Shown here: one piece after another, positions 1 to 64,000 of the stretch | Layout of the letters: each line of letters opens with the position of its first letter | Numbering within the stretch: position 1 is the first letter of the stretch | Assembly (NCBI RefSeq): GCF_017876675.1 | Contig: NZ_JAGIOI010000001.1 | Location: 186,001 to 250,000 of the forward strand | Direction of reading: 5' to 3' | Length of the DNA stretch: 64,000 bases | Origin: Arthrobacter stackebrandtii | GTDB lineage: Bacteria > Actinomycetota > Actinomycetes > Actinomycetales > Micrococcaceae | Made by a program: the position numbers and the translations under genes | Notes under the pieces: generated by a model | The model's database searches: none | What the model was told of the DNA's origin: nothing | Seen by the model: only the letters and a program-made list of their open reading frames with translations

Positions 1-23
1 CTGCAGCACCGGCAAATGCCTGA
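1..23 (+). CDS. 3' end of an upstream gene (only seven codons visible)
   Basis: From base 3 an open frame reads Ala-Ala-Pro-Ala-Asn-Ala and then a TGA stop at 21-23. This overlaps the ATG of the next gene at 16 by eight bases, the same overlap seen between the next two genes, so it is plausibly the end of the first gene of the same operon. Nothing about its product can be read here. Comparable gene pairs in actinobacteria often follow a type III polyketide synthase, but that is only a guess from context. Confidence 0.3.
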
Positions 24-780
24 TCCCGCCCGCCGGAACTTCCGGCATCGGCTGCCGGACCCCGCTTTCCTGCGGGCGGCGCTCCTGAAGGAACGCGCTG
101 CGGACGCCGTGGAGGAAATGGACAAGCCGGACGCCGACTCCGCCATGCTGGAGCGCACCTACGCCCAGTTCCCGCTCGTGAACCGCGTGGTCTCGCGCTG
201 GCTCAGTGAATACCGGCACCGCATCCGGCCGCTGCTCTCACCCACAAGGGCCACCACGCTGCTGGACATCGGCTGCGGCGGCGGCGACATCCCCGCCGCC
301 CTGGCCCGGTGGGCGGCGCGGGACGGGCTGGAGCTGCGCATCACCGCGATCGACCCCGACCCCCGCGCCATCAGCTTTGCGGGCACCCGCCACTCCGGTT
401 CCGGGGTGGCATTCCGGCAGGCCCACAGCAGCGCGCTCACAGCGGCAGGCGAGATGTTCGACGTCGTCATTTCCAACCACATGCTCCACCACCTCACCCC
501 GGAGGAACTGGCCGGGCTCATGGCTGATTCCGCCCTGCTGGCCCGGCGGCTCGCCCTGCACAGCGACATTGCCCGCAGCCCGCTCGCCTACGCCCTGTTT
601 GCGGCCGGGACGGCACCATTCTTCCCGGGGTCGTTCATCCGGCGCGACGGACTGACGTCCATCCGCCGCAGCTACACCGCCGCGGAACTGCGGGCCGTGC
701 TGCCGCCGGGGTGGCGGGTGGAGGCGGCCCGCCCGTGGCGCACCCTGGCCCTGTTCACCCCGGAGGCCGGCCATGCTTGA
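16..780 (+). CDS. class I SAM-dependent methyltransferase
   Basis: A 254-residue soluble protein with a Rossmann-type methyltransferase fold. The glycine-rich SAM loop LLDIGCGGGD lies at residues 82-91, an acidic ribose-binding position follows in the AIDPDP strand near residue 115, and the post-motif HMLHHL, typical of the UbiE/Coq5-like group, is near residue 155. The substrate cannot be told from sequence. The gene overlaps the following flavoprotein gene by eight bases (773-780), so the two are translationally coupled and probably act on the same small molecule. A methyltransferase plus aromatic hydroxylase pair suggests tailoring of a phenolic compound such as an alkylresorcinol or alkylpyrone; this is inference. 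Confidence 0.85.
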   Translation: MPDPARRNFRHRLPDPAFLRAALLKERAADAVEEMDKPDADSAMLERTYAQFPLVNRVVSRWLSEYRHRIRPLLSPTRATTLLDIGCGGGDIPAALARWAARDGLELRITAIDPDPRAISFAGTRHSGSGVAFRQAHSSALTAAGEMFDVVISNHMLHHLTPEELAGLMADSALLARRLALHSDIARSPLAYALFAAGTAPFFPGSFIRRDGLTSIRRSYTAAELRAVLPPGWRVEAARPWRTLALFTPEAGHA

Positions 781-1948
781 CGTTGCGGTCGTGGGCGCAG
801 GACCCGTGGGGCTGCACCTCGGCGCGCTGCTGCTGCAGGCGGGCCTGTCCGTGCGCATCCTGGAGCAGCTTCCTGCGCCGCGGCCGGATTCGCGCGCCAT
901 CGGCATCCATCCGCCGGCGCTGGCCGCCCTGGGGCTGGCCGGTGTCGCGGAGCCGCTGCTGGCCGCCGGCGTGCAGGTCCACTCGGGTGTGGCGCGCAGC
1001 GGAGGCGCCGAGGTGGGCCGGCTGCGGCTGAGCCCGCCGGTCCTGACGCTCAAGCAGGCCCGCACGGAGGCGGTGCTGGCCGCCCGCGTTCATTCTCTGG
1101 ATCCGCAGGCGCTGGTCCGGGGTTTCCGGGTGACGTCCCTGCGCGACGGCGGATCCTTCGTCACGCTGTCAGGCTCGCCTGCCGCTGGGGCCGGGCCGGG
1201 CGGCCTGGAGGCCACCGGGGCCAGGCACATCCAGGCGAGGCTGGTGGTGGGAGCCGACGGAGCCCACTCCGCCGTGCGCCGGCTGCTGGGCATTCCCACG
1301 GGAGGGCGGGACCACCCCGACAAGTACCTGATGGGCGATTTCCCCGACACCGGGTGTGATGGTGCCACGGCGGTGCTGTATTTGGAGCCGGGCGGCATCG
1401 TGGAGTCCTTCCCGCTGCCGGACGGTTTGCGGCGATGGGTGGTCCACACGGATTCGCTGCTGTCCGGCGCCGGGGCCGCCGAGCTCGCCGGGCTCATCCA
1501 CGAACGCACCGGCATCCGGGTTGATGCCGGGGCGAACAGCATGCTCAGCGCTTTCGGCGTCCGGACCCGCCTGGCCCGCAGCATGGTGTCAGGACGGGCC
1601 GTGCTGGTGGGTGATGCCGCGCATGAAATCAGCCCGATCGGCGGGCAGGGCATGAACCTCGGTTGGCTGGACGCGGCGGCCCTGGCCCCCATCATCGAAG
1701 CTGCCCTGCAGGGCAGCAACACGGGCCGCCAACTTGCCGGGTTTGAGCGGGACCGCATGCGCGCAGCCCGTGCAGCCGCACGCCAGGCGCAACTGAACAT
1801 GGTGCTGGGACGGGCCATGCCGCCGTCGCACCTTCAACTGCGCAACAGCGTGCTGGGACGGGTTGTCGCGTTGCGCAGCGCACACGACCTCGTGGCCGGG
1901 CGTTTCACAATGCAGTCCAGGGCGGTGGGCGGGAGGCTGCGGCGATAG
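773..1948 (+). CDS. FAD-dependent monooxygenase (UbiH/PHBH-like)
   Basis: A 391-residue single-component flavoprotein hydroxylase. The dinucleotide-binding GAGPVG motif is at residues 8-13, the DG motif (GADGAHSAVR) near 158-166, and the second FAD motif GDAAH followed by PIGGQGMN near 280-295. This is the normal motif order and length for the p-hydroxybenzoate hydroxylase/UbiH class, which uses NAD(P)H and O2 to hydroxylate aromatic substrates. It overlaps the preceding methyltransferase gene and is followed within ten bases by a GNAT gene on the same strand. Together with the methyltransferase it probably forms a tailoring pair; the real substrate is unknown. Confidence 0.88.
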   Translation: MLDVAVVGAGPVGLHLGALLLQAGLSVRILEQLPAPRPDSRAIGIHPPALAALGLAGVAEPLLAAGVQVHSGVARSGGAEVGRLRLSPPVLTLKQARTEAVLAARVHSLDPQALVRGFRVTSLRDGGSFVTLSGSPAAGAGPGGLEATGARHIQARLVVGADGAHSAVRRLLGIPTGGRDHPDKYLMGDFPDTGCDGATAVLYLEPGGIVESFPLPDGLRRWVVHTDSLLSGAGAAELAGLIHERTGIRVDAGANSMLSAFGVRTRLARSMVSGRAVLVGDAAHEISPIGGQGMNLGWLDAAALAPIIEAALQGSNTGRQLAGFERDRMRAARAAARQAQLNMVLGRAMPPSHLQLRNSVLGRVVALRSAHDLVAGRFTMQSRAVGGRLRR

Positions 1949-1957
1949 GGTGTGTGA

Positions 1958-2614
1958 ATGCTGTCCACGAGCGATGTTTGGCCTTTGTTCGACCTCACCA
2001 TCACCTCACCGCGCCTCGTCATGAGGATCGTCCGGGACGAGGACCTGCCCGGCATTGTGTACGCCGCGCTGGCCGGGATTCACGACCCTGCGGTGATGCC
2101 ATTTTCCGTGCCGTGGACCGATGCCTCCCCGGTGGAGCTGGCCCGTGGCATGGCCCGGCACCAATGGGAGCTGCGTTCCGGCATCCGCCCCGACCATTGG
2201 ACGCTGAACTTCACGGTGCTGCTCGACGGCGTCGCGATTGGCACGCAGTCGATCGGCGCCAACGGCTTCTCCGCCAACCGGACGGTCAATTCGGGATCGT
2301 GGCTCACCCGGTCGGAGCAGGGGAAGGGGTACGGCCGGGAAATGCGGGCCGCCTTGCTGCTGTTCGCCTTCGACTTCCTGGGTGCGGAGGCCGCCGAATC
2401 CGGGGCTGCGGTTTGGAACAAGGCCTCGCTGGGTGTTTCGCGCGGCCTGGGATACCGCGAAGGCGGCACCGTGGCCGTCGAGCCGCGTCCCGGCCGGCCA
2501 GACGTCATGCAGGAACTGCATTTGGCCGTGGCCCACTTCAAGCGGCCGGACTGGGAGATCACGGTGGCGGGATTTGAACAGGTGCGTGCGGACCTGCTCC
2601 TGCCGGTGCCGTAA
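1958..2614 (+). CDS. GNAT family N-acetyltransferase (RimJ/RimL type)
   Basis: A 218-residue protein with the layout of RimJ/RimL-type acetyltransferases: an N-terminal LTSPRLVMRIVRDEDL-like strand, a central beta strand in which the protein reports on its own substrate, and an acetyl-CoA loop in SEQGKGYGREMRAALL (about residues 114-129). A C-terminal NxAS/GLGY region (ASLGVSRGLGYR) is also typical. It starts nine bases after the flavoprotein stop, so co-transcription is likely, but a functional link is not evident. Such enzymes acetylate protein N-termini or small amines; the substrate is not predictable. Confidence 0.85.
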   Translation: MLSTSDVWPLFDLTITSPRLVMRIVRDEDLPGIVYAALAGIHDPAVMPFSVPWTDASPVELARGMARHQWELRSGIRPDHWTLNFTVLLDGVAIGTQSIGANGFSANRTVNSGSWLTRSEQGKGYGREMRAALLLFAFDFLGAEAAESGAAVWNKASLGVSRGLGYREGGTVAVEPRPGRPDVMQELHLAVAHFKRPDWEITVAGFEQVRADLLLPVP

Positions 2615-2620
2615 ACATGG

Positions 2621-3058
2621 TCACCCAGTTGCCGTTGCCGCCTGGGGAACCGCCCGCGCTGACATGGTGCGCTGGCCCGTGATTCCGGCCAGGACAAACA
2701 CCACGAAGGCCACGATCCCGTGCAGCCAGCCGAGCGCCGGCGCATCGGCGCCAAAAATGCCCAGGACCACCTGGAGGGCGACGGCAACAACCACCGAGAC
2801 GGCAAGCCAGGTCACGGCGGGTGAGCGCAGGATCAGCGCCAGGATCAGCAAAATGATGGCGAGCGCGGGAATGACCTGCATGCCCACGATGGAGTGCAGG
2901 GCGAATCCGACCCCGCCCACCTCAGTGTCTTTGTCGACCGTGCCGCCGTCATCGAAGACCAGGTGGCCGATGGACATGAGCGCGTAGGCGATGCTGGCGG
3001 CCTGGACCACCACCAGCAGCGAGATCAACCAGGCAACAACCCTGATGGCAATTTTCAT
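2621..3058 (-). CDS. small integral membrane protein, four helices
   Basis: A 145-residue protein with about four transmembrane helices (near residues 5-27, 50-72, 77-100 and 105-125) and short loops. The start at 3058 is chosen because GGGAGG lies eleven bases upstream and the first helix begins directly after MKIAIR; the open frame upstream adds only non-conserved residues. The arrangement, with a His in helix two and another in helix four, resembles the DUF6220-like protein encoded at 25460-25978. The function is unknown. The stop lies six bases from the convergent GNAT stop, leaving no room for a separate terminator. Confidence 0.7.
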   Translation of the reverse strand: MKIAIRVVAWLISLLVVVQAASIAYALMSIGHLVFDDGGTVDKDTEVGGVGFALHSIVGMQVIPALAIILLILALILRSPAVTWLAVSVVVAVALQVVLGIFGADAPALGWLHGIVAFVVFVLAGITGQRTMSARAVPQAATATG

Positions 3059-3336
3059 GGCGGGACGCCTCCCGACGCCGTGGATCCGGCACGAATCGGC
3101 CGGATTGCCGATTCGCGAACCCAATCCGGAACTTACTCCGGTGCACGGGCGGCGTCAAAGAAAAGTTCCCGCGGCGCAAGGCTGCGGCGCAGCGCAACGG
3201 CGTCGGAAACAGCGCAACTCATTGGCGCAAGGCGATGGTCAGCGCAACGGAACTGACGCCGGAACGGACGGTCCCGCCGTCGTGCCTGCCCAAAGGGGGC
3301 ACAGGTGTCCGGCACGTCCGGCGCCAGGTGTTCCGG

Positions 3337-4632
3337 CTACAGCCGTTCCGGGGCCCTGGCGGCTGCGTCTTCCGCAGCCAGGGCGGCCTGCGGTCCCCGG
3401 CCCGGCCGGCCCGTTGCCTTGACCACGGCGACGGCCACCGCCGTGGTGACCGGGATGGCCAGCACCAGTCCGATGGAGCCGACAAGGATGCGGACGATTT
3501 CCTCCGCCAGCTCCGCGCCGGTCAGGGCCGATAGGAGGGGCTGGTCGTACAGGGAGACCATGAGCAGCACGGGCAGGGCGCTGCCGGCATAGGCGAACGC
3601 GATGGTGTAGACGGTGGAGGCAATGTGGTCGCGGCCGATCCGCATGGCCGAGGTGAACAGCTCGCGCGTGCTGGTGTGCGGGGCCATCTCATGCAGTTCC
3701 CACACGGCCGAGGACTGCGTGATCGTGACGTCGTTGAGCACGCCCAGCCCGGAAATGACCAGTCCGCACAGGATCATGCCGGACAGGGACATGCCCTGTG
3801 TCAGGTTCAGGAGCTGGTAGCCGTAGTCGCCGCTGGTCCCGGTCAGGGCCGCGGCATCCACCGCCCACGCTGCCAGGCCCGCGGTGACGAGCAGCCCGAA
3901 CAGGGTGCCCAACAGGGCGGTGGAGGTGCGGGCCGAGAAGCCGTGGGCAAAGTACAGCACTCCAAACATGATGGCGGAGGATCCCACCAGCGCCACGAGC
4001 AGCGGCGGCTGTCCCTGCGCGAGGGCCGGCAGAATGAACCAGGCCAGCACCGCAAACGCGCCGACCAGCCCCACGATGGCGCGCAGCCCCCGCCACCGTG
4101 CAACAGCCACGACGACCAGCGCGTACAGCACCGCCAGCAGGCCCATGGGCAGGGTGCGAACGAAGTCCATGAAGATGTACACGGGGCCGGTGTGCTCCGC
4201 ACCCGTGACGGCAGCCAAGCCCGACAGGTTCAGGTACCGGATGGTTTCACCGGCGTTGACCCCGCGGGTTTGCACGATGTCGGGGCTGATGAGCACCGGC
4301 ACTTCCGCCATGCCAGGCAGTTCCGTGTAGGCGATGAAACATTCGGTGCCTGCGGTGCCGCCGGCATTCAGGGAGCAGTCTTCCGTGGCGGTGCGGAGCA
4401 CCTTGCCGGAGTTGATGGTGGCCCCGGGCGCGGCGGCGTAGGGGTTGCCGGCCGGTTCCGGCGTGTTGTCTGCGTGGGGCCACATGACCAGCATCGCGAC
4501 CATCGTCAACACTGCCACAGGCGCCAGGATCCAGCTCAGCAGCACCACGGCCCGCCGGCGCGCGGCCTTGCGGCGGCGCAGCTCCGGACGGGTCAGCGTG
4601 GATTCGTCAACGTGCGAATGCGAGTGGCCCAT
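3337..4632 (-). CDS. YibE/F-like multipass membrane protein
   Basis: A 431-residue membrane protein. After a His-rich cytoplasmic start (GHSHSHVDE) comes one helix (about 28-50), an extracytoplasmic domain up to about residue 165, and then roughly seven closely packed helices to residue 405. This is the layout of the YibE/F family, known in firmicutes and actinobacteria and of uncertain transport function. The conserved cluster GLVISGLGVLNDVTITQSSA (about 290-309) and a following EL/MA-rich cytoplasmic loop support the family. It is transcribed alone, 194 bases downstream of the GNAT gene on the same strand. The start is preceded by AAGGACTG about twelve bases upstream. Confidence 0.85.
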   Translation of the reverse strand: MGHSHSHVDESTLTRPELRRRKAARRRAVVLLSWILAPVAVLTMVAMLVMWPHADNTPEPAGNPYAAAPGATINSGKVLRTATEDCSLNAGGTAGTECFIAYTELPGMAEVPVLISPDIVQTRGVNAGETIRYLNLSGLAAVTGAEHTGPVYIFMDFVRTLPMGLLAVLYALVVVAVARWRGLRAIVGLVGAFAVLAWFILPALAQGQPPLLVALVGSSAIMFGVLYFAHGFSARTSTALLGTLFGLLVTAGLAAWAVDAAALTGTSGDYGYQLLNLTQGMSLSGMILCGLVISGLGVLNDVTITQSSAVWELHEMAPHTSTRELFTSAMRIGRDHIASTVYTIAFAYAGSALPVLLMVSLYDQPLLSALTGAELAEEIVRILVGSIGLVLAIPVTTAVAVAVVKATGRPGRGPQAALAAEDAAARAPERL

Positions 4633-4826
4633 GGGCTGCGATCAGTCCTTCGTGTGGTGGTGTTCGGCGGCGGCTGGGCTGGGCTCCCGGAGCGGGGATG
4701 GCGTGATTTCCTTCCCTCGCTTCGCAAGCCCAGCGGGGAACCCGCGGAAATCTCTTAGCAAGGCCGCGCAGCGACAGAGGAAATCTTACTGCCCGCGAGG
4801 GAGTCCAGCCCACCCGCACCCGCGCC

Positions 4827-5816
4827 TTACTCCCCCAGGACCAGCGTTTCGGTGCCACTGACCTTGGCTGCACCCACGGAGATCATGGGATTGACGACGG
4901 CGGAGAGGGCTTCCATGGAATCGTCCAGTTCCAGCAGGACCGGGTACTGGTGCGTGATGAGGGCCAGGAGGTCGTAGACGGCCTGCACCGCCTCGTCGCG
5001 TTCCAGCGCCGGTTCCACGCCGAGGAACACCTCGGAGGCTGCGGCAGCAACCTCTTCCGTGGATTCGATGCTGCCCTGCGAGTAGCTCAGTGCGAACGCC
5101 TGGATCCTGCCCTTCTTGGAAGGGGCGACATCCGCGCCAAACGCGCTGGCGGGCTCGGCCCGCAGCACCAGGGCGCCATGGGCGCCGGTGAGGTCGTCCA
5201 GGAACATGCGCTGCACGAGGCCCGGTGTCAGCGGGCCGGTGGGGTCCCACCGGTTCACGGACTCGTAGTAGCGGCCCACAACGTCGGTCAACTCAACCGA
5301 CCCCGTGGCCAGGTCCTGCACGCGGGCCGTGGCCTCCTCTTCGGTGCCGCTGCCAAAAACGGGCAGCTTCAGCGCACCGGGGCCAACCTCAACCACACGG
5401 TTGCGCTGCAGCACAGCCAACCCCATCGCCTCGGCAAAGCCAGCGCCCGAGGTGCCGGGGGCAACCTTGGTGCGCAACGCCGTCGTGCTTACCAATCCGG
5501 CAGCCAGTGCCCCGTCAGCCTCGCGGCGGAGCATGGTGAGCAGGGTGGCGCCGACGCCTGCACGCCGGTGGTCCCTGGCAACCTCGACGTAGGCCCAGAG
5601 GCGTGCCGGGTGCAGCTTGGTGGAGTACACAACGCCGGCCGCGACCGGGATGCCCTGGTCCTCGGCGACGATGGTGCGCCGCCACGGGTTGGCATCAGAT
5701 TCCGGCGCCAGCGCGGCTCGGAACTGCCCGGCCGCGGCGGAGTCGGCGTCACCCCAAATCTCCAGGAGAGTCAGGTCATCGCCGTCGCGCCACGGCCGGT
5801 AAGTCAGTTCAGCCAT
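4827..5816 (-). CDS. GNAT family acetyltransferase, two-domain actinobacterial type
   Basis: A 329-residue protein. The N-terminal half (residues 1-150) is a recognisable GNAT domain with the acetyl-CoA loop RDHRRAGVGATLL near residues 82-94. The C-terminal half is less conserved and looks like a degenerate second domain. The start is only two bases after the glyS stop, so its translation is probably coupled to glyS. This pairing suggests a housekeeping rather than niche role, but the substrate is not known. Confidence 0.8.
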   Translation of the reverse strand: MAELTYRPWRDGDDLTLLEIWGDADSAAAGQFRAALAPESDANPWRRTIVAEDQGIPVAAGVVYSTKLHPARLWAYVEVARDHRRAGVGATLLTMLRREADGALAAGLVSTTALRTKVAPGTSGAGFAEAMGLAVLQRNRVVEVGPGALKLPVFGSGTEEEATARVQDLATGSVELTDVVGRYYESVNRWDPTGPLTPGLVQRMFLDDLTGAHGALVLRAEPASAFGADVAPSKKGRIQAFALSYSQGSIESTEEVAAAASEVFLGVEPALERDEAVQAVYDLLALITHQYPVLLELDDSMEALSAVVNPMISVGAAKVSGTETLVLGE

Positions 5817-5818
5817 GC

Positions 5819-7204
5819 CTAGGCACCCAGGAGGCGGGTGGCCAGGTATGCCTGCACCTGGTCCAGGGGCACGCGCTCCTGGCTCATGGTGTCGCGTTCG
5901 CGGATGGTCACGGCGTTGTCCTCGAGCGTGTCGAAGTCCACGGTGATGCAGAACGGCGTGCCAATCTCATCCTGGCGGCGGTAGCGGCGGCCGATCGCGC
6001 CGGCGTCGTCGAACTCGATGTTCCAGTGCTTGCGCAGCGTGTTGGCGAGCTCCTTGGCCTTCGGGGAAAGCTCCTCGTTGCGGCTCAGCGGCAGGACCGC
6101 GGCCTTGACGGGGGCCAGGCGCGGATCCAGCTTCAGGACGGTGCGCTTGTCAACACCGCCCTTGGCGTTGGGGGCCTCGTCCTCCACGTAGGCGTCAACC
6201 AGGAACGCCATCATGGAACGGGTGAGGCCGAAGGACGGCTCAATGACGTAGGGGGTGAAGCGCTCGCCCGTGGCCTGGTTGAAGTAGCTCAGGTCCGTGC
6301 CGGAGCCCTTGGTGTGCGAAGACAGGTCGTAGTCGGTGCGGTTGGCAACGCCCATGAGCTCGCCCCACTCGGAACCCTTGAACTCAAACTTGTATTCAAA
6401 GTCGATGGTGCCGGCGGAGTAGTGCGCGCGCTCTTCGTCGGGGACGTCAAAGCGGCGCATGTTCTCCGGGTTGATGCCCAGGTCAACGAACCAGTCCCAG
6501 CACAGCTCGACCCATTCCTTGAACCACTTGTCGGCGTCTTCGCCGGGCACAAAGAACTCGATTTCCATCTGCTCAAACTCGCGCGTGCGGAAGATGAAGT
6601 TTCCGGGCGTGATTTCGTTGCGGAACGCCTTGCCGATCTGGCCGATGCCGAACGGGGGCTTCTTGCGGCTGGTGGTCAGCACGTTGTTGAAGTTCACGAA
6701 GATGCCCTGGGCGGTTTCCGGGCGCAGGAAGGCCAGGCCGGTTTCGTTGTCGACAGGGCCGAGGTAGGTCTTGATCAGGCCGGAGAACATCTGCGGTTCG
6801 GTCCACTGGCCCTTGGTGCCGCAGTCTGGGCACACAATCTCAGACATGCCGTCCTGCGGCTCGCGCTTCTTCTTCGCCACAAACCCCTCGATGAGGTGGT
6901 CCTGGCGGTGGCGCTTGTGGCACTGGGTGCACTCGACCAGCGGGTCGGTGAACGTGGCAACGTGGCCTGACGCTTCCCAGACAGCCTTGGGCAGGATGAT
7001 GGAGGAGTCCAGCCCCACCATGTCCTCACGGCCGCGCACAAATGACTGCCACCATTCGCGCTTGATGTTTTCCTTCAGCTCAACGCCGAGGGGGCCGTAA
7101 TCCCAGGCCGACCGCGTGCCGCCGTAAATCTCACCGGCCTGAAAAACAAAGCCGCGACGTTTCGCGAGTGAAATGACCTGGTCAAGCTTGGACTGAGGCG
7201 CCAC
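5819..7204 (-). CDS. glyS: glycine--tRNA ligase (dimeric alpha2 type)
   Basis: Class II aminoacyl-tRNA synthetase that charges tRNA-Gly in the cytoplasm. The 461-residue length fits the eukaryote/archaea-like dimeric enzyme of actinobacteria rather than the GlyQ/GlyS tetramer. Visible family segments are the motif 1 region around [13 protein letters not shown] (residues about 24-36), a zinc-ribbon-like pair of CxxC motifs (CTQCHKRH and CPDCG, about 90-135), motif 2 around [14 protein letters not shown] (about 207-220), motif 3 ([14 protein letters not shown], about 320), and the C-terminal anticodon-binding domain. Translation starts at a GTG with AGGAGT eight bases upstream. No T-box leader is evident. 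Confidence 0.97.
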
Positions 7205-7517
7205 TGTTTACTCCTATTAATTACGAGGCCGCTGGGTGCGGTCCGTCCCGCGCCCAAGCTTACCTTTGGGCGGCGCCTTGGCGGCAATTGCGCCCCGCCT
7301 GCAGGCACCATTGTGAGCAGCCTGACGCCCTTGAGGCACGACGCCGGCACCCGGCCTGCGCTATTTCGCCGGCTTGGGCCGGTGGCCCGGCTGGGACCGA
7401 CATGACCACCTCCTTCCGCAGCTGCTCCATGGCTTCGGAAGATCCCACACGAGCAATATTAGAAAGTTTATTCTAGAATCTATTGCAGGTCAATCACGAA
7501 GAAACTAGACTTGTTCC
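7205..7517. other. divergent intergenic region between glyS and the HNH gene
   Basis: A 313-base spacer without a convincing gene. The right end holds the leaderless promoter of the HNH gene (listed separately) within a locally AT-rich patch, 7455-7515. The left end holds the AGGAGT ribosome site of glyS and an AT-rich AATTAAT just upstream of it. Short frames in the middle have no ribosome site and no recognisable product. Confidence 0.6.
7483..7511 (+). promoter_or_regulatory. sigma-70 type promoter of the DUF222/HNH gene, giving a leaderless mRNA
   Basis: TTGCAG (7483-7488) and TAGACT (7506-7511) are separated by 17 bases. The ATG at 7518 lies six bases after the -10 box, where transcription would start, and no Shine-Dalgarno sequence is present. 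Leaderless mRNAs are common in actinobacteria. Confidence 0.65.
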
Positions 7518-9758
7518 ATGAGTACTCGGGAGCGCATCCCCGGAAATCGGGGCGAAGGGGCCACACACGATGTGGCTCCCATCCTGGCTGCGATTGCTCG
7601 TGTTTCCATTGAACCCTTTGGGTCTGACAATCTTGAGCTGGCCGGCCTGCCGAAGTTGCCGGACAACCCCATCCCCGATCCGCTCCCCGTAACCCAGCTG
7701 TCTGTTGCGCGCGACGCCTACGATTCCTCGATGGAGGGGCTCGGCCAAATCAGGCACATAGAAGCAGCGGTTGCCGCCCTCAAGGCCCGTTTTGTGGCAC
7801 GCGCCGTCGGAGCAGCCTCGGTCGAAGCTGAAATTCTCTCGCTTGACCGCTGGCAGAGTGGGGTCAACGCATCATCCACGGTCTCAGAGATGGCGTTGAC
7901 GTTGTGCATCACCGAGTTGGCAGCCTCTGAGTTGGAGTATCACAGCCAATTATTGGTTGAGGACCATCCCGACGTAATGGAGGCCCTCGAAGCCGGAAAA
8001 CTGTCATGGCGCCACGCCACCGTCATCCACAACGAGATTCGAACGTTGCGGGAGACGCGCACGACCACAGCCGAGGATGCCACCGCGCTTGAGGCCCGGC
8101 TCCTAGTGCTGGCAGAGAACACCACAGGACCCTGCTTCACCAGGAAGGCGCGGCGGGCGCGCGAGAAGATGCACCCGGAGACCATGGCCACCCGCACCAA
8201 GGAAGCCTTCCGCAACCGCAGTGTCCATTGCGAGCCGGGCAAGGACGGCATGTCGTGGCTGACGTTTTACCTGCCCTCTGTCAGCGGGTCGGCAATTTAC
8301 ACGCGCCTCACGCGTCTGGCCCGGGCCATCAAGGCAGAAGCCAACCGCGCCCAGCAGGCTGCCGATGCCTCCGGTTCGGGCAAGGACTGCCGTGAAACGC
8401 GGACCCTGGGCCAGCTGCGGGCCGACATCGCCGCCATGCTCCTCCTGGGACAGGACCTTCCCGCTGCCGCGTCGGGCACCGACAAGTCCTCCACGGCAGG
8501 CACCGGCACTTCGTATACGGAGGGTCCCGGCAATCGCTCCACGGCAGGACCTGACCCTGCTGCGGCGGCCAACGGTTCCGCACCTCCTCCCGGGCACTGG
8601 CCAGGATCACCCGTTGGCCAGGAAACGCCCAAACCGTCGGCCAACCACCAGGACGGATACGTTGACAATGGACCAGTAGCGGGAGGCCCCATGGGCTTCG
8701 GCGTGACTGTTGTCGGGCAATATGACACCCCGCCGTGGGAACTGGACCGAGCCGGAGGCCGCACCGGCTCCCCCGGCGACCAACAAGACACTTCAATGAC
8801 CCGACAGGGCTCTTCCACGGCAACGGCAGGCGGCCCGGCAGGTGGCGACGTCCTGCTCGAGGGGACAATCCTGCCCTCATCCGGCACGCAGCCAAGCCCT
8901 GACAACTCTCCTGGCACGGCCGGCACGAGAGGCCGCGGCCCCGAGCCTGACGGTGATATCCCGGTGGAAGGCGAGCTGGTCGGCGACGGGTCAGGGCTTG
9001 TCGGCAACGTTGTCGACGGCATTCCCGAGCACCCCCAGGCCGAATACCTGCAGCAATTGGAAGACCTCGCCCGCTTCAAGGCCCTGGCTGATCCACCGAT
9101 GCCCGAAATCCTGGGCATCGTCACGGTCCCGTTCCTGTCCCTGCTCGGCATCACCGATGAGCCGGCAGAATTGGTCGGGCCCCAGGGCGGGCCGATGTCC
9201 GTGGAGCTGGCACGGAAGCTGCTGGGCAACACTTCCACGTTCCTTCGCGTATTGACCGACCCGCTCACTGGTGAGGCACTGCCCCTGGAGCCACAGCGGT
9301 ACACGCTGCGTGCCGCGGAAAAGACCGTGCTCCAGGCGCTGGGAGGCGGCTGCTACATGCCAAACTGTACAAATCCCGTCATGGACCTCGATCTTGACCA
9401 CCTCCGCGCCTTCGAGTTCGGCGGAGCCTCAACACTGGCCAACCTTAAGGGTGCCTGCCGGAAACATCATTTAACAAAGCACCTCAAGGACGACAAGGAT
9501 CGCCACGGAAAGCGACGCGCCATCGACGAACCGGAACGACAGCGCATTTCCATCCGTGGCTGGACACCAAAGGTCACCGAGAACGGCGGCGTCGCCTGGA
9601 CCATGCCCAGCGGCCGAGTGCAGCCACCTCCCGCGGGGGACCCAAATCCGCCGCACTACCCAAAATGGCTCAAGAAGCTCATCCAGAAATCACTCACGAT
9701 TTACCGCGAGCCGGTGCGGGAAAGCCAAGCCGACAAGCCGCGGAAGCACCGCAACTAG
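7518..9758 (+). CDS. DUF222 / HNH endonuclease family protein (13E12-repeat type)
   Basis: A 746-residue protein. The N-terminal part (residues about 60-300) is the helical DUF222 domain of the 13E12-repeat family, with the REKMHPE-type segment near residue 217. A long low-complexity Gly/Pro/Ser/Thr linker spans about 305-495. The C-terminal HNH nuclease core reads DLDHLRAFEFGG then LANLKGACRKHH (about 618-650), with a CYMPNC pair before it that may hold a structural metal. The family is multicopy in many actinobacteria and its biological role is not settled; it is predicted to cut DNA. At 746 residues it is long for the family, mainly because of the linker. Confidence 0.88.
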   Translation: MSTRERIPGNRGEGATHDVAPILAAIARVSIEPFGSDNLELAGLPKLPDNPIPDPLPVTQLSVARDAYDSSMEGLGQIRHIEAAVAALKARFVARAVGAASVEAEILSLDRWQSGVNASSTVSEMALTLCITELAASELEYHSQLLVEDHPDVMEALEAGKLSWRHATVIHNEIRTLRETRTTTAEDATALEARLLVLAENTTGPCFTRKARRAREKMHPETMATRTKEAFRNRSVHCEPGKDGMSWLTFYLPSVSGSAIYTRLTRLARAIKAEANRAQQAADASGSGKDCRETRTLGQLRADIAAMLLLGQDLPAAASGTDKSSTAGTGTSYTEGPGNRSTAGPDPAAAANGSAPPPGHWPGSPVGQETPKPSANHQDGYVDNGPVAGGPMGFGVTVVGQYDTPPWELDRAGGRTGSPGDQQDTSMTRQGSSTATAGGPAGGDVLLEGTILPSSGTQPSPDNSPGTAGTRGRGPEPDGDIPVEGELVGDGSGLVGNVVDGIPEHPQAEYLQQLEDLARFKALADPPMPEILGIVTVPFLSLLGITDEPAELVGPQGGPMSVELARKLLGNTSTFLRVLTDPLTGEALPLEPQRYTLRAAEKTVLQALGGGCYMPNCTNPVMDLDLDHLRAFEFGGASTLANLKGACRKHHLTKHLKDDKDRHGKRRAIDEPERQRISIRGWTPKVTENGGVAWTMPSGRVQPPPAGDPNPPHYPKWLKKLIQKSLTIYREPVRESQADKPRKHRN

Positions 9759-9842
9759 CGGCTGTGCCATCGCGGCCGTCCCGGAATGGCCACGGAGCAC
9801 TGATCTGAGGCAGGTGCCGGGGCCGCCCCGTTCACCGGCTGG

Positions 9843-10913
9843 CTACGGGCGAATCAAGATGCAGGCCGGACTTCCGAACTCAATCGTCTGCACTGGTGCC
9901 GCACCTGGGATGCCGTTCTGATCCAGTTCGAATACGGTCACATCGCTGGACAGCTGGTTGGCCACGTACAGCATTCCGTTGTCACCGCCGGCAGCCGAGA
10001 GCGCAAAGTGACGCGGCCAGTTGCCGCCGCTGGGCACCTCCGCCACGAATCGCGGCGGCGTCGGAGCCGTGTCGGCACCTTCGGAAACGTTCAACCCGGA
10101 AACGTCCAGGACCACGAGCGTGTTCGGCCCGCGGACGGCCGAATACAGCAGTGTCCCGTCGTCGGACAGCTGGATGTGGGAGGGGTAGAACTGCTCTGCC
10201 GCTGCCACTGCCCCGCTGCTCTCGGCCAGTGGAACCTTGAAGAGCCAGTGCCAGAACGTGCCTCCGTCGAGGCCGGCGCGCTGAAGCACGTGGAGATGTC
10301 CGTCGAGCTCGCCGGCCACCAGCATGAATCCGTCCTTGAGGGCCACGTGGCGGGGTCCGGTACCCGGCGGGAGTTCGGCCGAGCCCAGCCGAACACGGGA
10401 GCTGGCGGAATACTCGTCGACACGGTCGGATCCCAGGTCCGCCACCAGGACAGTGCCCCACGTTGTGGCAGTGACCTGGTGGGCGTGGGATTCACCCTGC
10501 CGGTCCGCCACCGGGCCGCTGCCCGGGTGGGAGACTGTTTCCGGCTCCTGCGGGGCAGCACCGCCCAGCAGTGCGGCAAGCGGCGTGATGGATGCCGTGC
10601 CATCTGTGTAGTTTGCCGCCCAAACGTCGGCGCCCACAAGGGCCACATGGCAGCTGTCTGCACCGCTCGCGGCACGCCCTTCGACCGCCAGCGAATCGGG
10701 ATCGAGGGCAACGACACTGCCGCTGCCCGATTCTTCCACAGCAAGCACAACCGTGCCGCCATCGGCCACAAAGGACGGGTTCAGGACGGCGGAGGCTGTT
10801 GCCAACTTCTCCCCCAGCAGTCCGTCGGCAGCCATGGCAAAGCGCACCATCCCGGGGCCTGAGCCGTACCCTTCTTCGGTGTATCCACTGACAATGATGC
10901 TTGCCTCCGACAT
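9843..10913 (-). CDS. lactonase-family beta-propeller protein (6-phosphogluconolactonase-like)
   Basis: A 356-residue protein made of repeated beta-blade units, ending in PACILIRP, the usual closing strand of the YbhE/Pgl lactonase family. Typical blades include GTGPRHVALKDG (about 188-200), YPSHIQLSDDGTLLYSAVRG (about 243-262) and NWPRHFALSA (about 298-307). No signal peptide is seen, so it is cytoplasmic. Relatives hydrolyse 6-phosphogluconolactone or related lactones, but family membership alone does not fix the substrate. The start has AAGGGA nine bases upstream. It converges with the HNH gene across an 84-base gap. Confidence 0.82.
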   Translation of the reverse strand: MSEASIIVSGYTEEGYGSGPGMVRFAMAADGLLGEKLATASAVLNPSFVADGGTVVLAVEESGSGSVVALDPDSLAVEGRAASGADSCHVALVGADVWAANYTDGTASITPLAALLGGAAPQEPETVSHPGSGPVADRQGESHAHQVTATTWGTVLVADLGSDRVDEYSASSRVRLGSAELPPGTGPRHVALKDGFMLVAGELDGHLHVLQRAGLDGGTFWHWLFKVPLAESSGAVAAAEQFYPSHIQLSDDGTLLYSAVRGPNTLVVLDVSGLNVSEGADTAPTPPRFVAEVPSGGNWPRHFALSAAGGDNGMLYVANQLSSDVTVFELDQNGIPGAAPVQTIEFGSPACILIRP

Positions 10914-11229
10914 GGCATTTTCCCTTCAAGACTGTTGGATGAGACCTGCTGCCACGTTATCGCGGGCGGCGCAAGATGTCGCCGCGTAACTTCACATGAC
11001 AAGGCGCAAAGGGTGCCATTTGACCTTGGGTCCGCAGCGGCTGGCGTCTGCCAACCTGCCGCGGGGGCCATGCACCCGCTGAACCAGGCGTGGGCTGCTC
11101 CGGAAACGGCCGAGTGCACCCCTCGTGGCTTGCCGGCCCGGGGCCCTGCAGGTCGGCCGTGTTCTCTCCTGTGTTCACAGCCTGGACGACCCGTAAACCA
11201 AAGCGCACGCGATGCGGCACAATTAACCC
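10914..11229. other. intergenic region upstream of the S4 gene
   Basis: A 316-base spacer between divergent genes. I see no gene, RNA or strong repeat in it. The ATG of the S4 gene at 11230 has no Shine-Dalgarno sequence; a CACAAT lies six bases upstream and could be the -10 box of a leaderless transcript, but no good -35 box accompanies it. Confidence 0.5.
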
Positions 11230-11460
11230 ATGAGTTCACACGAGATCATTGACATCCCCATCCGCGACGACATGATCCGCCTGGGCCAGCTGCTCAAGCT
11301 TGCCAGCCTGGTCGAGGACGGCGTTGAAGCCACCGACCTCATCAGGAACGGCCTGGTGAAGGTCAACGGCGAAATCGACGAGCGCCGCGGCCGCCAGCTC
11401 CACCACGGGGACACCGTCACGGTCAACGGCGAAACAGTCCGCATCACCACCGGGGCCTGA
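11230..11460 (+). CDS. S4-domain RNA-binding protein (YbcJ/RqcP-like small type)
   Basis: A 76-residue protein that is essentially a single S4 domain: RLGQLLKLASLVEDG (about 18-32), then LIRNGLVKVNGEIDERRG (about 38-55), then HHGDTVTVNGETVRI. These small S4 proteins bind structured RNA such as rRNA or tRNA on the ribosome. It is monocistronic and ends just before a strong bidirectional terminator. Which RNA it binds is not evident from sequence. Confidence 0.88.
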   Translation: MSSHEIIDIPIRDDMIRLGQLLKLASLVEDGVEATDLIRNGLVKVNGEIDERRGRQLHHGDTVTVNGETVRITTGA

Positions 11461-11488
11461 CGTCCCGGACATGACCACATGCTAAAGG

Positions 11489-11522
11489 CGACGGCGGGCA
11501 CCCTTGGAGGTGCCCGCCGTCG
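11489..11522. terminator. bidirectional intrinsic terminator between S4 gene and esterase gene
   Basis: A perfect 14-base-pair stem (11489-11502 with 11509-11522) and a six-base loop, between two convergent genes. The T-tract on the plus side is weak (TACTTAATTT). Confidence 0.8.
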
Positions 11523-11541
11523 TACTTAATTTGGCAGAAGG

Positions 11542-12195
11542 CTACTTGGCAGCCTGCGCAGCGTTGAGCACCTTGTACTGCAGGAACTCGCCCACGTGCC
11601 CAATTTCCTGGGCGTTGATGCCGTGCCAAATGCCTGTGTAGAGCACCTTGGTGAGCGAGGCGTGGCCGTGCATCCAGGTGTTGGTGGCCTCAACGGCGGT
11701 CTGCGGAATGACAGGGTCGGCCTGGTCGCGGCCCCAGAAAATCTCCGGCTTCAGCGCGGCGACGGCGTCGTCGTCGAAGAACGGATCCCCCTCGGCGTCC
11801 ACTACAAATCCGGACAGGCCCACCACGGCGGCGTAGTCGGCGGGGCGGTGGCGCAGCAGCGATGTGGCCATGCACATGCCCTGCGAGAAGCCCAGCAGCG
11901 TCACGGAGGTGTGGCCTTCGCGGACGCTGTCCAGCCAGCGTTCGACGGCGGTCGCGGCCTCGGTCACTGCCGTCACCGAATAGCTGAGGTCGTTGCGCAA
12001 CGGGAACCACGCGTAGCCGGGCCCGGCCTGCAGCGGCGCCCGGACAGAGGCCACGGTGAACTCGGGCGGGAGCTGGCCGGCCAGCGAAAACAGGTCCTCC
12101 TCGTCAGCGCCATAGCCGTGGAAAATCACCAGGAGCGGCGTCCCGGGCCGCCCAGTTTCGGGGCGGGACCAAAGGACTGTCGGGGTTTCACTCAT
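11542..12195 (-). CDS. alpha/beta hydrolase, phospholipase/carboxylesterase (dienelactone hydrolase-like)
   Basis: A 217-residue cytoplasmic serine hydrolase. The oxyanion region LLVIFHGYGADEEDL comes near residues 20-34, the nucleophile elbow GFSQG near 104-108, the Asp in GRDQADPVIP near 160-169, and the catalytic His in GIWHGI near 193. This is the pattern of the small carboxylesterase/lysophospholipase family. The start at 12195 is preferred because GGAAAG lies nine bases upstream; an in-frame GTG two codons earlier is the alternative. It is transcribed alone, divergent from the SGNH hydrolase gene. Confidence 0.88.
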   Translation of the reverse strand: MSETPTVLWSRPETGRPGTPLLVIFHGYGADEEDLFSLAGQLPPEFTVASVRAPLQAGPGYAWFPLRNDLSYSVTAVTEAATAVERWLDSVREGHTSVTLLGFSQGMCMATSLLRHRPADYAAVVGLSGFVVDAEGDPFFDDDAVAALKPEIFWGRDQADPVIPQTAVEATNTWMHGHASLTKVLYTGIWHGINAQEIGHVGEFLQYKVLNAAQAAK

Positions 12196-12297
12196 GCCCA
12201 CATCTTTCCATGCGGTGCGCCCGGCCCAAAAAAATCGGCAGAAACTGTGTGGAATCTGGCACGTTGGGCTGGCGCACCCGGGATGTTACCGGGCAGT

Positions 12298-13104
12298 ATG
12301 TATAGCGTGAATGATACTTTGTTGCAGCATCCCTGGACCCGATATGTCGCCATGGGCGACTCATTTACCGAAGGAATCGGCGACCCCGAGCCCTCCAGCC
12401 CCGGTGGCCACCGCGGCTGGGCGGACCGTGTTGCCGAACAGCTGAGCCTTGGCAGCAACGACTTCAAGTACGCCAACCTCGCCATCCGCGGCCGCCTCCT
12501 CGCGCCCATCCTGGCCGAACAACTGGAACCGGCACTGGCCCTGAAGCCGGACCTGATCAGCATCTCCGCGGGCGGCAACGACCTCATCCGCCCCGGATCA
12601 GACCCCGACGCCCTCGCGGAACAGCTCGACGCGGCCGTCGGGCGCATGACGGCAGCCGGCGCAAACGTCATCATCCTCAACGGCCCCGACATCCGCGACA
12701 CCCCCGTGCTGGGACTGATCCGCGGCCGCGTGGCCATCTACAACGAGAACCTGCGCACCATTGCAGCCCGGCATGACGCGATCGTGGGCGACATGTGGTC
12801 CCTGCGCCAGCTCACCGACCCGCAGATGTGGGATGAGGACCGACTGCACTTCTCCCCGCTGGGCCACCACACCATCGCCATGATGGTGCTGCACGCGCTC
12901 AACGTCCGCCACTCCCTCACTCCCATGGACGCCACGCCGCTGCCGCCGCAGAAGTGGCAGGCCGCCCGCGCCGAGGACCTGGTCTGGGCCCGTGAATTCC
13001 TGGTCCCGTGGGTGCTGCGCCGTATCCGCCACCAGTCTTCCGGCGACGGCGTCTCTGCCAAGCGCCCCACCCCCGGCCCGGTGTTCGGCCCGCCGGAGGC
13101 CTAG
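12298..13104 (+). CDS. SGNH/GDSL hydrolase family protein
   Basis: A 268-residue protein of the SGNH hydrolase superfamily. Block I is YVAMGDSFTEGIGD (about residues 15-28, catalytic Ser in GDSFT), the Gly block lies in ANLAIRGRLL (about 60-69), the Asn block is ISAGGNDLIRP (about 90-100), and the C-terminal catalytic Asp-His pair lies in DEDRLHFSPLGHHTIA (about 180-195). No signal peptide is present. The open frame extends far upstream, antisense to the esterase gene, so the start was placed just before the conserved block; ATG 12283 and GTG 12308 are alternatives and none has a strong ribosome site. It is probably an esterase or acyl hydrolase of unknown substrate. Confidence 0.85.
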   Translation: MYSVNDTLLQHPWTRYVAMGDSFTEGIGDPEPSSPGGHRGWADRVAEQLSLGSNDFKYANLAIRGRLLAPILAEQLEPALALKPDLISISAGGNDLIRPGSDPDALAEQLDAAVGRMTAAGANVIILNGPDIRDTPVLGLIRGRVAIYNENLRTIAARHDAIVGDMWSLRQLTDPQMWDEDRLHFSPLGHHTIAMMVLHALNVRHSLTPMDATPLPPQKWQAARAEDLVWAREFLVPWVLRRIRHQSSGDGVSAKRPTPGPVFGPPEA

Positions 13105-13333
13105 CCGTCACCCCGGGAACTCACGACGTCGGTGCATGCCGCTGCGCTTGGCCTGTAGGTGCCGCCGGGCCTTGCCAGTGGTTGGCGCCGGGCCCATAGT
13201 TCCCACCGCGAATTGCGATTACTGGCCGCCGGACCGGGCCCATGGTTCCTGCCGGGCCGGGCCGCAGCCGGACCGGGCGACTAGGATGGAAGGAGGCACG
13301 CCCACCGCGCGCCCTACCTGAAAGAGGTGCCTT

Positions 13334-13789
13334 GTGACCGTTGTGCTTGTGCCGCTGGCTGCGGGAAGTGTCGCCGCGTCGTCGCCTTCCTCATTCAGCC
13401 TGCCGCCGTACTTCATATTCATCATCATTGCCGCGGGCCTGTTCATTTCCTTCTTCCGGGCGTCCGCGCGCAAGAGGCGGGCGGAGCAGGCGAACCCCCA
13501 CTTGGCCGCACCCGCCCACCAGCATCCGCAGGCCAAGCTCCCGCAACAAACGGGGACGGCCCACCAGGGCGGCACCGCTCCTTACGTGGGAACACTGCTC
13601 AACGGTGTGCCGCTGAAGGGCTACGACAGTTCTCACGGCCACCAGACCACGGGATACCTGAACGAACGGATGCAGGCCGAGGCCGAGCTCAAACGCCAGC
13701 TGGATGCCCTCGACGCGGCGCGCCGTGCAGGCCAGGTCGACGCCGACCAGTATGCGGCGTACCGCGAGGGCATCTTCAAGAAGTTCTAG
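13334..13789 (+). CDS. membrane-anchored protein with C-terminal SHOCT-like segment
   Basis: A 151-residue protein of unknown function. It has one N-terminal transmembrane helix (about 22-42), a basic stop-transfer stretch (RASARKRRAE), a Pro/Gln/His-rich linker, and a C-terminal helix-turn-helix segment (ELKRQLDALDAARRAGQVDA, then YAAYREGIFKKF) that resembles the SHOCT motif seen at the ends of many actinobacterial membrane proteins. Start is a GTG with AAAGAGG seven bases upstream. It is monocistronic and ends before a convergent terminator. Confidence 0.7.
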   Translation: MTVVLVPLAAGSVAASSPSSFSLPPYFIFIIIAAGLFISFFRASARKRRAEQANPHLAAPAHQHPQAKLPQQTGTAHQGGTAPYVGTLLNGVPLKGYDSSHGHQTTGYLNERMQAEAELKRQLDALDAARRAGQVDADQYAAYREGIFKKF

Positions 13790-13863
13790 CCAGAAGTTCT
13801 TGAAGACGCCGAGGCTGGGGCCGGGCCATTGACAAGCCCAGCCTCGAGCCGCGACATGGCATC

Positions 13864-13901
13864 AAAAAACCCGCCCCGGAGCTCCCCGGGGCGGGTTTTT
13901 T
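13864..13901. terminator. bidirectional intrinsic terminator between the SHOCT-like gene and metX
   Basis: AAAAAACCCGCCCCGG (13864-13879) pairs perfectly with 13886-13901 around a six-base loop, with T-runs on both strands. It serves both convergent transcription units. A weaker ten-base stem (13810-13819 with 13837-13846) sits just before it. Confidence 0.92.
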
Positions 13902-13931
13902 GAGTGACGTCCCTTATGACGGCGGCGTGCT

Positions 13932-15128
13932 TCAATCCCGGAAGAACGACTCCTTGAGCAGCCCTCCCACGGCTGCGACCTCCGTCAGGAAACCATCGTG
14001 GCCGATGGGTGAATCGATCCGCGCCACGGGCACCTGGCCGGGCAGCGCGGCCGCCAGCTCCTCGGACTGTGCCGGGAAGTACAGCCGGTCGCTGTTGACG
14101 GCGGCAACCACAAATTCCACACCCGCCGTCTCGGCGAGGGCTTCCTCCAGGGTGCCCCGGCCGCGGGCAACATCGTGGCTCATGAGCGCCTCGGTGATGG
14201 CAATATAGCTGTTGGCGTCGAATCGTCCCACCAGTTTGTGGGCCTGGTGGTCCAGGTAGCTCTCCACCTTGTAACGGGAATCCCCGGGGGCCTCCAGCCG
14301 GCCATGGCTGATGGTGGCGCCATCCTGCGCGTCGCGGCCGAAGCGCCCGCCCATCTCCTCCTCTGAACGGTAGGTGATGTGGGCAATGCGACGGGCCAGC
14401 CCCAAGCCCAAGGTGGGAGGTGCGCCGTCGTAATAGTCCCCGCCGGCAAAGTTGGGATCCTGGCGGATGGCGAGCACCTGTGCCTGGGCAAAGGCGATCT
14501 GCTCGGCCGTGCTGGCGGCACAGGAAGCGACGACGGCGCACCTCCGCACCCGGTCAGGGTGGCTTGCAGCCCATTCGAGGGCCCGCGCCCCGCCCATAGA
14601 ACCGCCAATGACGGCGTACCAGGAGCTGATGCCGAGGCGGTCGGCCAGTCGCGCCTCCGCCTCGACCGAGTCGCGGATGGTGACAAACGGGAAGCGGGAG
14701 CCGTAGGGGCGCCCGTCAGCGGCGACGCTGGAAGGGCCGGTGGTGCCGTAGCAGCCGCCGAGCATGTTGGCGCACACCACAAAGAACTTGTCGGTGTCGA
14801 TGACCTCGCCCGGGCCCACGAGACCCTCCCACCACCCGTCTTCTTCGGAGTCGCCGCGGCTGACGTGGGTGCTGCCGGTCAGGGCATGCTGGATGAGGAC
14901 TGCATTGTCGCCGGCCTCATTGAGGGTGCCCCAGCATTCGAAGGCCATGGTGACGGAGGGCAGCGCGCCCCCGGCCTCCAGCGGCAGTTCACCGATGTGG
15001 ATTGAGCGCAGCACGCCGCCGCCCAGGCCCACAGAGGTGGACCAGGCGGCCGCGGGCTTTGCCGTGCCGGCGTCGGTTTCAGGGGACAACACTTTGCGCT
15101 CCACAGCCGTCGGAATCACTGGATTCAC
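13932..15128 (-). CDS. metX: homoserine O-acetyltransferase
   Basis: Cytoplasmic alpha/beta hydrolase-fold enzyme that transfers an acetyl group from acetyl-CoA to L-homoserine, the first committed step of methionine synthesis. Family landmarks in the 398 residues are NAVLIQHALTGSTH (about 75-88), NMLGGCYGTTGP (about 122-133), the nucleophile elbow GGSMGG (about 175-180), and the C-terminal catalytic PIGHDGFL (about 378-385). It follows the O-acetylhomoserine sulfhydrylase gene with only five bases between stop and start. The pair is one operon under the upstream SAM-IV riboswitch. Confidence 0.96.
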   Translation of the reverse strand: MNPVIPTAVERKVLSPETDAGTAKPAAAWSTSVGLGGGVLRSIHIGELPLEAGGALPSVTMAFECWGTLNEAGDNAVLIQHALTGSTHVSRGDSEEDGWWEGLVGPGEVIDTDKFFVVCANMLGGCYGTTGPSSVAADGRPYGSRFPFVTIRDSVEAEARLADRLGISSWYAVIGGSMGGARALEWAASHPDRVRRCAVVASCAASTAEQIAFAQAQVLAIRQDPNFAGGDYYDGAPPTLGLGLARRIAHITYRSEEEMGGRFGRDAQDGATISHGRLEAPGDSRYKVESYLDHQAHKLVGRFDANSYIAITEALMSHDVARGRGTLEEALAETAGVEFVVAAVNSDRLYFPAQSEELAAALPGQVPVARIDSPIGHDGFLTEVAAVGGLLKESFFRD

Positions 15129-15133
15129 GTGGC

Positions 15134-16450
15134 TTACGCTGATTTGGCTGCGCGGAATCCGGCTTCCAGGTCCGCGATGATGTCCGCGACGTTTTCCAGT
15201 CCCACCGACAGCCGAACCAGGCCCGGGCGCACACCCGCCGCCAGCTGCTGCTCGGGTGAGAGCTGTGCGTGCGTGGTGGAAGCCGGGTGGATGACCAGCG
15301 AGCGGACGTCGCCCAGGTTGGCCACATGCGAGTGCAGTTCCAGTCCGTCAACGAAGCGCTTGCCGGCTTCGGCGCCGCCCTTGATGTCAAAGGCGATGAC
15401 TGCGCCGGTGCCGTGGGGACCGTACTTGCGGCCGCGTTCGAACCACGGGCTCGAGGGGATGCCGGAGTAGGCGACAGCCTCAACGTTTTCGTTGGCCTCC
15501 AGCCACTCGGCGACCGCCACGGCGTTGCTGACGTGGCGTTCCACGCGCAGGCTCAGCGTCTCGATGCCCTGGGCGATCAGGAAGGCGTTGAACGGTGAAA
15601 TGGCGGAACCGAGGTCGCGCAGCAGCTGTACGCGGGCCTTGAGGATGTAGGCCAGGTTTGCGCCCAGTGCGCAGCCCACGCCGAGGTCGCGGGCGTAGAC
15701 CAGTCCGTTGTAGGTCTCGTCGGGGGTGTTGAATCCGGGGAACTTCTCCGGGTTGGCGGCGAAGTCGAAGTTGCCGCTGTCCACAATGACGCCGCCAATG
15801 GCGTTGCCGTGCCCGCCCAGGTACTTGGTGGCGGAGTGGATGACGATGTCGGCACCCCACTCGATGGGGCGGATCAGGTACGGGGTGGCGAGGGTGTTGT
15901 CCACGATCAGCGGCACGCCGGCCTCGTGGGCGATGGCGCTGATGTTTTCCAGGTCCAGCACGTCCTGGCGCGGGTTGGAGACTGTCTCGCCGAAAAACGC
16001 CTTGGTGTTGGGGCGCACGGCTGCACGCCATTCATCCAGGTTGTCGGGATCGGAGACAAACGTGACCTCGATGCCCAGCTTCTTCAACGAGTGGGCCAGC
16101 AGGTTGAACGTGCCGCCGTAGACGCTGGGGCTGGAGACGATGTGGTCGCCGGCGCCGGCAATGTTCAAGATTGCGAACGTGGTTGCGGCCTGCCCGGATG
16201 CGAGCATGAGCGCACCGACACCGCCTTCGAGGTTGGCAATGCGGTCTTCCACGACAGCCGTGGTGGGGTTGCCCAGGCGGGTGTAGATGGGCTCCAGCTC
16301 CGCCAGGGCAAAGCGGGCGGCGGCGCTCTCGGCCGACGGGAACACGAACGATGTCGTCTGGTAGATGGGCAGCGACCGTGCACCAGTGGTGACGTCCGGC
16401 TCCTGGCCTACGTGGATCTGACGGGTTTCAAATGACCAACCGTTGCTCAT
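15134..16450 (-). CDS. metY: O-acetylhomoserine aminocarboxypropyltransferase (sulfhydrylase)
   Basis: PLP-dependent Cys/Met-metabolism enzyme that condenses O-acetylhomoserine with sulfide to homocysteine. In 438 residues it shows the start MSNGWSFETRQIHVGQEPD, the YTRLGNPT motif (about 62-69), the ASGQAATTFAI region (about 87-97), and the PLP lysine in HSATKYLGGHG (Lys about residue 210). The start at 16450 has AAGGAAA nine bases upstream; upstream residues in the longer frame are riboswitch sequence. It directly precedes metX, which makes its substrate. Length and motifs fit the metY/metZ class. Confidence 0.95.
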   Translation of the reverse strand: MSNGWSFETRQIHVGQEPDVTTGARSLPIYQTTSFVFPSAESAAARFALAELEPIYTRLGNPTTAVVEDRIANLEGGVGALMLASGQAATTFAILNIAGAGDHIVSSPSVYGGTFNLLAHSLKKLGIEVTFVSDPDNLDEWRAAVRPNTKAFFGETVSNPRQDVLDLENISAIAHEAGVPLIVDNTLATPYLIRPIEWGADIVIHSATKYLGGHGNAIGGVIVDSGNFDFAANPEKFPGFNTPDETYNGLVYARDLGVGCALGANLAYILKARVQLLRDLGSAISPFNAFLIAQGIETLSLRVERHVSNAVAVAEWLEANENVEAVAYSGIPSSPWFERGRKYGPHGTGAVIAFDIKGGAEAGKRFVDGLELHSHVANLGDVRSLVIHPASTTHAQLSPEQQLAAGVRPGLVRLSVGLENVADIIADLEAGFRAAKSA

Positions 16451-16525
16451 GGCTGTTTCCTTAACACTAGAGGCCTGCAACTGTGAGCCTCCCGCGCGTG
16501 GTGCGTGGAGGGTCAAGGTGCGAAT

Positions 16526-16642
16526 GGCCCGCGCTTGCGCCGTGACCGGTTGGTCCGGCGCCTGGTCTTCACCCGGGGCACCCCACCGCGGAAGGAGGGT
16601 TGCCGGTCAGCTAGCCGGGGCTGTTCGCTGACACTCATGACC
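16526..16642 (-). promoter_or_regulatory. SAM-IV riboswitch controlling metY-metX
   Basis: Read on the minus strand, the element starts with GGTCATGAGTGTCAGCG, passes the hallmark GCCCCGGCTAGCTGACCGGC and AACCCTCC, then GGTGGGGTGCCCCGGGTGA, and ends in GGCGCAAGCGCGGGCC. These blocks and the 117-base length match the actinobacterial SAM-IV class (Rfam RF00634, from memory). S-adenosylmethionine binding is expected to turn the operon off. It ends 75 bases before the metY start. Confidence 0.94.
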
Positions 16643-16908
16643 TGCAACCAGTCTGGAAGAAACTTTGCGCGCTTGCAAGATTGTGACGACTTTATGACTT
16701 CTAGCGAACTTCTGCTTGAAATTCCAACCCAGAAATGGCATATGGCGAATAAATGATTCATGAACGACGCCGGATGGCTCCGTACCAGCGAATCCGCACC
16801 TGCCGCCGTGGTCGTCGACGCCCCCGGATTGCTGCCGACGCCAGAGGTCACGGGTCACGGTGAAGCCTAACGGCCGGCGCCGCCGAGGCCACAGAAAAGG
16901 CCCCTAGC

Positions 16909-16962
16909 CGTCCGCGACAACACAGACAAGGTTTCCGGACGTCCGCGACAACATAGACAAGG
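16909..16962. repeat. tandem direct repeat, 23-base core, period 31
   Basis: The 23-base core beginning CGTCCGCGACAACA occurs at 16909-16931 and again at 16940-16962 with one mismatch. It lies between genes. It could be a protein-binding site or the remnant of a mobile-element end; no transposase is near. Confidence 0.7.
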
Positions 16963-17089
16963 CCTGCAATGCGGTCGTCCGGGGGCTCGTTTGGCGGCTC
17001 ATTGGGGAGCTCGTTTAGGGGCCGTATCTGTAGATTCGAAGCGACGACAGGGCCATTTTCATCGTCTCGAGAACTGCAGTGCCGACGAG

Positions 17090-17147
17090 GGGGCAGATGT
17101 TGCGATCCGCCCCCTGTGCAACCCTGGCGGTTCGCAATATCTGCCCC
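17090..17147. repeat. 58-base inverted repeat (GGGGGCAGA-type hairpin element)
   Basis: GGGGCAGATGTTGCGA (17090-17105) pairs with 17132-17147 at 15 of 16 positions, and the stem continues inward through CCGCC (17107-17111) with GGCGG (17126-17130). A hairpin with arms beginning the same way lies at 41038-41099. No T-run follows, so it is not a standard terminator. Confidence 0.75.
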
Positions 17148-17355
17148 GCGGCATGGTTGGTGGCGGCATGGTGCGGGTTTTCAGCGGACGCTGGCGGCAA
17201 ACAGTACTTGGGCGCCCGGCTCTCGATGGCGGTCGCGGCCCGGGATGCCGGCCCCACCTTCCGGCACCCGGCGCCATGGAACAACCGCCACCGCGTGAAT
17301 CGCCGGGAGGCCACCGCTCGAAGGCCCGCTGCGGTCCCCGCCCGGCACCGCGACG

Positions 17356-19881
17356 CTACTTCCCCAGCCCCGCCCGGCGCAGCGCCTCGGCCATGGCGGT
17401 GTTGGCGGGAGCCGGGGCGGATTCGCGCGAGGGGCGGACGGCCTCTTGGCCCTGGCCCTGGCCCTGGCCCCGACGTTGCCCCTGGCCGCCGGCGCCTTGG
17501 CCCTGTCCCCGACCTCCGCCCTGCCCGGCACCGCGCGCACCCTGCCCGCGTCCGCGCCCTTCAGCACCCCCGCCCTGGGGCGAGGGGCGCCCGGAACCGC
17601 GGGAGCCGGCGTCGGACTTCCCGCCTGAAGGCTGGCCGGCCTCGTCATCGAGGCGCAGGGTGAGCGAAATGCGCTTGCGCTCCGGCTCCACCTCGAGGAC
17701 CTTCACGCGCACCACCTGGCCGGACTTGACCACAGTATGGGGGTCGGAGACGAACGAGTGGCTCATGGCGGAGACGTGGACGAGCCCGTCCTGGTGCACG
17801 CCAATGTCAACGAAGGCGCCGAAAGCGGCCACATTGGAAACGGTGCCCTCGAGGATCATGCCGGGGCGCAGGTCGGTGATCTTCTCGATGCCGTCGGTGA
17901 ATGTGGCGGTCTCGAAGCGGGGGCGGGGGTCGCGGCCGGGCTTTTGCAGCTCCGCGATGATGTCCGTGACGGTGGGCAGGCCGAAGTCGCCGTCCACAAA
18001 GTCGGCCGGGTTGACGGAGGCCACGGCCGAAACGCCGCCAGCGACTTCAGCCGGCTTGGCACCCGCCGCAACGAGGATCTTGCGGGCCACGCCGTACGCC
18101 TCGGGGTGCACGCTCGAGGCGTCGAGCGGCTCCGCTCCCCCGGTGATCCGCAGGAACCCTGCGCACTGCTCGAAGGCCTTGGGGCCGAGCCGCGCCACCT
18201 TCAGCAGTTCGCGGCGCTTGGTGAACGGGCCGTTTTCATTGCGGTGGGCCACAATGTTTTCGCTCAGGAGGGGCCCGACGCCGGCCACCCTCGCCAGGAG
18301 CGCGGGCGAGGCCGTGTTCAGGTCCACGCCCACGGCATTGACACAGTCCTCCACTACGGCATCGAGGGAGCGGTCGAGCTTGGCGGGCGTGAGGTCGTGC
18401 TGGTACTGGCCCACGCCAATGGACTTGGGTTCGATCTTGACCAGTTCGGCCAGGGGGTCCTGCAGGCGGCGGGCGATGGAGACGGCGCCGCGCAGGGACA
18501 CGTCCATGCCGGGCAGTTCGGCGCCGGCAAGCGCCGAGGCGGAGTAGACGGAGGCACCGGCCTCGGAGACCACGAGCTTGCTGACCTTGCTCTCCGGGTT
18601 CTGGCGCTTGAGCTCGGCCACCAGCTCCGCGGCCAGCTTGTCAGTTTCGCGGCTGGCGGTGCCGTTGCCGATGGCAATCAGCTCAACGTTGTGCTTTTGG
18701 GCCAGCCGGACCAGCGTGGAGAGGGACTCGTTCCACTTCCGGGCCGGGGCGTGCGGGTAAATGGTGTCGGTGGCGGCAACCTTGCCGGTGCCGTCCACGA
18801 CGGCCACCTTCGTGCCGGTGCGCAGGCCCGGGTCCAGGCCCAGGGTGGCGCGGTTTCCTGCCGGTGCGGCCAGCAGCACGTCCCGGAGGTTGGCGGCGAA
18901 AACCCGTACCGATTCCTCTTCGGCGCTCTGGAACAGCCGCACGCGCAGGTCCACGGACAGGCGGGTCAGGATGCGGGTGCGCCAAGCCAGCCGGGCGCTG
19001 GTCATGAGCCAGGTGTCGGCGGCACGGCCGGACTCGGTGATCCCCAGTGAGTGGGCCACGGCACCTTCATAGGCGGCACGCGCCTGGGCCTGGGCATCAG
19101 CGTCACGGGTGTCGGCTTCCGCCAGGTCCAGTGTCAGCATCCCCTCCTTTTCGCCGCGGAGCAGGGCCAGAACGCGGTGGCTGGGCAGTGTGTGCGGCGG
19201 CTGGGCAAAATCAAAGTAGTCCTTGAACTTCTCGCCCTCGTTGTCCTTGCCGGTCTTGACGGCGGAACGGAGCCTGCCCGTCTTCCAGAGCCGCTCTCGC
19301 AGCTCGCCCACGAGCACCGCGTCCTGGCCGGCCCGCTCAATGAGGATGGCACGGGCGCCGGCCAAAGCGTCGTCGGCGCTGGCCACGCCGCGGCCGGCGT
19401 CAATGAAGGAGTCCGCCTCCACGGCGGGGAACTTGGACGGGTCCGACAACAGCGCATCGAGCAGCGGCTCGAGCCCGGCCTCGCGGGCGGCATCCGCCTT
19501 CGTCTTGCGCGTGGACTTGTAGGGAAGGTACAAGTCCTCCAGCTCCGACTTGGTGGCGGCGGCCTCCACCGAACGGCGCAGCGCATCCGTCAGCTTGCCG
19601 AGCCCGTGGATGGTTTCCAGCACCACCAACCGGCGGGCCTCGAGCTCGCGCAGGTAGCGCAGCCTCTCCTCGAGATCACGGAGCTGTGCATCGTCCAGGG
19701 TCCCCGTGGCTTCCTTCCTGTACCGGGCAATAAAGGGGACGCTGGCGCCGTCGTCCATCAGCCCAATGGCGGCGCGGACTTGGGCGGGGCGCACGCCCAG
19801 CTCGGCGGCGATGGTGTTGATGATGCGCTCGGCCTGTGCAGCGGCGGTGGGCAGGGTCAAGGGTGCGGAAGTCTCAGTCAC
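17356..19881 (-). CDS. tex: Tex family RNA-binding protein (transcription accessory protein)
   Basis: An 841-residue cytoplasmic nucleic-acid-binding protein. Domains in order: N-terminal helical Tex region (about 1-310), YqgF/RNase H-like domain starting at LGLDPGLRTGTKVAVVD (about 342), helix-hairpin-helix segments (about 480-600, with LNTASPALLARVAGVG), and an S1 RNA-binding domain (GMILEGTVSNVAAFGAFVDI, about 670-740). The family is widespread and linked to transcription and stress tolerance; in E. coli the gene is yhgF. The last hundred residues are an unusual low-complexity Gly/Gln/Arg tail. It is monocistronic and divergent from the VOC gene. Confidence 0.95.
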   Translation of the reverse strand: MTETSAPLTLPTAAAQAERIINTIAAELGVRPAQVRAAIGLMDDGASVPFIARYRKEATGTLDDAQLRDLEERLRYLRELEARRLVVLETIHGLGKLTDALRRSVEAAATKSELEDLYLPYKSTRKTKADAAREAGLEPLLDALLSDPSKFPAVEADSFIDAGRGVASADDALAGARAILIERAGQDAVLVGELRERLWKTGRLRSAVKTGKDNEGEKFKDYFDFAQPPHTLPSHRVLALLRGEKEGMLTLDLAEADTRDADAQAQARAAYEGAVAHSLGITESGRAADTWLMTSARLAWRTRILTRLSVDLRVRLFQSAEEESVRVFAANLRDVLLAAPAGNRATLGLDPGLRTGTKVAVVDGTGKVAATDTIYPHAPARKWNESLSTLVRLAQKHNVELIAIGNGTASRETDKLAAELVAELKRQNPESKVSKLVVSEAGASVYSASALAGAELPGMDVSLRGAVSIARRLQDPLAELVKIEPKSIGVGQYQHDLTPAKLDRSLDAVVEDCVNAVGVDLNTASPALLARVAGVGPLLSENIVAHRNENGPFTKRRELLKVARLGPKAFEQCAGFLRITGGAEPLDASSVHPEAYGVARKILVAAGAKPAEVAGGVSAVASVNPADFVDGDFGLPTVTDIIAELQKPGRDPRPRFETATFTDGIEKITDLRPGMILEGTVSNVAAFGAFVDIGVHQDGLVHVSAMSHSFVSDPHTVVKSGQVVRVKVLEVEPERKRISLTLRLDDEAGQPSGGKSDAGSRGSGRPSPQGGGAEGRGRGQGARGAGQGGGRGQGQGAGGQGQRRGQGQGQGQEAVRPSRESAPAPANTAMAEALRRAGLGK

Positions 19882-19993
19882 GCTTCAATTCTGCCCCACG
19901 GCACCGACATCCTGCACGCAGGAGATCGGACGTCCCATGCGGCTTAGGGCACACTAAGTCGAGTGATCTGCGTCAAAGTGCCAAGATGAAGTC

Positions 19994-20632
19994 ATGCGAA
20001 TGGACCATGTTTCTTATGCGAGTGAATCAGACGGATTGGCTGCCACCGCGGAGCGAATCGCGAGTGCCTTGGGGGTCAAGGCGGTGAAGGGCGGAATCCA
20101 TCCGCGCTTCGGAACCCGCAACATGATCATCCCCCTCACGGACCACCACTATGTGGAAATTGTCGAGTGCCTGGACCACCCTGCCTCCGACAAGGCGCCG
20201 TTTGGCCAGGCCGTCAAGGCGCGGTCTGCTGCCGGCGGCGGATGGATGGGCTGGTGCGTCGCCGTTGACGACCTGGTCCCGTTCGAGGAGCGCCTGGGCC
20301 GCAGCGCAGTGCCGGGCAACCGCAAGTTCCCCGACGGCCAGGAACTGATCTGGCAGCAGATCGGCATCAAGGGCCTGATCGCCGATCCCCAGGTGCCCTA
20401 CATGCTCAAGTGGGAGGGCGACCCCGCCCTGCACCCGTCCCAGGCACGGCCGTCGTCGGTTCGGCTGTCGTCGCTGACCATCGCCGGCAGCGCCGAGCGC
20501 GTCACCGAATGGCTGGGCGAGCCGGTCGAGGCGCCGCTGGACGACGTGGCCGTGGAGTGGATCGCCCCGCGCGGCACCCCGGGCATCATGTCCGTGACGT
20601 TTGAAACGGCCCAGGGCCGGGTCACGATCTAG
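19994..20632 (+). CDS. VOC family protein (glyoxalase-like domain)
   Basis: A 212-residue protein starting MRMDHVSYASES, a typical first strand of a vicinal-oxygen-chelate domain with a potential metal-binding His at residue 4. A second candidate ligand is the Glu in HHYVEIVECLD (about 54-64). The second half (about 135-212) is a related, more divergent module. This two-module form matches the glyoxalase-like domain seen in many actinobacterial hypothetical proteins. The reaction is unknown. It stands alone and is followed by a strong terminator. Confidence 0.8.
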   Translation: MRMDHVSYASESDGLAATAERIASALGVKAVKGGIHPRFGTRNMIIPLTDHHYVEIVECLDHPASDKAPFGQAVKARSAAGGGWMGWCVAVDDLVPFEERLGRSAVPGNRKFPDGQELIWQQIGIKGLIADPQVPYMLKWEGDPALHPSQARPSSVRLSSLTIAGSAERVTEWLGEPVEAPLDDVAVEWIAPRGTPGIMSVTFETAQGRVTI

Positions 20633-20661
20633 CCCCGGAGCCCTCACCTTTTCCTTGCACG

Positions 20662-20699
20662 ACGGCGGCACGCACCTTTCGGAAGGTGCGTGCCGCCGT
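20662..20699 (+). terminator. intrinsic terminator after the VOC gene
   Basis: A perfect 17-base-pair stem (20662-20678 with 20683-20699) closed by a TCGG loop and followed by TTTTGG. The UUCG-like loop and long stem make it very stable. Confidence 0.9.
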
Positions 20700-20756
20700 T
20701 TTGGTGTCACCTGGGCTTTTGCATCCCCCAGCTTTTGCATCCGACGACGTCCGGCC

Positions 20757-20979
20757 CACTTTGGGTATGCGCCGAGTTGGGGTACTGGGCTTGCGCCACC
20801 ATGATGCCTGCGCAAAGTTGGGGGTGCAAGCGTGCGCATACGCAAAGTCGAATCCGGCCCCACGCCGCCCCGGCCAACACTGGCACTTTGGGTATGCGCC
20901 GAGTTGGGGTACTGGGCTTGCGCCACCATGATGGCTGCGCAAAGTTGGGGGTGCAAGCGTGCGCATACGCAAAGTCGAA
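20757..20979. repeat. two copies of a 96-base structured repeat
   Basis: Copy 1 is 20757-20852 and copy 2 is 20884-20979, identical but for one base, with a 31-base spacer. Within each copy the ends form an inverted repeat: 20758-20772 pairs with 20834-20848 at 14 of 15 positions. A second inner pair GCTTGC (20789-20794) and GCAAGC (20826-20831) gives a nested fold. No gene lies inside. Confidence 0.9.
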
Positions 20980-21013
20980 CGCGGAACTCGACACTGCGCC
21001 GGTGTGCCCGGGC

Positions 21014-21901
21014 TCAGCCGCCGAAGCCCAGCGCCGGGCCCAGCGTGAACGCGGCAATGTCCACGAGCGCGTGCGCCACCACCAGCGGCGCCACCCGGCC
21101 CCATTTCTTGTACACCCAGCCGAACAGCAGCCCCATGGCAAAGTTGCCGACGAACGGCCCGAACCCCTGGTAGGCGTGGTAGCTGCCGCGCAGCACTGCC
21201 GCCAGAAAAATCGCGCTCCACCAGCCCAGGCCAATCTTCTGCAGGCGCCCCAGAAGGTAGCCGTTGAGGATGACCTCTTCCAACACGCCCGCCCGGACCG
21301 CCGAGAGCACCAGCACCGGTACGGTCCACCAATACTGGTCTAGGGCGCTGGGAATGATCTCCGTGGTGATGCCCAGCGCCCGCCCGGCCGCATACAGGCC
21401 CAGCGACGGCACGCCAATAATGACCAGCAGCCCCAACGCCCCCAGCCCGTCGCGCACCGGATGCCGCCAATCCAGCCCGATCTTGCGGAACACGGATTTC
21501 CCCGGCTCGGCCAGCAGGTAAAACACCAGCAGCACGGGCACCAGCGAAAAGAAGATGCCCAGCACCTGGTAGGTAAAATCAAACACTTCCCGGCTGTTCT
21601 GCACCGCATTCAATGTGGAGGTTCCCTGCGCGATCGGGGCCTGGCTCATCTTGTCCAGCAGCGACACCACCGAATACACGGCTGACTTCCCCAGCGACAG
21701 ACCCAGCACCAGCAGCACCTCAAAAATCAGCCGCCGCCGAGACCTGCCTCCCCAGTCTTGGAGTTCGACGGCGGCTCCCCCGCCTTGCGCTGTTGGCGGC
21801 ACGACGCCGGCTGCCCGGGCCGGCCCGGCACCCGGGGAGGCCGGGGCAGGGACGGAAGGTGCGCCGTCGTGCTTGGAATGGGCGGGAACGGGATCATTCA
21901 T
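21014..21901 (-). CDS. CPBP family intramembrane metalloprotease (CAAX-processing-like)
   Basis: A 295-residue membrane protein with about six to seven helices after a Pro/Ala-rich cytoplasmic N-terminus of about 55 residues. The catalytic signature is present in order: EEVILNGYLLGRL (about 212-224), RGSYHAYQG with the metal-binding His (about 243-251), and HALVD (about 281-285). Family members cleave near the membrane surface or process peptides; the substrate is unknown. Start choice is ambiguous: ATG 21901 has GGGGA just upstream, and ATG 21913 has GGGGAC at a better distance and would add four residues. Confidence 0.85.
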   Translation of the reverse strand: MNDPVPAHSKHDGAPSVPAPASPGAGPARAAGVVPPTAQGGGAAVELQDWGGRSRRRLIFEVLLVLGLSLGKSAVYSVVSLLDKMSQAPIAQGTSTLNAVQNSREVFDFTYQVLGIFFSLVPVLLVFYLLAEPGKSVFRKIGLDWRHPVRDGLGALGLLVIIGVPSLGLYAAGRALGITTEIIPSALDQYWWTVPVLVLSAVRAGVLEEVILNGYLLGRLQKIGLGWWSAIFLAAVLRGSYHAYQGFGPFVGNFAMGLLFGWVYKKWGRVAPLVVAHALVDIAAFTLGPALGFGG

Positions 21902-21977
21902 GGTCCCCATCATGCCGTCCCCGGCTGGAAATCGCATGTGCCCCGCCAGCGGGGATGGCACGCGTGATGCCTACACG

Positions 21978-22055
21978 CCGAGGGCCCCGGGCCGAGCCAG
22001 CGGGGATTGGGACTGCGTGGGTGGGCCCACACGCCCGAGGGCCCCGGGCCGAGCC
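21978..22055. repeat. direct repeat of a 21-base GC-rich motif
   Basis: CCGAGGGCCCCGGGCCGAGCC occurs at 21978-21998 and 22035-22055 in the short divergent spacer before the phosphatase gene. Flanking bases (ACGC before each copy) are similar too. The centre GGGCCCCGGGCC is partly self-complementary. Confidence 0.75.
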
Positions 22056-22093
22056 TGCGAGGTTTGGGAGGGCGTGGGGAATAGGCTCGTGCC

Positions 22094-22771
22094 ATGGGAG
22101 CGCCTCGACAGATCATCATGGTGCGGCACGGGCAGTCGGCCGCGAACGTTGACCAGACCATTTACAACCGGATTCCCGACTACCGGATCCCGCTCACCGA
22201 GCTGGGCGTGGCGCAGGCGAAGGCGGCCGGCGAGAGGGTGCGGCGGCAGCTGGACGGGCAGAAGGTGCGCGTCTACGTTTCGCCGTACCTGCGTGCGTAC
22301 CAGACGCTGGAGGCGATGGCGCTGGGCGACCTGGTCGAGACCACGATGGAGGAGCCGCGGCTGCGGGAGCAGGACTGGGCGAACTTCCAGAACCCGGCGG
22401 AGATCGCGGACCAGAAGGAACTGCGCAACGCGTACGGGCACTTTTTCTACCGCTTCCGGGAGGGCGAATCGGGCTCGGACGTCTATGACAGGGTGTCGAG
22501 CTTCATGGAGACGCTGTTCCGGCAGTGGGCCAAGCCCGGCTACGCCCCGAATGCGCTGTTTGTGACGCACGGGCTGACGATGCGGCTGTTTTGCATGCGC
22601 TGGTTCCACTGGTCGGTGGAGTATTTTGAGTCGTTGAACAACCCGGAGAACGCCGAGACCCGCACACTGCTGAAGACCGGCGACCGCTACACCCTTGACC
22701 GGCCGTTTGACCAGTGGACTCCGGCGCATCCGGGCACCACCGTGCTGGACGCGCCGGACCACATTTGGTGA
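22094..22771 (+). CDS. histidine phosphatase family protein (phosphoglycerate mutase-like)
   Basis: A 225-residue cytoplasmic phosphatase. The active-site RHG motif is in IIMVRHGQSAANV (residues 8-20) with the phosphohistidine at about residue 13, the second Arg is in VYVSPYLRAYQTLEAM (about 58-73), the acid-base Glu region is REQDWANFQN (about 93-102), and the second catalytic His is in LFVTHGLTMR (about 155-164). The order and spacing fit the branch that includes phosphatases with broad substrate range. The substrate cannot be assigned. It is monocistronic. Confidence 0.9.
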   Translation: MGAPRQIIMVRHGQSAANVDQTIYNRIPDYRIPLTELGVAQAKAAGERVRRQLDGQKVRVYVSPYLRAYQTLEAMALGDLVETTMEEPRLREQDWANFQNPAEIADQKELRNAYGHFFYRFREGESGSDVYDRVSSFMETLFRQWAKPGYAPNALFVTHGLTMRLFCMRWFHWSVEYFESLNNPENAETRTLLKTGDRYTLDRPFDQWTPAHPGTTVLDAPDHIW

Positions 22772-22799
22772 AGCGACCGGCCTGAGGGGCCTTGAACTC

Positions 22800-23402
22800 T
22801 CAGCCGCCGTCGAGTTCGAGCCGGTACCACATCGGGGCCGTCCGGTTCATGGGCCAGCCAAGCCCGGTCGGCGACGCTTCTTCGACGGGCGAGACGCTCC
22901 ATCGCGGGAACGCGGTCTCGATGTCTTCCCTGGCCACGCCGCCGATGGAGCCCTGAAAGCGCGACGGACCAAACGCCAGCATCAGCAACCGCGCCCCGGG
23001 ATTCGCACTGGCGGTGACCTCATGGCCCACGAGTTGGCGCTGCCCTGGATTGAACCCCTGAATGCAGCCGATGTCCACGAAGAGATCGAAGGTGCCCAGG
23101 CCTTGGGTGCTGAGCGTCGTCGCGTCGCCCACGACGTAGCGCGGAACGTTCCCTCTGCCTGGGCCGGCGTCGTGTTTGGCCGCCGCAATGGCCGCCGGAA
23201 CATAGTCGAGCCCGGTGGCATCCCAGCCGATGCGGGCCAGGACAGGGGTGAATTTTCCGCGGCCACAACCGATATCAAGGGCGCGTCCATGACGGCGTGG
23301 CTTCTCACGCTCGAGAATACCGACGATTTGCTCGCGGCTGCGTTCGCCGTAGCGCTCCCACGGGGTCAGGCCCAAGCGGTACATCAGCGCATAATTCATC
23401 AT
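22800..23402 (-). CDS. class I SAM-dependent methyltransferase
   Basis: A 200-residue protein with the SAM loop ALDIGCGRGKFTP (about residues 39-51), an acidic ribose position in GLDYVPAAI (about 63-71) and LFVDIGCIQGF (about 105-115) in the position of motif II. The start is ATG 23402 because AGAGGAG lies seven bases upstream. It lies 65 bases downstream of the multicopper oxidase remnant on the same strand and may share its transcript. The substrate is unknown; a thiopurine S-methyltransferase-like small-molecule enzyme is possible. Confidence 0.85.
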   Translation of the reverse strand: MMNYALMYRLGLTPWERYGERSREQIVGILEREKPRRHGRALDIGCGRGKFTPVLARIGWDATGLDYVPAAIAAAKHDAGPGRGNVPRYVVGDATTLSTQGLGTFDLFVDIGCIQGFNPGQRQLVGHEVTASANPGARLLMLAFGPSRFQGSIGGVAREDIETAFPRWSVSPVEEASPTGLGWPMNRTAPMWYRLELDGG

Positions 23403-23466
23403 GATTTCACTCCTCTGGAACTGGTGAAACTCTACTCCCGCACCATGGCCGGGTCGCCTGGCACCC

Positions 23467-23577
23467 CTATTCGGGCTTGTTGCCATGCGGCCCACCGTGA
23501 TTGAAGGGGGTTGTTACTCCCTTGTATTTCAGCACCATCATCATGCCGTTGGCGGCGTGCTTCAGATTGTGGCAGTG
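23467..23577 (-). other. out-of-frame C-terminal coding segment of the multicopper oxidase
   Basis: Read in the neighbouring frame, this stretch encodes HCHNLKHAANGMMMVLKYKG followed by about sixteen residues and a TAG stop at 23467-23469. This is the family's final copper-binding motif (HCH, then His and Met type 1 ligands), which the upstream frame lacks. A single missing base between 23577 and 23579, most simply one C of a CC pair, explains the break. It may be a real mutation or a sequence error. Confidence 0.85.
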
Positions 23578-25463
23578 TCCATCCACACCCCGGGGTTGTC
23601 TGCCACCAGCGCCACCTCCCAGACCTCGCCGGGCTGCACATCAAACGTGTCGAGCCACAGCGGCGATCCTATGGCTGGGACACCATTGCGGGCCAGCACC
23701 AGCACATGGTGCCCATGAACGTCCATGGGATGGGTTTCCCACCCCCGGTTGGCCACCGTCAGCCGCACCACCTGCCCCGTCGTGACCTCGATGCCGGGAA
23801 TGTGCGGGTAGACGGATCCATTGACGGTGTAGCCGAAGCCGGGCAAGCCATCCATCAGTCGCGGCAGCCGGTCCAGCACCATCGTCGCCTCCACCACGCT
23901 CGTGCCGCGGGGTTGTGCTGCCGGAGTCGGACGGCCATAGCGCAGGAGATCGACGTCGGGCAGTGCTGCGGCATCCATGGCCTGGCTCGCAAGGCTCCTC
24001 GGTGGGCTCACTGACGGCGCCGCTGTGACTCCCACGGGGAGCAGGTTCAGTGACACCGCCTTCGCGGAATCGGTCCGCAGCGATACGGGGGCCTCCGGCA
24101 TCCTCAGGGCAAGGTCGACTCGGCCGCCCGCAGGCAGGCGCAAAGGCTGACCCGCGATGTCCGTTGGATCCATGACATCATGGCCGTCAACGGCAACAAC
24201 CCGGTAGGGGCTGCCCGTCAGTCGCAGGCGATGGGGCTGCTGGTCGGTGTTGGCCACCCGCAGCCTCACAGGCGTGCCAATCGGAACACTGTGGTTCTGG
24301 GCCGCATCCGAGGAGCCAAACACCACGGCCCGTCGAAAGGTATGGACCGGCACACTTAGGTCAAGTGACTCGGCGATGCCATCACGCGGCAGGACGATGA
24401 ACATGCCGTAGAGCCCCCGCCGCACACCGTCGGAGGAAACCTGGTGGGTGTGGTACCAGTAACTTCCCGCATCCCGGGCAACAAAGTCATAGGTGAATGT
24501 TTCGCCCGGCAGGACGGCATTCTGCGTCACTGCGGCCACACCATCCATCTTGTTCGGCACGTCATAGCCATGCCAGTGGATCGTCACGCCTTCGGAAATA
24601 TCGGTGTTGTGCAAGGCCACTGACACCCGGTCCCCTTGGAACACGCGCAGTTCAGGCCCGGGGACAGAACCATAGGTCCACGCGTCCGCGGCAACACCAC
24701 CGCTCAGGGTCAGGCGCTGCCTGGCAGCCGTGAGCGTAAATTGCCGGTGCCGCCCCGTCAGCCCGGACAAGTCCGCGGGAAGGTCGGTCAGGGGCACCTG
24801 CGCGGCAGTGCCCGCCAGCGAAGGTTGGGCCCCATGCACCGTCCCGGCATGCCCGTGCCCTCCGGCGAGGACCCCAGGTTCCGATGCCGGCCCCAGCCAG
24901 ACAAAGGTGAGAGAACCGATCAGCACGAACGCAGTGAACCCAGCCAAGCTGCCAACGGCGCGTCGTCCGACATGCGCCAAGATCAGCCAACTCAGTGCCG
25001 TTGCCAACAGGACCAGCAGATACGGCACCACTGCCGGGGCTGATTCAAGCGGATAGCCCACAACCAGCCTGGCGATGATTCCTGCAATGGCAGCTGCCGC
25101 AGCGCCGATGTACGCCACAGGCACCAGAAGCGGCAGACCGGCGACGCGTCGTCCAGTTGCCGCCTTGGTGAGCGGGCCAGCGGCCAGAACTGTCGCAATG
25201 GCTGCGTGGATACTCAGGATTGGCAGGGCAAAGGAAATTTTTTCCTGCACGAACCACCAACCGTGCCGGGCAAGCAGGGACGCCATCCACCACAGCGCGG
25301 CCAGAGCGGCAATGCCAGCGGCGTTGACGCCCAGGCCCCATCGAGCCTTCGCACTGTTTGCGCCACCCAGCTGCCCCACTGCCAGCACCGCCGCGCCGAG
25401 CCACACCGCCACCGTGGCCACGGCAGCGATGAGGTCCGCTGCGAGCAGCGCGGTCACGCTCAT
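23562..25463 (-). CDS. membrane-anchored multicopper oxidase, frameshifted at its C-terminus
   Basis: As read, 633 residues. The first 190 form about six membrane helices, an unusual fusion; the rest is a cupredoxin-type multicopper oxidase facing outside. Copper motifs present: HWHG (about 294-297), YWYHTHQ (about 334-340) and HPMDVHGHH (about 570-578). The last motif, HCHxxxHxxxxM, is missing because a one-base deletion near 23578 shifts the frame to an early stop; the lost residues are encoded at 23467-23577. Without them the type 1 site and part of the trinuclear centre cannot form, so the product should be inactive unless the shift is an error. It overlaps the upstream DUF6220 gene by four bases and is divergent from efeUOB, which suggests a ferroxidase or cuproxidase role. 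Confidence 0.88.
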   Translation of the reverse strand: MSVTALLAADLIAAVATVAVWLGAAVLAVGQLGGANSAKARWGLGVNAAGIAALAALWWMASLLARHGWWFVQEKISFALPILSIHAAIATVLAAGPLTKAATGRRVAGLPLLVPVAYIGAAAAAIAGIIARLVVGYPLESAPAVVPYLLVLLATALSWLILAHVGRRAVGSLAGFTAFVLIGSLTFVWLGPASEPGVLAGGHGHAGTVHGAQPSLAGTAAQVPLTDLPADLSGLTGRHRQFTLTAARQRLTLSGGVAADAWTYGSVPGPELRVFQGDRVSVALHNTDISEGVTIHWHGYDVPNKMDGVAAVTQNAVLPGETFTYDFVARDAGSYWYHTHQVSSDGVRRGLYGMFIVLPRDGIAESLDLSVPVHTFRRAVVFGSSDAAQNHSVPIGTPVRLRVANTDQQPHRLRLTGSPYRVVAVDGHDVMDPTDIAGQPLRLPAGGRVDLALRMPEAPVSLRTDSAKAVSLNLLPVGVTAAPSVSPPRSLASQAMDAAALPDVDLLRYGRPTPAAQPRGTSVVEATMVLDRLPRLMDGLPGFGYTVNGSVYPHIPGIEVTTGQVVRLTVANRGWETHPMDVHGHHVLVLARNGVPAIGSPLWLDTFDVQPGEVWEVALVADNPGVWMDTATI

Positions 25464-25978
25464 GGGACTCGACGCACCTCTTCAACGGATCCGGTGGGCG
25501 CGTCCATGGACCTGGCTGGAACGGCGTCGTCGGGGTTCGTGACGGGCACTGTTTGGGCACCGAATGCCAGCTTCCACGAGCGCCGGATCAGCACTGTGCA
25601 GGTGAAGAAGATTACGGCTCCGTTGACCGCGTGGAATGCCAGCATGAAGGTTGCGGCCAAGGGAATGCTGATGGCTTCACCTTCGGACGGCGGACCCACG
25701 TTGAAGATGGTGCCTGTCAGGATGAACAGCACCGTTTGAAACAGCACCAGAACCAGCGGCAGTACGCTCAGCCAGATGAGCCGCTTGCCGGCGTGGGCCA
25801 GCGCCGCCGAGATGATGAGCAACAGCGCCAGCAACGGGAGGACGAAGCGGCCGTTCATGGCGTGGAGGATAAACAGTTCGTCCTCCGGGTTGCTGAAGAC
25901 GCCCACTGCGGCGAGGTAGAACTGCAGAAGCACCGCGGTGGTGAGCAGGATGGACAGCACCGCGAATAACTTGCGCAC
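25460..25978 (-). CDS. DUF6220-like four-helix membrane protein
   Basis: A 172-residue membrane protein with helices near 5-27, 42-62, 68-90 and 105-128. Conserved His residues lie in ILHAMNGRF (about 38-46) and AFHAVNGAV (about 114-122); such paired His residues in helices could bind heme or metal, but this is inference. It overlaps the multicopper oxidase gene by four bases (ATGA), so the two are surely co-translated. A structurally similar protein is encoded at 2621-3058. The start is preceded by AAGGAG. Function unknown; an accessory role in electron transfer or metal handling fits the context. Confidence 0.72.
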   Translation of the reverse strand: MRKLFAVLSILLTTAVLLQFYLAAVGVFSNPEDELFILHAMNGRFVLPLLALLLIISAALAHAGKRLIWLSVLPLVLVLFQTVLFILTGTIFNVGPPSEGEAISIPLAATFMLAFHAVNGAVIFFTCTVLIRRSWKLAFGAQTVPVTNPDDAVPARSMDAPTGSVEEVRRVP

Positions 25979-26247
25979 TACAACGCTCCTTGCTTTTTTG
26001 GGTCGGTACTTTTTCCATGATGAACCTGCCGCTGCAACACTTCATCCGTGGCAGCACGTAGCTTTGCGGACTACTGCAAACTTCTTGCCGTCAGCCGGCG
26101 GGATGCACCTCCACGATCCCGCCCCGGGCCGAAACATTAGGCAACAGATCACTGCCCTAATTATGAAATTAACGCCATGGAAGGGTAGCCTTTCTTTGGC
26201 CGGAGCAAACTCCAGCCGTTAATTATCGAAACCACCGGAGTATCTGG
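25979..26247. promoter_or_regulatory. divergent promoter region of the oxidase operon and efeUOB
   Basis: A 269-base spacer, more AT-rich than its surroundings, controlling both directions. An inverted pair TTAGGCA (26137-26143) and TGCCCTAA (26153-26160) resembles the ends of an iron-regulator (DtxR/IdeR) box, but the spacing is longer than the 19-base consensus, so I do not claim it as one. AAGGGTAGCCTT near 26178 is another imperfect palindrome. Confidence 0.45.
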
Positions 26248-27843
26248 GTGCTGGCAACATTGGTGATTGGCCTTCGCGAAGGCCTGGAAGCCGCACTGAT
26301 AGTGGGCATGATCGCCGCTTTCCTGCGCCGCAACACCATCTCACTCAAGCCCATGTGGCTCGGTGTGGGCGCCGCCGTGCTGGTCAGCGCCCTGGTGGGC
26401 ATCACCTTGGAAATCGTCTCCGCCGCGCTCCCCCAGCAGCAGCAAGAAGCCATGGAAACCGTCATTGGCGCCGCCGCGGTCATCATCGTGACGTTCATGA
26501 TCCTGTGGATGAGCAAAAACTCCCGCAACATGAAATCCACGCTGGAACAGCACGCCGGATCCGCACTCAAGGGCGGTTCGGTCATGGCCCTGGCGGTCAT
26601 GGCATTCCTGGCGGTCTTGCGCGAAGGCGTGGAAACCGCCGTCTTCATGGTGGCCGCCTTCCAGTCTTCACTGAGCCCCCTGGCCGCCGGCACCGGCGCG
26701 GTGCTGGGCCTGGCGGTGGCCTCCGGCATCGGCTTCCTGCTCTTCCGCGGCGCCATCAAGCTCAACCTGGCCAAGTTCTTCCAGGCCACCGGCGTGTTCC
26801 TGATGTTCGTCGCCGCCGGGCTGGTCATGAAATCCCTGCGCACCGCCCACGAGGCCGGCTGGCTCAACGTCGGCCAGGACACCACCATCAGCCTCGCCTG
26901 GCTGGCCCCCAACGGCAGTGCCCGCGCCGCCATTCTCACCGGCGTCTTCGGCATCCCCAACGACCCCCGCGTGGTGGAACTGCTCGGCTGGGCCCTCTAC
27001 CTGGTCCCCATGCTCGCCTTCATCCTGTGGCCGCGCCGCGCCAAGCCCACCCCGGCAGCACTCCCCCGCGTGCAGTTCGCCGCCGCCGGCGCCCTGGCCA
27101 CGGCTGCCGTGGCGCTGGCCATTGCCGCCCCGCTGGCCATTCCTGCCGCAACACTTTCCTCAGGCACGACGCCGGCCCTCACTTCTTCCGGCGAGGCTGC
27201 GGTGACGCTTCGCCTCGCCTCGGATGAGGCCGCGGTGGCTGCCGGTGCAAACGCCGCCGCGGCCACGGGCGGCGGCAAGACACTCATCGTCACCGCGACC
27301 GACGGGCACAGCAACAGCTACGCCCTGACCGGCCATGGCACCGAATCACATGCCGGCCGCACCCTCTCCGCCTATACGGCCGTTGGCGGGGATTCCGCCA
27401 GCTCCAGCACGGCCGAGCCCGCCGAGCTCTCGGTGGCGGCCCTGGTGGAACTCAATGGCGGGCGCATCCCCGTTGGCATCAGCGCCTCCGCCAACCCCGG
27501 CCCCTTCGACGCCAGTTGGAAGCACAAGGGCGCCATCACCGTGTGGCTGGCCGGGGACACTCTGGTTGATGCCGTCAATGACGAGGGCACTGCGCTGACC
27601 CTCAGCGGCGGCGGCCTGGCCAGCCCCCGCACCATTGCCGTGGTGGGTGACGGCGGCTGGTCGGTCCCGGAGGACCATGTAACCGCGGCCGTCACCGAGC
27701 TGAACACCCTGGAATCGGCACGCAGCGAAAACACGTTGTGGTCGTGCATGCTCCCGTCGGTCCTGGCCATCGCCGCCGTGGCGTTTCTGGTGGCTGCCCG
27801 CCGCAACCGGCGCCAGCTGCTGGTCACCGCCCCCTCCCCTTAA
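26248..27843 (+). CDS. efeU: iron uptake transporter permease EfeU (FTR1 family) with long C-terminal extension
   Basis: Inner-membrane ferric iron permease of the EfeUOB system. The two REGxE iron-binding motifs are present: LREGLEAALIVG (residues 9-20) and LREGVETAVFM (about 128-138). Seven helices fill the first 275 residues, the normal EfeU length. The remaining 255 residues are an additional segment: a Ser/Ala/Gly-rich, probably extracytoplasmic domain (about 300-500) and one more helix (about 503-522). This extension is not in E. coli EfeU. Translation starts at a GTG. The gene is first in efeUOB. Confidence 0.93.
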   Translation: MLATLVIGLREGLEAALIVGMIAAFLRRNTISLKPMWLGVGAAVLVSALVGITLEIVSAALPQQQQEAMETVIGAAAVIIVTFMILWMSKNSRNMKSTLEQHAGSALKGGSVMALAVMAFLAVLREGVETAVFMVAAFQSSLSPLAAGTGAVLGLAVASGIGFLLFRGAIKLNLAKFFQATGVFLMFVAAGLVMKSLRTAHEAGWLNVGQDTTISLAWLAPNGSARAAILTGVFGIPNDPRVVELLGWALYLVPMLAFILWPRRAKPTPAALPRVQFAAAGALATAAVALAIAAPLAIPAATLSSGTTPALTSSGEAAVTLRLASDEAAVAAGANAAAATGGGKTLIVTATDGHSNSYALTGHGTESHAGRTLSAYTAVGGDSASSSTAEPAELSVAALVELNGGRIPVGISASANPGPFDASWKHKGAITVWLAGDTLVDAVNDEGTALTLSGGGLASPRTIAVVGDGGWSVPEDHVTAAVTELNTLESARSENTLWSCMLPSVLAIAAVAFLVAARRNRRQLLVTAPSP

Positions 27844-27855
27844 TTTCCTCCTGCC

Positions 27856-27883
27856 CACCGCTGCCCGGCTTCGGGCAGCGGTG
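27856..27883 (+). terminator. hairpin between efeU and efeO
   Basis: A perfect 12-base-pair stem (27856-27867 with 27872-27883) with a four-base loop, followed by CTTTT. It sits 12 bases after the efeU stop and 42 before efeO, so it probably lets part of the transcripts stop and sets a lower level of the downstream genes, or protects the efeU end. Confidence 0.75.
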
Positions 27884-27925
27884 CTTTTGCACCCCTTTTT
27901 ACAACCCACCCCATTAAGGACACCC

Positions 27926-29158
27926 ATGACTTCCTCCCCCACCGCCGCGCGCCCACGCACCATCCCCGCCCTGGCCGCGGGTGCCACGGTGCTTGCCCTG
28001 GCCCTGGCCGGTTGCAGCACCGCCACCCCTTCCGGCACGGCCGGCACCGCCTCGGGCGAGGCAGCACCCGTGAGCAACGGGGCGGCTCAAATCTCCGTCA
28101 GTGTTGAAAAGGTTGACGGCTTGGACCAGTGTGTCCCCGACTTCGCCACCGCCCCCGCCGGCCCTGTCACCTTCACAGTGGCCAACAAGGACGCCTCGGG
28201 CGTCAGCGAGGTGGAGTTGCTCAGCGACAAGCGCATCCTGGGTGAGCGCGAGAACATCATCCCCGGCCTGAAGGCCGTCAGCTTCACCGTGACCCTGCCC
28301 GGCGGCCAGTACCAGCTGTACTGCCCCGGGGCAGGCAACGAAAACACCCCGTTCACCGTGACCGGCAGCGCCGCCTCGGCGCAGGCCAACGGCGTGACCG
28401 GCCTGCTCAAGGAGGGCACCGACGGCTACGCCAAGTACGTCTCCGGACAGGTGGACAGCCTGGTGTTGGCCGTGGCCGCACTCCAAAAGGCCGTTGACTC
28501 GGGCGACGTGGAGGCAAGCCAGAAGGCGTATGCCGAGGCCCGCCCGTTCTTTGAGCGCATCGAGCCCGTGGCCGAAAGCTTCCCCGACCTGGACCCGGCA
28601 CTTGACCTGCGCGTGGCCGACGTCGAGCCCGGTGCGGAGTGGACAGGTTTCCACCCGCTGGAGAAGGACCTCTTTGAGGCCCAGGCCGTCACGGACGGTT
28701 CCAAGGCCCTCGCGGCCGGCATCGTGAGGGACGTCGACACCTTGAAGTCCCTCACGGCCGAGCTGGAAAGCAGTGGCGCTTACAAGCCCGAGGAGCTCGC
28801 CAACGGTGCCAGCGGGCTGCTGGAGGAAGTCCAGTCATCAAAAATAACCGGTGAGGAAGAGGCCTACTCCAAGCTTGACCTGGTGGACTTTGCCGCCAAT
28901 ATCGAAGGGTCCCAGCAGGCGTTTGAATACCTCAAGCCGGCCCTGCAGGAGATCGACCCGGGCCTGACAAAACAGATTTCCACGCAGTTCGAAACGGTCA
29001 CCACAGCACTGCAGGACTACCAGGATCCGGCGGCGCTGGGCGGCTGGAAGCCGTACACCGATGAGCTGAAGGCCTCCGACGGCGCCAAGCTCACCGCCCT
29101 GATCCAGGCCCTCCAGGCTCCGCTGGCCAAGATTTCCGAAAAGGTTGCAACCGTCTAA
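27926..29158 (+). CDS. efeO: iron uptake system lipoprotein EfeO
   Basis: A 410-residue extracytoplasmic iron-binding component. A lipoprotein signal with lipobox LAGC puts the lipidated Cys at residue 30. Next comes an EfeO-type cupredoxin domain (about 55-150, with Cys residues in QCVPDF and LYCPG), then the M75/imelysin-like domain with the metal motif HPLEKD (about 240-245). It hands iron to EfeU. The start is ATG 27926, preceded by AAGGA; a longer frame upstream has no ribosome site. It lies in efeUOB, with efeB following directly. Confidence 0.93.
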   Translation: MTSSPTAARPRTIPALAAGATVLALALAGCSTATPSGTAGTASGEAAPVSNGAAQISVSVEKVDGLDQCVPDFATAPAGPVTFTVANKDASGVSEVELLSDKRILGERENIIPGLKAVSFTVTLPGGQYQLYCPGAGNENTPFTVTGSAASAQANGVTGLLKEGTDGYAKYVSGQVDSLVLAVAALQKAVDSGDVEASQKAYAEARPFFERIEPVAESFPDLDPALDLRVADVEPGAEWTGFHPLEKDLFEAQAVTDGSKALAAGIVRDVDTLKSLTAELESSGAYKPEELANGASGLLEEVQSSKITGEEEAYSKLDLVDFAANIEGSQQAFEYLKPALQEIDPGLTKQISTQFETVTTALQDYQDPAALGGWKPYTDELKASDGAKLTALIQALQAPLAKISEKVATV

Positions 29159-30442
29159 ATGGAGACACCCACAGCACCCGGCCCCGACGTTCCGCGGCGG
29201 TCACTGATCAGCGGTTCTGCCGCAATGGCTGCGGCGGGCGGCCTCGTGCTCGGCGCGGGCGCGGCCACAGCGGCAGCCGCCGCCATGGCACCCAACGGGG
29301 CATCCGGCGTCGTACAGGGCGCCAGGAACGGCGACGAGCGCCATCCCTTCTACGGCGAACACCAGGCGGGCATCAGCACTCCCCCGCAGGACCACCTGGT
29401 GTTCACCGCCTTCGACGTCACGGCGACAACGCCGGTGGAGCTGCAGCTGGTTTTGGCGAAGTGGTCGGCGGCGATGGCGGAGCTGACGAACGGCAGGCCC
29501 GTCGGGAAGGTGCAGCCTGCGCGGGCGAACGGCGTGCCCGGCGACACCGGGGAGGCTGCCGACATGGGGCCGCACGGGCTGACGCTGACACTTGGATTTG
29601 GGCCGTCGCTGTTTGACGGGCGGTTTGGGCTGGAGAAGTTCAAGCCGGCCGGATTTGACCAGCTGCCGGCGATGGCTGGGGAGTCGCTGGATCCGGCGAT
29701 GACGGGCGGGGATTTGTGCATCCAGGCGTGCGCCAACGATCCGCAGGTGGCCTACCATGCTGTCCGGAACTTGGCCCGGATGGCAAGGACATCCGTGAGG
29801 ACGCGCTGGACAGTGCTCGGTTTTGGCCGCGCTTCGGCCGGGGCAAACCAGATAACCCCGCGCAATCTGCTGGGCTTCAAGGACGGCACCCGGAACATCA
29901 AAACAGAGGAGGACTTTGCCGAGCACGTGTGGGTGGGCGATGAGGCCGGGCAGGGGTGGATGGCGGGCGGCAGCTACCTTGTGGCGCGCAAGATCCACAT
30001 GATGATCGAGACGTGGGACGAGGATCCAATCAACGACCAGCAGGGCATTTTCGGCCGGACCAAGCAGGCGGGCGCACCGCTGTCCGGAACCCGCGAGCAC
30101 GACGTCCCCGATTTCCATGCGGCCGCGCCCGGCGGCGGTCCGGTGATTCCGGCGGACTCGCACATCGCGCTGGCAGCCCATGAGAACAACGGCGGGACGA
30201 AGATCCTGCGCCGCGGCTACAACTTCACCGACGGGCTCGACGCCGTGGGCCGCCTCGATGCCGGGTTGATGTTCCTGAGCTTCCAGCGCGATCCGGAACA
30301 ATTCGTGGCACTGCAGCGCAAGTTGGGTTCCTCGGACCGGCTCAACGAATACATCCGGCACGTGGGCTCCGGCGTGTATGCCGTGCCCGGCGGGCTCCCT
30401 GCGGCCGGCAACTACTACGGCAAGGAGTTCTTCCCCGGATAA
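29159..30442 (+). CDS. efeB: deferrochelatase/peroxidase EfeB (Dyp-type peroxidase)
   Basis: A 427-residue heme peroxidase exported folded: a twin-arginine signal (RRSLISGSA, then Ala/Gly-rich helix to about residue 45). Dyp-family landmarks are GFKDGTRNI (about 238-246, distal Asp), the heme His region IPADSHIALAAHENN (about 325-339) and FMSLSFQRDP-like LMFLSFQRDPEQF near 372. It completes the EfeUOB iron system, where it oxidises ferrous iron or draws iron from heme. Its ATG follows the efeO stop without any gap (TAAATG), so it depends on efeO translation. Confidence 0.94.
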   Translation: METPTAPGPDVPRRSLISGSAAMAAAGGLVLGAGAATAAAAAMAPNGASGVVQGARNGDERHPFYGEHQAGISTPPQDHLVFTAFDVTATTPVELQLVLAKWSAAMAELTNGRPVGKVQPARANGVPGDTGEAADMGPHGLTLTLGFGPSLFDGRFGLEKFKPAGFDQLPAMAGESLDPAMTGGDLCIQACANDPQVAYHAVRNLARMARTSVRTRWTVLGFGRASAGANQITPRNLLGFKDGTRNIKTEEDFAEHVWVGDEAGQGWMAGGSYLVARKIHMMIETWDEDPINDQQGIFGRTKQAGAPLSGTREHDVPDFHAAAPGGGPVIPADSHIALAAHENNGGTKILRRGYNFTDGLDAVGRLDAGLMFLSFQRDPEQFVALQRKLGSSDRLNEYIRHVGSGVYAVPGGLPAAGNYYGKEFFPG

Positions 30443-30481
30443 CTGGGCTGTCCAGGGTCTTTGGGTCCCGCGTGCTTGGGG

Positions 30482-31273
30482 TCAGGCCGGCGGGGCGACG
30501 ATGACCTTGGTGCCGGCGTCCTCGAATGCCCGGAGTTGCTCCAGCGTGATGCCGGAATCGGTGATGACGTTGCCCAGGTTGGTCAGGTCCATCGTGGCGA
30601 AGGCGCGGCGGCCGATCTTGGAGGAGTCGGCCAGGATGAACGCCTCGGACGCACGTCGGGCCATCCGGGAGTTGACGGAGGCCTCGCCCTCGTCGTTGAT
30701 GGTGGGGGCGGCGCCGGGCTCGATCCCGTTGACGCCGATGAACGCAAAGTCCAGTGCAACCCGCTGCAGGATGGAATCGGCGTACGGACCCACGAGTTCG
30801 TAGGAGCGCGGGTTCACGATGCCGCCGGTGACCATGATCTTGAAGTTGGGCCGGATGGCCAGCTGTGCGGCAATGTTGATCGCGTTCGTCACCACTGTCA
30901 GGGTGGGCCGGTTGGATGCCTCCATCAGGTCCTCGCGCGTGGCCAGCACCTGGGCCAGGGCCGTGCTGGTGGTGCCCCCGCACAGCCCGATGACCGCGCC
31001 CTTGGGAATCAGTGCACTGGCAGCCAGGGCGATGGCCTGCTTTTCGTGTGCGAAGTCGTCGCGGTTGTACCGGCCCGGAAGGTCGTAGGAGACGGAACCG
31101 CTCGTGGCACCGCCGCGGGTGCGGGTCAGCAGCCGCTCGTTGGCCAGCGAGTCCAGGTCGCGTCGGGCCGTGGCCGGGGAGACACCGAGCTTTTCAACGA
31201 TCTCATCCACTTCCACCTGCCCGTCGGCAGCCAGGATGTCCAGGATGGCGGTGAGGCGTTCGGTTCTGTTCAT
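30482..31273 (-). CDS. DeoR/GlpR family transcriptional regulator
   Basis: A 263-residue repressor. The N-terminal helix-turn-helix is typical (EIVEKLGVSPATARRDLDSL, about 23-42, then TRTRGGA), and the C-terminal effector domain binds a sugar phosphate, with GLCGGTTSTALA (about 94-105) and DSSKIGRRAFA near 215-225. The start at 31273 has AGAAGGA seven bases upstream. It is the last gene of the putative GalNAc operon, 112 bases after the aldolase gene, and most likely controls that operon and the divergent GH101 gene. Likely effector: a tagatose or galactosamine phosphate (inference). Confidence 0.9.
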   Translation of the reverse strand: MNRTERLTAILDILAADGQVEVDEIVEKLGVSPATARRDLDSLANERLLTRTRGGATSGSVSYDLPGRYNRDDFAHEKQAIALAASALIPKGAVIGLCGGTTSTALAQVLATREDLMEASNRPTLTVVTNAINIAAQLAIRPNFKIMVTGGIVNPRSYELVGPYADSILQRVALDFAFIGVNGIEPGAAPTINDEGEASVNSRMARRASEAFILADSSKIGRRAFATMDLTNLGNVITDSGITLEQLRAFEDAGTKVIVAPPA

Positions 31274-31385
31274 AATTCCTTCTCCGGGCGATGGTTCCGT
31301 CTCCGGCCATGGTACGTGGCGGCGGCCGTGTTTCCCCTGCAGGGGCTGCGTGGCGTTCCTGGGCGGGCCGGCCGCCGTCGTGCGG

Positions 31386-32225
31386 TTACTTTGCGGCGGC
31401 AAACAGGGACAGCAGGCGCGCAACCTCGGGAACCAGCGCGTCGCGGCCGGCCCCCAGGTATTTGCGGGAGTCCACGACGGCCGGGTTGGCGTCGAGGTAT
31501 TCGCGCACGGCGCGGGTGAAGAAGCCGTTCAGGTGGGTGGAGACGTTGATCTTGGTCATGCCGGCAGCGATCGCAGCCACGATGTTCTCATCCGAAACGC
31601 CGGAGGAGCCGTGCAGCACCAGGGGCACCTCCAGGGCTGCCTTCAGTTCGGCGATGCGGACCAGGTTCAGCGCGGCGGAGCGCTCGGTCATGGCGTGCGA
31701 GGAGCCCACAGCCACAGCCAGTGCGTCCACGCCGGTCGCGGCGACAAATGAGGCGGCTTCGGCAGGGTCGGTCAGCACGCCCGGTGCGTGGGCGCCGTCC
31801 TTGCCCCCGACCTTGCCCAGCTCTGCCTCAACGTACACGCCGCGCTCATGGGCGTAGGCGGCCACGCGAGCCGTGGATTCCACGTTTTCCGCGTACTCGA
31901 GGTGCGCGCCGTCGTACATGACGGAGCCGAAGCCCAGGTCCACGGCCTCGTACGCGAGGGCCTCGGACTCGGCGTGGTCCAGGTGCACCGCCACCGGGAC
32001 GGAGGCCCTGCGGGCGGCGGCGAGGGTGGCCGCGGCAACGGGCTCGAGCCCGCCGTGGAACTTGGCGCAGTTTTCGGAGATCTGCAGGATGACGGGGCGC
32101 CCGGCAGCCTCGGCACCGCCGATCAGCCCCTCAATGGTCTCGAGGTGGATCACGTTGAACGCGCCCTGCCCCGTGCCGGCCTTCGCGGCCAGGTCCATGA
32201 TGTCGCGCGTGTTTGTCAAAGCCAT
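31386..32225 (-). CDS. class II tagatose/fructose-bisphosphate aldolase
   Basis: A 279-residue zinc aldolase of the GatY/KbaY/FbaA class, cleaving tagatose- or fructose-1,6-bisphosphate to glyceraldehyde-3-phosphate and dihydroxyacetone phosphate. Metal and phosphate motifs: VHLDHAESEALAYEA (about 80-94), YVEAELGKVGG (about 130-140), and LHGSSGVSD followed by KINVSTHL (about 205-235). The start at 32225 is set by AGGA about ten bases upstream and by the conserved N-terminus. Neighbouring sugar kinase and SIS genes favour tagatose-1,6-bisphosphate as the substrate in this operon. Confidence 0.88.
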   Translation of the reverse strand: MALTNTRDIMDLAAKAGTGQGAFNVIHLETIEGLIGGAEAAGRPVILQISENCAKFHGGLEPVAAATLAAARRASVPVAVHLDHAESEALAYEAVDLGFGSVMYDGAHLEYAENVESTARVAAYAHERGVYVEAELGKVGGKDGAHAPGVLTDPAEAASFVAATGVDALAVAVGSSHAMTERSAALNLVRIAELKAALEVPLVLHGSSGVSDENIVAAIAAGMTKINVSTHLNGFFTRAVREYLDANPAVVDSRKYLGAGRDALVPEVARLLSLFAAAK

Positions 32226-32238
32226 GAGATGGAGGTCC

Positions 32239-33201
32239 TTAGTGGTCTGTGATGATGAGTTGTTCGGCAAGCTCGGTGTACCGCGGGGAGATTTCCCCGG
32301 CACCCGGCATAAGCACGGCGGCGGCGCTCCAGGAAGTGGCCCGGCGCAGGATTTCGCGGAGGTCCTCCACGCCGTTGGCAAGTGCGACGGCGGCCGCGCT
32401 CACGGCAGCGTCGCCGGCCCCCGTGGGGTTTCCGCTCAGCGGCGCCGGCAGCTTGGCCTGGATGTAGCGGCCGGGGTTCTCGGCACTGAATGCGAGCATG
32501 CCCTCCTCGCCCACGCTGACCAGGACGCGCCGGGCGCCGAGGTCCATGAGCTTGCGGGCGGCGGCGGCAAGGTTGGTCTCCCCCACGGCTTCCATGAGTT
32601 CGTGGTTGTTGGGCTTGAGCAGGTCTGCCCCCGCCTTCGCGGCTGCCAGGATGCCGGCACCTGAGGTGTCGATGATGGCCGGCACGCCGGCGCCGTGGGC
32701 CAGTGCCACAAGGGCCGGGTAGAAGTCGGCCGGCGCCTGGTCCGGGAGGGAGCCGGAGCCGACGAGCACGCCCGGGCGGCGTACGCCGTCGGGCATCTGG
32801 ACACCGGCGAGGTTGTCCACGACTGCAGCGGCGAGGGCCTGCCACTCTTCCGGCGACAGCGCCTGGCCGGACTCGTTGAAGATGCTGGTGGTGAAGTCCG
32901 CGGCGGTGTCCACGAGCGCGATTGAGCTGCGGGTGTCGGCGGCCACGGGGACCAGCTGGTGCAGCATGCCGGAGGCATCCAGGTCGGTGCGGAAGCGCTC
33001 CCCGGAGAGCCCGCCCACCGTGGCGACGGCCAGTGTGGGGTGGCCCAGCTGGTGCGCCACGCGGGAGACGTTCAGGCCCTTGCCACCGGCGCGGTGGAGC
33101 GGGGTGGGGACGCGGTGCGAGGCGCCCAGGTTGATGCCGGGCACGGTGTAGGTGACGTCGACGGCGGGGTTGGGCGTGACCGTCAGGACCAGGTTGTTCA
33201 T
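32239..33201 (-). CDS. PfkB-family hexose-phosphate kinase (1-phosphofructokinase / tagatose-6-phosphate kinase type)
   Basis: A 320-residue ribokinase-fold kinase. It starts NNLVLTVTPNPAVDVTYTVP, has the substrate glycines GGKGLNVSRVAHQLG (about 38-52) and ends with the ATP/anion-hole motif NPTGAGDAAVSAA (catalytic Asp about residue 255). These are the FruK/LacC/PfkB features. In this operon, phosphorylation of tagatose-6-phosphate to the 1,6-bisphosphate is the expected step. It overlaps the ROK gene by four bases upstream and lies 13 bases before the aldolase gene. Confidence 0.88.
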   Translation of the reverse strand: MNNLVLTVTPNPAVDVTYTVPGINLGASHRVPTPLHRAGGKGLNVSRVAHQLGHPTLAVATVGGLSGERFRTDLDASGMLHQLVPVAADTRSSIALVDTAADFTTSIFNESGQALSPEEWQALAAAVVDNLAGVQMPDGVRRPGVLVGSGSLPDQAPADFYPALVALAHGAGVPAIIDTSGAGILAAAKAGADLLKPNNHELMEAVGETNLAAAARKLMDLGARRVLVSVGEEGMLAFSAENPGRYIQAKLPAPLSGNPTGAGDAAVSAAAVALANGVEDLREILRRATSWSAAAVLMPGAGEISPRYTELAEQLIITDH

Positions 33202-34196
33202 GCGGGCACCTCCAGGGTTCCGGACTCGCGGAGGCTGCGGGCCTTCAAGGCGGAGCCGATCAGCCCGGCGTTCTCCCCCAGTGCGGCGTGGACGTATTCC
33301 GGGCGGCGGTGGAAGGTGAGCAGCTCGTCAACGCGGGCGGCGAGGGGTTCGAAGAGGGTGTCCCCCGCCATGGACAGCCCGCCGCCGAGCACCACGGTCT
33401 CGGTGCCGAGGATGGACACGCACTGCGCCACGCTGAATGCGAGGGCGTTGATGGCGTCGGAGTAGACCGTGGCGGCCGCCTCATCGCCCGTTGCGGCCAG
33501 CTCGAGCACCTGCCGGGCACCGGCCACGGCCGTTCCGGTTGCTTCCGTATAGCGGCGCGCGATGGCACCTGCGGATCCGAGGGATTCCATGATGGCCATG
33601 CCGCCGCCGGGGGCGGGCACCATGGCATGGCCGATCTCCCCCGCATAGCCGCCGCCGACAACACGCCGGCCGTCGCACAGCACGGCACCGGCGATGCCCG
33701 TGCCAATCACCAGGATCAGCACATCCGTCTTGCCCACGGCGGCGCCGAGGCGGAATTCCGCCTCGCCGGCCATGCTGACGTCGTGGCCAAAGCCGACCGG
33801 CACGCCGAGCGCTTCAGTCAGGGTGGCCGTGAACGGGAAGTCCTTCCAGCCGAGGTTGGCCGAGTAGACGCCGATGCCGGCGTCCTCATCCACGATGCCG
33901 GGCACCGTCACGCCCACGGCGGTGATGTGCAGCTCCGGATGCGCGGCCCGGTATTCCCCGGTCAGCTCCACGATCCGCGAACACACGCTCTCGCCGGAGC
34001 GGGCGCCGTCCAGCGGCGTGGGGTGGCGCTGGATGTCCAGCACTTCGACGTTGCCCCCGCCCAGTTGCCCGTGCACCATGCCGACCTTCATGTCGGTGCC
34101 GCCAATGTCGAAGGCCAGCACGACGTCGCTGCCTCCTTGGGCGGATGCATCGGCTGGGGTGCCTGACTGGCCGGGACGGTTGGTCAAAGTGTTCAT
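33198..34196 (-). CDS. ROK family sugar kinase
   Basis: A 332-residue kinase without an N-terminal helix-turn-helix, so an enzyme rather than a ROK repressor. The ATP phosphate-1 motif is AFDIGGTDMKVGMV (about 28-41), phosphate-2 is VIGTGIAGAVL (about 160-170), and the catalytic Asp lies in GFGHDVSMAGEAE (about 137). The usual zinc site CxCGxxGCxE is replaced by PAPGGGMAIME (about 190-200), with no Cys. The context suggests GalNAc or galactosamine as substrate. ATG 34196 is used; the ribosome site (AAAGAA) is weak. The gene overlaps the next kinase gene by four bases. Confidence 0.86.
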   Translation of the reverse strand: MNTLTNRPGQSGTPADASAQGGSDVVLAFDIGGTDMKVGMVHGQLGGGNVEVLDIQRHPTPLDGARSGESVCSRIVELTGEYRAAHPELHITAVGVTVPGIVDEDAGIGVYSANLGWKDFPFTATLTEALGVPVGFGHDVSMAGEAEFRLGAAVGKTDVLILVIGTGIAGAVLCDGRRVVGGGYAGEIGHAMVPAPGGGMAIMESLGSAGAIARRYTEATGTAVAGARQVLELAATGDEAAATVYSDAINALAFSVAQCVSILGTETVVLGGGLSMAGDTLFEPLAARVDELLTFHRRPEYVHAALGENAGLIGSALKARSLRESGTLEVPA

Positions 34197-34260
34197 CAAG
34201 TTCAAGTTCTTTCGCAGAAAAACGCACAGTTCGATGGCGGGAAAATGCCGGGAAAACATG

Positions 34261-34292
34261 AGGCACCCCACTTTGGGCAAAGTGGGGTGCCT
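34261..34292 (-). terminator. hairpin between the SIS gene and the ROK kinase gene
   Basis: A perfect 14-base-pair stem (34261-34274 with 34279-34292) and a four-base loop, followed on the minus strand by CATGTTTT. It probably ends part of the SIS transcripts, so the SIS gene may be expressed above the rest of the operon. Confidence 0.75.
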
Positions 34293-34320
34293 AACATTTT
34301 AGCCGGTATCCCGTGCGTGC

Positions 34321-35226
34321 TTAGTCGTCCAGGATGACCGAGCGCGACAGGTTCCGCGGCAGGTCCGGGTTCATGCCGCGGGCGCGGGCGCGCTCCAGCG
34401 TGACGCGGTGGATGCGGGCCAGCTCAGCGAGCGGGTGGGTGTCAGTGTTGACGTACAGCGCGCCAGTCTTGGCCACGTCGCGGTCCAGGCCCTCGGGCTG
34501 CTCGCCGAACATCCAGGTGACGCGGTTCGGGGCGGCGATGGAGATCGGGCCGTGGCGGTACTCCTTGGCCGGGTACGACTCGGTCCAGCCCTGCACCGCT
34601 TCGCGCATCTTCAGGCCGGCCTCGTGCGCCAGGCCCACGGTCCAGCCGGTGCCCAGGAAGGTGAACTGCTCGGCGTCGATCAGCTCCTGCTCCACCGGCG
34701 CCGTGACGGTGGTCTTGGCGTCCTCGACGGCGGCACTGAGGTCCACGCCGACGCTGGTCAGCAGGTAGCTCAGGGCCGTGGTGGCAAAGCGGGTCTGGAC
34801 CACTGACTGCTCATCCGCGTAGGGAAGTTCGACGACGGAATCGGCCAGGGTCATGATCGGCGAGTTGACGTCGCCCACCAGGGCAACGGTGTGCACGGTG
34901 CCCTTGATGGCGGTCAGGATTTCAAGCACCTCGGTGGTGGTGCCGGAGCGGGTGATGGCGATGACGGCGTCGTAGCCGCGCTCGGCGCCAAGGAAGGCCT
35001 CGGAGGCGGCGAAGGCGTCGGTGACACCCTTGCCCGCTGCCTCACGGGCGGTGGCGTAACTCTGCGCCATGAACCAGGAGGTGCCGCAACCGATTACGGC
35101 GACGCGCTTGCCGTCTTCCGGCAGCAGGTTCTCCGCCTTGGCCTGGGCAATGGCCTTGGCCCAAACCTCGGGCTGGCTGGTGAGTTCGGCATCCATAAAG
35201 GGGCCAAGCTGGGTGTTCTCGCTCAT
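34321..35226 (-). CDS. agaS: SIS-domain sugar-phosphate isomerase/deaminase (AgaS-like)
   Basis: A 301-residue protein with two SIS domains. The first holds VIGCGTSWFMAQSYA (about 44-58) and ITRSGTTTEVLEIL (about 90-103); the second holds FLGTGWTVGLAHEAGLKMRE (about 190-209) and YRHGPIS (about 223-229). This is the layout of GlmS-like isomerase domains and AgaS. In the GalNAc pathway AgaS converts galactosamine-6-phosphate to tagatose-6-phosphate plus ammonia. It is shorter than E. coli AgaS (about 384). It is the first gene of the operon, divergent from the GH101 gene; assignment to AgaS rests on this context. Confidence 0.8.
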   Translation of the reverse strand: MSENTQLGPFMDAELTSQPEVWAKAIAQAKAENLLPEDGKRVAVIGCGTSWFMAQSYATAREAAGKGVTDAFAASEAFLGAERGYDAVIAITRSGTTTEVLEILTAIKGTVHTVALVGDVNSPIMTLADSVVELPYADEQSVVQTRFATTALSYLLTSVGVDLSAAVEDAKTTVTAPVEQELIDAEQFTFLGTGWTVGLAHEAGLKMREAVQGWTESYPAKEYRHGPISIAAPNRVTWMFGEQPEGLDRDVAKTGALYVNTDTHPLAELARIHRVTLERARARGMNPDLPRNLSRSVILDD

Positions 35227-35305
35227 TCTGGCGTTCTCCTAGGGTTCTGCCCCGGTCCGGCGCCGGCCTGCGGCACGCACGGGGACGGTTTCACTGCCAC
35301 CATCC

Positions 35306-35347
35306 TAACACAATCTGATTGTTAACAATGATTAAACGTCATGTTAA
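35306..35347. promoter_or_regulatory. putative DeoR-family operator cluster
   Basis: Holds CAATCTGATTG (35311-35321), the perfect 12-base palindrome ATTGTTAACAAT (35318-35329), and further TAACA/TGTTA half-sites at 35306 and 35343. It lies 80-120 bases before the SIS gene start. Confidence 0.55.
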
Positions 35348-35468
35348 ATCAAAACCTTCCGCACTCCCCTCACTGCAACCGCGGAAATCCGCACCCGCCA
35401 CCCTTTTGGCCCGCCCTGTCCATTCAGCCAGTTGTCGTGCACGTCACATATAGGCAATAATGGGAAAT

Positions 35469-35482
35469 TGTTATGCATAACA
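35469..35482. promoter_or_regulatory. putative operator, perfect palindrome TGTTATGCATAACA
   Basis: A 14-base perfect palindrome 110 bases before the GH101 start, sharing the TGTTA/TAACA half-site with the cluster at 35306-35347. It probably binds the same regulator. Confidence 0.55.
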
Positions 35483-35591
35483 GTGACGCGGGCCCCAGCC
35501 CTGTGGCTGTTGCGCTCCGCACTGGGGCCACCATCACCAGCCGGCAAGCCGCCGGCTGTCCCTGTTACAAAGATGTTCAAGGAGTTCTTTG

Positions 35592-38500
35592 ATGTCTCTC
35601 ACCCGACACCGCCGCACCTGGCTGGGAATGGGGGTGGCCGGCGCAGTCATGGCCGGCACCGTCATCCCCGTCGCCGCGGCCGCGCCCGCCCTGGCGGCAG
35701 ACGGAACGGCGGTGATCACCTCCGGGCAAATGTCCGTGGAGGTTTCCACCGCCTTCCCGCAGGCGCTCAAATACACGCTGGACGGCAAGTCCATGGCCGG
35801 TGCAACCGCCACCGCCACCACGATGCGCATCAACGGCGTGGACCAGGACGTCACCGTCACGTCCAAGGCCAGCGCCGACGGCGCATCCATTGACTACGAC
35901 ATTGCCGTCCCCGGCATGGACGGCGTCAGCCTGAAGGCGCGCCTCGCCGTCGAGAAAAACGTGCTGACGTTCAACATCACCGAAATCAAGGAAACCGGCA
36001 CGGCGCAGGTCAACCGGATCCAGATCATGGACCAGGACCTGGTCACCGTGTCCTCGGCGGATGCCGGTGCCAGCGTAGCCACGGCAGTGGTCTCCACCGA
36101 CCGCGCCAAGACCGGCGACACCATCACGGCCGTCAACGCCGACACCGCCGTGGACGCGGCCGCCAAGACCTCCATGGTGGCCATCGCGAACACGGCTGAG
36201 CTGGCCGCAGGCTTTGAGTCCAACTCCCTGTACGACGGCGCCTGGTCCAGCGAGGACAACTCCCTCGCCGCCAGCGAGCGCGGCCGTTTCTGGCGCCAGG
36301 TCAAGGCCGACGGCGCCAACAAGAAGGTGGGCGTCTCCTCCGGTGCGTGGCTGTACCGCGCCAAGGGATCCACCGAGACCGAGCCCCTCCCCGAGGCCAA
36401 GGTCATCATCACCGGCGATGCCAACGCCGACGGCACGGTCAACTGGCAGGACGGTGCCATCGCCTCCCGCGACATCCAGTACAAGCCCAAGGGCTGGGAG
36501 GATGTGAAGAACCGGGTTGTCCAGAACATCCCGTTCAACTTCGCCAGCCAGGCCACCAACCCGTTCCTGCGCACCCTGGACGACGTCAAGCACATCGCCC
36601 TGGCCACCGACGGGCTGGGCCAGTTCTCCCTGCTGAAGGGCTTCACCTCCGAGGGCCACGACTCCGCCAACACGGACTTCAGCGGCAACTGGAACGAACG
36701 CGCCGGCGGCATCAAGGACATGAACACGCTGCTGGAACAGGCCAAGGAATACGGCGCCACGTTCAGCGTGCACATGAACAACACCGAGGCGTACCCGGAA
36801 TCCAACGCCTTCAGCGACGAGTTCATCAAGCAGCCGCCCGGCAAGGGCTGGAACTGGCTTGAGCAGTCGTACTACATCGACCAGCGCCGCGACGTTCTCT
36901 CCGGAGACCAAAACGCACGCATCAAGGGCCTGGACGATGCCGCAGACGACAACCTGACCACCAACTACATCGACGTCTACTACGAGTCGGGCTGGGTGGG
37001 CGAACGCCTGCAGCGCAACATCATGGACAACGGGTTCTCGGTCTCCTCCGAATTTGCCAACTCCATGGTCCGCAACAACACGTGGTCGCACTGGGCTGTC
37101 GACGAGAAGTACGGCGGAAGCACGCTGAAGGGCTGGAACTCGGAGATTCTCCGCTTCGCCCAGAACACCCAGCGCGACATCTGGAACCCGGACCCGCGCC
37201 TGGGCACCCCGCACCTCGTGGAGTGGCAGGGCTGGACCGGGCAGAACAACTACAACGCGTTCCTGAAGAACGTGTGGGACAACAACGTGCCGGCCAAGTT
37301 CCTGCAGCAGCAGGAAATGACCACGTGGACGCCCGAGGCGATCACGCTCGAGAACAACCTGCGCGTCACGGGCACCTCCCTTGAGGACCGCATCATCACC
37401 CAGGACGGCGTGAAGGTCCTCGAGGGCCACAACTACCTCCTGCCGTGGGCAGGGACCGCCATGGAGTTCGGCGAAACCGCCAACCACGACGTCAACGACC
37501 AGACCAAGCTGTACAACTACAGCCGGGACGGCGGCACCCAAAACTGGAAGCTGACCCCCGAGTTCGCTTCCCAGGCCACGCTGAAGCTGTACGAGCTCAC
37601 AGCCCAGGGCCGCCAGTTCGTCGCCGACGTTCCCGTCACCGACGGCGGCATCACGCTGACCCCGAAGGCCAACACCGCCTACGTGCTGGTGCCCACCGCG
37701 GAGCTCATCACCGTGCCGGCCAACGCCGACACCAACTGGGGCTTCGGCACCGGGATCAAGGACCCCGGCTTCAACTCCGGCAACCTGGCTGCATGGAACC
37801 CCACGGGCGATGTCACCGTGGCCACCTCGGCCAAGGGCCTGGCAAGCGCCAAGTTTGGTGCCGCCGCCTCCAGCATCAGCCAGGAACTGGCCCCGCTGGA
37901 TGCCGGAACATACTCCGTGAGCGCCTGGGTGGAAATCGACCCGACGGCAGACTCAACGGAGAAGTTCCCGCGCGGCAAGCGTGAAACAACGCTCTCCGCC
38001 ACGGTCTCCGGATCCGATCCGGTCACCAACACCACCAACTCCTCGGCCCTGTTCAACACGGTGGCCGCGGACCAGAAGAACCGCACCTTCACCCAGCGCG
38101 TGCGCGTGCTGATCGATGTCAAGAACGACCGCGATGCGCCGACGGTCACGTTCTCGGCTCCTGCCGGGGCAACCGCTGTCCTGGTTGACGACTTCCGCGT
38201 TGTCAAGACCGCGCACGTATCTGCCGCCGATGTCATCGAAGGCGAGCAGTCCGGCGTCGTGCTGGCCGAGGACTTTGAAAACGTGGACCAGGGCTGGGGC
38301 CCGTTTGTGAAGGGCAACGCAGGCGGCATCACCGACCCGCGCACCCACCTGGCGCCCATCCACGCCCCGTACACCCAGAAGGGCTGGAACGGCAAGGTCA
38401 TGGACGACGTGCTGGACGGGAAGTTCTCCCTGCACGCCCACGAGGAAAATGGCGGCCTGGTCTACCGGACCACACCGGCAACCATGAAGTTCACGCCGGG

Positions 38501-40940
38501 TCACGACTACGAGATCTCGTTCAACTACCAGTCGACCAAGGCGAACGAATACGCCTGGGTTGGTGGCTACGACGGCAACGCCGGCGCGGTCCAGACCCAG
38601 TCCACCCCGTTCCCGGAGATGCACGAAACCACGCGCTGGAAGCAGAACTTCACGGCATCCGCCTGCGGCGACAGCTATGTCGGCCTGCTGCGCACCGGAT
38701 CCGCTGCCGCAGATTTGTCCCTGGACAACCTGCTGATCCGCGACCTGGGCGTTTCCACCAGCACCCCGGCCTGTGCACAGCTCTCGCTGGGCCAGACCGG
38801 GCCGATCATCGAGCAGGGCGTGGACAACGAGTTCACCTCCACGCTGGTTTCCAACGAGCCTGCCGGTGTCAAGGACGTGGCTGTTTCGCTGGTCCTGCCC
38901 GAGGGCTGGACGGCGACGGCGAAGACCGCCGCCACGGCCGCAACACTGGCCCCGGGCGCCAAGCTCGTGACCAAGTGGGCCGTGCATGCGCCTGCCTCCG
39001 CCGACGGCAGCTACAACGTCACGGCAAAGTCCGTCTACACCACCACGGTGGACCCGATCGGCGAGCGCAAGGCTGAGTCCACTGTGGGCGTCTACACCAT
39101 GCCCCACCCGCCCACCGAGGACACCTATGCCTCTGCCATGCAGTGGATCGGCACTCCCGCCAACGGCTGGGGCCCGGTTGAAAAGGACCTGGCCAACGGC
39201 GAACAGGGTGCCAAGGACGGCAACGAACTCACCCTGGACGGCAAGGTCTACAAGAAGGGCCTGGGCGTACACGCAGTTTCCAACATCAAGTACTTTGTTG
39301 GCGGCCAGTGCACCGCGTTCAACGCCGTCATTGGCGTTGACGACTACCAGGCCAACAAGGGCACCGTGGTGTTCTCAGTGGTGGGCGACGGCGTGGAGCT
39401 GTACAACTCCGGACTCGTGACCGGCGCTGATGCAGCCAAGGTCATCAGCGTCCCGCTGAACGGCGCCAAGTACATCGAGCTCAAGGTGGGCGACGGCGGC
39501 AACGGCAACGGCAATGACTGGGCCGACTGGGCCGACGCCAAGTTCATGTGCTCCGACGAAGCCCCCGCACTCGTGCTGGCCCCCTCGGTCACACCGGGCG
39601 GCCCGCTGGAGCGCGGCGGCGAATTCACCGTGTCTGTTGGCGAGCTCAAGGCCGGCACGGAAGCCACCTTCACCCTTGGCACCGCCGAGCTGGGCAAGGC
39701 CACGGCCTCCGCCGACGGCGTTGCCACCTTGACCGGAACCCTCGCCGCCGACGCCGCCCTGGGCGCCGCAACCATCACGGTTGCGGGCACCGACGTCAAC
39801 GGCAAGGCCGCCACCGGAACTGTCGCCGTCACCATTGTCGGCACTCCCCCGGCGGCTCCTGATGCCGACGTCTTCGCCAGCGACCTGGAGTTCGCGGGTA
39901 CCCCCGTCAACGAATGGGGCCCCGTGGAGCGCGACATGAACAACGGTGAAAACGCACAGGGCGACGGTGCACCCATCACGATCGACGGCAAGGTGTACGA
40001 GAAGGGCCTCGGCGTCCATGCCGATTCCTCCGTCACGTTCTACCTCGGCGGAGCGTGCACCACGTTCACGGCCGTCGCCGGCATCGACGACGCCAAGCTG
40101 CCCAAGGCACACCGCGGCAACGTGGTGTTCACCGTGGACGGCGACGGCAAGAACCTCGCCACCTCGCCGCAGCTGACCGTTGACGATGCAGGCTACGCCT
40201 TCAACGTCGACGTCACGGGCGTGCGCTACCTCAGCCTGGATGTTGCCAAGGTCCTGGTCGACGGCAAGAACGGCGATGAGTGGGCCGACTGGGCCGACGC
40301 CAAGTTCAGCTGCGGCGACAAGACCCCGGCACTGGTGCTGGCCCCCGTGGTTGAGGGCGGCAACGCACTCGAGCAGGGTTCCACCCACACCGTGACCGTT
40401 GCGGAACTGCAGGCGGATTCCGCCGCAACCCTGCAGCTGGGCGACGGCGTTGAACTCACCGCCGTGGCCAACGCCGAGGGGGTGGCCGCGTTCACGCTGG
40501 CCATCGCCGAGGACGCCGCCGTGGGCGAGGCCGTCCTGACGGCCACGGGCACGGACAAGAACGGCAAGGCAGCCACCGGCACCACCACTGTGACCGTCAC
40601 GGCCAAGCCGGTTGAGCCCGGCGAGCCCGGCTTCACCCCCGAGGCCCCGGACACCAAGGTGCTGAAGAAGGACACCGAAACGGACCTGGGCCTGGGCAAG
40701 GCGAAGTTCCCGCGCGGTTCCTCCGAGGTGGCACTGGCCAATCTCGAGGCCGGCCAGTGGTTCTATGTCTACCTCAACGGTGACGGCCTCGGCTGGCACC
40801 AGGCACAGGCGGACGGCACCATCACGGTCATCACCCCGGATGGCACCCGCCCCGGCAACAACAAGGTCGCCGTCATCAACGAGGACGGCACCCTGCACGG
40901 CTGGACCGCACTGAAGGTCACCGGACCCCCGGTACCGTAG
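35592..40940 (+). CDS. secreted endo-alpha-N-acetylgalactosaminidase (GH101 family)
   Basis: A 1782-residue secreted enzyme expected to release Gal-beta-1,3-GalNAc from Ser/Thr of mucin-type glycoproteins. A signal peptide (cleavage after ALA near residue 35) is followed by a beta-sandwich and the catalytic barrel (about 295-610). Likely catalytic residues are Asp461 (IDVYYESGW) as nucleophile and Glu487 (SSEFANSMV) as acid/base, by analogy with the family. Sugar-binding modules follow, including two NPCBM-type domains (about 1173-1320 and 1423-1577, each with KGLGVHA and DWADWADAKF), each followed by an Ig-like repeat. There is no LPXTG anchor, so it is probably released. ATG 35592 is used (AAGGAG eight bases upstream). 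Confidence 0.93.
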   Translation: MSLTRHRRTWLGMGVAGAVMAGTVIPVAAAAPALAADGTAVITSGQMSVEVSTAFPQALKYTLDGKSMAGATATATTMRINGVDQDVTVTSKASADGASIDYDIAVPGMDGVSLKARLAVEKNVLTFNITEIKETGTAQVNRIQIMDQDLVTVSSADAGASVATAVVSTDRAKTGDTITAVNADTAVDAAAKTSMVAIANTAELAAGFESNSLYDGAWSSEDNSLAASERGRFWRQVKADGANKKVGVSSGAWLYRAKGSTETEPLPEAKVIITGDANADGTVNWQDGAIASRDIQYKPKGWEDVKNRVVQNIPFNFASQATNPFLRTLDDVKHIALATDGLGQFSLLKGFTSEGHDSANTDFSGNWNERAGGIKDMNTLLEQAKEYGATFSVHMNNTEAYPESNAFSDEFIKQPPGKGWNWLEQSYYIDQRRDVLSGDQNARIKGLDDAADDNLTTNYIDVYYESGWVGERLQRNIMDNGFSVSSEFANSMVRNNTWSHWAVDEKYGGSTLKGWNSEILRFAQNTQRDIWNPDPRLGTPHLVEWQGWTGQNNYNAFLKNVWDNNVPAKFLQQQEMTTWTPEAITLENNLRVTGTSLEDRIITQDGVKVLEGHNYLLPWAGTAMEFGETANHDVNDQTKLYNYSRDGGTQNWKLTPEFASQATLKLYELTAQGRQFVADVPVTDGGITLTPKANTAYVLVPTAELITVPANADTNWGFGTGIKDPGFNSGNLAAWNPTGDVTVATSAKGLASAKFGAAASSISQELAPLDAGTYSVSAWVEIDPTADSTEKFPRGKRETTLSATVSGSDPVTNTTNSSALFNTVAADQKNRTFTQRVRVLIDVKNDRDAPTVTFSAPAGATAVLVDDFRVVKTAHVSAADVIEGEQSGVVLAEDFENVDQGWGPFVKGNAGGITDPRTHLAPIHAPYTQKGWNGKVMDDVLDGKFSLHAHEENGGLVYRTTPATMKFTPGHDYEISFNYQSTKANEYAWVGGYDGNAGAVQTQSTPFPEMHETTRWKQNFTASACGDSYVGLLRTGSAAADLSLDNLLIRDLGVSTSTPACAQLSLGQTGPIIEQGVDNEFTSTLVSNEPAGVKDVAVSLVLPEGWTATAKTAATAATLAPGAKLVTKWAVHAPASADGSYNVTAKSVYTTTVDPIGERKAESTVGVYTMPHPPTEDTYASAMQWIGTPANGWGPVEKDLANGEQGAKDGNELTLDGKVYKKGLGVHAVSNIKYFVGGQCTAFNAVIGVDDYQANKGTVVFSVVGDGVELYNSGLVTGADAAKVISVPLNGAKYIELKVGDGGNGNGNDWADWADAKFMCSDEAPALVLAPSVTPGGPLERGGEFTVSVGELKAGTEATFTLGTAELGKATASADGVATLTGTLAADAALGAATITVAGTDVNGKAATGTVAVTIVGTPPAAPDADVFASDLEFAGTPVNEWGPVERDMNNGENAQGDGAPITIDGKVYEKGLGVHADSSVTFYLGGACTTFTAVAGIDDAKLPKAHRGNVVFTVDGDGKNLATSPQLTVDDAGYAFNVDVTGVRYLSLDVAKVLVDGKNGDEWADWADAKFSCGDKTPALVLAPVVEGGNALEQGSTHTVTVAELQADSAATLQLGDGVELTAVANAEGVAAFTLAIAEDAAVGEAVLTATGTDKNGKAATGTTTVTVTAKPVEPGEPGFTPEAPDTKVLKKDTETDLGLGKAKFPRGSSEVALANLEAGQWFYVYLNGDGLGWHQAQADGTITVITPDGTRPGNNKVAVINEDGTLHGWTALKVTGPPVP

Positions 40941-40971
40941 GGCGTCACAGCTCAGCAGGGCAACACAAAAG

Positions 40972-41007
40972 AAGCGGGCCTCCCCCCACACGCGGGGAGG
41001 CCCGCTT
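40972..41007 (+). terminator. intrinsic terminator after the GH101 gene
   Basis: A perfect 14-base-pair stem (40972-40985 with 40994-41007), an eight-base loop, then a T-run. It lies between convergent genes and could serve both. Confidence 0.9.
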
Positions 41008-41037
41008 TTTTGCTGCACAGACACTGCCTGCACGGCA

Positions 41038-41099
41038 CGGGGGCAGAAAACGCTTTTCGCCACCTGTGGACAGGGCTCGAATCACGTTTCCTGCCCCCG
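41038..41099. repeat. 62-base inverted repeat (GGGGGCAGA-type hairpin element)
   Basis: CGGGGGCAGAAAACG (41038-41052) pairs with 41085-41099 at 14 of 15 positions around a 32-base loop. A further half-copy ATCTGCCCCCGGACG lies at 41109-41123. The arms begin like those of the hairpin at 17090-17147. Confidence 0.7.
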
Positions 41100-41152
41100 G
41101 AGGTGAATTATCTGCCCCCGGACGCAGCAATAGCAGTCCCGGAACGGCGCGG

Positions 41153-42382
41153 CTACACCTTGCGGACGCCTTCGCGCCAGACGCCGGCTGTCAGCGGCAC
41201 GCCGGGCCGGTAGGCCAGGTGCGTGGCAGAGGGTGCCTTCAGCATGTGCAGGTCCGCCCGGTGCCCCACGGCCAGGGTGCCCACGGCGCGGGCCCCGTCC
41301 TCGTCGAGCCCGGACTCCCGTCCCAGCGCCAGCGCCCCGCCGTAGGTTGCGGCGCGGACGGCCTCGTGCACACTGAGCCCCATCTGCAGCACGGCCGTTG
41401 CCACGCAAAACGCCATGGAGGAGGTGTACGAGGTTCCGGGGTTGCAGTTCGACGCGATCGCCAGCGCCACCCCGGCATCAAGCAGCATCCGTGCCGGTGC
41501 CAGCGGCGCGCGCGTGGAGAGGTCGCACGCCGGCAGCACCGTGGCCACCGTCCCGCGCTGCCCGGCCCCGCGCCCCGCCAAGGCAGCCGCATCCCAACCC
41601 GACCATGACTGTGCAAGGCGCGCAACGTCGTCGTCCGCCAAAAAGTTCACATGGTCAACGCTGGCCGCACCAAATTCCACGGCGAGCGCCACCCCGGCAC
41701 CCGGCCCCAGCTGGTTCCCGTGCACACGCAGGCCCAGCCCTGCATCGCGGCAGGCCGTGAGCACCTCGCGTGACTGCTCGGGGGTGAAGGCCCCCGTCTC
41801 GCAGAAGACGTCCGCCCAAGCGGCGTACGGCCGGACGGCGTCGAGCATGTCGCCGCAGACCAGCGCGGTGTAGTCGTCGGCGTCGATGCCGGCCGGGACC
41901 AGGTGCGCGCCAAGGTAGGTGACCTCGTCGGCCACGGTGGAGGCGATCCTGGCGCTGCGCCCCTCCTGCTCCACGTCCAGCCCGTAGCCGGTCTTCGTTT
42001 CCAGGTACGTGGTGCCCTGCGAGACAGCCTCGGCCAGGCGGCCCAGACCCAGCCGCGTGAGGTCGTAGTCGCTGGCGCTGCGGGTGGCCCCAACCGTCAC
42101 GGCAATCCCGCCGGCACTGTAGCTCTCCCCCGCCATGCGCGCCTCAAACTCGGCCGTGCGGTCCCCGGCGAAGATCAGGTGGGTGTGTGAATCCACCCAC
42201 CCCGGCAGCACGGCCCGGCCCTGCGCATCGGTCCGGGTGTCGGCGGCGGGGGCCTGCGCGGTGGGCCCGATCCACGCGATCCGCTCCCCCTCCAGCACCA
42301 CGGCCGCGTCGCGCAGGGTGCCAAGTTCGCCGTCCTGGGTCATCAATTCGCCAATGTTGCTGATCAGTTCGCTCATGCCCAT
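41153..42382 (-). CDS. hutI: imidazolonepropionase
   Basis: A 409-residue amidohydrolase of the histidine degradation pathway, hydrolysing imidazolone-5-propionate to N-formimino-L-glutamate. The metal motif HTHLIFAG (about 69-76), the substrate region TTYLETKTGYGLD (about 135-147), the metal His in VHGNQLG (about 236-242), DHVNFL (about 258-263) and the late CNPGTSYTSSM (about 316-326) all match HutI. No other hut gene is in the window; it is monocistronic here. An internal ATG two codons downstream is an equally possible start, since no good ribosome site marks either. Confidence 0.93.
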   Translation of the reverse strand: MGMSELISNIGELMTQDGELGTLRDAAVVLEGERIAWIGPTAQAPAADTRTDAQGRAVLPGWVDSHTHLIFAGDRTAEFEARMAGESYSAGGIAVTVGATRSASDYDLTRLGLGRLAEAVSQGTTYLETKTGYGLDVEQEGRSARIASTVADEVTYLGAHLVPAGIDADDYTALVCGDMLDAVRPYAAWADVFCETGAFTPEQSREVLTACRDAGLGLRVHGNQLGPGAGVALAVEFGAASVDHVNFLADDDVARLAQSWSGWDAAALAGRGAGQRGTVATVLPACDLSTRAPLAPARMLLDAGVALAIASNCNPGTSYTSSMAFCVATAVLQMGLSVHEAVRAATYGGALALGRESGLDEDGARAVGTLAVGHRADLHMLKAPSATHLAYRPGVPLTAGVWREGVRKV

Positions 42383-42510
42383 AGCGTACGACGGCGCCGG
42401 GCTGCTTGGGGTGCCCGGCCCCGCCCTTTGTCCGGGGTGCCAGACAGGAGTTTTCGGCCGGGACCGCTGCCACGTTGCTGCGCCGCCCGGGCATGCCCGA
42501 GAATGGAGCC

Positions 42511-43155
42511 ATGACCTTTGTTTCCCTGGTGGGCTTTGCCGGGCTGTGCCTCATGCTGGCACTGATCCCCGGCCCCGACACTTTTCTGGTGCTGCGCATC
42601 TCCATGAGCCGGGCGTCCGCCGGGATAGCCGCCGCCGCGGGAAGTGCGGTGGGCGCCATCGTGTGGGGTGCGCTGGTGGGCTTCGGCCTGGCTGCCGTGC
42701 TGGAACAGTCTGCCGAGGTGTTCCGCTGGATCAAGATCGCCGGCGGGCTGTACCTGATGTACCTGGGCATCTCCGCGCTGGTCAAGGCACGGCGGGCGCG
42801 CAAGGCCGGGCTCGCAGCGGAGCCCGGGGCCGAGGCCCCGCTGCCGTACCGGCGCCGCACAGCCTTTGCCTCCGGCGCGGTTTCAACCCTGCTCAACCCC
42901 AAGGTGGGCCTGTTTTACCTCGCCGTGGTGCCACAGTTCATCCCCCACGGCGGCAACACGCTCGGCACGGCCCTGATTCTGGGCCTGACGCTGGCCGTCA
43001 TCGGTTTCCTGTACCTGATGACCATCGCCCTCGTGGCGCACAAGACCATGAAGTGGCTGAAGAAGCCCAAGGTCAACACCGTCATTGAGCGCACCAGCAG
43101 CGGCATTCTTGCCGCACTCGGCGCAGGGGTCCTGGCTTCCGGGGCAACCAGCTAG
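42511..43155 (+). CDS. LysE/RhtB family amino-acid exporter
   Basis: A 214-residue membrane protein with about six helices and the family signature LIPGPDTFLVLRISMSRA near residues 18-35, followed by GSAVGAIVWG. The middle has a basic cytoplasmic loop (KARRARKAG) before helix four, and NPKVGLFYLAVVPQF (about 130-144) is typical. It exports amino acids or related compounds; which one is not evident. ATG 42511 has GGAG six bases upstream. Its stop overlaps the stop of the convergent FAD-oxidase gene. Confidence 0.9.
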   Translation: MTFVSLVGFAGLCLMLALIPGPDTFLVLRISMSRASAGIAAAAGSAVGAIVWGALVGFGLAAVLEQSAEVFRWIKIAGGLYLMYLGISALVKARRARKAGLAAEPGAEAPLPYRRRTAFASGAVSTLLNPKVGLFYLAVVPQFIPHGGNTLGTALILGLTLAVIGFLYLMTIALVAHKTMKWLKKPKVNTVIERTSSGILAALGAGVLASGATS

Positions 43156-44258
43156 GCCGGCGCCGGCCTGCCGAGCCCCGCGCGCTGGGGACTCAGCGCG
43201 GCCGCGAGGCCGGCGTCGGTTTCGGCCAGCCCGCCCCTGATCAGCTGCGCGGACAGTGTGGCAAGGGCCGCCGACGTCTGGATTCCGTAGCCGCCCTGCC
43301 CGGCGAGCCAGAAGAAGTTCGGCACCAGCGAGTCGAAACCCACCACAGGAAGCCCGTCGGCCGCCTCGGTGCGCAGCCCCGTCCAGGCCCGCACGACGCC
43401 GGCCGGCCCCACCGTTGTCACCTCGCCAATGCGGCGGATCAACCGGGCGATGTCCTCCACCACCACCTGCGCGTCTCCTGCCGGTGCAGGCACTGACTCG
43501 CAGGGCGAGATCAGGAGGTGTCCGCCGTCGGGCCTGTAGTAGTAGCTTTCATCGGCCGGCTCGACCATCGGCCCGGCCGGGTCCACGGGGTGCTCCGTGG
43601 AGACGATGGCCACGCTGCGCCGGTACGGGACAAGGCCGCGAGGTTGCGCGCCGAAGAGCCTTGCCATCCCGTCGGCCCAGGCACCGGCCGCGTTCACCAC
43701 AACCCTGGCCGAGATGGACCGTTCCCCCGCGGTGACCGTGAAGCCGCCCTGTCCGTCCGGGGCCGCTTCGGTGGCGGGCGAACCGGTCAGGATGGCGGCG
43801 CCGCCGGCGAGCGCGTGGGTGCGGTAAAAGTCCAGCAGGGCGGGGACGTCCACCTCCTTGGCGGTGTCGTCCAGTGCGGCCACCTGGAACTTTTCGGCTC
43901 GCAGCTCGGGGCTGCGCGCCATGGTTTCGGCGTGGGTGAGCCGTGTGAGGGAGGGGTGCCCGGCCAGCAGCGCCTCCACTTCATCCCGGGTGCCCAGCGT
44001 GATGAGGGGCCGGGGTTTCAGGATGGGCGCGGGCAGCCCGGCCGAGATTTCCTCCACCATGGCGATACTGCGCAGCGTCAGTTCCCGAATGGCCGGCGGG
44101 CCGTAGTTTGGCTGCATTTGCCGGGCGGACCGCGATGAGGTGTGGCGGGCCAGGCCCGGCTCCGCCTCCACCAGGACAACCCTCCGGGCGGGTGCCAGGG
44201 CCCAGGCCAGAGAGAGTCCTGCAATTCCGCCGCCAATGATCAATACATCTGCATCCAT
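43152..44258 (-). CDS. FAD-dependent oxidoreductase (D-amino-acid oxidase / DadA-like)
   Basis: A 368-residue flavoprotein of the DAO family. The FAD loop GGGIAGLSLAWALA is at about 8-21, VVLVEAEPGLARHTSSRSA follows, and the C-terminal motif AWTGLRTEAADGLPVVGFD plus GQGGYGIQTSAA (about 325-336) is typical. No membrane anchor is seen. Relatives oxidise amines or D-amino acids; the exact substrate is unknown. ATG 44258 is used because it precedes the FAD loop directly; ATG 44276, with GGAAAG four bases upstream, is the alternative. The neighbouring amino-acid exporter is on the opposite strand. Confidence 0.85.
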   Translation of the reverse strand: MDADVLIIGGGIAGLSLAWALAPARRVVLVEAEPGLARHTSSRSARQMQPNYGPPAIRELTLRSIAMVEEISAGLPAPILKPRPLITLGTRDEVEALLAGHPSLTRLTHAETMARSPELRAEKFQVAALDDTAKEVDVPALLDFYRTHALAGGAAILTGSPATEAAPDGQGGFTVTAGERSISARVVVNAAGAWADGMARLFGAQPRGLVPYRRSVAIVSTEHPVDPAGPMVEPADESYYYRPDGGHLLISPCESVPAPAGDAQVVVEDIARLIRRIGEVTTVGPAGVVRAWTGLRTEAADGLPVVGFDSLVPNFFWLAGQGGYGIQTSAALATLSAQLIRGGLAETDAGLAAALSPQRAGLGRPAPA

Positions 44259-44400
44259 GGCGCCATCGTGGCACATTCTGCTTTCCGGGCACCAATTCGA
44301 CGCCCGCCGCACCGGCGGTGGCGCCGGCACAATGGTTAAGATGGGGCGCCCCGCTGCATAGACTATTTGGAGCATCCCGATCCCTGCGTGAAGAGAGCCA

Positions 44401-45417
44401 ATGTCCAGTTGCTGCAGTCCTGAAGGCCGAATCGAACACGGCGGCCACGCCCCTTCAGCTCCCCAGGTGCTGTCCCTCGGCATGCCATCCGCCAAGGCGC
44501 CGGCAGCGGCCGGCGATTTTCATGCAAGCCAGGCGGACATCCCGGGCGGCACCTTTGCCATGGGCGACCCCTTTGACGAGGGCTACCCCGCCGACGGCGA
44601 AACCCCCGTCCACCCCGTCACACTCTCACCGTTCAGCATTGACACCACCGCTGTCAGCAATGCGGCCTTCGCCGCGTTCACGGCAGCCACCGGATACCGC
44701 ACCGAATCCGAGGTGTTCGGCAGCTCCGCTGTTTTCCACCTGGCCGTCGAGGCAGACCGTGCCGACATCCTCGGCGAGGCAGCCGGCGCCCCCTGGTGGC
44801 TCGACATCCGCGGAGCCAGCTGGGCCCGCCCTTCAGGCCCGAAGTCAAGCTGGCAGGACATCCCGGACCACCCCGTCACACAGGTCTCGCACACCGATGC
44901 CCTCGCCTACTGCGCGTGGGCCGGCCGCGCCCTCCCCACCGAGGCACAGTGGGAGTATGCAGCGCGCGGCGGCGTGGAACAGTCCCGCTTCCCCTGGGGC
45001 GCCGAGCTCGAGGGCACCGGACCCGACGGCGAGGTGGTGCACAACTGCAATGTCTGGCAGGGCACCTTCCCCACAAAAAACACTGCCGACGACGGATTCC
45101 TCACCACCGCGCCTGTCACCTCCTTCGAGCCCAATGGCTATGGCCTCTACCAAACCAGCGGCAACGTGTGGGAATGGTGCTCCGACTGGTTCCTGCCCAA
45201 GTACTACAAGAGCTGCCTGGCCAAGGGCACCGTGGCGGACCCGCCCGGCCCCACGATCGGCCGCGGCCGCGTCATGCGCGGCGGCTCCTACCTGTGCCAC
45301 GACTCCTACTGCAACCGGTACCGGCTGGCGGCCCGCAGCTCCAACACCCCTGACTCCGCCAGCGGCAACCTGGGTTTCAGGACCATCGCGCTGCCCGTTG
45401 GCGGCACCGGGAGCTAG
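44401..45417 (+). CDS. formylglycine-generating enzyme (sulfatase-modifying factor)
   Basis: A 338-residue copper-dependent oxidase that turns a Cys of a sulfatase into formylglycine. The C-terminal active site reads SYLCHDSYCNRYR with Cys299 and Cys304, matching the paired active-site Cys of human SUMF1 at the same spacing, followed by the hallmark RSSNTPDSASGNLGFR. WEYAARGG and NVWEWCSDWF are further family motifs. No signal peptide is present, so it acts in the cytoplasm. No sulfatase gene is in the window, which makes this an orphan FGE; in this setting sulfated mucin glycans are a possible reason to keep it. Confidence 0.93.
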   Translation: MSSCCSPEGRIEHGGHAPSAPQVLSLGMPSAKAPAAAGDFHASQADIPGGTFAMGDPFDEGYPADGETPVHPVTLSPFSIDTTAVSNAAFAAFTAATGYRTESEVFGSSAVFHLAVEADRADILGEAAGAPWWLDIRGASWARPSGPKSSWQDIPDHPVTQVSHTDALAYCAWAGRALPTEAQWEYAARGGVEQSRFPWGAELEGTGPDGEVVHNCNVWQGTFPTKNTADDGFLTTAPVTSFEPNGYGLYQTSGNVWEWCSDWFLPKYYKSCLAKGTVADPPGPTIGRGRVMRGGSYLCHDSYCNRYRLAARSSNTPDSASGNLGFRTIALPVGGTGS

Positions 45418-45431
45418 CCGCGGGCGGCCGC

Positions 45432-46364
45432 TCAGCTGCCCAGGCGCTGCTTGAGCCAGCCGAGGACGGCATCGCCATTGTGCCGCTGGGCTGTCCGCAA
45501 GGTGGGGATGCCGGGAGGCGCCGGACGGCGGGCCATGTCCAGGAAGTAGCCCGCGTAACCGGCAAGGACACCGTTGACGGCGGCTTCGGTGGCCCCGGCG
45601 AACACCGGATGCTCCCCCAGCCAGCGGCCTACGCCGGTGTTTGGCGCCTTCGAATTAGCATCGATGAGCACGGCCAGGGCATCCGACCATGACACGCCGA
45701 CGTCGGCCCACGGCCAGTCGACCAGGACTGCGCCTTGCCCGGTGAGCAGGATGTTGTCGGCCCGCAGGTCACCGTGGACCAGTGATTCCCCAACCAGCGC
45801 GTCTGCGCCCGTGCGGGCCATCGCGGCCAGCTCCCCAAGGTGCCCGGCGGCCCAGGAGTCCAGGCCCTCCAAGGGGCGCCGGGCAAGTTTTTCCCACCCA
45901 CGGAATGCGCCGCCAAGAGATTCCTCGTGGCGTGGCAGCCCCAGGTCCGCAGGAAGGGGCAGCGCCGCCATGGCGGCCAGGGCGTCGAATACCGCCAACA
46001 GCTCCGCATCCTCCCACGGTTCGTGCGGGTGCCGGCCCGCAACATCGGCGAGGGCCAGCGCGACCCAGGTGCCGTCGTCGTACATGCCGAGAATTTTCGG
46101 TGCCGGGACGCCGGGCGGGAGGGCGGCGGAAATGGCGGCCTCGCGGCGGTGCAGCTCGACGGAGGTGGCATTGACGTCGGCACTGACGGCCTTCACGAAG
46201 GCGCGGCGGCCCGAGGCGAGGCGCACGCGGTCCGCCGATCCGGGCGAATAGCCGCCGGGCTGGGAGACCGCCTCCACCACGGGCTCCCCCAGCTGCTGCT
46301 CAACACCGGCGCGAACCTCCGGCGGCAGCTGCGCCCAGGTGATGCGGTGGCTGGTTGGGGGCAT
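45432..46364 (-). CDS. aminoglycoside phosphotransferase (APH) family protein
   Basis: A 310-residue kinase-fold protein. The N-terminal lobe carries a Lys in RRAFVKAVS (about 51-59); the catalytic loop LVHGDLRADNILL (about 207-219) is followed by the metal Asp in LVDWPWADVG (about 225-234). Family members phosphorylate aminoglycosides, choline, homoserine and other small molecules, and the substrate cannot be inferred. An alternative GTG start at 46373 would overlap the stop of the upstream gene (GTGA), a sign of translational coupling. It converges with the FGE gene. Confidence 0.8.
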   Translation of the reverse strand: MPPTSHRITWAQLPPEVRAGVEQQLGEPVVEAVSQPGGYSPGSADRVRLASGRRAFVKAVSADVNATSVELHRREAAISAALPPGVPAPKILGMYDDGTWVALALADVAGRHPHEPWEDAELLAVFDALAAMAALPLPADLGLPRHEESLGGAFRGWEKLARRPLEGLDSWAAGHLGELAAMARTGADALVGESLVHGDLRADNILLTGQGAVLVDWPWADVGVSWSDALAVLIDANSKAPNTGVGRWLGEHPVFAGATEAAVNGVLAGYAGYFLDMARRPAPPGIPTLRTAQRHNGDAVLGWLKQRLGS

Positions 46365-46369
46365 GGCGC

Positions 46370-47218
46370 TCACCGGACGTGCGGGGCGAGCGTGAGGATG
46401 GTGGCGTCGTCGGCCACCTCGCCGATGCGGGCCTGGTGCAGGCGGAGTTCGTGCAGCAGGGCCAGCGCGTCCAGGGTGGTGGAAGTACGTGCCAGGAATT
46501 CCTCCGGCCCGCTGACAATGCTGAGGTCGACGGCGCGCCAGGCCCCGTCGGTGGCCATCACCATGACTTCTGGCCGGCCAAGCTGCACCACGCGGGCGTG
46601 GTCGGCGGCCTCCGGTTCCCTGCGGGCGACCCAGAGGCGGCCGGGGGTATTGCGTAGTTCGCGGTCGCGGATGAGCAGCTCGCGGCGGGTCGGGGCCGAA
46701 GTCCCGGCCGGCGATGACGGCCCAGGAGCCGGGGTACCTGCGGGTCCGGCCGGCGATGGCGGCCCTGCAGGCGAAGGCACCCCGGCATCGGCGTCGCCCG
46801 CGCGCACGAGGCGGGTGGCGCCGTCGGCCGTCCGGACCACAACGGTGCAGTCGGCGAGGCTGGCGACCTCCACGCCGTCGGCGTTCAGCTGCGCCACGGA
46901 AATGGCCGCGCTGGGGAAGCGGACACGCTCGGCACCGGCCAGCGGGGTCCCGAGCGCGTCGATGGCGGCCAGCGCGCCGGCCAGGACTGAGCGGACTCCG
47001 GTTCGGGCGGGATCTGCCGGGGCCGACCCCAGGATGACGGACAGCTGCTGCGCCAACCACTGCGGATCCGATGCCGCGGGCAGGCCGAGCGGCTCCAGCA
47101 GCGTGGTGGCGCCGTCGATGATCCAGGCGTTGGGGCCGTTGAAGCCGCAGCTGTCCTCGACGACGTGGGCGTCGCCTTCAAATTGCACGCGTGCGCGGAT
47201 GTCCCAGCCATAAGTCAT
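46370..47218 (-). CDS. PP2C-like phosphatase-family protein of unknown target
   Basis: A 282-residue protein that resembles PP2C-type phosphatases in outline: CGFNGPNAWIIDGATTL (about 23-39) in the place of a metal-binding D-G motif, and VMVMATDGAWRAVD (about 219-232) in the place of the second one, with DDATI near 270. Several standard metal ligands are not obvious, so activity is uncertain. A Pro/Ala/Gly-rich insert (about 145-180) interrupts the fold. ATG 47218 has AGGA eight bases upstream. The following APH-like gene starts at or just after its stop, so the two are co-expressed. Confidence 0.65.
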   Translation of the reverse strand: MTYGWDIRARVQFEGDAHVVEDSCGFNGPNAWIIDGATTLLEPLGLPAASDPQWLAQQLSVILGSAPADPARTGVRSVLAGALAAIDALGTPLAGAERVRFPSAAISVAQLNADGVEVASLADCTVVVRTADGATRLVRAGDADAGVPSPAGPPSPAGPAGTPAPGPSSPAGTSAPTRRELLIRDRELRNTPGRLWVARREPEAADHARVVQLGRPEVMVMATDGAWRAVDLSIVSGPEEFLARTSTTLDALALLHELRLHQARIGEVADDATILTLAPHVR

Positions 47219-47270
47219 GGTTTCATCCTGCCATGGGATGCAAGCGATCCTCAGCCACAGCTGATCCTGC

Positions 47271-47309
47271 ACTCATACGCACCACCCGCCGCGAGTGGTG
47301 CGCATGAGT
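47271..47309. terminator. hairpin between kbl and the PP2C-like gene
   Basis: A 15-base imperfect stem (47271-47285 with 47295-47309, one G-T pair) with a nine-base loop. It lies after the kbl stop on the minus strand but lacks a T-run, so it may be a weak terminator or a 3' end-stabilising hairpin. Confidence 0.5.
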
Positions 47310-47336
47310 CCGCGTTTCAGGCTCGGTGGGCCCTAA

Positions 47337-48542
47337 TTACGCGGCGCGGGCGGCAATGAAGGCCTGGACGCAGGCCTCGACGTCGGCTGCGCTGTGTGCT
47401 GCCGAGAGCTGGACGCGGATGCGCGCCTCGCCGCGCGGCACCACGGGGAAGCTGAAGGCCGTGACGTAGACGCCGTGATCCAGCATGGAGTCGGCCACGC
47501 GGGCCGCCTCGACGGCGTCGCCGAACATGACGGGCACGATGGCGTGCTCGCCGGGCAGCAGCGTGAAGCCCTCCTCCTCCATGCGGCTGCGGAACAGTGC
47601 CGCGTTCTCGAACAGCCTGCCACGCAGCTCCGCGGACCCGGCCACGAGTTCCAGCGCCTTCAGCGTTGCCGCAACGATTGCGGGGGCGAGCGAGTTGGAG
47701 AACAGGTAGGGGCGCGCCTTCTGGCGCAGCATGGCGACAATTTCGCCGCGGCCGGAGACGTAGCCGCCGGAGGCGCCGCCGAGTGCCTTGCCGAAGGTGC
47801 CGGTGTAGATGTCGATGCGGTCGGAGACGCCTGCGTGCTCGGGGGTGCCGGCGCCGGTGGCGCCCATGAAGCCCACGGCGTGGGAGTCGTCCACCATGAC
47901 CAGGGCGTCGTACTTCTCGGCAAGGTCGCAGATGGCCTCGAGCGGGGCGAGGAAGCCGTCCATGGAGAACACGCCGTCGGTGACGATGATGGTGCGGCGG
48001 GCGCCGGCGCCGTCGTTGAGTGCCGCGGCGGCCTGCAGCTGGGCCTCAAGGTCGGCCATGTCCTGGTTGGCGTAGCGGAAGCGTGCTGCCTTGGAGAGGC
48101 GGATGCCGTCAATGATGGAGGCGTGGTTCAGGGAGTCGGAGATGATGGCATCCTCGGCGCCAAACAGCGACTCGAAGACGCCGCCGTTCGCGTCGAAGCA
48201 CGAGGAAAAGAGAATGGTGTCCTCGGTGCCCAGGAATTTGGAGACGGCCGCCTCCAGTTCCAGGTGGAGGTCCTGGGTGCCGCAGATGAAGCGGACGCTG
48301 GCCATGCCGAAGCCGTGGCTGTCCAGGGCCGACTTGGCGGCGCCGATGATGTCCGGGTGGTTGGCCAGGCCCAGGTAGTTGTTGGCGCAGAAGTTCAGCA
48401 CGGGGGCGGTGGCGCCGTCGAGCGGGCCTGCCTGGATGTGGCTGGACTGCGCCGTGGTGATCTGGCGCTCGGTCTTAAAAAGCCCGGCTGTGTTAATTTC
48501 GGCCAGTTCGGCCGCAAGCTGGTCCTTCATGGATGAAAACAT
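47337..48542 (-). CDS. kbl: glycine C-acetyltransferase (2-amino-3-ketobutyrate CoA ligase)
   Basis: A 401-residue PLP enzyme of the alpha-oxoamine synthase family, cleaving 2-amino-3-ketobutyrate with CoA into glycine and acetyl-CoA. Motifs: [16 protein letters not shown] (about 48-63), [17 protein letters not shown] (about 137-153), [11 protein letters not shown] (about 210-220) and the PLP Lys in [16 protein letters not shown] (Lys about 245). ATG 48542 has AAAGGAA six bases upstream. It follows tdh in the same direction, forming the threonine-to-glycine operon. Confidence 0.95.
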
Positions 48543-48578
48543 GTGCGGTTCCTTTGGTTGGTGGGGAGGCTGGGAGGA

Positions 48579-48612
48579 GGTCGACGGCGGAAGGTGCCTC
48601 CCGCCGTCGACC
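48579..48612 (-). other. hairpin in the tdh-kbl spacer
   Basis: A perfect 12-base-pair stem (48579-48590 with 48601-48612) with a ten-base loop and no T-run on the minus strand. It may modulate readthrough or mRNA processing between the two genes. Confidence 0.6.
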
Positions 48613-48659
48613 ATAAGACAAAGTGGGCGGCCGGGCAGGCGCCGGCAGCCGGCAGTGCG

Positions 48660-49709
48660 CTAGGAGAAGACGGACCAGTCGAGGACGATCTTGCCGCCGG
48701 TGCCGGCGCGGGCGGTCGCAAAGGCCTGCTCCCATTCGGTGGCGGGCAGGACGTCGGTGACCACGGAGGAGACGGCCTTGCGCAGGACCGGGTTGGAGGA
48801 GAGCATGGCACTCATGGCGTACCAGGTTTCATACATTTCCCGTCCGTAAATGCCCTTCAGCGTGAGCATGTGGGTGACGACCTTGCCCCAGTTGATGTCG
48901 ATCGATTCGCTGGGCAGGCCCAACATGGCGATGCGGCCGCCGTGGTTCATGTTGTCGATCATTTCAGGCAGGGCGGTGGGATGGCCAGACATTTCCATGC
49001 CGACGTCGAATCCCTCGCGCATGCCGAGCTGCTGCTGGGCTTCCTTCAGGCGCGTGGTGGCGACGTTGACGGCGAGGTCCACGCCCATGGCCTCGGCCAT
49101 TGCCAGGCGCGGTTCGGAGACGTCGGTGATGGCGATCTTGCGGGCTCCGGCGTGGCGGGCCACGGCGATCGCCATGAGGCCGATGGGGCCGGCGCCCGTG
49201 ATGAGGACGTCCTCGCCGATGAGGTCGAAGCTCAGTGCAGTGTGGACGGCGTTGCCCAGCGGGTCGAAGATGGCGCCCAGTTCGGGGGTGATGGAGGGGT
49301 CGGTGTGGACCCAGACGTTGGATTCGGGGATGACCACATACTCGGCGAAGGCGCCATCGCGCTGGACGCCCACGGAGACGGTGTTGATGCACATGTGGCG
49401 CCGTCCTGCGCGGCAGTTGCGGCAGAGTCCGCAGACCACGTGGCCTTCGCCGGAGACCTTGTCGCCCACCTTGACGCTCTGGACGTCGGAGCCGATTTCC
49501 ACGATTTCGCCGTAGAACTCGTGGCCGGCAATCAGCGGCGTCTGGATCATGGAGGCGGCCCAGGCATCCCATTCCTGGATGTGCAGGTCGGTGCCGCAGA
49601 GCCCTGTGGTGTGGACCTTGATCTTGACATCTCGCGGGCCGGCCACCGGCTCGGGACGGTCAACGAGTTCGAAACCTGCGTGCGGGCCGGACTTGTACAG
49701 GGCTTTCAT
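48660..49709 (-). CDS. tdh: L-threonine 3-dehydrogenase
   Basis: A 349-residue zinc- and NAD-dependent medium-chain dehydrogenase oxidising threonine to 2-amino-3-ketobutyrate. Catalytic zinc ligands lie in GLCGTDLHI (Cys about 40) and AGHEFYGE (His about 65); the structural-zinc cysteines are in [15 protein letters not shown] (about 98-112). The Rossmann loop is [12 protein letters not shown] (about 172-183). ATG 49709 is chosen by the conserved MKALYK start, with AGAGGA about ten bases before it. With kbl it forms one operon divergent from a LysR gene. Confidence 0.95.
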
Positions 49710-49816
49710 GGGCGTCGATTCCTCTTCATTGTGGGTCGCTGGCCCTTGGCAGGCCTTGAATTCCATTAGAGCCGCTGAAACCGTTTAGCACAATCGACAA
49801 TTTCTCCATCGTCGGT

Positions 49817-49830
49817 TAAGCAATTGCTTA
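49817..49830. promoter_or_regulatory. putative LysR operator, perfect palindrome TAAGCAATTGCTTA
   Basis: A 14-base perfect palindrome in the 135-base spacer between tdh and the LysR gene, 14 bases before the LysR start. This is the usual place for a LysR-type autoregulatory and divergent-activation site. Confidence 0.6.
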
Positions 49831-49844
49831 GCTATGCTGGGTGG

Positions 49845-50810
49845 ATGGAACTCCACCAACTGCACATGCTGCGTGAACTGGGCGAGCTCGGCAGCATCAA
49901 GGCCGTGGCCGACACCCTCTCCGTCACCCCCTCCGCCGTCTCCCAGCACATCTCCGCGCTGCAGCGCCAGGTGGGCGCGCCGCTGACCCGCAAGGACGGC
50001 CGGAACCTGGTGCTGACGGAGGCCGGGCAGGTGCTCGCGGCCGCCGGCGCGCAGGTCATCGACGCCATGGCCGCGGCACAGGCGGCGATCGGCGCCTACC
50101 AGCACGACGCCGGCGGCACTGTCACGCTCAGCGGTTTCCACAGCGCCGGGCAGGCCCTGTTTGCCCCGCTGGTCCGGCGGCTGGCCGCGCCGGGGCCGGC
50201 CGCCGTTTCCGCGGACGACGCCGGAGGGCCGGGTTCTGCCGCCCCGGCGGCTGTGCCGAGGGTCAAGTTTTCGGACGAGGACGTGGCGCAGCACGACTTC
50301 CCGGCGCTGACCGCCCGCTACGACCTGGTGCTCGCCCACCGCATGGACCACAGCCCCGCCTGGCCGGAGGAGCGGGTGCGCGTCATTCCCCTCGCCCACG
50401 AGCCGCTGGACGTGGCCATGGCGGTGGACCACCCACTGGCGGGCCGGCACTCCCTGCAGGCGTCCGACGTCGTCAGCTTTCCCTGGGTCAGCAGCCGCAG
50501 CGGCTACTCCCCCGCCGACGTCCTGGTGGCGGTGGGTGCCATGGCGAGCCGGCCGGTTGACGTGGTCCACCGGATCAACGACTACTCGACCGTTGCGGCG
50601 CTCGTGTCCACGGGCGACGTGATCGGGCTGCTGCCGCGCTACACCTCAAGCCCGGCGCTGAACGACGGCGTGGTGCTGCGCCCGCTCGCCGGAATCAACA
50701 CCGAGCGCCGGATCGATTTGCTGGTGCGTCCGGAAAACCTGAAGCGGGCGTCGGTGCAGGTCGTGGCGCAGGCGCTGCAGGAGGTCATGGCCGTGCTGGC
50801 GGGAGGCTAG
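49845..50810 (+). CDS. LysR family transcriptional regulator
   Basis: A 321-residue regulator with the standard N-terminal winged helix (MELHQLHMLRELGELGSIKAVADTLSVTPSAVSQHISALQ region, residues 1-40; the helix-turn-helix is about 18-37) and a C-terminal ligand domain. The position divergent to tdh-kbl makes it the likely regulator of threonine catabolism, probably sensing threonine or glycine; inference only. ATG 49845 is used; an upstream frame adds seven residues. A Pro/Ala/Ser-rich insertion (about residues 115-140) interrupts the ligand domain. Confidence 0.88.
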   Translation: MELHQLHMLRELGELGSIKAVADTLSVTPSAVSQHISALQRQVGAPLTRKDGRNLVLTEAGQVLAAAGAQVIDAMAAAQAAIGAYQHDAGGTVTLSGFHSAGQALFAPLVRRLAAPGPAAVSADDAGGPGSAAPAAVPRVKFSDEDVAQHDFPALTARYDLVLAHRMDHSPAWPEERVRVIPLAHEPLDVAMAVDHPLAGRHSLQASDVVSFPWVSSRSGYSPADVLVAVGAMASRPVDVVHRINDYSTVAALVSTGDVIGLLPRYTSSPALNDGVVLRPLAGINTERRIDLLVRPENLKRASVQVVAQALQEVMAVLAGG

Positions 50811-51062
50811 CTGGCGCCGGATGCGGCCCGCGGACTTCTTCCGGTGCGTGCCCGGACAAGCCGCGCTGTGGTTCCACTCAAATTCGATGGTGCGCCCGGC
50901 AGGAACATCCTGCCGGGGAACGGAGTCGGGCCCATGGGCGTAGCGCACGGCGGACTGGTCAATCGCAAGCGGCTGGTATGGCAGTTCGGTGGGCACAGTC
51001 GAAAAGTCTGGCGTGTGGACGCCGGCGCCCTGCCACGGGGACAAGGCCGGGATGCCGCACAC
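50811..51062 (-). pseudogene. N-terminal remnant of an alpha/beta hydrolase (enterochelin-esterase-like)
   Basis: On the minus strand, an open frame from 51062 encodes about 80 residues that look like the first part of an esterase: PTELPYQPLAIDQSAVRYAH, then GPDSVPRQDVPAGRTIEFEW and ACPGT, the segment that in these enzymes precedes the R-x-YWVYVPA strand. The sequence then loses similarity and runs into the LysR gene. There is no nucleophile elbow. It is probably a truncated, dead gene. The family assignment rests on pattern only. Confidence 0.45.
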
Positions 51063-51071
51063 CGGAGACGG

Positions 51072-51632
51072 TCATGCCCCGGTGTGGATGAGCACCAGCC
51101 CCGGCTTCCAGTTCGGCGCATCCGGGCCGTGGCCCAGTTCCTCGTACCCGTGGCGCAGGTACAGGCGCCGGGCGGGAGAATCGATGTCCGTGGTTTGCAG
51201 CCAGTGGGTGCGGGACCCCGAGCCCACCATGAGCGCCTCAAGCAGTCCGGCGCCGACACCGCGCCGCCCTGCGTCAGGATGGACGGCAAGCAGCACCACT
51301 GAAAAAGAATTCTCAATGAGCGCCGCAGCGTCGTCCCCGAGGCGGTCGCGCAGCAGCTGCGACCAGGGGTCGTCTTCCCGGCCCCAGTGCCAGGGGTGGC
51401 CGTACGCGAAACCCACCAGTTCGCCGTCGAGATGGGCTGCCGCCGCCACAACATCCGGCCGGTCCCTGTTGGAGCCGTAGAGTCCTGCGAAAATCGCGGC
51501 GACCCCGGCCGGTTCGGACAGCGGCGGGGGTCCGGACGCTGCGGCGTACAGTGCCTCGACCTGGTCAGCGGTTGGCATGTCCCCTGCGGTGCACAGCCGG
51601 ACCGGGGGCCCGGCGCTCTTGTTTGAATGCAT
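51072..51632 (-). CDS. GNAT family N-acetyltransferase
   Basis: A 186-residue protein with a GNAT core: VVLLAVHPDAGRRGVGAGLLEALM (about 110-133; acetyl-CoA loop DAGRRGVGAGL), then WLQTTDIDSPARRLYLRHGYEEL (about 143-165) in which the C-terminal GY motif is typical. The start at 51632 (MHSNKSAG) is a best guess with a weak ribosome site; an ATG at 51578 is the alternative. It heads a group of minus-strand genes with two NUDIX genes upstream; substrate unknown. Confidence 0.8.
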   Translation of the reverse strand: MHSNKSAGPPVRLCTAGDMPTADQVEALYAAASGPPPLSEPAGVAAIFAGLYGSNRDRPDVVAAAAHLDGELVGFAYGHPWHWGREDDPWSQLLRDRLGDDAAALIENSFSVVLLAVHPDAGRRGVGAGLLEALMVGSGSRTHWLQTTDIDSPARRLYLRHGYEELGHGPDAPNWKPGLVLIHTGA

Positions 51633-51699
51633 CCAGCCATCCAACCACATGCAGCGGCGGCCCGAACCGCCTGTTTCCCGGTCCGGGCCACGCGACGCG

Positions 51700-52191
51700 C
51701 TAAGGCCCGATGCGCAGGGGCTCGTCGGCATGGTGCCGCTGCGTCATGGTCGGGAAAAGTTCGGCAAGGTTGCGGGGCCCAAACACTTCAGTGGGCTTGG
51801 CGTTCTCAATTTCAGCGAGCGTCCACCAAGCGAATCCGTCCAGCCCCTCTTCGAGCAGCACCTCATGTGGCCAGAGCCCGCGGGCCACAAAATGCTCCGT
51901 TTCAACGAGGAAATAATCGTTGACCACCCCGTCAAAGCCGGCCGTGATCGAGCCGTCCACGATCTCCTGGTGCCAAAGGTGCCGAGGCCGTGCCGAATCA
52001 CCAAGGAGCAGTCCGGTTTCTTCCCGAAGTTCACGCCGCAACGCCTCGTGCCGGGTCTCGCCAGCTTCGATTCCGCCACCCGGCGCAGCCCAAATGAAGC
52101 CGGTGGCAATTCGGTGCCGCCCCAACAGCAGCTGCCCCTCGGGAGTCAGGACAAGTGCACGCACCGAATGGCGCCAACGGAATCCAGTCAT
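51700..52191 (-). CDS. NUDIX hydrolase
   Basis: A 163-residue hydrolase of nucleoside diphosphates linked to another group. The complete Nudix box GGGIEAGETRHEALRRELRE followed by ETGL lies at about 38-61. The N-terminus MTGFRWRHSVRALVLTPEG is typical of the small MutT/NUDIX proteins with broad substrates. It is 57 bases downstream of a second NUDIX gene on the same strand; they may be co-expressed. Confidence 0.9.
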   Translation of the reverse strand: MTGFRWRHSVRALVLTPEGQLLLGRHRIATGFIWAAPGGGIEAGETRHEALRRELREETGLLLGDSARPRHLWHQEIVDGSITAGFDGVVNDYFLVETEHFVARGLWPHEVLLEEGLDGFAWWTLAEIENAKPTEVFGPRNLAELFPTMTQRHHADEPLRIGP

Positions 52192-52248
52192 TGGTCAAAT
52201 GTACGGCCACAGGCTGCGGGAAACCCCGTGGACTCGCGCCCGGCGCGC

Positions 52249-52683
52249 CTACACCCGTGCGAGCCGCCACAGCTGGGAACCGAGCCCGGCGGCAAGCACG
52301 TGGGCCTGTTCCACCGGCAGCCACCAGCACTCCCAAGCCTCCCGGGAACCTCCTTGTGATGGGTCAGGCTCCCCCGCAATCCAGCGGTGCGACACGTCCT
52401 GCGGCGGGACCGCCAGTTCCACGAAGTGCCGCCTGGCGATCTCATCCCGCATGGGCCGCACATCGTAATCCGCCGTGCCCAGCTCGCGGACCACGGTGCC
52501 GTGAAGCCCGGTCTCCTCAAACAGCTCACGCACCGCCGCCTCCGACGCCGACTCGTCCGGGCCAACCGTGCCGGCCGGGACCTGGACGCCAGTGATGTGC
52601 ATGGGGTGCTCCAGGTGGGTAAAGACCAGCAGGTGGCCTTCCTGGACCACGTAGCAGACTGCTTTCTGTGTCAACTTGGGCAT
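52249..52683 (-). CDS. NUDIX hydrolase
   Basis: A 144-residue protein with a Nudix box GTVGPDESASEAAVRELFEE followed by TGL (about 38-60), preceded by HITGVQVPA. It starts MPKLTQKAVCYVV, a soluble protein. The box is slightly relaxed at the first Gly. Substrate unknown. It lies first in the two-NUDIX group. Confidence 0.88.
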   Translation of the reverse strand: MPKLTQKAVCYVVQEGHLLVFTHLEHPMHITGVQVPAGTVGPDESASEAAVRELFEETGLHGTVVRELGTADYDVRPMRDEIARRHFVELAVPPQDVSHRWIAGEPDPSQGGSREAWECWWLPVEQAHVLAAGLGSQLWRLARV

Positions 52684-52797
52684 CGTTCGAGAATAGCAAC
52701 CCTTTTCCTGCTGATGGACGACGGCGGACGGCCGGGTCCCGGCGCAGCGGCGCCTGTGTGGTCAGATCGCGCGCTGGCCGGCCCCGTCGGCTGTTTG

Positions 52798-54012
52798 TTA
52801 GCGTTGCTGGCCGTTGTTGAAGTACTCGATCAGCTCATCCGGCAACGCCGGGACCTCAACCGTGCCACCACCACTACGCAGCGACTGCGCCGCCAGGACA
52901 CCGGCAGCAACCGCCTCACGCGCCGCAACCGGGGACGTGTCCGTCGCCCCGCCCTCCCGCGCAAAACGCAGGAACTCGGCAATCAACAACGGATCGGCAC
53001 CACCATGGCCACCCTCCCCATCACGGATCTCCACCTTCACATCCGGCTCCACAAAACCACCCTGCGAACGCGTGTTCCACACATGAATGAAATCACCCGG
53101 GCCGTCACCAAAGTTCTCAATCCGCCCCCTCGTGCCAATGACCGTATAGTTCCGCCAGTAATCCGGCGTGAAGTGGCACTGCTGGTACGACGCCAACGCA
53201 CCATTGTCCAAAACCATCTGCATCATCGAAATGTCCTCCACATCAATGACCGGATTCAAATCCACCTGCTCGGTCGGCGGCCAGTTCTCCAACGAGAACC
53301 AATCCCACATCCGCCGATCCGAATTGTCCCGCCGGCTCGCGACATCCCCGTACACGGCCAAATCACCAATCGCCGACACCCGGCGCGAATACCCGCCCGA
53401 AAGCCAATGGATCACATCAATGTCATGCGCACCCTTCTGCAACAACAACGACGTCGTATTCGCACGCTCCGCATGCCAATCCTTGAAGTAGTAATCGCCA
53501 CCATTGCCCACAAAGTGCCGGCACCACACAGCCTTCACCTCACCAATCGCACCGGACTGGATCAACTCACGCATCTGCACCACCACCGGCATGTGCCGCA
53601 TGTTGTGGCCAACATACAGGCGGGTCCCGGTCTCAAACGCCGTCGTGAGGATCGCATCCGCCGCCTCAAGGGTGACATCCAAAGGCTTCTCACAAAAGGT
53701 CGGGATCCCCGCCTTCAACGTCCGCACAGCCACCTCGGCATGGCGGTTGTCAGGGGTCAACACCAACACCGCATCCAGCCCCGCACCCAACAGCTCATCC
53801 AGGCTCGAGGTGATCGCCGCCGACGGAATCCGCTCCGCAGCATCAGCACGCCCACGCTCCGAGAGGTCACACACCACCACCACCTCCGAACCCTCACCCG
53901 GACGGTGCACCTGCTTCCACAACGACGCACGCAAACCAAAACCAACAATGCCAACACGCATGTCCCGCACCGGAGCGCCAGTGCCTGCCGCGGACTCCAA
54001 CAATTCAGTCAC
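52798..54012 (-). CDS. Gfo/Idh/MocA family oxidoreductase
   Basis: A 404-residue NAD(P)-binding protein. The Rossmann loop VGIVGFGLRAS (about 20-30), the ECK-like CEKPLD (about 112-117), and the central KGAHDIDVIHWLSGG (about 193-207) mark the family. It probably oxidises or epimerises a sugar, or works as an NAD-dependent glycosidase like GH109, whose fold it shares; the sequence does not decide. Its GTG start overlaps the LacI stop by four bases (GTGA), placing it at the end of the ABC-transporter operon. An ATG at residue 18 is a possible shorter start. Confidence 0.86.
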   Translation of the reverse strand: MTELLESAAGTGAPVRDMRVGIVGFGLRASLWKQVHRPGEGSEVVVVCDLSERGRADAAERIPSAAITSSLDELLGAGLDAVLVLTPDNRHAEVAVRTLKAGIPTFCEKPLDVTLEAADAILTTAFETGTRLYVGHNMRHMPVVVQMRELIQSGAIGEVKAVWCRHFVGNGGDYYFKDWHAERANTTSLLLQKGAHDIDVIHWLSGGYSRRVSAIGDLAVYGDVASRRDNSDRRMWDWFSLENWPPTEQVDLNPVIDVEDISMMQMVLDNGALASYQQCHFTPDYWRNYTVIGTRGRIENFGDGPGDFIHVWNTRSQGGFVEPDVKVEIRDGEGGHGGADPLLIAEFLRFAREGGATDTSPVAAREAVAAGVLAAQSLRSGGGTVEVPALPDELIEYFNNGQQR

Positions 54013-55034
54013 TTCTTCACTTCTCTCTTAGGGTCTTGCAAATCTTGGGAAAATTCGGGGGATGAATCACGCAGCAGCACCTGCCACGGGAAATCCACTG
54101 CACGGTGGGGGGCGTGGGGGTTCAGGGCCCGCTCCACCAGGACGTCCGCCAGGCGGGTGAAGAAGCCGACGGGTCCCACGCTGCTCAGGGACGGGGTCAT
54201 GACCTCGCCCTGGGTGGTGTTGCCGACACCGATCACTTCAAGGTCGTCCGGCACGGACAGCCGCAACCGCTGCGCCGCGTGGATGGCGGCAATGGCGGCG
54301 TAATCGGAGATGGCAAAAATGGCTGTTGGCGGATCGGGGCGGCTGAGCAGTTCGACGGCTGCCGCGTAGGCGTTGAGTTCGTCGCCGTCAAAGGCTGCCA
54401 CAAGTTCCGGTAGCCCCGCCCGTTTCATGCCGTCGCGGTAGGCTTCCAGGCGGGCCGGGCTCTTCGCGCCCAGGCTGGACTTGGTGGTCAGCACGGCGAT
54501 CCGCCGGTGGCGGGCCGTGAGATGGTCCATAGCCAGGTCCAGGGACGGTCCCGCCATGGACCGGATCACGTCAAAACCGTTGGGTTCCAGGGTTTCGCTG
54601 AACACCACCAGGGAGTTGCTGCGCGAGAGTTCTGCCAGCAGCTCGGCGTCGCCCGCCTGTGCGGCGTCGTCAATGAAGATGACGTCGGCACCCTGGCGCG
54701 GAATGGCCTTGCGCCAGTCGGTGTCCGCCAGGATCATCGGGGTGATGCCTTCCGCCGAGACGGCGGCGCCCACTGCCTTCGACACCGAGAGCGACCAGGG
54801 GTCTGAGAGCATGGTCAGGGACAGCATCATGAGGTTGGAGCGGCCGGTCCGGATGGTCCGGGCGGCCTGGTTGGGGCGGTAGCCAAGCTTGTGGGCTGCT
54901 TCGTGGACGCGGCGGCTGGTCTCGATGGAGATGCCAGAGCCTTTGCCCTTGGTCCGCCCGGCCAGCACGTAGGAAACGGTGGCCGTGGACACTCCGGCTT
55001 CAGCCGCCACGTTTTTGATGGTTGGTCGCATCAT
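54009..55034 (-). CDS. LacI family transcriptional regulator
   Basis: A 341-residue repressor. The LacI helix-turn-helix is clear: IKNVAAEAGVSTATVSYVLA (about 6-25), then the hinge helix RPNQAARTIRTG (about 53-64). The rest is a periplasmic-binding-protein-like sugar domain, with ETLEPNGFDVI and AIFAISDYAA (about 235-244). It is encoded between the binding-protein gene and the Gfo/Idh/MocA gene, so it probably represses this operon, binding the TTAAACGGTTAA-type site at 58993-59006. AAAGGA lies twelve bases before the start. Effector unknown, likely an imported saccharide. Confidence 0.92.
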   Translation of the reverse strand: MMRPTIKNVAAEAGVSTATVSYVLAGRTKGKGSGISIETSRRVHEAAHKLGYRPNQAARTIRTGRSNLMMLSLTMLSDPWSLSVSKAVGAAVSAEGITPMILADTDWRKAIPRQGADVIFIDDAAQAGDAELLAELSRSNSLVVFSETLEPNGFDVIRSMAGPSLDLAMDHLTARHRRIAVLTTKSSLGAKSPARLEAYRDGMKRAGLPELVAAFDGDELNAYAAAVELLSRPDPPTAIFAISDYAAIAAIHAAQRLRLSVPDDLEVIGVGNTTQGEVMTPSLSSVGPVGFFTRLADVLVERALNPHAPHRAVDFPWQVLLRDSSPEFSQDLQDPKREVKK

Positions 55035-55083
55035 GTCCGGCAGTGTCCTTTCGGTGGAGTGTTTATCTTACGGTGGGGTTGTC

Positions 55084-55125
55084 CGGGGCCGGGCTGGCAC
55101 GGCTCTGTGTGCCGGCCCGGCCCCG
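55084..55125 (-). terminator. strong hairpin between the binding-protein gene and lacI
   Basis: A 17-base stem with one G-T pair (55084-55100 with 55109-55125) and an eight-base loop, right after the binding-protein stop. No T-run follows, so it more likely protects the upstream mRNA end and lowers readthrough to the LacI gene. Confidence 0.7.
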
Positions 55126-55140
55126 ATTGTTACGCCGGTG

Positions 55141-56832
55141 CTAGGACTTCGACACGGGCTGGAGCGTGAACACGGGTGCATCCGGGTTCAGGTCCGCTTC
55201 GTACTCGGCACGGATCTTGTCGCCGCCCTCGGACTTCCAACGCTTGACGACGTCGGCCAGCTCGGTGATCTTGGCCCGCCCGGTGATGATGTCAATGGTC
55301 TTGTCACGGACGATCTTGGTGATCTTCGGGCCCACCTTGGCGTTGGTGTCCGAGTAGCTGCCGTTGGTGGGGTTGCGCCAGGCGTTTTCCAGCAGCTTCT
55401 TTTCCGTCTCGTGGATGTACTTGGTGACTTCCGGGAAGCCGGGGCTGAAGACCACGGATTCGGGGCTGGACATGATGTTCAGGGCACTGACCACGCCGGG
55501 GAGGTTCTTCTGGCCTGCCTCGGTCAGGATCGGGTTCCCGTCGCCGTCGAACGTGAAGTCGTCGCCTTCCCAGCCGAAGTTCTTCTGCAGGTATTCCACA
55601 GTGCCGAACGGTGCTGAGAGCCAGTTGATGAGTTCCAGCTGTTCCTTGATGCGCTTCTCGTCCGTCTTCTTGAACGCGGTGTACCCAACCGTGCCGTAGC
55701 CCATGTCGTAGGTGGGGGTGATCTTGCCGTCGAAGCTGAAGGGCACCAGGATTTCCATCTTCGCGTCCTTGTCGATGGCGCTGTAGCCGCGAATGTCGCG
55801 CGGTCCGGCAGTCACCACGGCGCCCAGGGTGCCGTTGAGGATCAGGGACTTGGTGTTGGTGACGTTCACATCGGGGTAGAAGGCGCCGGCGGCGAACAGC
55901 TTTGCGGCGTATTCCACACCGGCCGTGTACTGGTCCGTTTCGTACAGGTGTGTAAGGGAGCGGTCCTTGTTCACGGCCCAGGCGTTGGGGGCGCCGAGCC
56001 ATTCGGTGATCATGTGCAGGACGTTGATGTAGGCCGGCTCCAGCGCGTACTGCTTCTTGGACGGGTTGGTCAGCTCCTTGGCCTTTTCGAAGAACTCGTC
56101 GGCGTCCTTGGCGTTCAGTCCGCCCACCTTCTCCCAGGTGCCTGCGGTGCCAATCATCACCTGGCCGAAGGGGGTGCTGGGGATGGGGGCGCCCCAAATC
56201 TTGCCATTGACGACGGCGGTGCGCCAGGAGTCCGGCTTCAGCGCGGCCAGGTTGGGGTAGTCAAGGACGGCATCGCCCGAAAGGTACGGGGTCAGGTCCT
56301 GGAACTTTGCCTCCAGCATGGGGCCCACGTTCGGGATGCCCTGGTTCGGCGGAATCCACATCAGGTCCGGCAGGTCCCCGCCGGCCAGGATGGTGGCGAA
56401 CTTGGCCGGGTAGCCGTCTCCAATGTCTTCCACGATCTGCATGTTGAATTCCCCGCCCAGGGCCGTGTTCAGGCGCTGCCAGAAGGGGTTGTCCGGCATG
56501 GCCGGCGCCATGACCTCGAAGGTTTCCGACAGCACGCTGATCGGGCCGGTGAGCGGCTTGGCCTTGGTGGAGGCCACGGGGGTGGGCATGTTCAGGAAGC
56601 CGGGCTCCAGGCCCTCAGCGTTTCCGGGCAAGTCTGCGGTGACGCCGGTGAATTCCTTGTAGGTGGGCAGAACAACGGCCTTGGAGGCTGCTGCACCGCC
56701 GCCACCCTTGGAGTCCGATCCGCCGCTGCAGGCGGACAGCGTCCCTGTCAGGGCGATGGCTGCGACTGATGCGCCGGCCAGTCCCAGGAAGTTGCGGCGT
56801 GAAACCCCGGCTCCGTTGACAGCTCGTTTCAT
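55141..56832 (-). CDS. extracellular solute-binding lipoprotein of an oligosaccharide ABC transporter (LplA/YtcQ-like)
   Basis: A 563-residue binding protein. The signal carries twin arginines (SRRNFL, residues 11-16) and a lipobox LSAC with the lipidated Cys35, so it is probably a Tat-exported lipoprotein. The large size, compared with about 420 for simple sugar-binding proteins, fits the LplA/YtcQ/AlgQ group that takes oligosaccharides. ATG 56832 has GAGGA six bases upstream. It lies after the two permease genes in the same operon. The bound glycan is likely a product of the neighbouring glycoside hydrolases. Confidence 0.9.
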   Translation of the reverse strand: MKRAVNGAGVSRRNFLGLAGASVAAIALTGTLSACSGGSDSKGGGGAAASKAVVLPTYKEFTGVTADLPGNAEGLEPGFLNMPTPVASTKAKPLTGPISVLSETFEVMAPAMPDNPFWQRLNTALGGEFNMQIVEDIGDGYPAKFATILAGGDLPDLMWIPPNQGIPNVGPMLEAKFQDLTPYLSGDAVLDYPNLAALKPDSWRTAVVNGKIWGAPIPSTPFGQVMIGTAGTWEKVGGLNAKDADEFFEKAKELTNPSKKQYALEPAYINVLHMITEWLGAPNAWAVNKDRSLTHLYETDQYTAGVEYAAKLFAAGAFYPDVNVTNTKSLILNGTLGAVVTAGPRDIRGYSAIDKDAKMEILVPFSFDGKITPTYDMGYGTVGYTAFKKTDEKRIKEQLELINWLSAPFGTVEYLQKNFGWEGDDFTFDGDGNPILTEAGQKNLPGVVSALNIMSSPESVVFSPGFPEVTKYIHETEKKLLENAWRNPTNGSYSDTNAKVGPKITKIVRDKTIDIITGRAKITELADVVKRWKSEGGDKIRAEYEADLNPDAPVFTLQPVSKS

Positions 56833-56887
56833 GTCTTTCCTCTTTCGTGTTTTTTGATTGGTTTTTGATGTGCAACAAGTGGTGGGC

Positions 56888-57826
56888 TCAGCCCTTGACG
56901 GCACCGGTGATGACACCCTTGTTGAAGTGTTTTTGCAGGAAGGGGTAGACCACCAGGATGGGCACCAGCGCGACGACCACAATGGCCATCTGCATGGACT
57001 GCGGCGGCGGATTTGTGGCCACGCCGATTGCCTCGGCCATGGAACCGCCCTGGACCACGTAGTTGCGCAGCACCAGCTGCACCGGGTACAGCGTCTGGTC
57101 GTTGATGTACAGCATGGCGTTGAAGAAGGCGTTCCAGAATCCCACCGCGTAGAACAGGCCCACCACGGCGATCACGGCCTTGGACAGCGGCAGCACCACC
57201 TTGCGCAGGATCATGAAGTCGCTGGCGCCGTCGATCCGGGCCGCTTCAATCAACTCGGTGGGGATGTTCATGAAGAAGGAGCGCATCACCACAAAGTTGA
57301 ACGCCGCAAAGACGCTGGGCAGGATCAGCGACCACAACGTGTTCAGCAGGCCCAGCTGCTTGACCATGAGGAACATGGGGATCAGGCCGGGGGCGAAGAG
57401 CAGGGTGAACAGGACCAGCAGCAGGACAGGGCGGCCGAACAGCACAGGGCGGCTCGTGGCGTAGGCCATGGTGATGGTGGTGAACAGGGCCAGGAAGGTG
57501 CCCACCGCGGTGATGACGGCGCTGACGCCCAGGGCCCGGAACATGAATTCGCCGCTGAAGATCGCCTCGTAGGCGGCAAAGGTGGGGTTGGTGGGCCACA
57601 GGACGTAGCCGCCCGCGGCGATCAGCTGCTTGTCATCGGCCAGGGAGGTGGACACCACCAGCAGGATCGGGATGACGATGGTCAGCGTGATCGCACCGAT
57701 GATGATCGCCTTGATGGTGCTGTACAGCGGGGAGGCGGGTTCTTTCCATGCAGGGCGCCCGGAGTCGAAGGTCAGCCCCGCTGCGCGGCGGGCTGCCTTT
57801 CGCGAGGAAGTAAGTGTTGTTGCCAT
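56888..57826 (-). CDS. carbohydrate ABC transporter permease (LplC/YtcP-like)
   Basis: A 312-residue inner-membrane permease with about six helices and the EAA loop ELIEAARIDGASDFMILRKV (about 202-221) that contacts the ATPase. The end PFLQKHFNKGVITGAVKG is the usual closing motif of this MalG-type permease group. It lies between the partner permease and the binding-protein gene. No ATPase is encoded in the operon, so a shared multi-sugar ATPase encoded elsewhere is expected. Confidence 0.93.
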   Translation of the reverse strand: MATTLTSSRKAARRAAGLTFDSGRPAWKEPASPLYSTIKAIIIGAITLTIVIPILLVVSTSLADDKQLIAAGGYVLWPTNPTFAAYEAIFSGEFMFRALGVSAVITAVGTFLALFTTITMAYATSRPVLFGRPVLLLVLFTLLFAPGLIPMFLMVKQLGLLNTLWSLILPSVFAAFNFVVMRSFFMNIPTELIEAARIDGASDFMILRKVVLPLSKAVIAVVGLFYAVGFWNAFFNAMLYINDQTLYPVQLVLRNYVVQGGSMAEAIGVATNPPPQSMQMAIVVVALVPILVVYPFLQKHFNKGVITGAVKG

Positions 57827-57865
57827 GTTTCTCTCCTTGTTTCAGCCAGTATCCGGCGGGCCGGA

Positions 57866-58921
57866 CTAGCTGACCTTCTTCTGGAAGATGCCGGGTTCAC
57901 CCATTCGGTGCGCCAACGAGTTGGCACCCCAGATCAGCAGTGCGGCAACCACGCCCTTGGCCAGGCCGGCGGCCGCACCAATGCTCCAGCCACCGCCGAC
58001 GACGCCGGCAAAGTAGGTGAAGGTGTCGATGACTTCCGCTGCCCCGGCGCCAACGGCGTCGTGCTGGAGCAGGAACTGTTCGAAGCCGACGGAGAGGATG
58101 TCGCCGATGCGCAGGATGAGCAGCAGCACGATGATGGACCGCAGGCCCGGGAGGGTGATGTGCCACATGCGGCGCCAGCGCCCGGCACCGTCGGCCGCAG
58201 CCGCCTCGTACAGCGAGCCGTCAATGGCTGCCAGCGAGGCGAGGAAGATGATCATGGCCCAGCCGCATTCCTTCCAGATCAACTGGATTGTGGCCAGCAG
58301 CGGGAAGGTGTCGGGGTTGGTCATGAACGGAATGGTGTCCAGGCCGAAGTCACGCAGCATGTTGTTGACCAGGCCGGCACCGCCGAGCACCTGCTGGAAC
58401 AGGGCAATGACCAGGACCCAGGAAAGGAAGTGCGGCAGGTAGACCAGTGACTGGAACCAGCGCCGGATCTTGGTGCTGATGAGCGAGTCGACCACGAGGG
58501 CCAGGGCAAGCGGGACCGGGAAGAAGAAGAGCAGCTGCCACACCGCCAGGACGATCGTGTTGCGGAAGGCCACCCAGAAGTCCGGGTTGAAGTACAGGTC
58601 CACGAAGTTCTGCATGCCCACCCAGTCGCTTCCGCTGATGCCGAGGAAGGGCTGGTAGTCCTGGAAGGCAATGACGTTGCCCAGAATCGGGATGTAGAAG
58701 AACAGTGCCAGGAACAGCACACCCGGAATCATCATGATGAGCATTTGCTTGTCCTTGCGCATGCGCGCCTGCCAGCTCACTTGGCGGACAGGGATGCCGT
58801 CGTGCATCAAGGGCAACGCTCCCTTCTTGGCCCGTGCCCGGGCCTTGCGGCCCTTTGGCTTCTCCGGGGCGGCTGCAGTGACAGCGAGTTCTTCTTCCAA
58901 CTCCTGTTGCATCTGACTCAT
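57866..58921 (-). CDS. sugar ABC transporter permease (LplB/YteP-like)
   Basis: A 351-residue permease, first gene of the operon. A charged cytoplasmic N-terminus (about 1-55, Lys/Arg/Ala-rich) is followed by six helices. The EAA loop is SLYEAAAADGAGRWRRMWHI (about 253-272). FYIPILGNVIAFQDYQPFLG (about 75-94) is typical of the LplB/YteP group. ATG 58921 has GAGGAG six bases upstream. It is 39 bases before the second permease gene. Transcription probably starts in the region shared with the GH110 gene. Confidence 0.93.
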   Translation of the reverse strand: MSQMQQELEEELAVTAAAPEKPKGRKARARAKKGALPLMHDGIPVRQVSWQARMRKDKQMLIMMIPGVLFLALFFYIPILGNVIAFQDYQPFLGISGSDWVGMQNFVDLYFNPDFWVAFRNTIVLAVWQLLFFFPVPLALALVVDSLISTKIRRWFQSLVYLPHFLSWVLVIALFQQVLGGAGLVNNMLRDFGLDTIPFMTNPDTFPLLATIQLIWKECGWAMIIFLASLAAIDGSLYEAAAADGAGRWRRMWHITLPGLRSIIVLLLILRIGDILSVGFEQFLLQHDAVGAGAAEVIDTFTYFAGVVGGGWSIGAAAGLAKGVVAALLIWGANSLAHRMGEPGIFQKKVS

Positions 58922-59203
58922 GGACTCTCCTCTTTTTTCACGGGCCGCCAACCACACTGCACCCTTGCAGGCCATCATGTGACTGACGGCACGTTAACCG
59001 TTTAACAAAGATAAGCGACCTGAGCCACATATGCAAGAATCTGATCGGTTCTGTTTTTTATGTATCTACTTTCGTCACTACACACCCCCTTCAATCACGC
59101 ATGGCACGTGCGGTTACACTGAAAATCGATCAAACCTGATTGTTTCGACCACTTATCCCGCATAAGCTGTCAGGCAACTCGAACCACCTGTTTGGAGACA
59201 TGC
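58922..59203. promoter_or_regulatory. divergent promoter region of the transporter operon and GH110 gene
   Basis: A 282-base AT-rich spacer. It holds a LacI-type operator (58993-59006, listed separately) and further imperfect inverted repeats, for example ATCA/TGAT around 59128-59141. The GH110 ribosome site GGAG lies at 59194-59197. Confidence 0.6.
58993..59006. promoter_or_regulatory. putative LacI-family operator
   Basis: GTTAACCGTTTAAC on the plus strand, a near-palindrome centred on CG (TTAAaCGgTTAA on the minus strand), the usual form of LacI-family sites. It lies 72 bases before the first permease gene, where a repressor could block both directions. Confidence 0.6.
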
Positions 59204-61642
59204 ATGGGCACCACCACGAACGCCACGTCCGCCACAACCCCCTGGTCCGGCCACGCGCCCCTGTCGGCAGCGCAGTTGGGTCCCGACACCGTGGGCTTTT
59301 ATTCCGGCGTGCCCTCCCGCCAGGACCCGGCGGCGCTCCCCGTCCACGCGGCGGAGCGAACCGTGGTGGATGTGACCAGTTTCGGCGCCGACCCCACCGG
59401 GGCCCGGGACTCCGCAGCGGCAGTCCATGCCGCCGTCGTGCATGCCCGCGGGCTGGGCGGCCCCGCCACCATCGTGTTCCCACGAGGCCGCTACACCCTT
59501 TACCCGGAGTCCATGCCCAAGCGCGAGCTTTATGTGTCCAACACGGTGGGCCGGTTCCCGGAATTCAAGGTCAAAAACATCGCTGTCCTGCTCGAGGACA
59601 TGCACGACGTCATCGTGGATGGCATGGGCTCGACCCTGATTTTCCACGGCCGCGCCACCCAATGGGCCGTCATCCGTTCCACCGATGTCACCATCCAGAA
59701 CCTGTCCACCGACTGGCATGCCCCGCTGGTGCTGGACCTGACCGTCCTTGCCACGGGAGTGGCGGACGTCCGCGGCTACCGCGACCTCAAGCTGCCTGCC
59801 GGCACCACCGCCACCATCCACGGTGCCACGGCAACTTTCCACGGCGAGAGCAGCCCGGCCACGGGCGAACCCTACTGGTCGCACGGTCCGGAGGTGGCCG
59901 ACGAATGGCAGAACCAGGTCCGGGACCTCGCCAGCGGCCTGACCCTGCGCTCGCCGCTGCCCCTCTGGGAGGGATCCAGCGCCGTTGCAGACCTGGGCAA
60001 CAACGTGATTCGCATCAGCTACGGCTCCCCCCAAGACCCGGGCGGCGCCGGGTCCGTCTACGAACTGCGCCAGCGCCCGCGCGACACCCCGGGCGGCTTC
60101 ATCTGGGAATCCGAACGCGTGGAGCTGAAGAACCTGGCCCTGCACTACCTGCACGGCTTCGGCATCGTCGGCCAGCTCAGCAAGGACATCTCACTGGACC
60201 GGATCACGCTGCGCGCCAAGGCCGGTTCATGGCGCCAGACGGCCGGCCTGGCCGACTTCGTCCAACTCTCCGGTGTCGGCGGCAAGGCGCAGATCACCAA
60301 CTGCCTCTTCGACAACCCGCACGACGACCCCATCAACATCCACGGCACCTACGTCCAGGTGGAGCACATCGACCGCGCTTCCCGCACTGTGACCCTGAAG
60401 TACATGGAACAGGACACCGCCGGCTTCCCGCAGTTCTACCCCGGCGACCAGCTGCGCTTCGTCAGGCGCGCCACCATGCTCTCCGACGGCGCCGAAGACT
60501 ACCGCGTGACCGCCGTCGAGGGCCCCAACGGCCGGGACGGGAGCCGCGACCTTGAGCGCATGCGGGTCACGGTGGACCGGGAGCTGCCGGAGGGCCTCGC
60601 GGCGGACGCCTTCGTGGCCGAAAACCTGACGTACACGCCGGAGGTGTACATCGCCGGCAACACCTTCAAGTCCACGCCCACCCGGGGAATCCTGGTCACC
60701 ACGCCCCGCCCCGTGTTGATCGAGCGCAACCATTTTGACCAGATGGGCATGGCCAGCATCTACATTTCCGCGGACGCCGACTACTGGTATGAATCCAGCG
60801 GCGTCACGAACGCGACCATCCGCAACAACGTTTTTGACCGGCCTGCACGGGGTTGGGCGGCCATCTGGTTCGACCCCACCAACACCGAATCCGAGCCCGT
60901 CCGCACGGTGCACAGCAACATCAGCATCGATGCCAACCGCTTCAGGCTGGTGCCGGGCGGCTCGGTGCTGCGCGGCGCATCCGTGGCGGAGCTGTCCTTC
61001 ACCAACAACGAGGTGGGCCGCTGGGCACCCTTCGCCGGGGAGGCTCCAGCGGAGCCCCAGGAACTGTTCGAGTTCTCCGCCAGCCACGGCATTACACTCT
61101 CGGGCAACAGCTACGCGCCGGGTTTCAATGTGTGCGCCACGGTGGACGGGATGCCGGCCGCGGAGGTCAACGGCTCGGACGACGGCGTCACCACCCGGGT
61201 GCTGGCGGAGGCTCCCAGCCGGGGCGGGCGCCCGGCGGAGGCTGCCGGGCGCCCTGACTGCGTTTCCGCCGCGGGTTCCGGGGTGGGCGCCGGCGGGGGT
61301 TTCGCCACTTGGGCAGGCGGTGCCGACGCGGCCGGCCGGCCGGCTGCGCTGCTCGAACCCCGGTGGACGGGCGTGGAATTCGGTGCGCCCGGCTCAACGC
61401 AGGCGTGGCTGGCACATGTCCCGGCAGGAACCGGGCAGGTCACCGCCACGCTGCAGGCCGCAGCGCCGGACACGGCGTTGTTCGTGAACTACAACGACGC
61501 CGGGCTCGTCCCTGAAGCGGACGGCACCTGCACACTTATTCTGGCCGACGGGCCCAACATCCTGGAGGTACGCACCCTGGACCGCAGCACCGGCACAGGA
61601 ACTGCAGGACAAACGTACCGCTGGGCCATCATCCGCCACTGA
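59204..61642 (+). CDS. alpha-1,3-galactosidase (GH110-like), right-handed beta-helix glycoside hydrolase
   Basis: An 812-residue beta-helix protein. The start of the helix (VVDVTSFGADPTGARDSAAA, about 52-71) is followed by KRELYVSNT (about 106-114), KNIAVLLEDM, and NCLFDNPHDDPINIHGTYVQ (about 366-385). These match GH110 enzymes that remove alpha-1,3-linked galactose from blood-group-B-type and linear glycans. No signal peptide is visible, so it probably works inside the cell on glycans brought in by the neighbouring importer. A C-terminal Gly/Ala-rich segment (about 640-812) is of unknown role. ATG 59204 is chosen because GGAG lies six bases upstream; a TTG four codons earlier is not. Confidence 0.82.
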   Translation: MGTTTNATSATTPWSGHAPLSAAQLGPDTVGFYSGVPSRQDPAALPVHAAERTVVDVTSFGADPTGARDSAAAVHAAVVHARGLGGPATIVFPRGRYTLYPESMPKRELYVSNTVGRFPEFKVKNIAVLLEDMHDVIVDGMGSTLIFHGRATQWAVIRSTDVTIQNLSTDWHAPLVLDLTVLATGVADVRGYRDLKLPAGTTATIHGATATFHGESSPATGEPYWSHGPEVADEWQNQVRDLASGLTLRSPLPLWEGSSAVADLGNNVIRISYGSPQDPGGAGSVYELRQRPRDTPGGFIWESERVELKNLALHYLHGFGIVGQLSKDISLDRITLRAKAGSWRQTAGLADFVQLSGVGGKAQITNCLFDNPHDDPINIHGTYVQVEHIDRASRTVTLKYMEQDTAGFPQFYPGDQLRFVRRATMLSDGAEDYRVTAVEGPNGRDGSRDLERMRVTVDRELPEGLAADAFVAENLTYTPEVYIAGNTFKSTPTRGILVTTPRPVLIERNHFDQMGMASIYISADADYWYESSGVTNATIRNNVFDRPARGWAAIWFDPTNTESEPVRTVHSNISIDANRFRLVPGGSVLRGASVAELSFTNNEVGRWAPFAGEAPAEPQELFEFSASHGITLSGNSYAPGFNVCATVDGMPAAEVNGSDDGVTTRVLAEAPSRGGRPAEAAGRPDCVSAAGSGVGAGGGFATWAGGADAAGRPAALLEPRWTGVEFGAPGSTQAWLAHVPAGTGQVTATLQAAAPDTALFVNYNDAGLVPEADGTCTLILADGPNILEVRTLDRSTGTGTAGQTYRWAIIRH

Positions 61643-61687
61643 CCCCGCCGCACCTGCACCACATCCCGGCACCGCCGTGGAACCGCC

Positions 61688-61725
61688 ATGCCCGCCCCTT
61701 CTGACGCTGTTCAAGGGGCGGGCAT
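61688..61725. terminator. convergent hairpin after the GH110 gene
   Basis: A 13-base-pair stem (61688-61700 with 61713-61725) with a twelve-base loop between convergent genes. T-runs are absent, so strength as a terminator is uncertain. Confidence 0.55.
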
Positions 61726-61761
61726 TGCCCGTTCACGGCCGGGAGCAGGGACCGGGTGGTG

Positions 61762-64000
61762 CTACGGGGCGCCAACCACCAGAACCACGCCCTTCCGCGG
61801 CTCCACCGTGACGGCGGCACCGGGCGCAAAGTCCGCGGCACCCTGGAAGCCGTCGATGGCGGGTGCAGACACGGCTGCCGCGGCCAGGTGCGCGTACTCC
61901 GGTGCGAATTCCAGCGTCACGTCAACCGGTTCGGGCGCCCAGCTGGCCAGCGCAGTCACCAGCCCGCCGGGCGTCAGCCACGAGGTCGCCAGCACGTCCG
62001 GGTCGCTGGTGCGCACAGGCACGGCAGCGCCGGCCCAGTGCCCCACCATGGGCGCATCCGCCAGGCCGTGCCCGGCCCAGAATGCCCACAGCGGCCGGTT
62101 GTCCACGCGCGGGGCACGCCCGGTCATGCCAAACACCAGCCCGCGCCACGGATTGCCGCCGCCTTCCAGCATCTCCCCCATCAGCCCGAACGGGATCCCG
62201 GAGACCTCCACGAGCCAGTACGCCGGATCGGTGTTGTCGTAGTCAAAGTACTCGCCCAGCCACAGCCTGTCCGTGTACGGCAGCTGCTCCATGTACAGGT
62301 TCGCGGAGGGGTTGAAGCCGTCGCGCTCGTTGAACTGGTTGGCCGAGTGGATGTCGATCTCCGGCTCGGCGCAGCGGTTCTGAAGCACCTTCCGCACCCG
62401 CTTCATGGCCTGGCGGTCGTAGGCGATGTCGTCGAGGTAGAGCCCGTCCAGCCCGGTGCGGCGCACCAGCTCGTCCAGGCCGCGGATGTACCAGTTCTGC
62501 AGCCGCGACTCCCCCGCCGTGACGATGGAAATGTCGTCAACAGTGGGTGCGTACCAGGCCGAGACATAGTTCGCGCCCACGTGTTCCTGCGGCCAGATAT
62601 GCCCCTTGCCCGGCCCGTCGCTGAAGATCTCACCGTTAAGCGAGGCCATGGGCAGCAGGTCGGGGCTGTGCGCCGTCAGCTCGCGCACGGTGTCATAGAC
62701 CTTGACCTTGAGCCCGGCCGCATGCGCCGCCGCCGTGTACTCGGCCAGCGTGTCGGCGTGCAGCAGGGGGTCGTTGATGAACGGTGCCAGCGCCGTTGCG
62801 TGGTGGATGTTGATGACGCTCGCCCCGGTCGCCGCAATGTCCGACACCGTCCCCTGGTCGTGAAAGTAGCGGTTGCGCAGCTGCCGTGCCGGGTCAATGG
62901 GCTTGAACGGCGTCAGCAGCAGGCGGAAGCCGTAGTTGAGCGATTCCCCGCCTGCCAGGGTGCGCGGGCCGCTGAAGGCTTCAAGAAGCACGACGCCGGA
63001 CCCTCCTTCCCCGACTGTCTCCCGGAGGGTGATGCCCGCCTCCGATGAGCCGTGGTTGCCCCAGGAGACCGGTTCGATGAGCGGCTTCTCGTGGTAGAAG
63101 TTCGTGTTGAGCGGGCGCTCGTAGTTGTCGTCGCGGAACGCAATCTGGGCGCCGATGTTGGCGTCGCCCAGCCACAGGGATTCCTGGTTGCGGTCCGCGA
63201 CGTCCCAACTCCAGTCAAGGCTCTCCATGCGCCGCCCGCCCGTGGTGCCCAGGCCCATGGACAGGGGCACGGATTCGGCCAGGCAAGGCACGCTGAGGCG
63301 GACGTCCCCCAACTCCACTCCGCCTCCCCCGGGGTTGGCGAGACGGACCGCGAAGGTGGCGGCGCCGTCGGCCTCCAGCTCGCCGTGGACCGTGGCGGAC
63401 AGTCCGCGGGCGGCGTTGTGCCACTGGCATCTCCAGCTGGTGCGGGCGGGGCCGTGGACGGTGAAGTCGATCTCGCCGAAAGTCCACGCGCCCGCGCCGC
63501 GTGTTTCGAGGCTGAAGGCGCCGGCCAGCAGCGTGCGCAGTGGGCCGTCCACGCCCGTGACCTCGGGGGTGAACGTTGATCCGATCTGTGCCGGGAGCCC
63601 GTTGGCGGCAAGGGTCAGCGTGCGGCCCAGGATGCCCAGCGTTCGGGCGGGCGCATCCAGCTCGATGGCCGTGAAGGGGCGCACCAGTTCGTCGTCGATG
63701 GCGAGCGTGGAGTCCAGCCAGGCGAGGCGGCGCAGCTGGCGGGGGTCGCCGAAACCGCCGGCGGGAATGTCGGCATCCGCCTCGGGGGCAATGTTGAGGG
63801 TGACGGGGATCGTGGCGCTCGTGCCCGCTGCACCAATGCGGACCGTGAGGTCAAGGGTCCCGCCGCCGGCTTCCGAGGGGACGGGGACAATGATGAACAG
63901 GGCCTGGACGCGGCCCTGCCCCACGGCGAGGTCCTTGCTGAACGGCACGCCGAGGCGGTCGACGCCTGCGGTATTGATGCAGCGGGCCGCCACCTCAATT
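61762..64000 (-). CDS. putative glycoside hydrolase (DUF6067-like), N-terminus beyond the window edge
   Basis: At least 745 residues, with the frame open to base 64000, so the start is not in the window. The visible N-terminal part is beta-rich (to about residue 360) and ends in NYGFRLLLTPFKPID, after which a barrel-like catalytic domain begins. RTGLDGLYLDDIAYDRQAMKR (an Asp-rich strand end) is a likely catalytic site. The C-terminus is a small beta domain. This layout resembles DUF6067-type glycoside hydrolases; the assignment is from pattern only. It is convergent with the GH110 gene and probably shares its substrate, but belongs to another transcript coming from the right. Confidence 0.6.
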   Translation of the reverse strand, partial: IEVAARCINTAGVDRLGVPFSKDLAVGQGRVQALFIIVPVPSEAGGGTLDLTVRIGAAGTSATIPVTLNIAPEADADIPAGGFGDPRQLRRLAWLDSTLAIDDELVRPFTAIELDAPARTLGILGRTLTLAANGLPAQIGSTFTPEVTGVDGPLRTLLAGAFSLETRGAGAWTFGEIDFTVHGPARTSWRCQWHNAARGLSATVHGELEADGAATFAVRLANPGGGGVELGDVRLSVPCLAESVPLSMGLGTTGGRRMESLDWSWDVADRNQESLWLGDANIGAQIAFRDDNYERPLNTNFYHEKPLIEPVSWGNHGSSEAGITLRETVGEGGSGVVLLEAFSGPRTLAGGESLNYGFRLLLTPFKPIDPARQLRNRYFHDQGTVSDIAATGASVINIHHATALAPFINDPLLHADTLAEYTAAAHAAGLKVKVYDTVRELTAHSPDLLPMASLNGEIFSDGPGKGHIWPQEHVGANYVSAWYAPTVDDISIVTAGESRLQNWYIRGLDELVRRTGLDGLYLDDIAYDRQAMKRVRKVLQNRCAEPEIDIHSANQFNERDGFNPSANLYMEQLPYTDRLWLGEYFDYDNTDPAYWLVEVSGIPFGLMGEMLEGGGNPWRGLVFGMTGRAPRVDNRPLWAFWAGHGLADAPMVGHWAGAAVPVRTSDPDVLATSWLTPGGLVTALASWAPEPVDVTLEFAPEYAHLAAAAVSAPAIDGFQGAADFAPGAAVTVEPRKGVVLVVGAP

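Follow-up and report, generated by a model that had tools for sequence, protein, structure and literature searches.

A candidate core-1 O-glycan regulon marked by a rare palindrome in Arthrobacter stackebrandtii

Research on the use of mucin-type O-glycans has centred on gut and mucosal bacteria, and Arthrobacter is known mainly from soil. Our literature searches on GH101 or mucin/GalNAc catabolism in Arthrobacter, and on GH101 together with LacI, returned no title or abstract opening on such a system. Elsewhere, the gnb operon of Lactobacillus casei and the streptococcal bgaC/aga operon pair a GH35 beta-galactosidase with a galactosamine-6-phosphate (GalN-6-P) deaminase/isomerase (PMC6109692, PMC5018945, PMC4694137). 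To that extent they resemble the Arthrobacter set, in which the deaminase/isomerase is proposed here. These operons rely on PTS uptake and AgaS/GnbE, whereas Arthrobacter has ABC import candidates, a ROK kinase and a SIS-domain protein that is not AgaS and, unlike them, a LacI-type palindrome regulon taking in GH101. Bifidobacteria employ extracellular GH101 and take up the disaccharide by ABC transport (PMC6109692), as would Arthrobacter; their galactosyl-HexNAc phosphorylase would be replaced in Arthrobacter by a GH35 hydrolase. GH112 (PF09508) had no match in any of 23 genus genomes, in a search to which control genomes were also silent. The enterobacterial aga pathway (AgaA, AgaS, AgaZ, AgaY, AgaR) is similar in its proposed order of steps, its DeoR regulator and its class II aldolase. 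It differs in that the Arthrobacter SIS protein is not AgaS, the operon contains no deacetylase and a sugar kinase replaces the PTS.

Here, we analysed a window of A. stackebrandtii DNA (the whole stretch of 64,000 nucleotides) and followed its genes through a 23-genome panel of the genus. We propose, with a probability of roughly 0.7 as judged from sequence, that the locus belongs to a scattered core-1 O-glycan regulon for mucin-type O-glycoproteins, feeding a GalNAc route.

A GH101 gene divergent from a sugar gene set

The relevant features of the window are:

35592..40940, plus strand: GH101 endo-alpha-N-acetylgalactosaminidase (PF12905, 374.8 bits, cut-off 25; NPCBM, 284.8 bits in two stretches)
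35469..35482, no strand: 14-bp palindrome TGTTATGCATAACA, proposed LacI-family operator of GH101 (0.01 expected in the window, allowing up to one mismatch)
35432..35461, plus strand: candidate GH101 promoter TTGTCG-18-AATAAT (consensus match only)
35329..35351, no strand: imperfect palindrome TGATTAAACGTCATGTTAAATCA, proposed DeoR operator (weakly defined across the genus)
35318-35347, minus strand: promoter-like site for SIS, under TGATTAAACGTCATGTTAAATCA
34321..35226, minus strand: SIS-domain protein, proposed GalN-6-P deaminase/isomerase (PF01380, 43.7 bits)
33198..34196, minus strand: ROK sugar kinase, proposed GalNAc kinase (PF00480, 126.5 bits; no NCBIfam model above cut-off)
32239..33201, minus strand: PfkB-family kinase, proposed tagatose-6-P kinase (TIGR03168, hexose kinase, subfamily level, above cut-off)
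31386..32225, minus strand: class II ketose-bisphosphate aldolase, proposed tagatose-1,6-bisphosphate aldolase (PF01116, 282.6 bits; TIGR00167 above cut-off)
30482..31273, minus strand: DeoR-family regulator (PF08220, PF00455)

The PF12905 score and the gene coordinates agree with the original prediction of a secreted GH101 with two NPCBM modules, divergent from a SIS-ROK-PfkB-aldolase-DeoR set. The protein comprises mutarotase-like, catalytic, beta-sandwich, GalBD-like, NPCBM-associated and two NPCBM domains; its N-terminus resembles a signal peptide by eye, and comparison of tails revealed no LPxTG-like or membrane tail in the A. stackebrandtii protein. It aligns with EngBF (chain 6qfo) at 457.6 bits. 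D462, E488, W421 and W423 are invariant in all eight aligned sequences and, by hand count in the EngBF alignment, fit the spacing of D789/E822 and W748/W750, which we take to be the catalytic Asp/Glu and the two Trp of the Gal site, respectively. By domain model and catalytic Asp/Glu positions, the large secreted protein is classified as GH101, and the predicted identity held in this catalytic domain comparison; release of the core-1 disaccharide is its predicted activity.

The divergent set was expected to be joined by four-base overlaps. One exists, between the PfkB start and the ROK stop (33198-33201), and all other junctions are gaps: 13 bases between PfkB and aldolase, about 112 between aldolase and DeoR and about 124 between SIS and ROK, with the ROK, aldolase and DeoR starts placed at internal ATG codons chosen within longer ORFs. 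Among the NCBIfam models, no equivalog match fixed a substrate for any enzyme of the set. The closest solved chain to the PfkB kinase is tagatose-6-P kinase 2awd (110.4 bits), and the solved relatives of the aldolase include fructose and tagatose types, with fructose-bisphosphate aldolases ranking first. The DeoR protein scores 147 bits with GlpR_Halo and 139.1 bits with AgaR, each under its cut-off.

The SIS protein had been taken for AgaS, an identity we rejected: TIGR02815 gives 18.4 bits against a cut-off of 529.2. This model was above its cut-off in none of the 23 genus genomes, with one protein at 495 bits elsewhere in G006. The best model for the SIS protein is GlmD (80.7 bits), also under its cut-off of 580. 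A role as sole GlcN-6-P deaminase is ruled out by nagB, which exceeds its own cut-off in all 23 genomes; an additional deaminase-like protein, accompanied by a kinase and an aldolase of its own, therefore fits a separate galacto branch. A structure predicted from six sequences was poor (mean pLDDT 43.2). Relatives of this SIS protein occur in about a quarter of the sampled genomes of the order (103/396, E 1e-50).

A palindrome at scattered loci

We propose from the sequence of the spacer that it contains two switches: a DeoR-like element overlying the promoter of SIS and, beyond the GH101 promoter, TGTTATNNATAACA, which begins 8 bases past the last base of the candidate promoter. Palindromes common to both promoters, as first supposed, are not borne out, the DeoR-like element lying on the SIS side (35329-35351) and TGTTATGCATAACA on the GH101 side (35469-35482). 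The shared-palindrome idea also failed across the genus: the GH101-side palindrome is missing from the seven spacers that have no GH101, and AACGTCA or AACATCA, found on the SIS side in 17 of 23 spacers, occurs with and without GH101. By script, 8-base arms with at least six matches were found in six of 23 spacers (L079, L032, L038, L027, L077 and L078); one of the words CAATCA, AAATCA, TAATCA or TGATCA falls within the 450-base stretch in 23/23, which proves little. TGTTATNNATAACA was not found at the SIS promoter, and common control of the two halves through shared palindromes is not supported.

The 4.43-Mb genome of A. stackebrandtii contains three TGTTATNNATAACA sites, with none for the reversed control: one precedes GH101, a second separates a LacI gene from a GH35 beta-galactosidase gene, and the third falls within the gene that precedes an NgcEFG importer. 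The 23 genus genomes together have 67 sites (reversed-pattern control, 0), all of which could be placed, and 62 of them are GH101, GH35 or SIS_2 positions. Twenty lie ahead of GH101 genes, of which the panel has 21, the remaining one standing behind another GH101 in tandem. Another 21 lie ahead of GH35, 20 of these in the LacI-GH35 spacer and one in G004, where LacI is 3.6 kb away; G019 and G020 have a one-mismatch version in place of the exact GH35 site. A further 21 are inside the SIS_2 gene. The other five comprise one before a Peptidase_M66 protein, whose closest solved chain is StcE, one before a GH95 fucosidase, one before a secreted lectin-domain protein and two (L112, L118) adjoining genes with no clear link. 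The GH101 of a same-family genome (G251, locus L276) has no palindrome.

The LacI-type protein (PF00356 helix-turn-helix, 66.2 bits; PF13377 sugar-binding domain, 128.5 bits) has an orthologue of at least 68% identity in all 23 genomes and is coded beside a repeated palindrome, as expected of a LacI-family regulon; from its position, it probably binds this palindrome. The GH35 protein (PF01301, 361.4 bits) is closest to solved chains 4mad (488.1 bits) and 4e8c (409.4 bits), which we take to be BgaC enzymes. Its domain and nearest solved relatives place it with the BgaC/GnbG type, with predicted beta-1,3 specificity. NgcE is recognised by TIGR03851 (603.2 bits, cut-off 399.65).

The original prediction listed a deacetylase, an importer and a phosphorylase or galactosidase as missing. 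This is true of the window; candidates for all three roles (NagA-like, NgcEFG and GH35) occur elsewhere in the genome. The genome-wide search it called for, covering nagA/agaA and transport genes, recovered NgcEFG and a NagA-like gene at C1:3114528, which scores 207.2 bits, below the cut-off of 225.65, and lies far from the SIS set. Clustering of agaS with agaA has been used to define GalNAc pathways (PMC5583593); the window genome has no agaS, and its NagA-like gene is not clustered. Outside the genus, three of 20 contexts have a NagA-like gene no more than 5 kb from the SIS set.

Conserved neighbourhoods and competing readings

The adjacency of GH101 and SIS exceeds chance across the panel: GH101 adjoins the SIS gene in 15 of 23 genomes and lies about 5 kb off with intervening ORFs in one (G004), and seven have no GH101. 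The two genes may nevertheless be neighbours without a shared task, GH101 serving the LacI regulon and the SIS set burning another amino sugar or ketose (a gluco-type amino sugar, an Amadori product, a sulfosugar or tagatose). The SIS gene is present in 23/23 genomes against 16 for GH101, the two promoters bear different elements, and the SIS set was seen at just eight of 80 fetched GH101 loci, many of which end at contig edges; seven of the eight are public records of panel genomes, leaving Isoptericola as the only independent one. Moreover, 19 of 20 contexts outside the genus hold the SIS set without GH101 within the fetched DNA, and one has GH101 beside SIS. We nevertheless find this reading unlikely, given that two classes of GH101, at about 41% and 60-93% identity to the window protein, share the slot beside SIS, that another genus of the family shows the same arrangement in one genome (L276), that Isoptericola carries LacI-ABC-GH35-GH101-SIS-ROK-PfkB-Ald in a single run and that nagB is present regardless. 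Three Oerskovia records have LacI-ABC-GH35-GH101. The claim that the two halves form one system stands in part, backed by the 16 genomes, L276 and Isoptericola; the association is not obligate and involves no shared palindrome. The SIS set resembles a general sugar module to which GH101 was added.

Even within a common regulon, the palindrome could be bound by another regulator, such as the RpiR-type protein next to SIS_2, with LacI controlling only itself. The RpiR gene adjoins SIS_2 in all 23 genomes, and by eye LacI seems to carry another conserved element in its own promoter. We consider this quite improbable, because the palindrome occupies the LacI-GH35 spacer in 20 genomes and one-mismatch operators (TGTTATGGATATCA and TGTTATGCATATCA) recur in the LacI-SBP spacer of Isoptericola, next to a 58% LacI relative, and upstream of the Haematomicrobium GH101, which is followed by a 54% LacI relative; the fetched DNA of both contains no RpiR match. 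Doubt weighs more heavily on the importer, which would fall outside the regulon if the SIS_2 site were a coding coincidence, a possibility we rate as appreciable though less likely than a genuine site. This site falls within a gene, some 390 bp upstream of NgcE, is of uncertain effect and lies in a conserved peptide; it is kept exactly in 21 of 23 SIS_2 genes, being absent from G008 and G016, and is retained in G019 and G020, both of which have no GH101. However, G008 keeps the peptide DIVIDN without the exact site, so the protein does not force the site, and the codons ATT, GTT and GAT are each identical in 22 of 23 genomes. At 23 of the 172 positions with a residue conserved in at least 21 of 23 genomes (Met and Trp excluded), the codon too is shared by at least 21 genomes, and five of these 23 fall in the six-codon block.

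The proposed route and its meaning

In the regulon that we favour, every enzymatic and regulatory step is a prediction. LacI would repress the GH101, GH35 and NgcEFG genes until released by a core-1 sugar. Secreted GH101 would free Gal-beta-1,3-GalNAc, which an ABC importer would take up: an NgcEFG-like one in Arthrobacter and, in Isoptericola, a dedicated importer whose substrate-binding protein had no genus match above 38% identity among matches at E 1e-40. Intracellular GH35 would then cleave the disaccharide, the ROK kinase would form GalNAc-6-P and a NagA-type deacetylase coded elsewhere would yield GalN-6-P. The SIS protein would deaminate and isomerise the latter to tagatose-6-P, and PfkB and the class II aldolase would complete the route, with DeoR controlling the SIS half separately.

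We put at even odds the broader view that the SIS protein founds a separate GalN-6-P deaminase/isomerase family outside AgaS, wired in Arthrobacter to a LacI-controlled mucin-type O-glycan regulon (GH101, GH35 and importer; StcE-like peptidase and GH95 fucosidase in single species) with an operator inside a coding gene. The locus would belong to a compact O-glycoprotein regulon whose mark is a single rare 14-bp palindrome. Among the products of this regulon, one is a candidate non-AgaS galactosamine-6-P deaminase and another a candidate GalNAc kinase; it also offers new candidate GH101, GH95 and M66 enzymes, which could serve glycoprotein analysis.

The GH101 gene and its divergent spacer

The locus consists of two units that diverge from a common spacer:

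Within 30482-40940, minus strand: DeoR, class II aldolase, PfkB kinase, ROK kinase and SIS genes (the SIS set)
Within 30482-40940, plus strand: a single large GH101 gene

Both this divergent arrangement and the prediction of a GH101 enzyme carrying two NPCBM modules stand. A domain search gave a PF12905 match of 374.8 bits and located mutarotase-like, beta-sandwich, GalBD-like, NPCBM-associated and two NPCBM stretches in the protein. The four-base overlaps attributed to the operon reduce to one, between PfkB and ROK. EngBF of bifidobacteria (chain 6qfo) aligns with the protein at 457.6 bits; its catalytic pair corresponds to Asp462 and Glu488, and its galactose-site tryptophans to Trp421 and Trp423. 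All four residues are invariant in eight aligned sequences covering three GH101 kinds. A hairpin followed by a T run was seen by eye 3' of the gene.

An LPxTG-like, membrane and Arg-rich tail is present on GH101 in four other stretches (L029, L030, L031 and L034) and absent from the C-terminus in the window strain (40700-40940) and in panel genome G015 (stretch L032), so that in these two strains the enzyme is probably released rather than wall-bound. Beside DeoR, at 26248-30442, are FTR1, EfeO-like and DyP-type peroxidase genes, by their look an Efe-type iron uptake set, which is kept next to the locus in several relatives.

The original prediction held that the two halves share palindromes; the spacer instead contains two different elements, one on each side. 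On the SIS side, TGATTAAACGTCATGTTAAATCA overlies a promoter-like site for that gene; on the other, TGTTATGCATAACA begins eight bases past the end of the promoter-like site for GH101. The SIS-side word, AACGTCA or AACATCA, recurs in 17 of the 23 spacers of the panel (23 genomes of the same genus), both with and without GH101. The palindrome, a 14-bp inverted repeat proposed as a LacI-family operator, occurs in the spacer of 15 of the 16 GH101 genomes, and the SIS spacers of the seven genomes without GH101 all lack it; in the 16th GH101 genome (G004, stretch L027), about 5 kb and other ORFs intervene, and the palindrome is found ahead of GH101 itself. By its sequence, the divergent spacer is predicted to hold two switches rather than one.

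Genes associated with the palindrome

The pattern TGTTATNNATAACA has 67 sites in the 23 panel genomes, and its reversed control has 0; the own-genome sites are C1:221469, C1:2651302 and C1:1717154. All 67 were assigned to a position. GH101 genes are preceded by 20 sites and GH35 by 21 (20 of these within the LacI-GH35 spacer, LacI having moved 3.6 kb from the GH35 site in G004); a further 21 fall inside SIS_2, a separate gene ahead of the NgcEFG importer genes. A LacI orthologue is present in 23/23 genomes, and the two without an exact GH35 site carry TGTTATGCATATCA at that place. Five sites remain. The one in G017 precedes, by about 0.25 kb, the probable start of a secreted Peptidase_M66 protein (nearest solved chain, StcE), and the one in G010 lies about 0.24 kb before the opening domain of a GH95 protein. 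In G012 the site precedes a secreted protein bearing F5/8C and ricin-type lectin domains, and the last two (stretches L112 and L118) have neighbours without a clear link.

Within SIS_2, the exact palindrome is present in 21 of 23 genes; of the other two, G008 keeps only the encoded peptide, and in G016 the peptide is gone as well. Counting all 23 genomes, a single codon is shared by at least 21 of them at 23 of 172 residue-conserved positions, and five of these positions are in the palindrome's six-codon block, although this block was picked out via the pattern itself and the codon count is not an independent test. The site is retained in G019 and G020, both without GH101, and the operon 3' of it starts with NgcE (curated model). 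The importer reported as missing is indeed absent from the window, but a candidate, NgcEFG, with NgcE assigned by that model, lies elsewhere in the own genome.

Near LacI and GH35, all 23 genomes carry a BadF-type kinase gene (L105 5703-6611), a relative of the NagK model below cut-off and a second candidate amino-sugar kinase. An own-genome DnaB-like ORF (L104 12845-15484) runs to 879 codons and seems to contain an insert, possibly an intein, and L115 shows the same; in several relatives the match falls into two adjoining pieces of about 230 codons each.

GH101 and the SIS set within and beyond the genus

The SIS gene is present in 23/23 panel genomes, and GH101 in 16/23. Beyond the far side of GH101, HutI follows in 13 of the 16; contig ends fall beyond GH101 in G016 and G021, and HutI was unmatched within about 5.5 kb in G018. 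HutI directly follows the SIS spacer in six of the seven genomes without GH101; the stretch covered for the seventh, G013, is shorter and shows no HutI. The same slot is used by two GH101 kinds (60-93% versus about 41% identity to the window protein), which stand in tandem in G017. Given two kinds, or none, beside a constant set, we conclude that GH101 was gained, replaced or lost there. Four panel genomes have an extra GH101 (35-39% identity) elsewhere (L034 1202-18589, also L033, L035 and L037) with the same palindrome ahead; L034, the one scanned, has GH42, a LacI-type match (31%) and GH20 with F5/8C domains nearby. L157 (NZ_JADHDY010000005.1) bears the name Sporosarcina beigongshangi; it matched the locus genes at 85-98% identity and behaves as a member of this genus, and the name looks wrong.

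Across the order, the SIS protein was found at E 1e-50 in 103/396 genomes (own included) and 43/109 genera. Twenty contexts from outside the genus were compared: SIS, ROK and aldolase occur together in all 20, the five genes in 16, and a NagA-like gene within 5 kb in three (L277, L278 and L292). ABC importer genes occupy the place held by GH101 in Arthrobacter in L277, L279 and L281; L292 has an NgcEFG set (57-65% identity) and L278 a GH20 gene. Only L276 has GH101, where the palindrome was not found. Two further observations concern the panel: a contig of 152 kb in G012 carries a second, diverged set, accompanied by ABC-importer-like genes (L080, G012:C2, 7418-16736; SIS 42%, PfkB 39%, aldolase 51% and DeoR 31% identity), and G006 encodes a near-AgaS protein besides the SIS set (L272, G006:C1:2940171-2941256; 495 bits against a cut-off of 529.2).

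A GH101-alignment scan gave 219 relatives. Among the best 80, the SIS set is seen in eight. Panel genomes account for seven of these records; the eighth is Isoptericola cucumis, in which LacI, ABC genes, GH35, GH101, SIS, ROK, PfkB and aldolase stand in succession, with no DeoR match at this run and the near-operator TGTTATGGATATCA in the LacI-SBP spacer. LacI, ABC genes, GH35 and GH101 also occur in three records of Oerskovia; the words seen in one of them (L164) had two mismatches to the palindrome, none closer. Haematomicrobium has GH101, then LacI, and the near-operator TGTTATGCATATCA ahead of GH101. SIS was matched in none of the other 68 of these 80 loci, mainly Streptomyces and Nonomuraea, many ending at a contig edge; a partial GH35 match at the end of L178, which also has ABC permeases, two LacI matches of about 50% in L220 and a distant ROK match in L185 and L203 were seen.

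A proposed O-glycan regulon

We consider it fairly probable, at roughly seven in ten, that these genes form an O-glycan regulon feeding a GalNAc route. From the observed gene content, order and operator-like words, we infer each catalytic and regulatory step: GH101 would free Gal-beta-1,3-GalNAc outside the cell, the ABC importer would take up the sugar, GH35 would split the imported disaccharide, and ROK, NagA, SIS, PfkB and aldolase would degrade GalNAc. No signal peptide was seen by eye in GH35; the solved structures closest to it are 4mad and 4e8c. Because nagB is present in 23/23 panel genomes and the set has its own kinase and aldolase, the galacto rather than the gluco branch is suggested. 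Among solved chains, tagatose-6-P kinases are nearest to PfkB, fructose types to the aldolase and glucokinases to ROK. Two points slightly lower our confidence: the solved chains related to aldolase and ROK do not speak for a galacto route, and seven of the eight GH101 loci that show the SIS set are panel genomes themselves. The SIS protein, predicted to be AgaS, falls outside that family. No GH112 match was found in the 23 genomes, in a search in which no control genome gave a match either.

Lactobacillus casei, with its gnb operon, and streptococci, with their bgaC/aga operon, follow the same logic (PMC6109692, PMC5018945, PMC4694137), while ABC import, the kinase, the type of SIS protein and the LacI-type palindrome set the present system apart. 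No paper on this system was found in the part of the open full-text literature covered.
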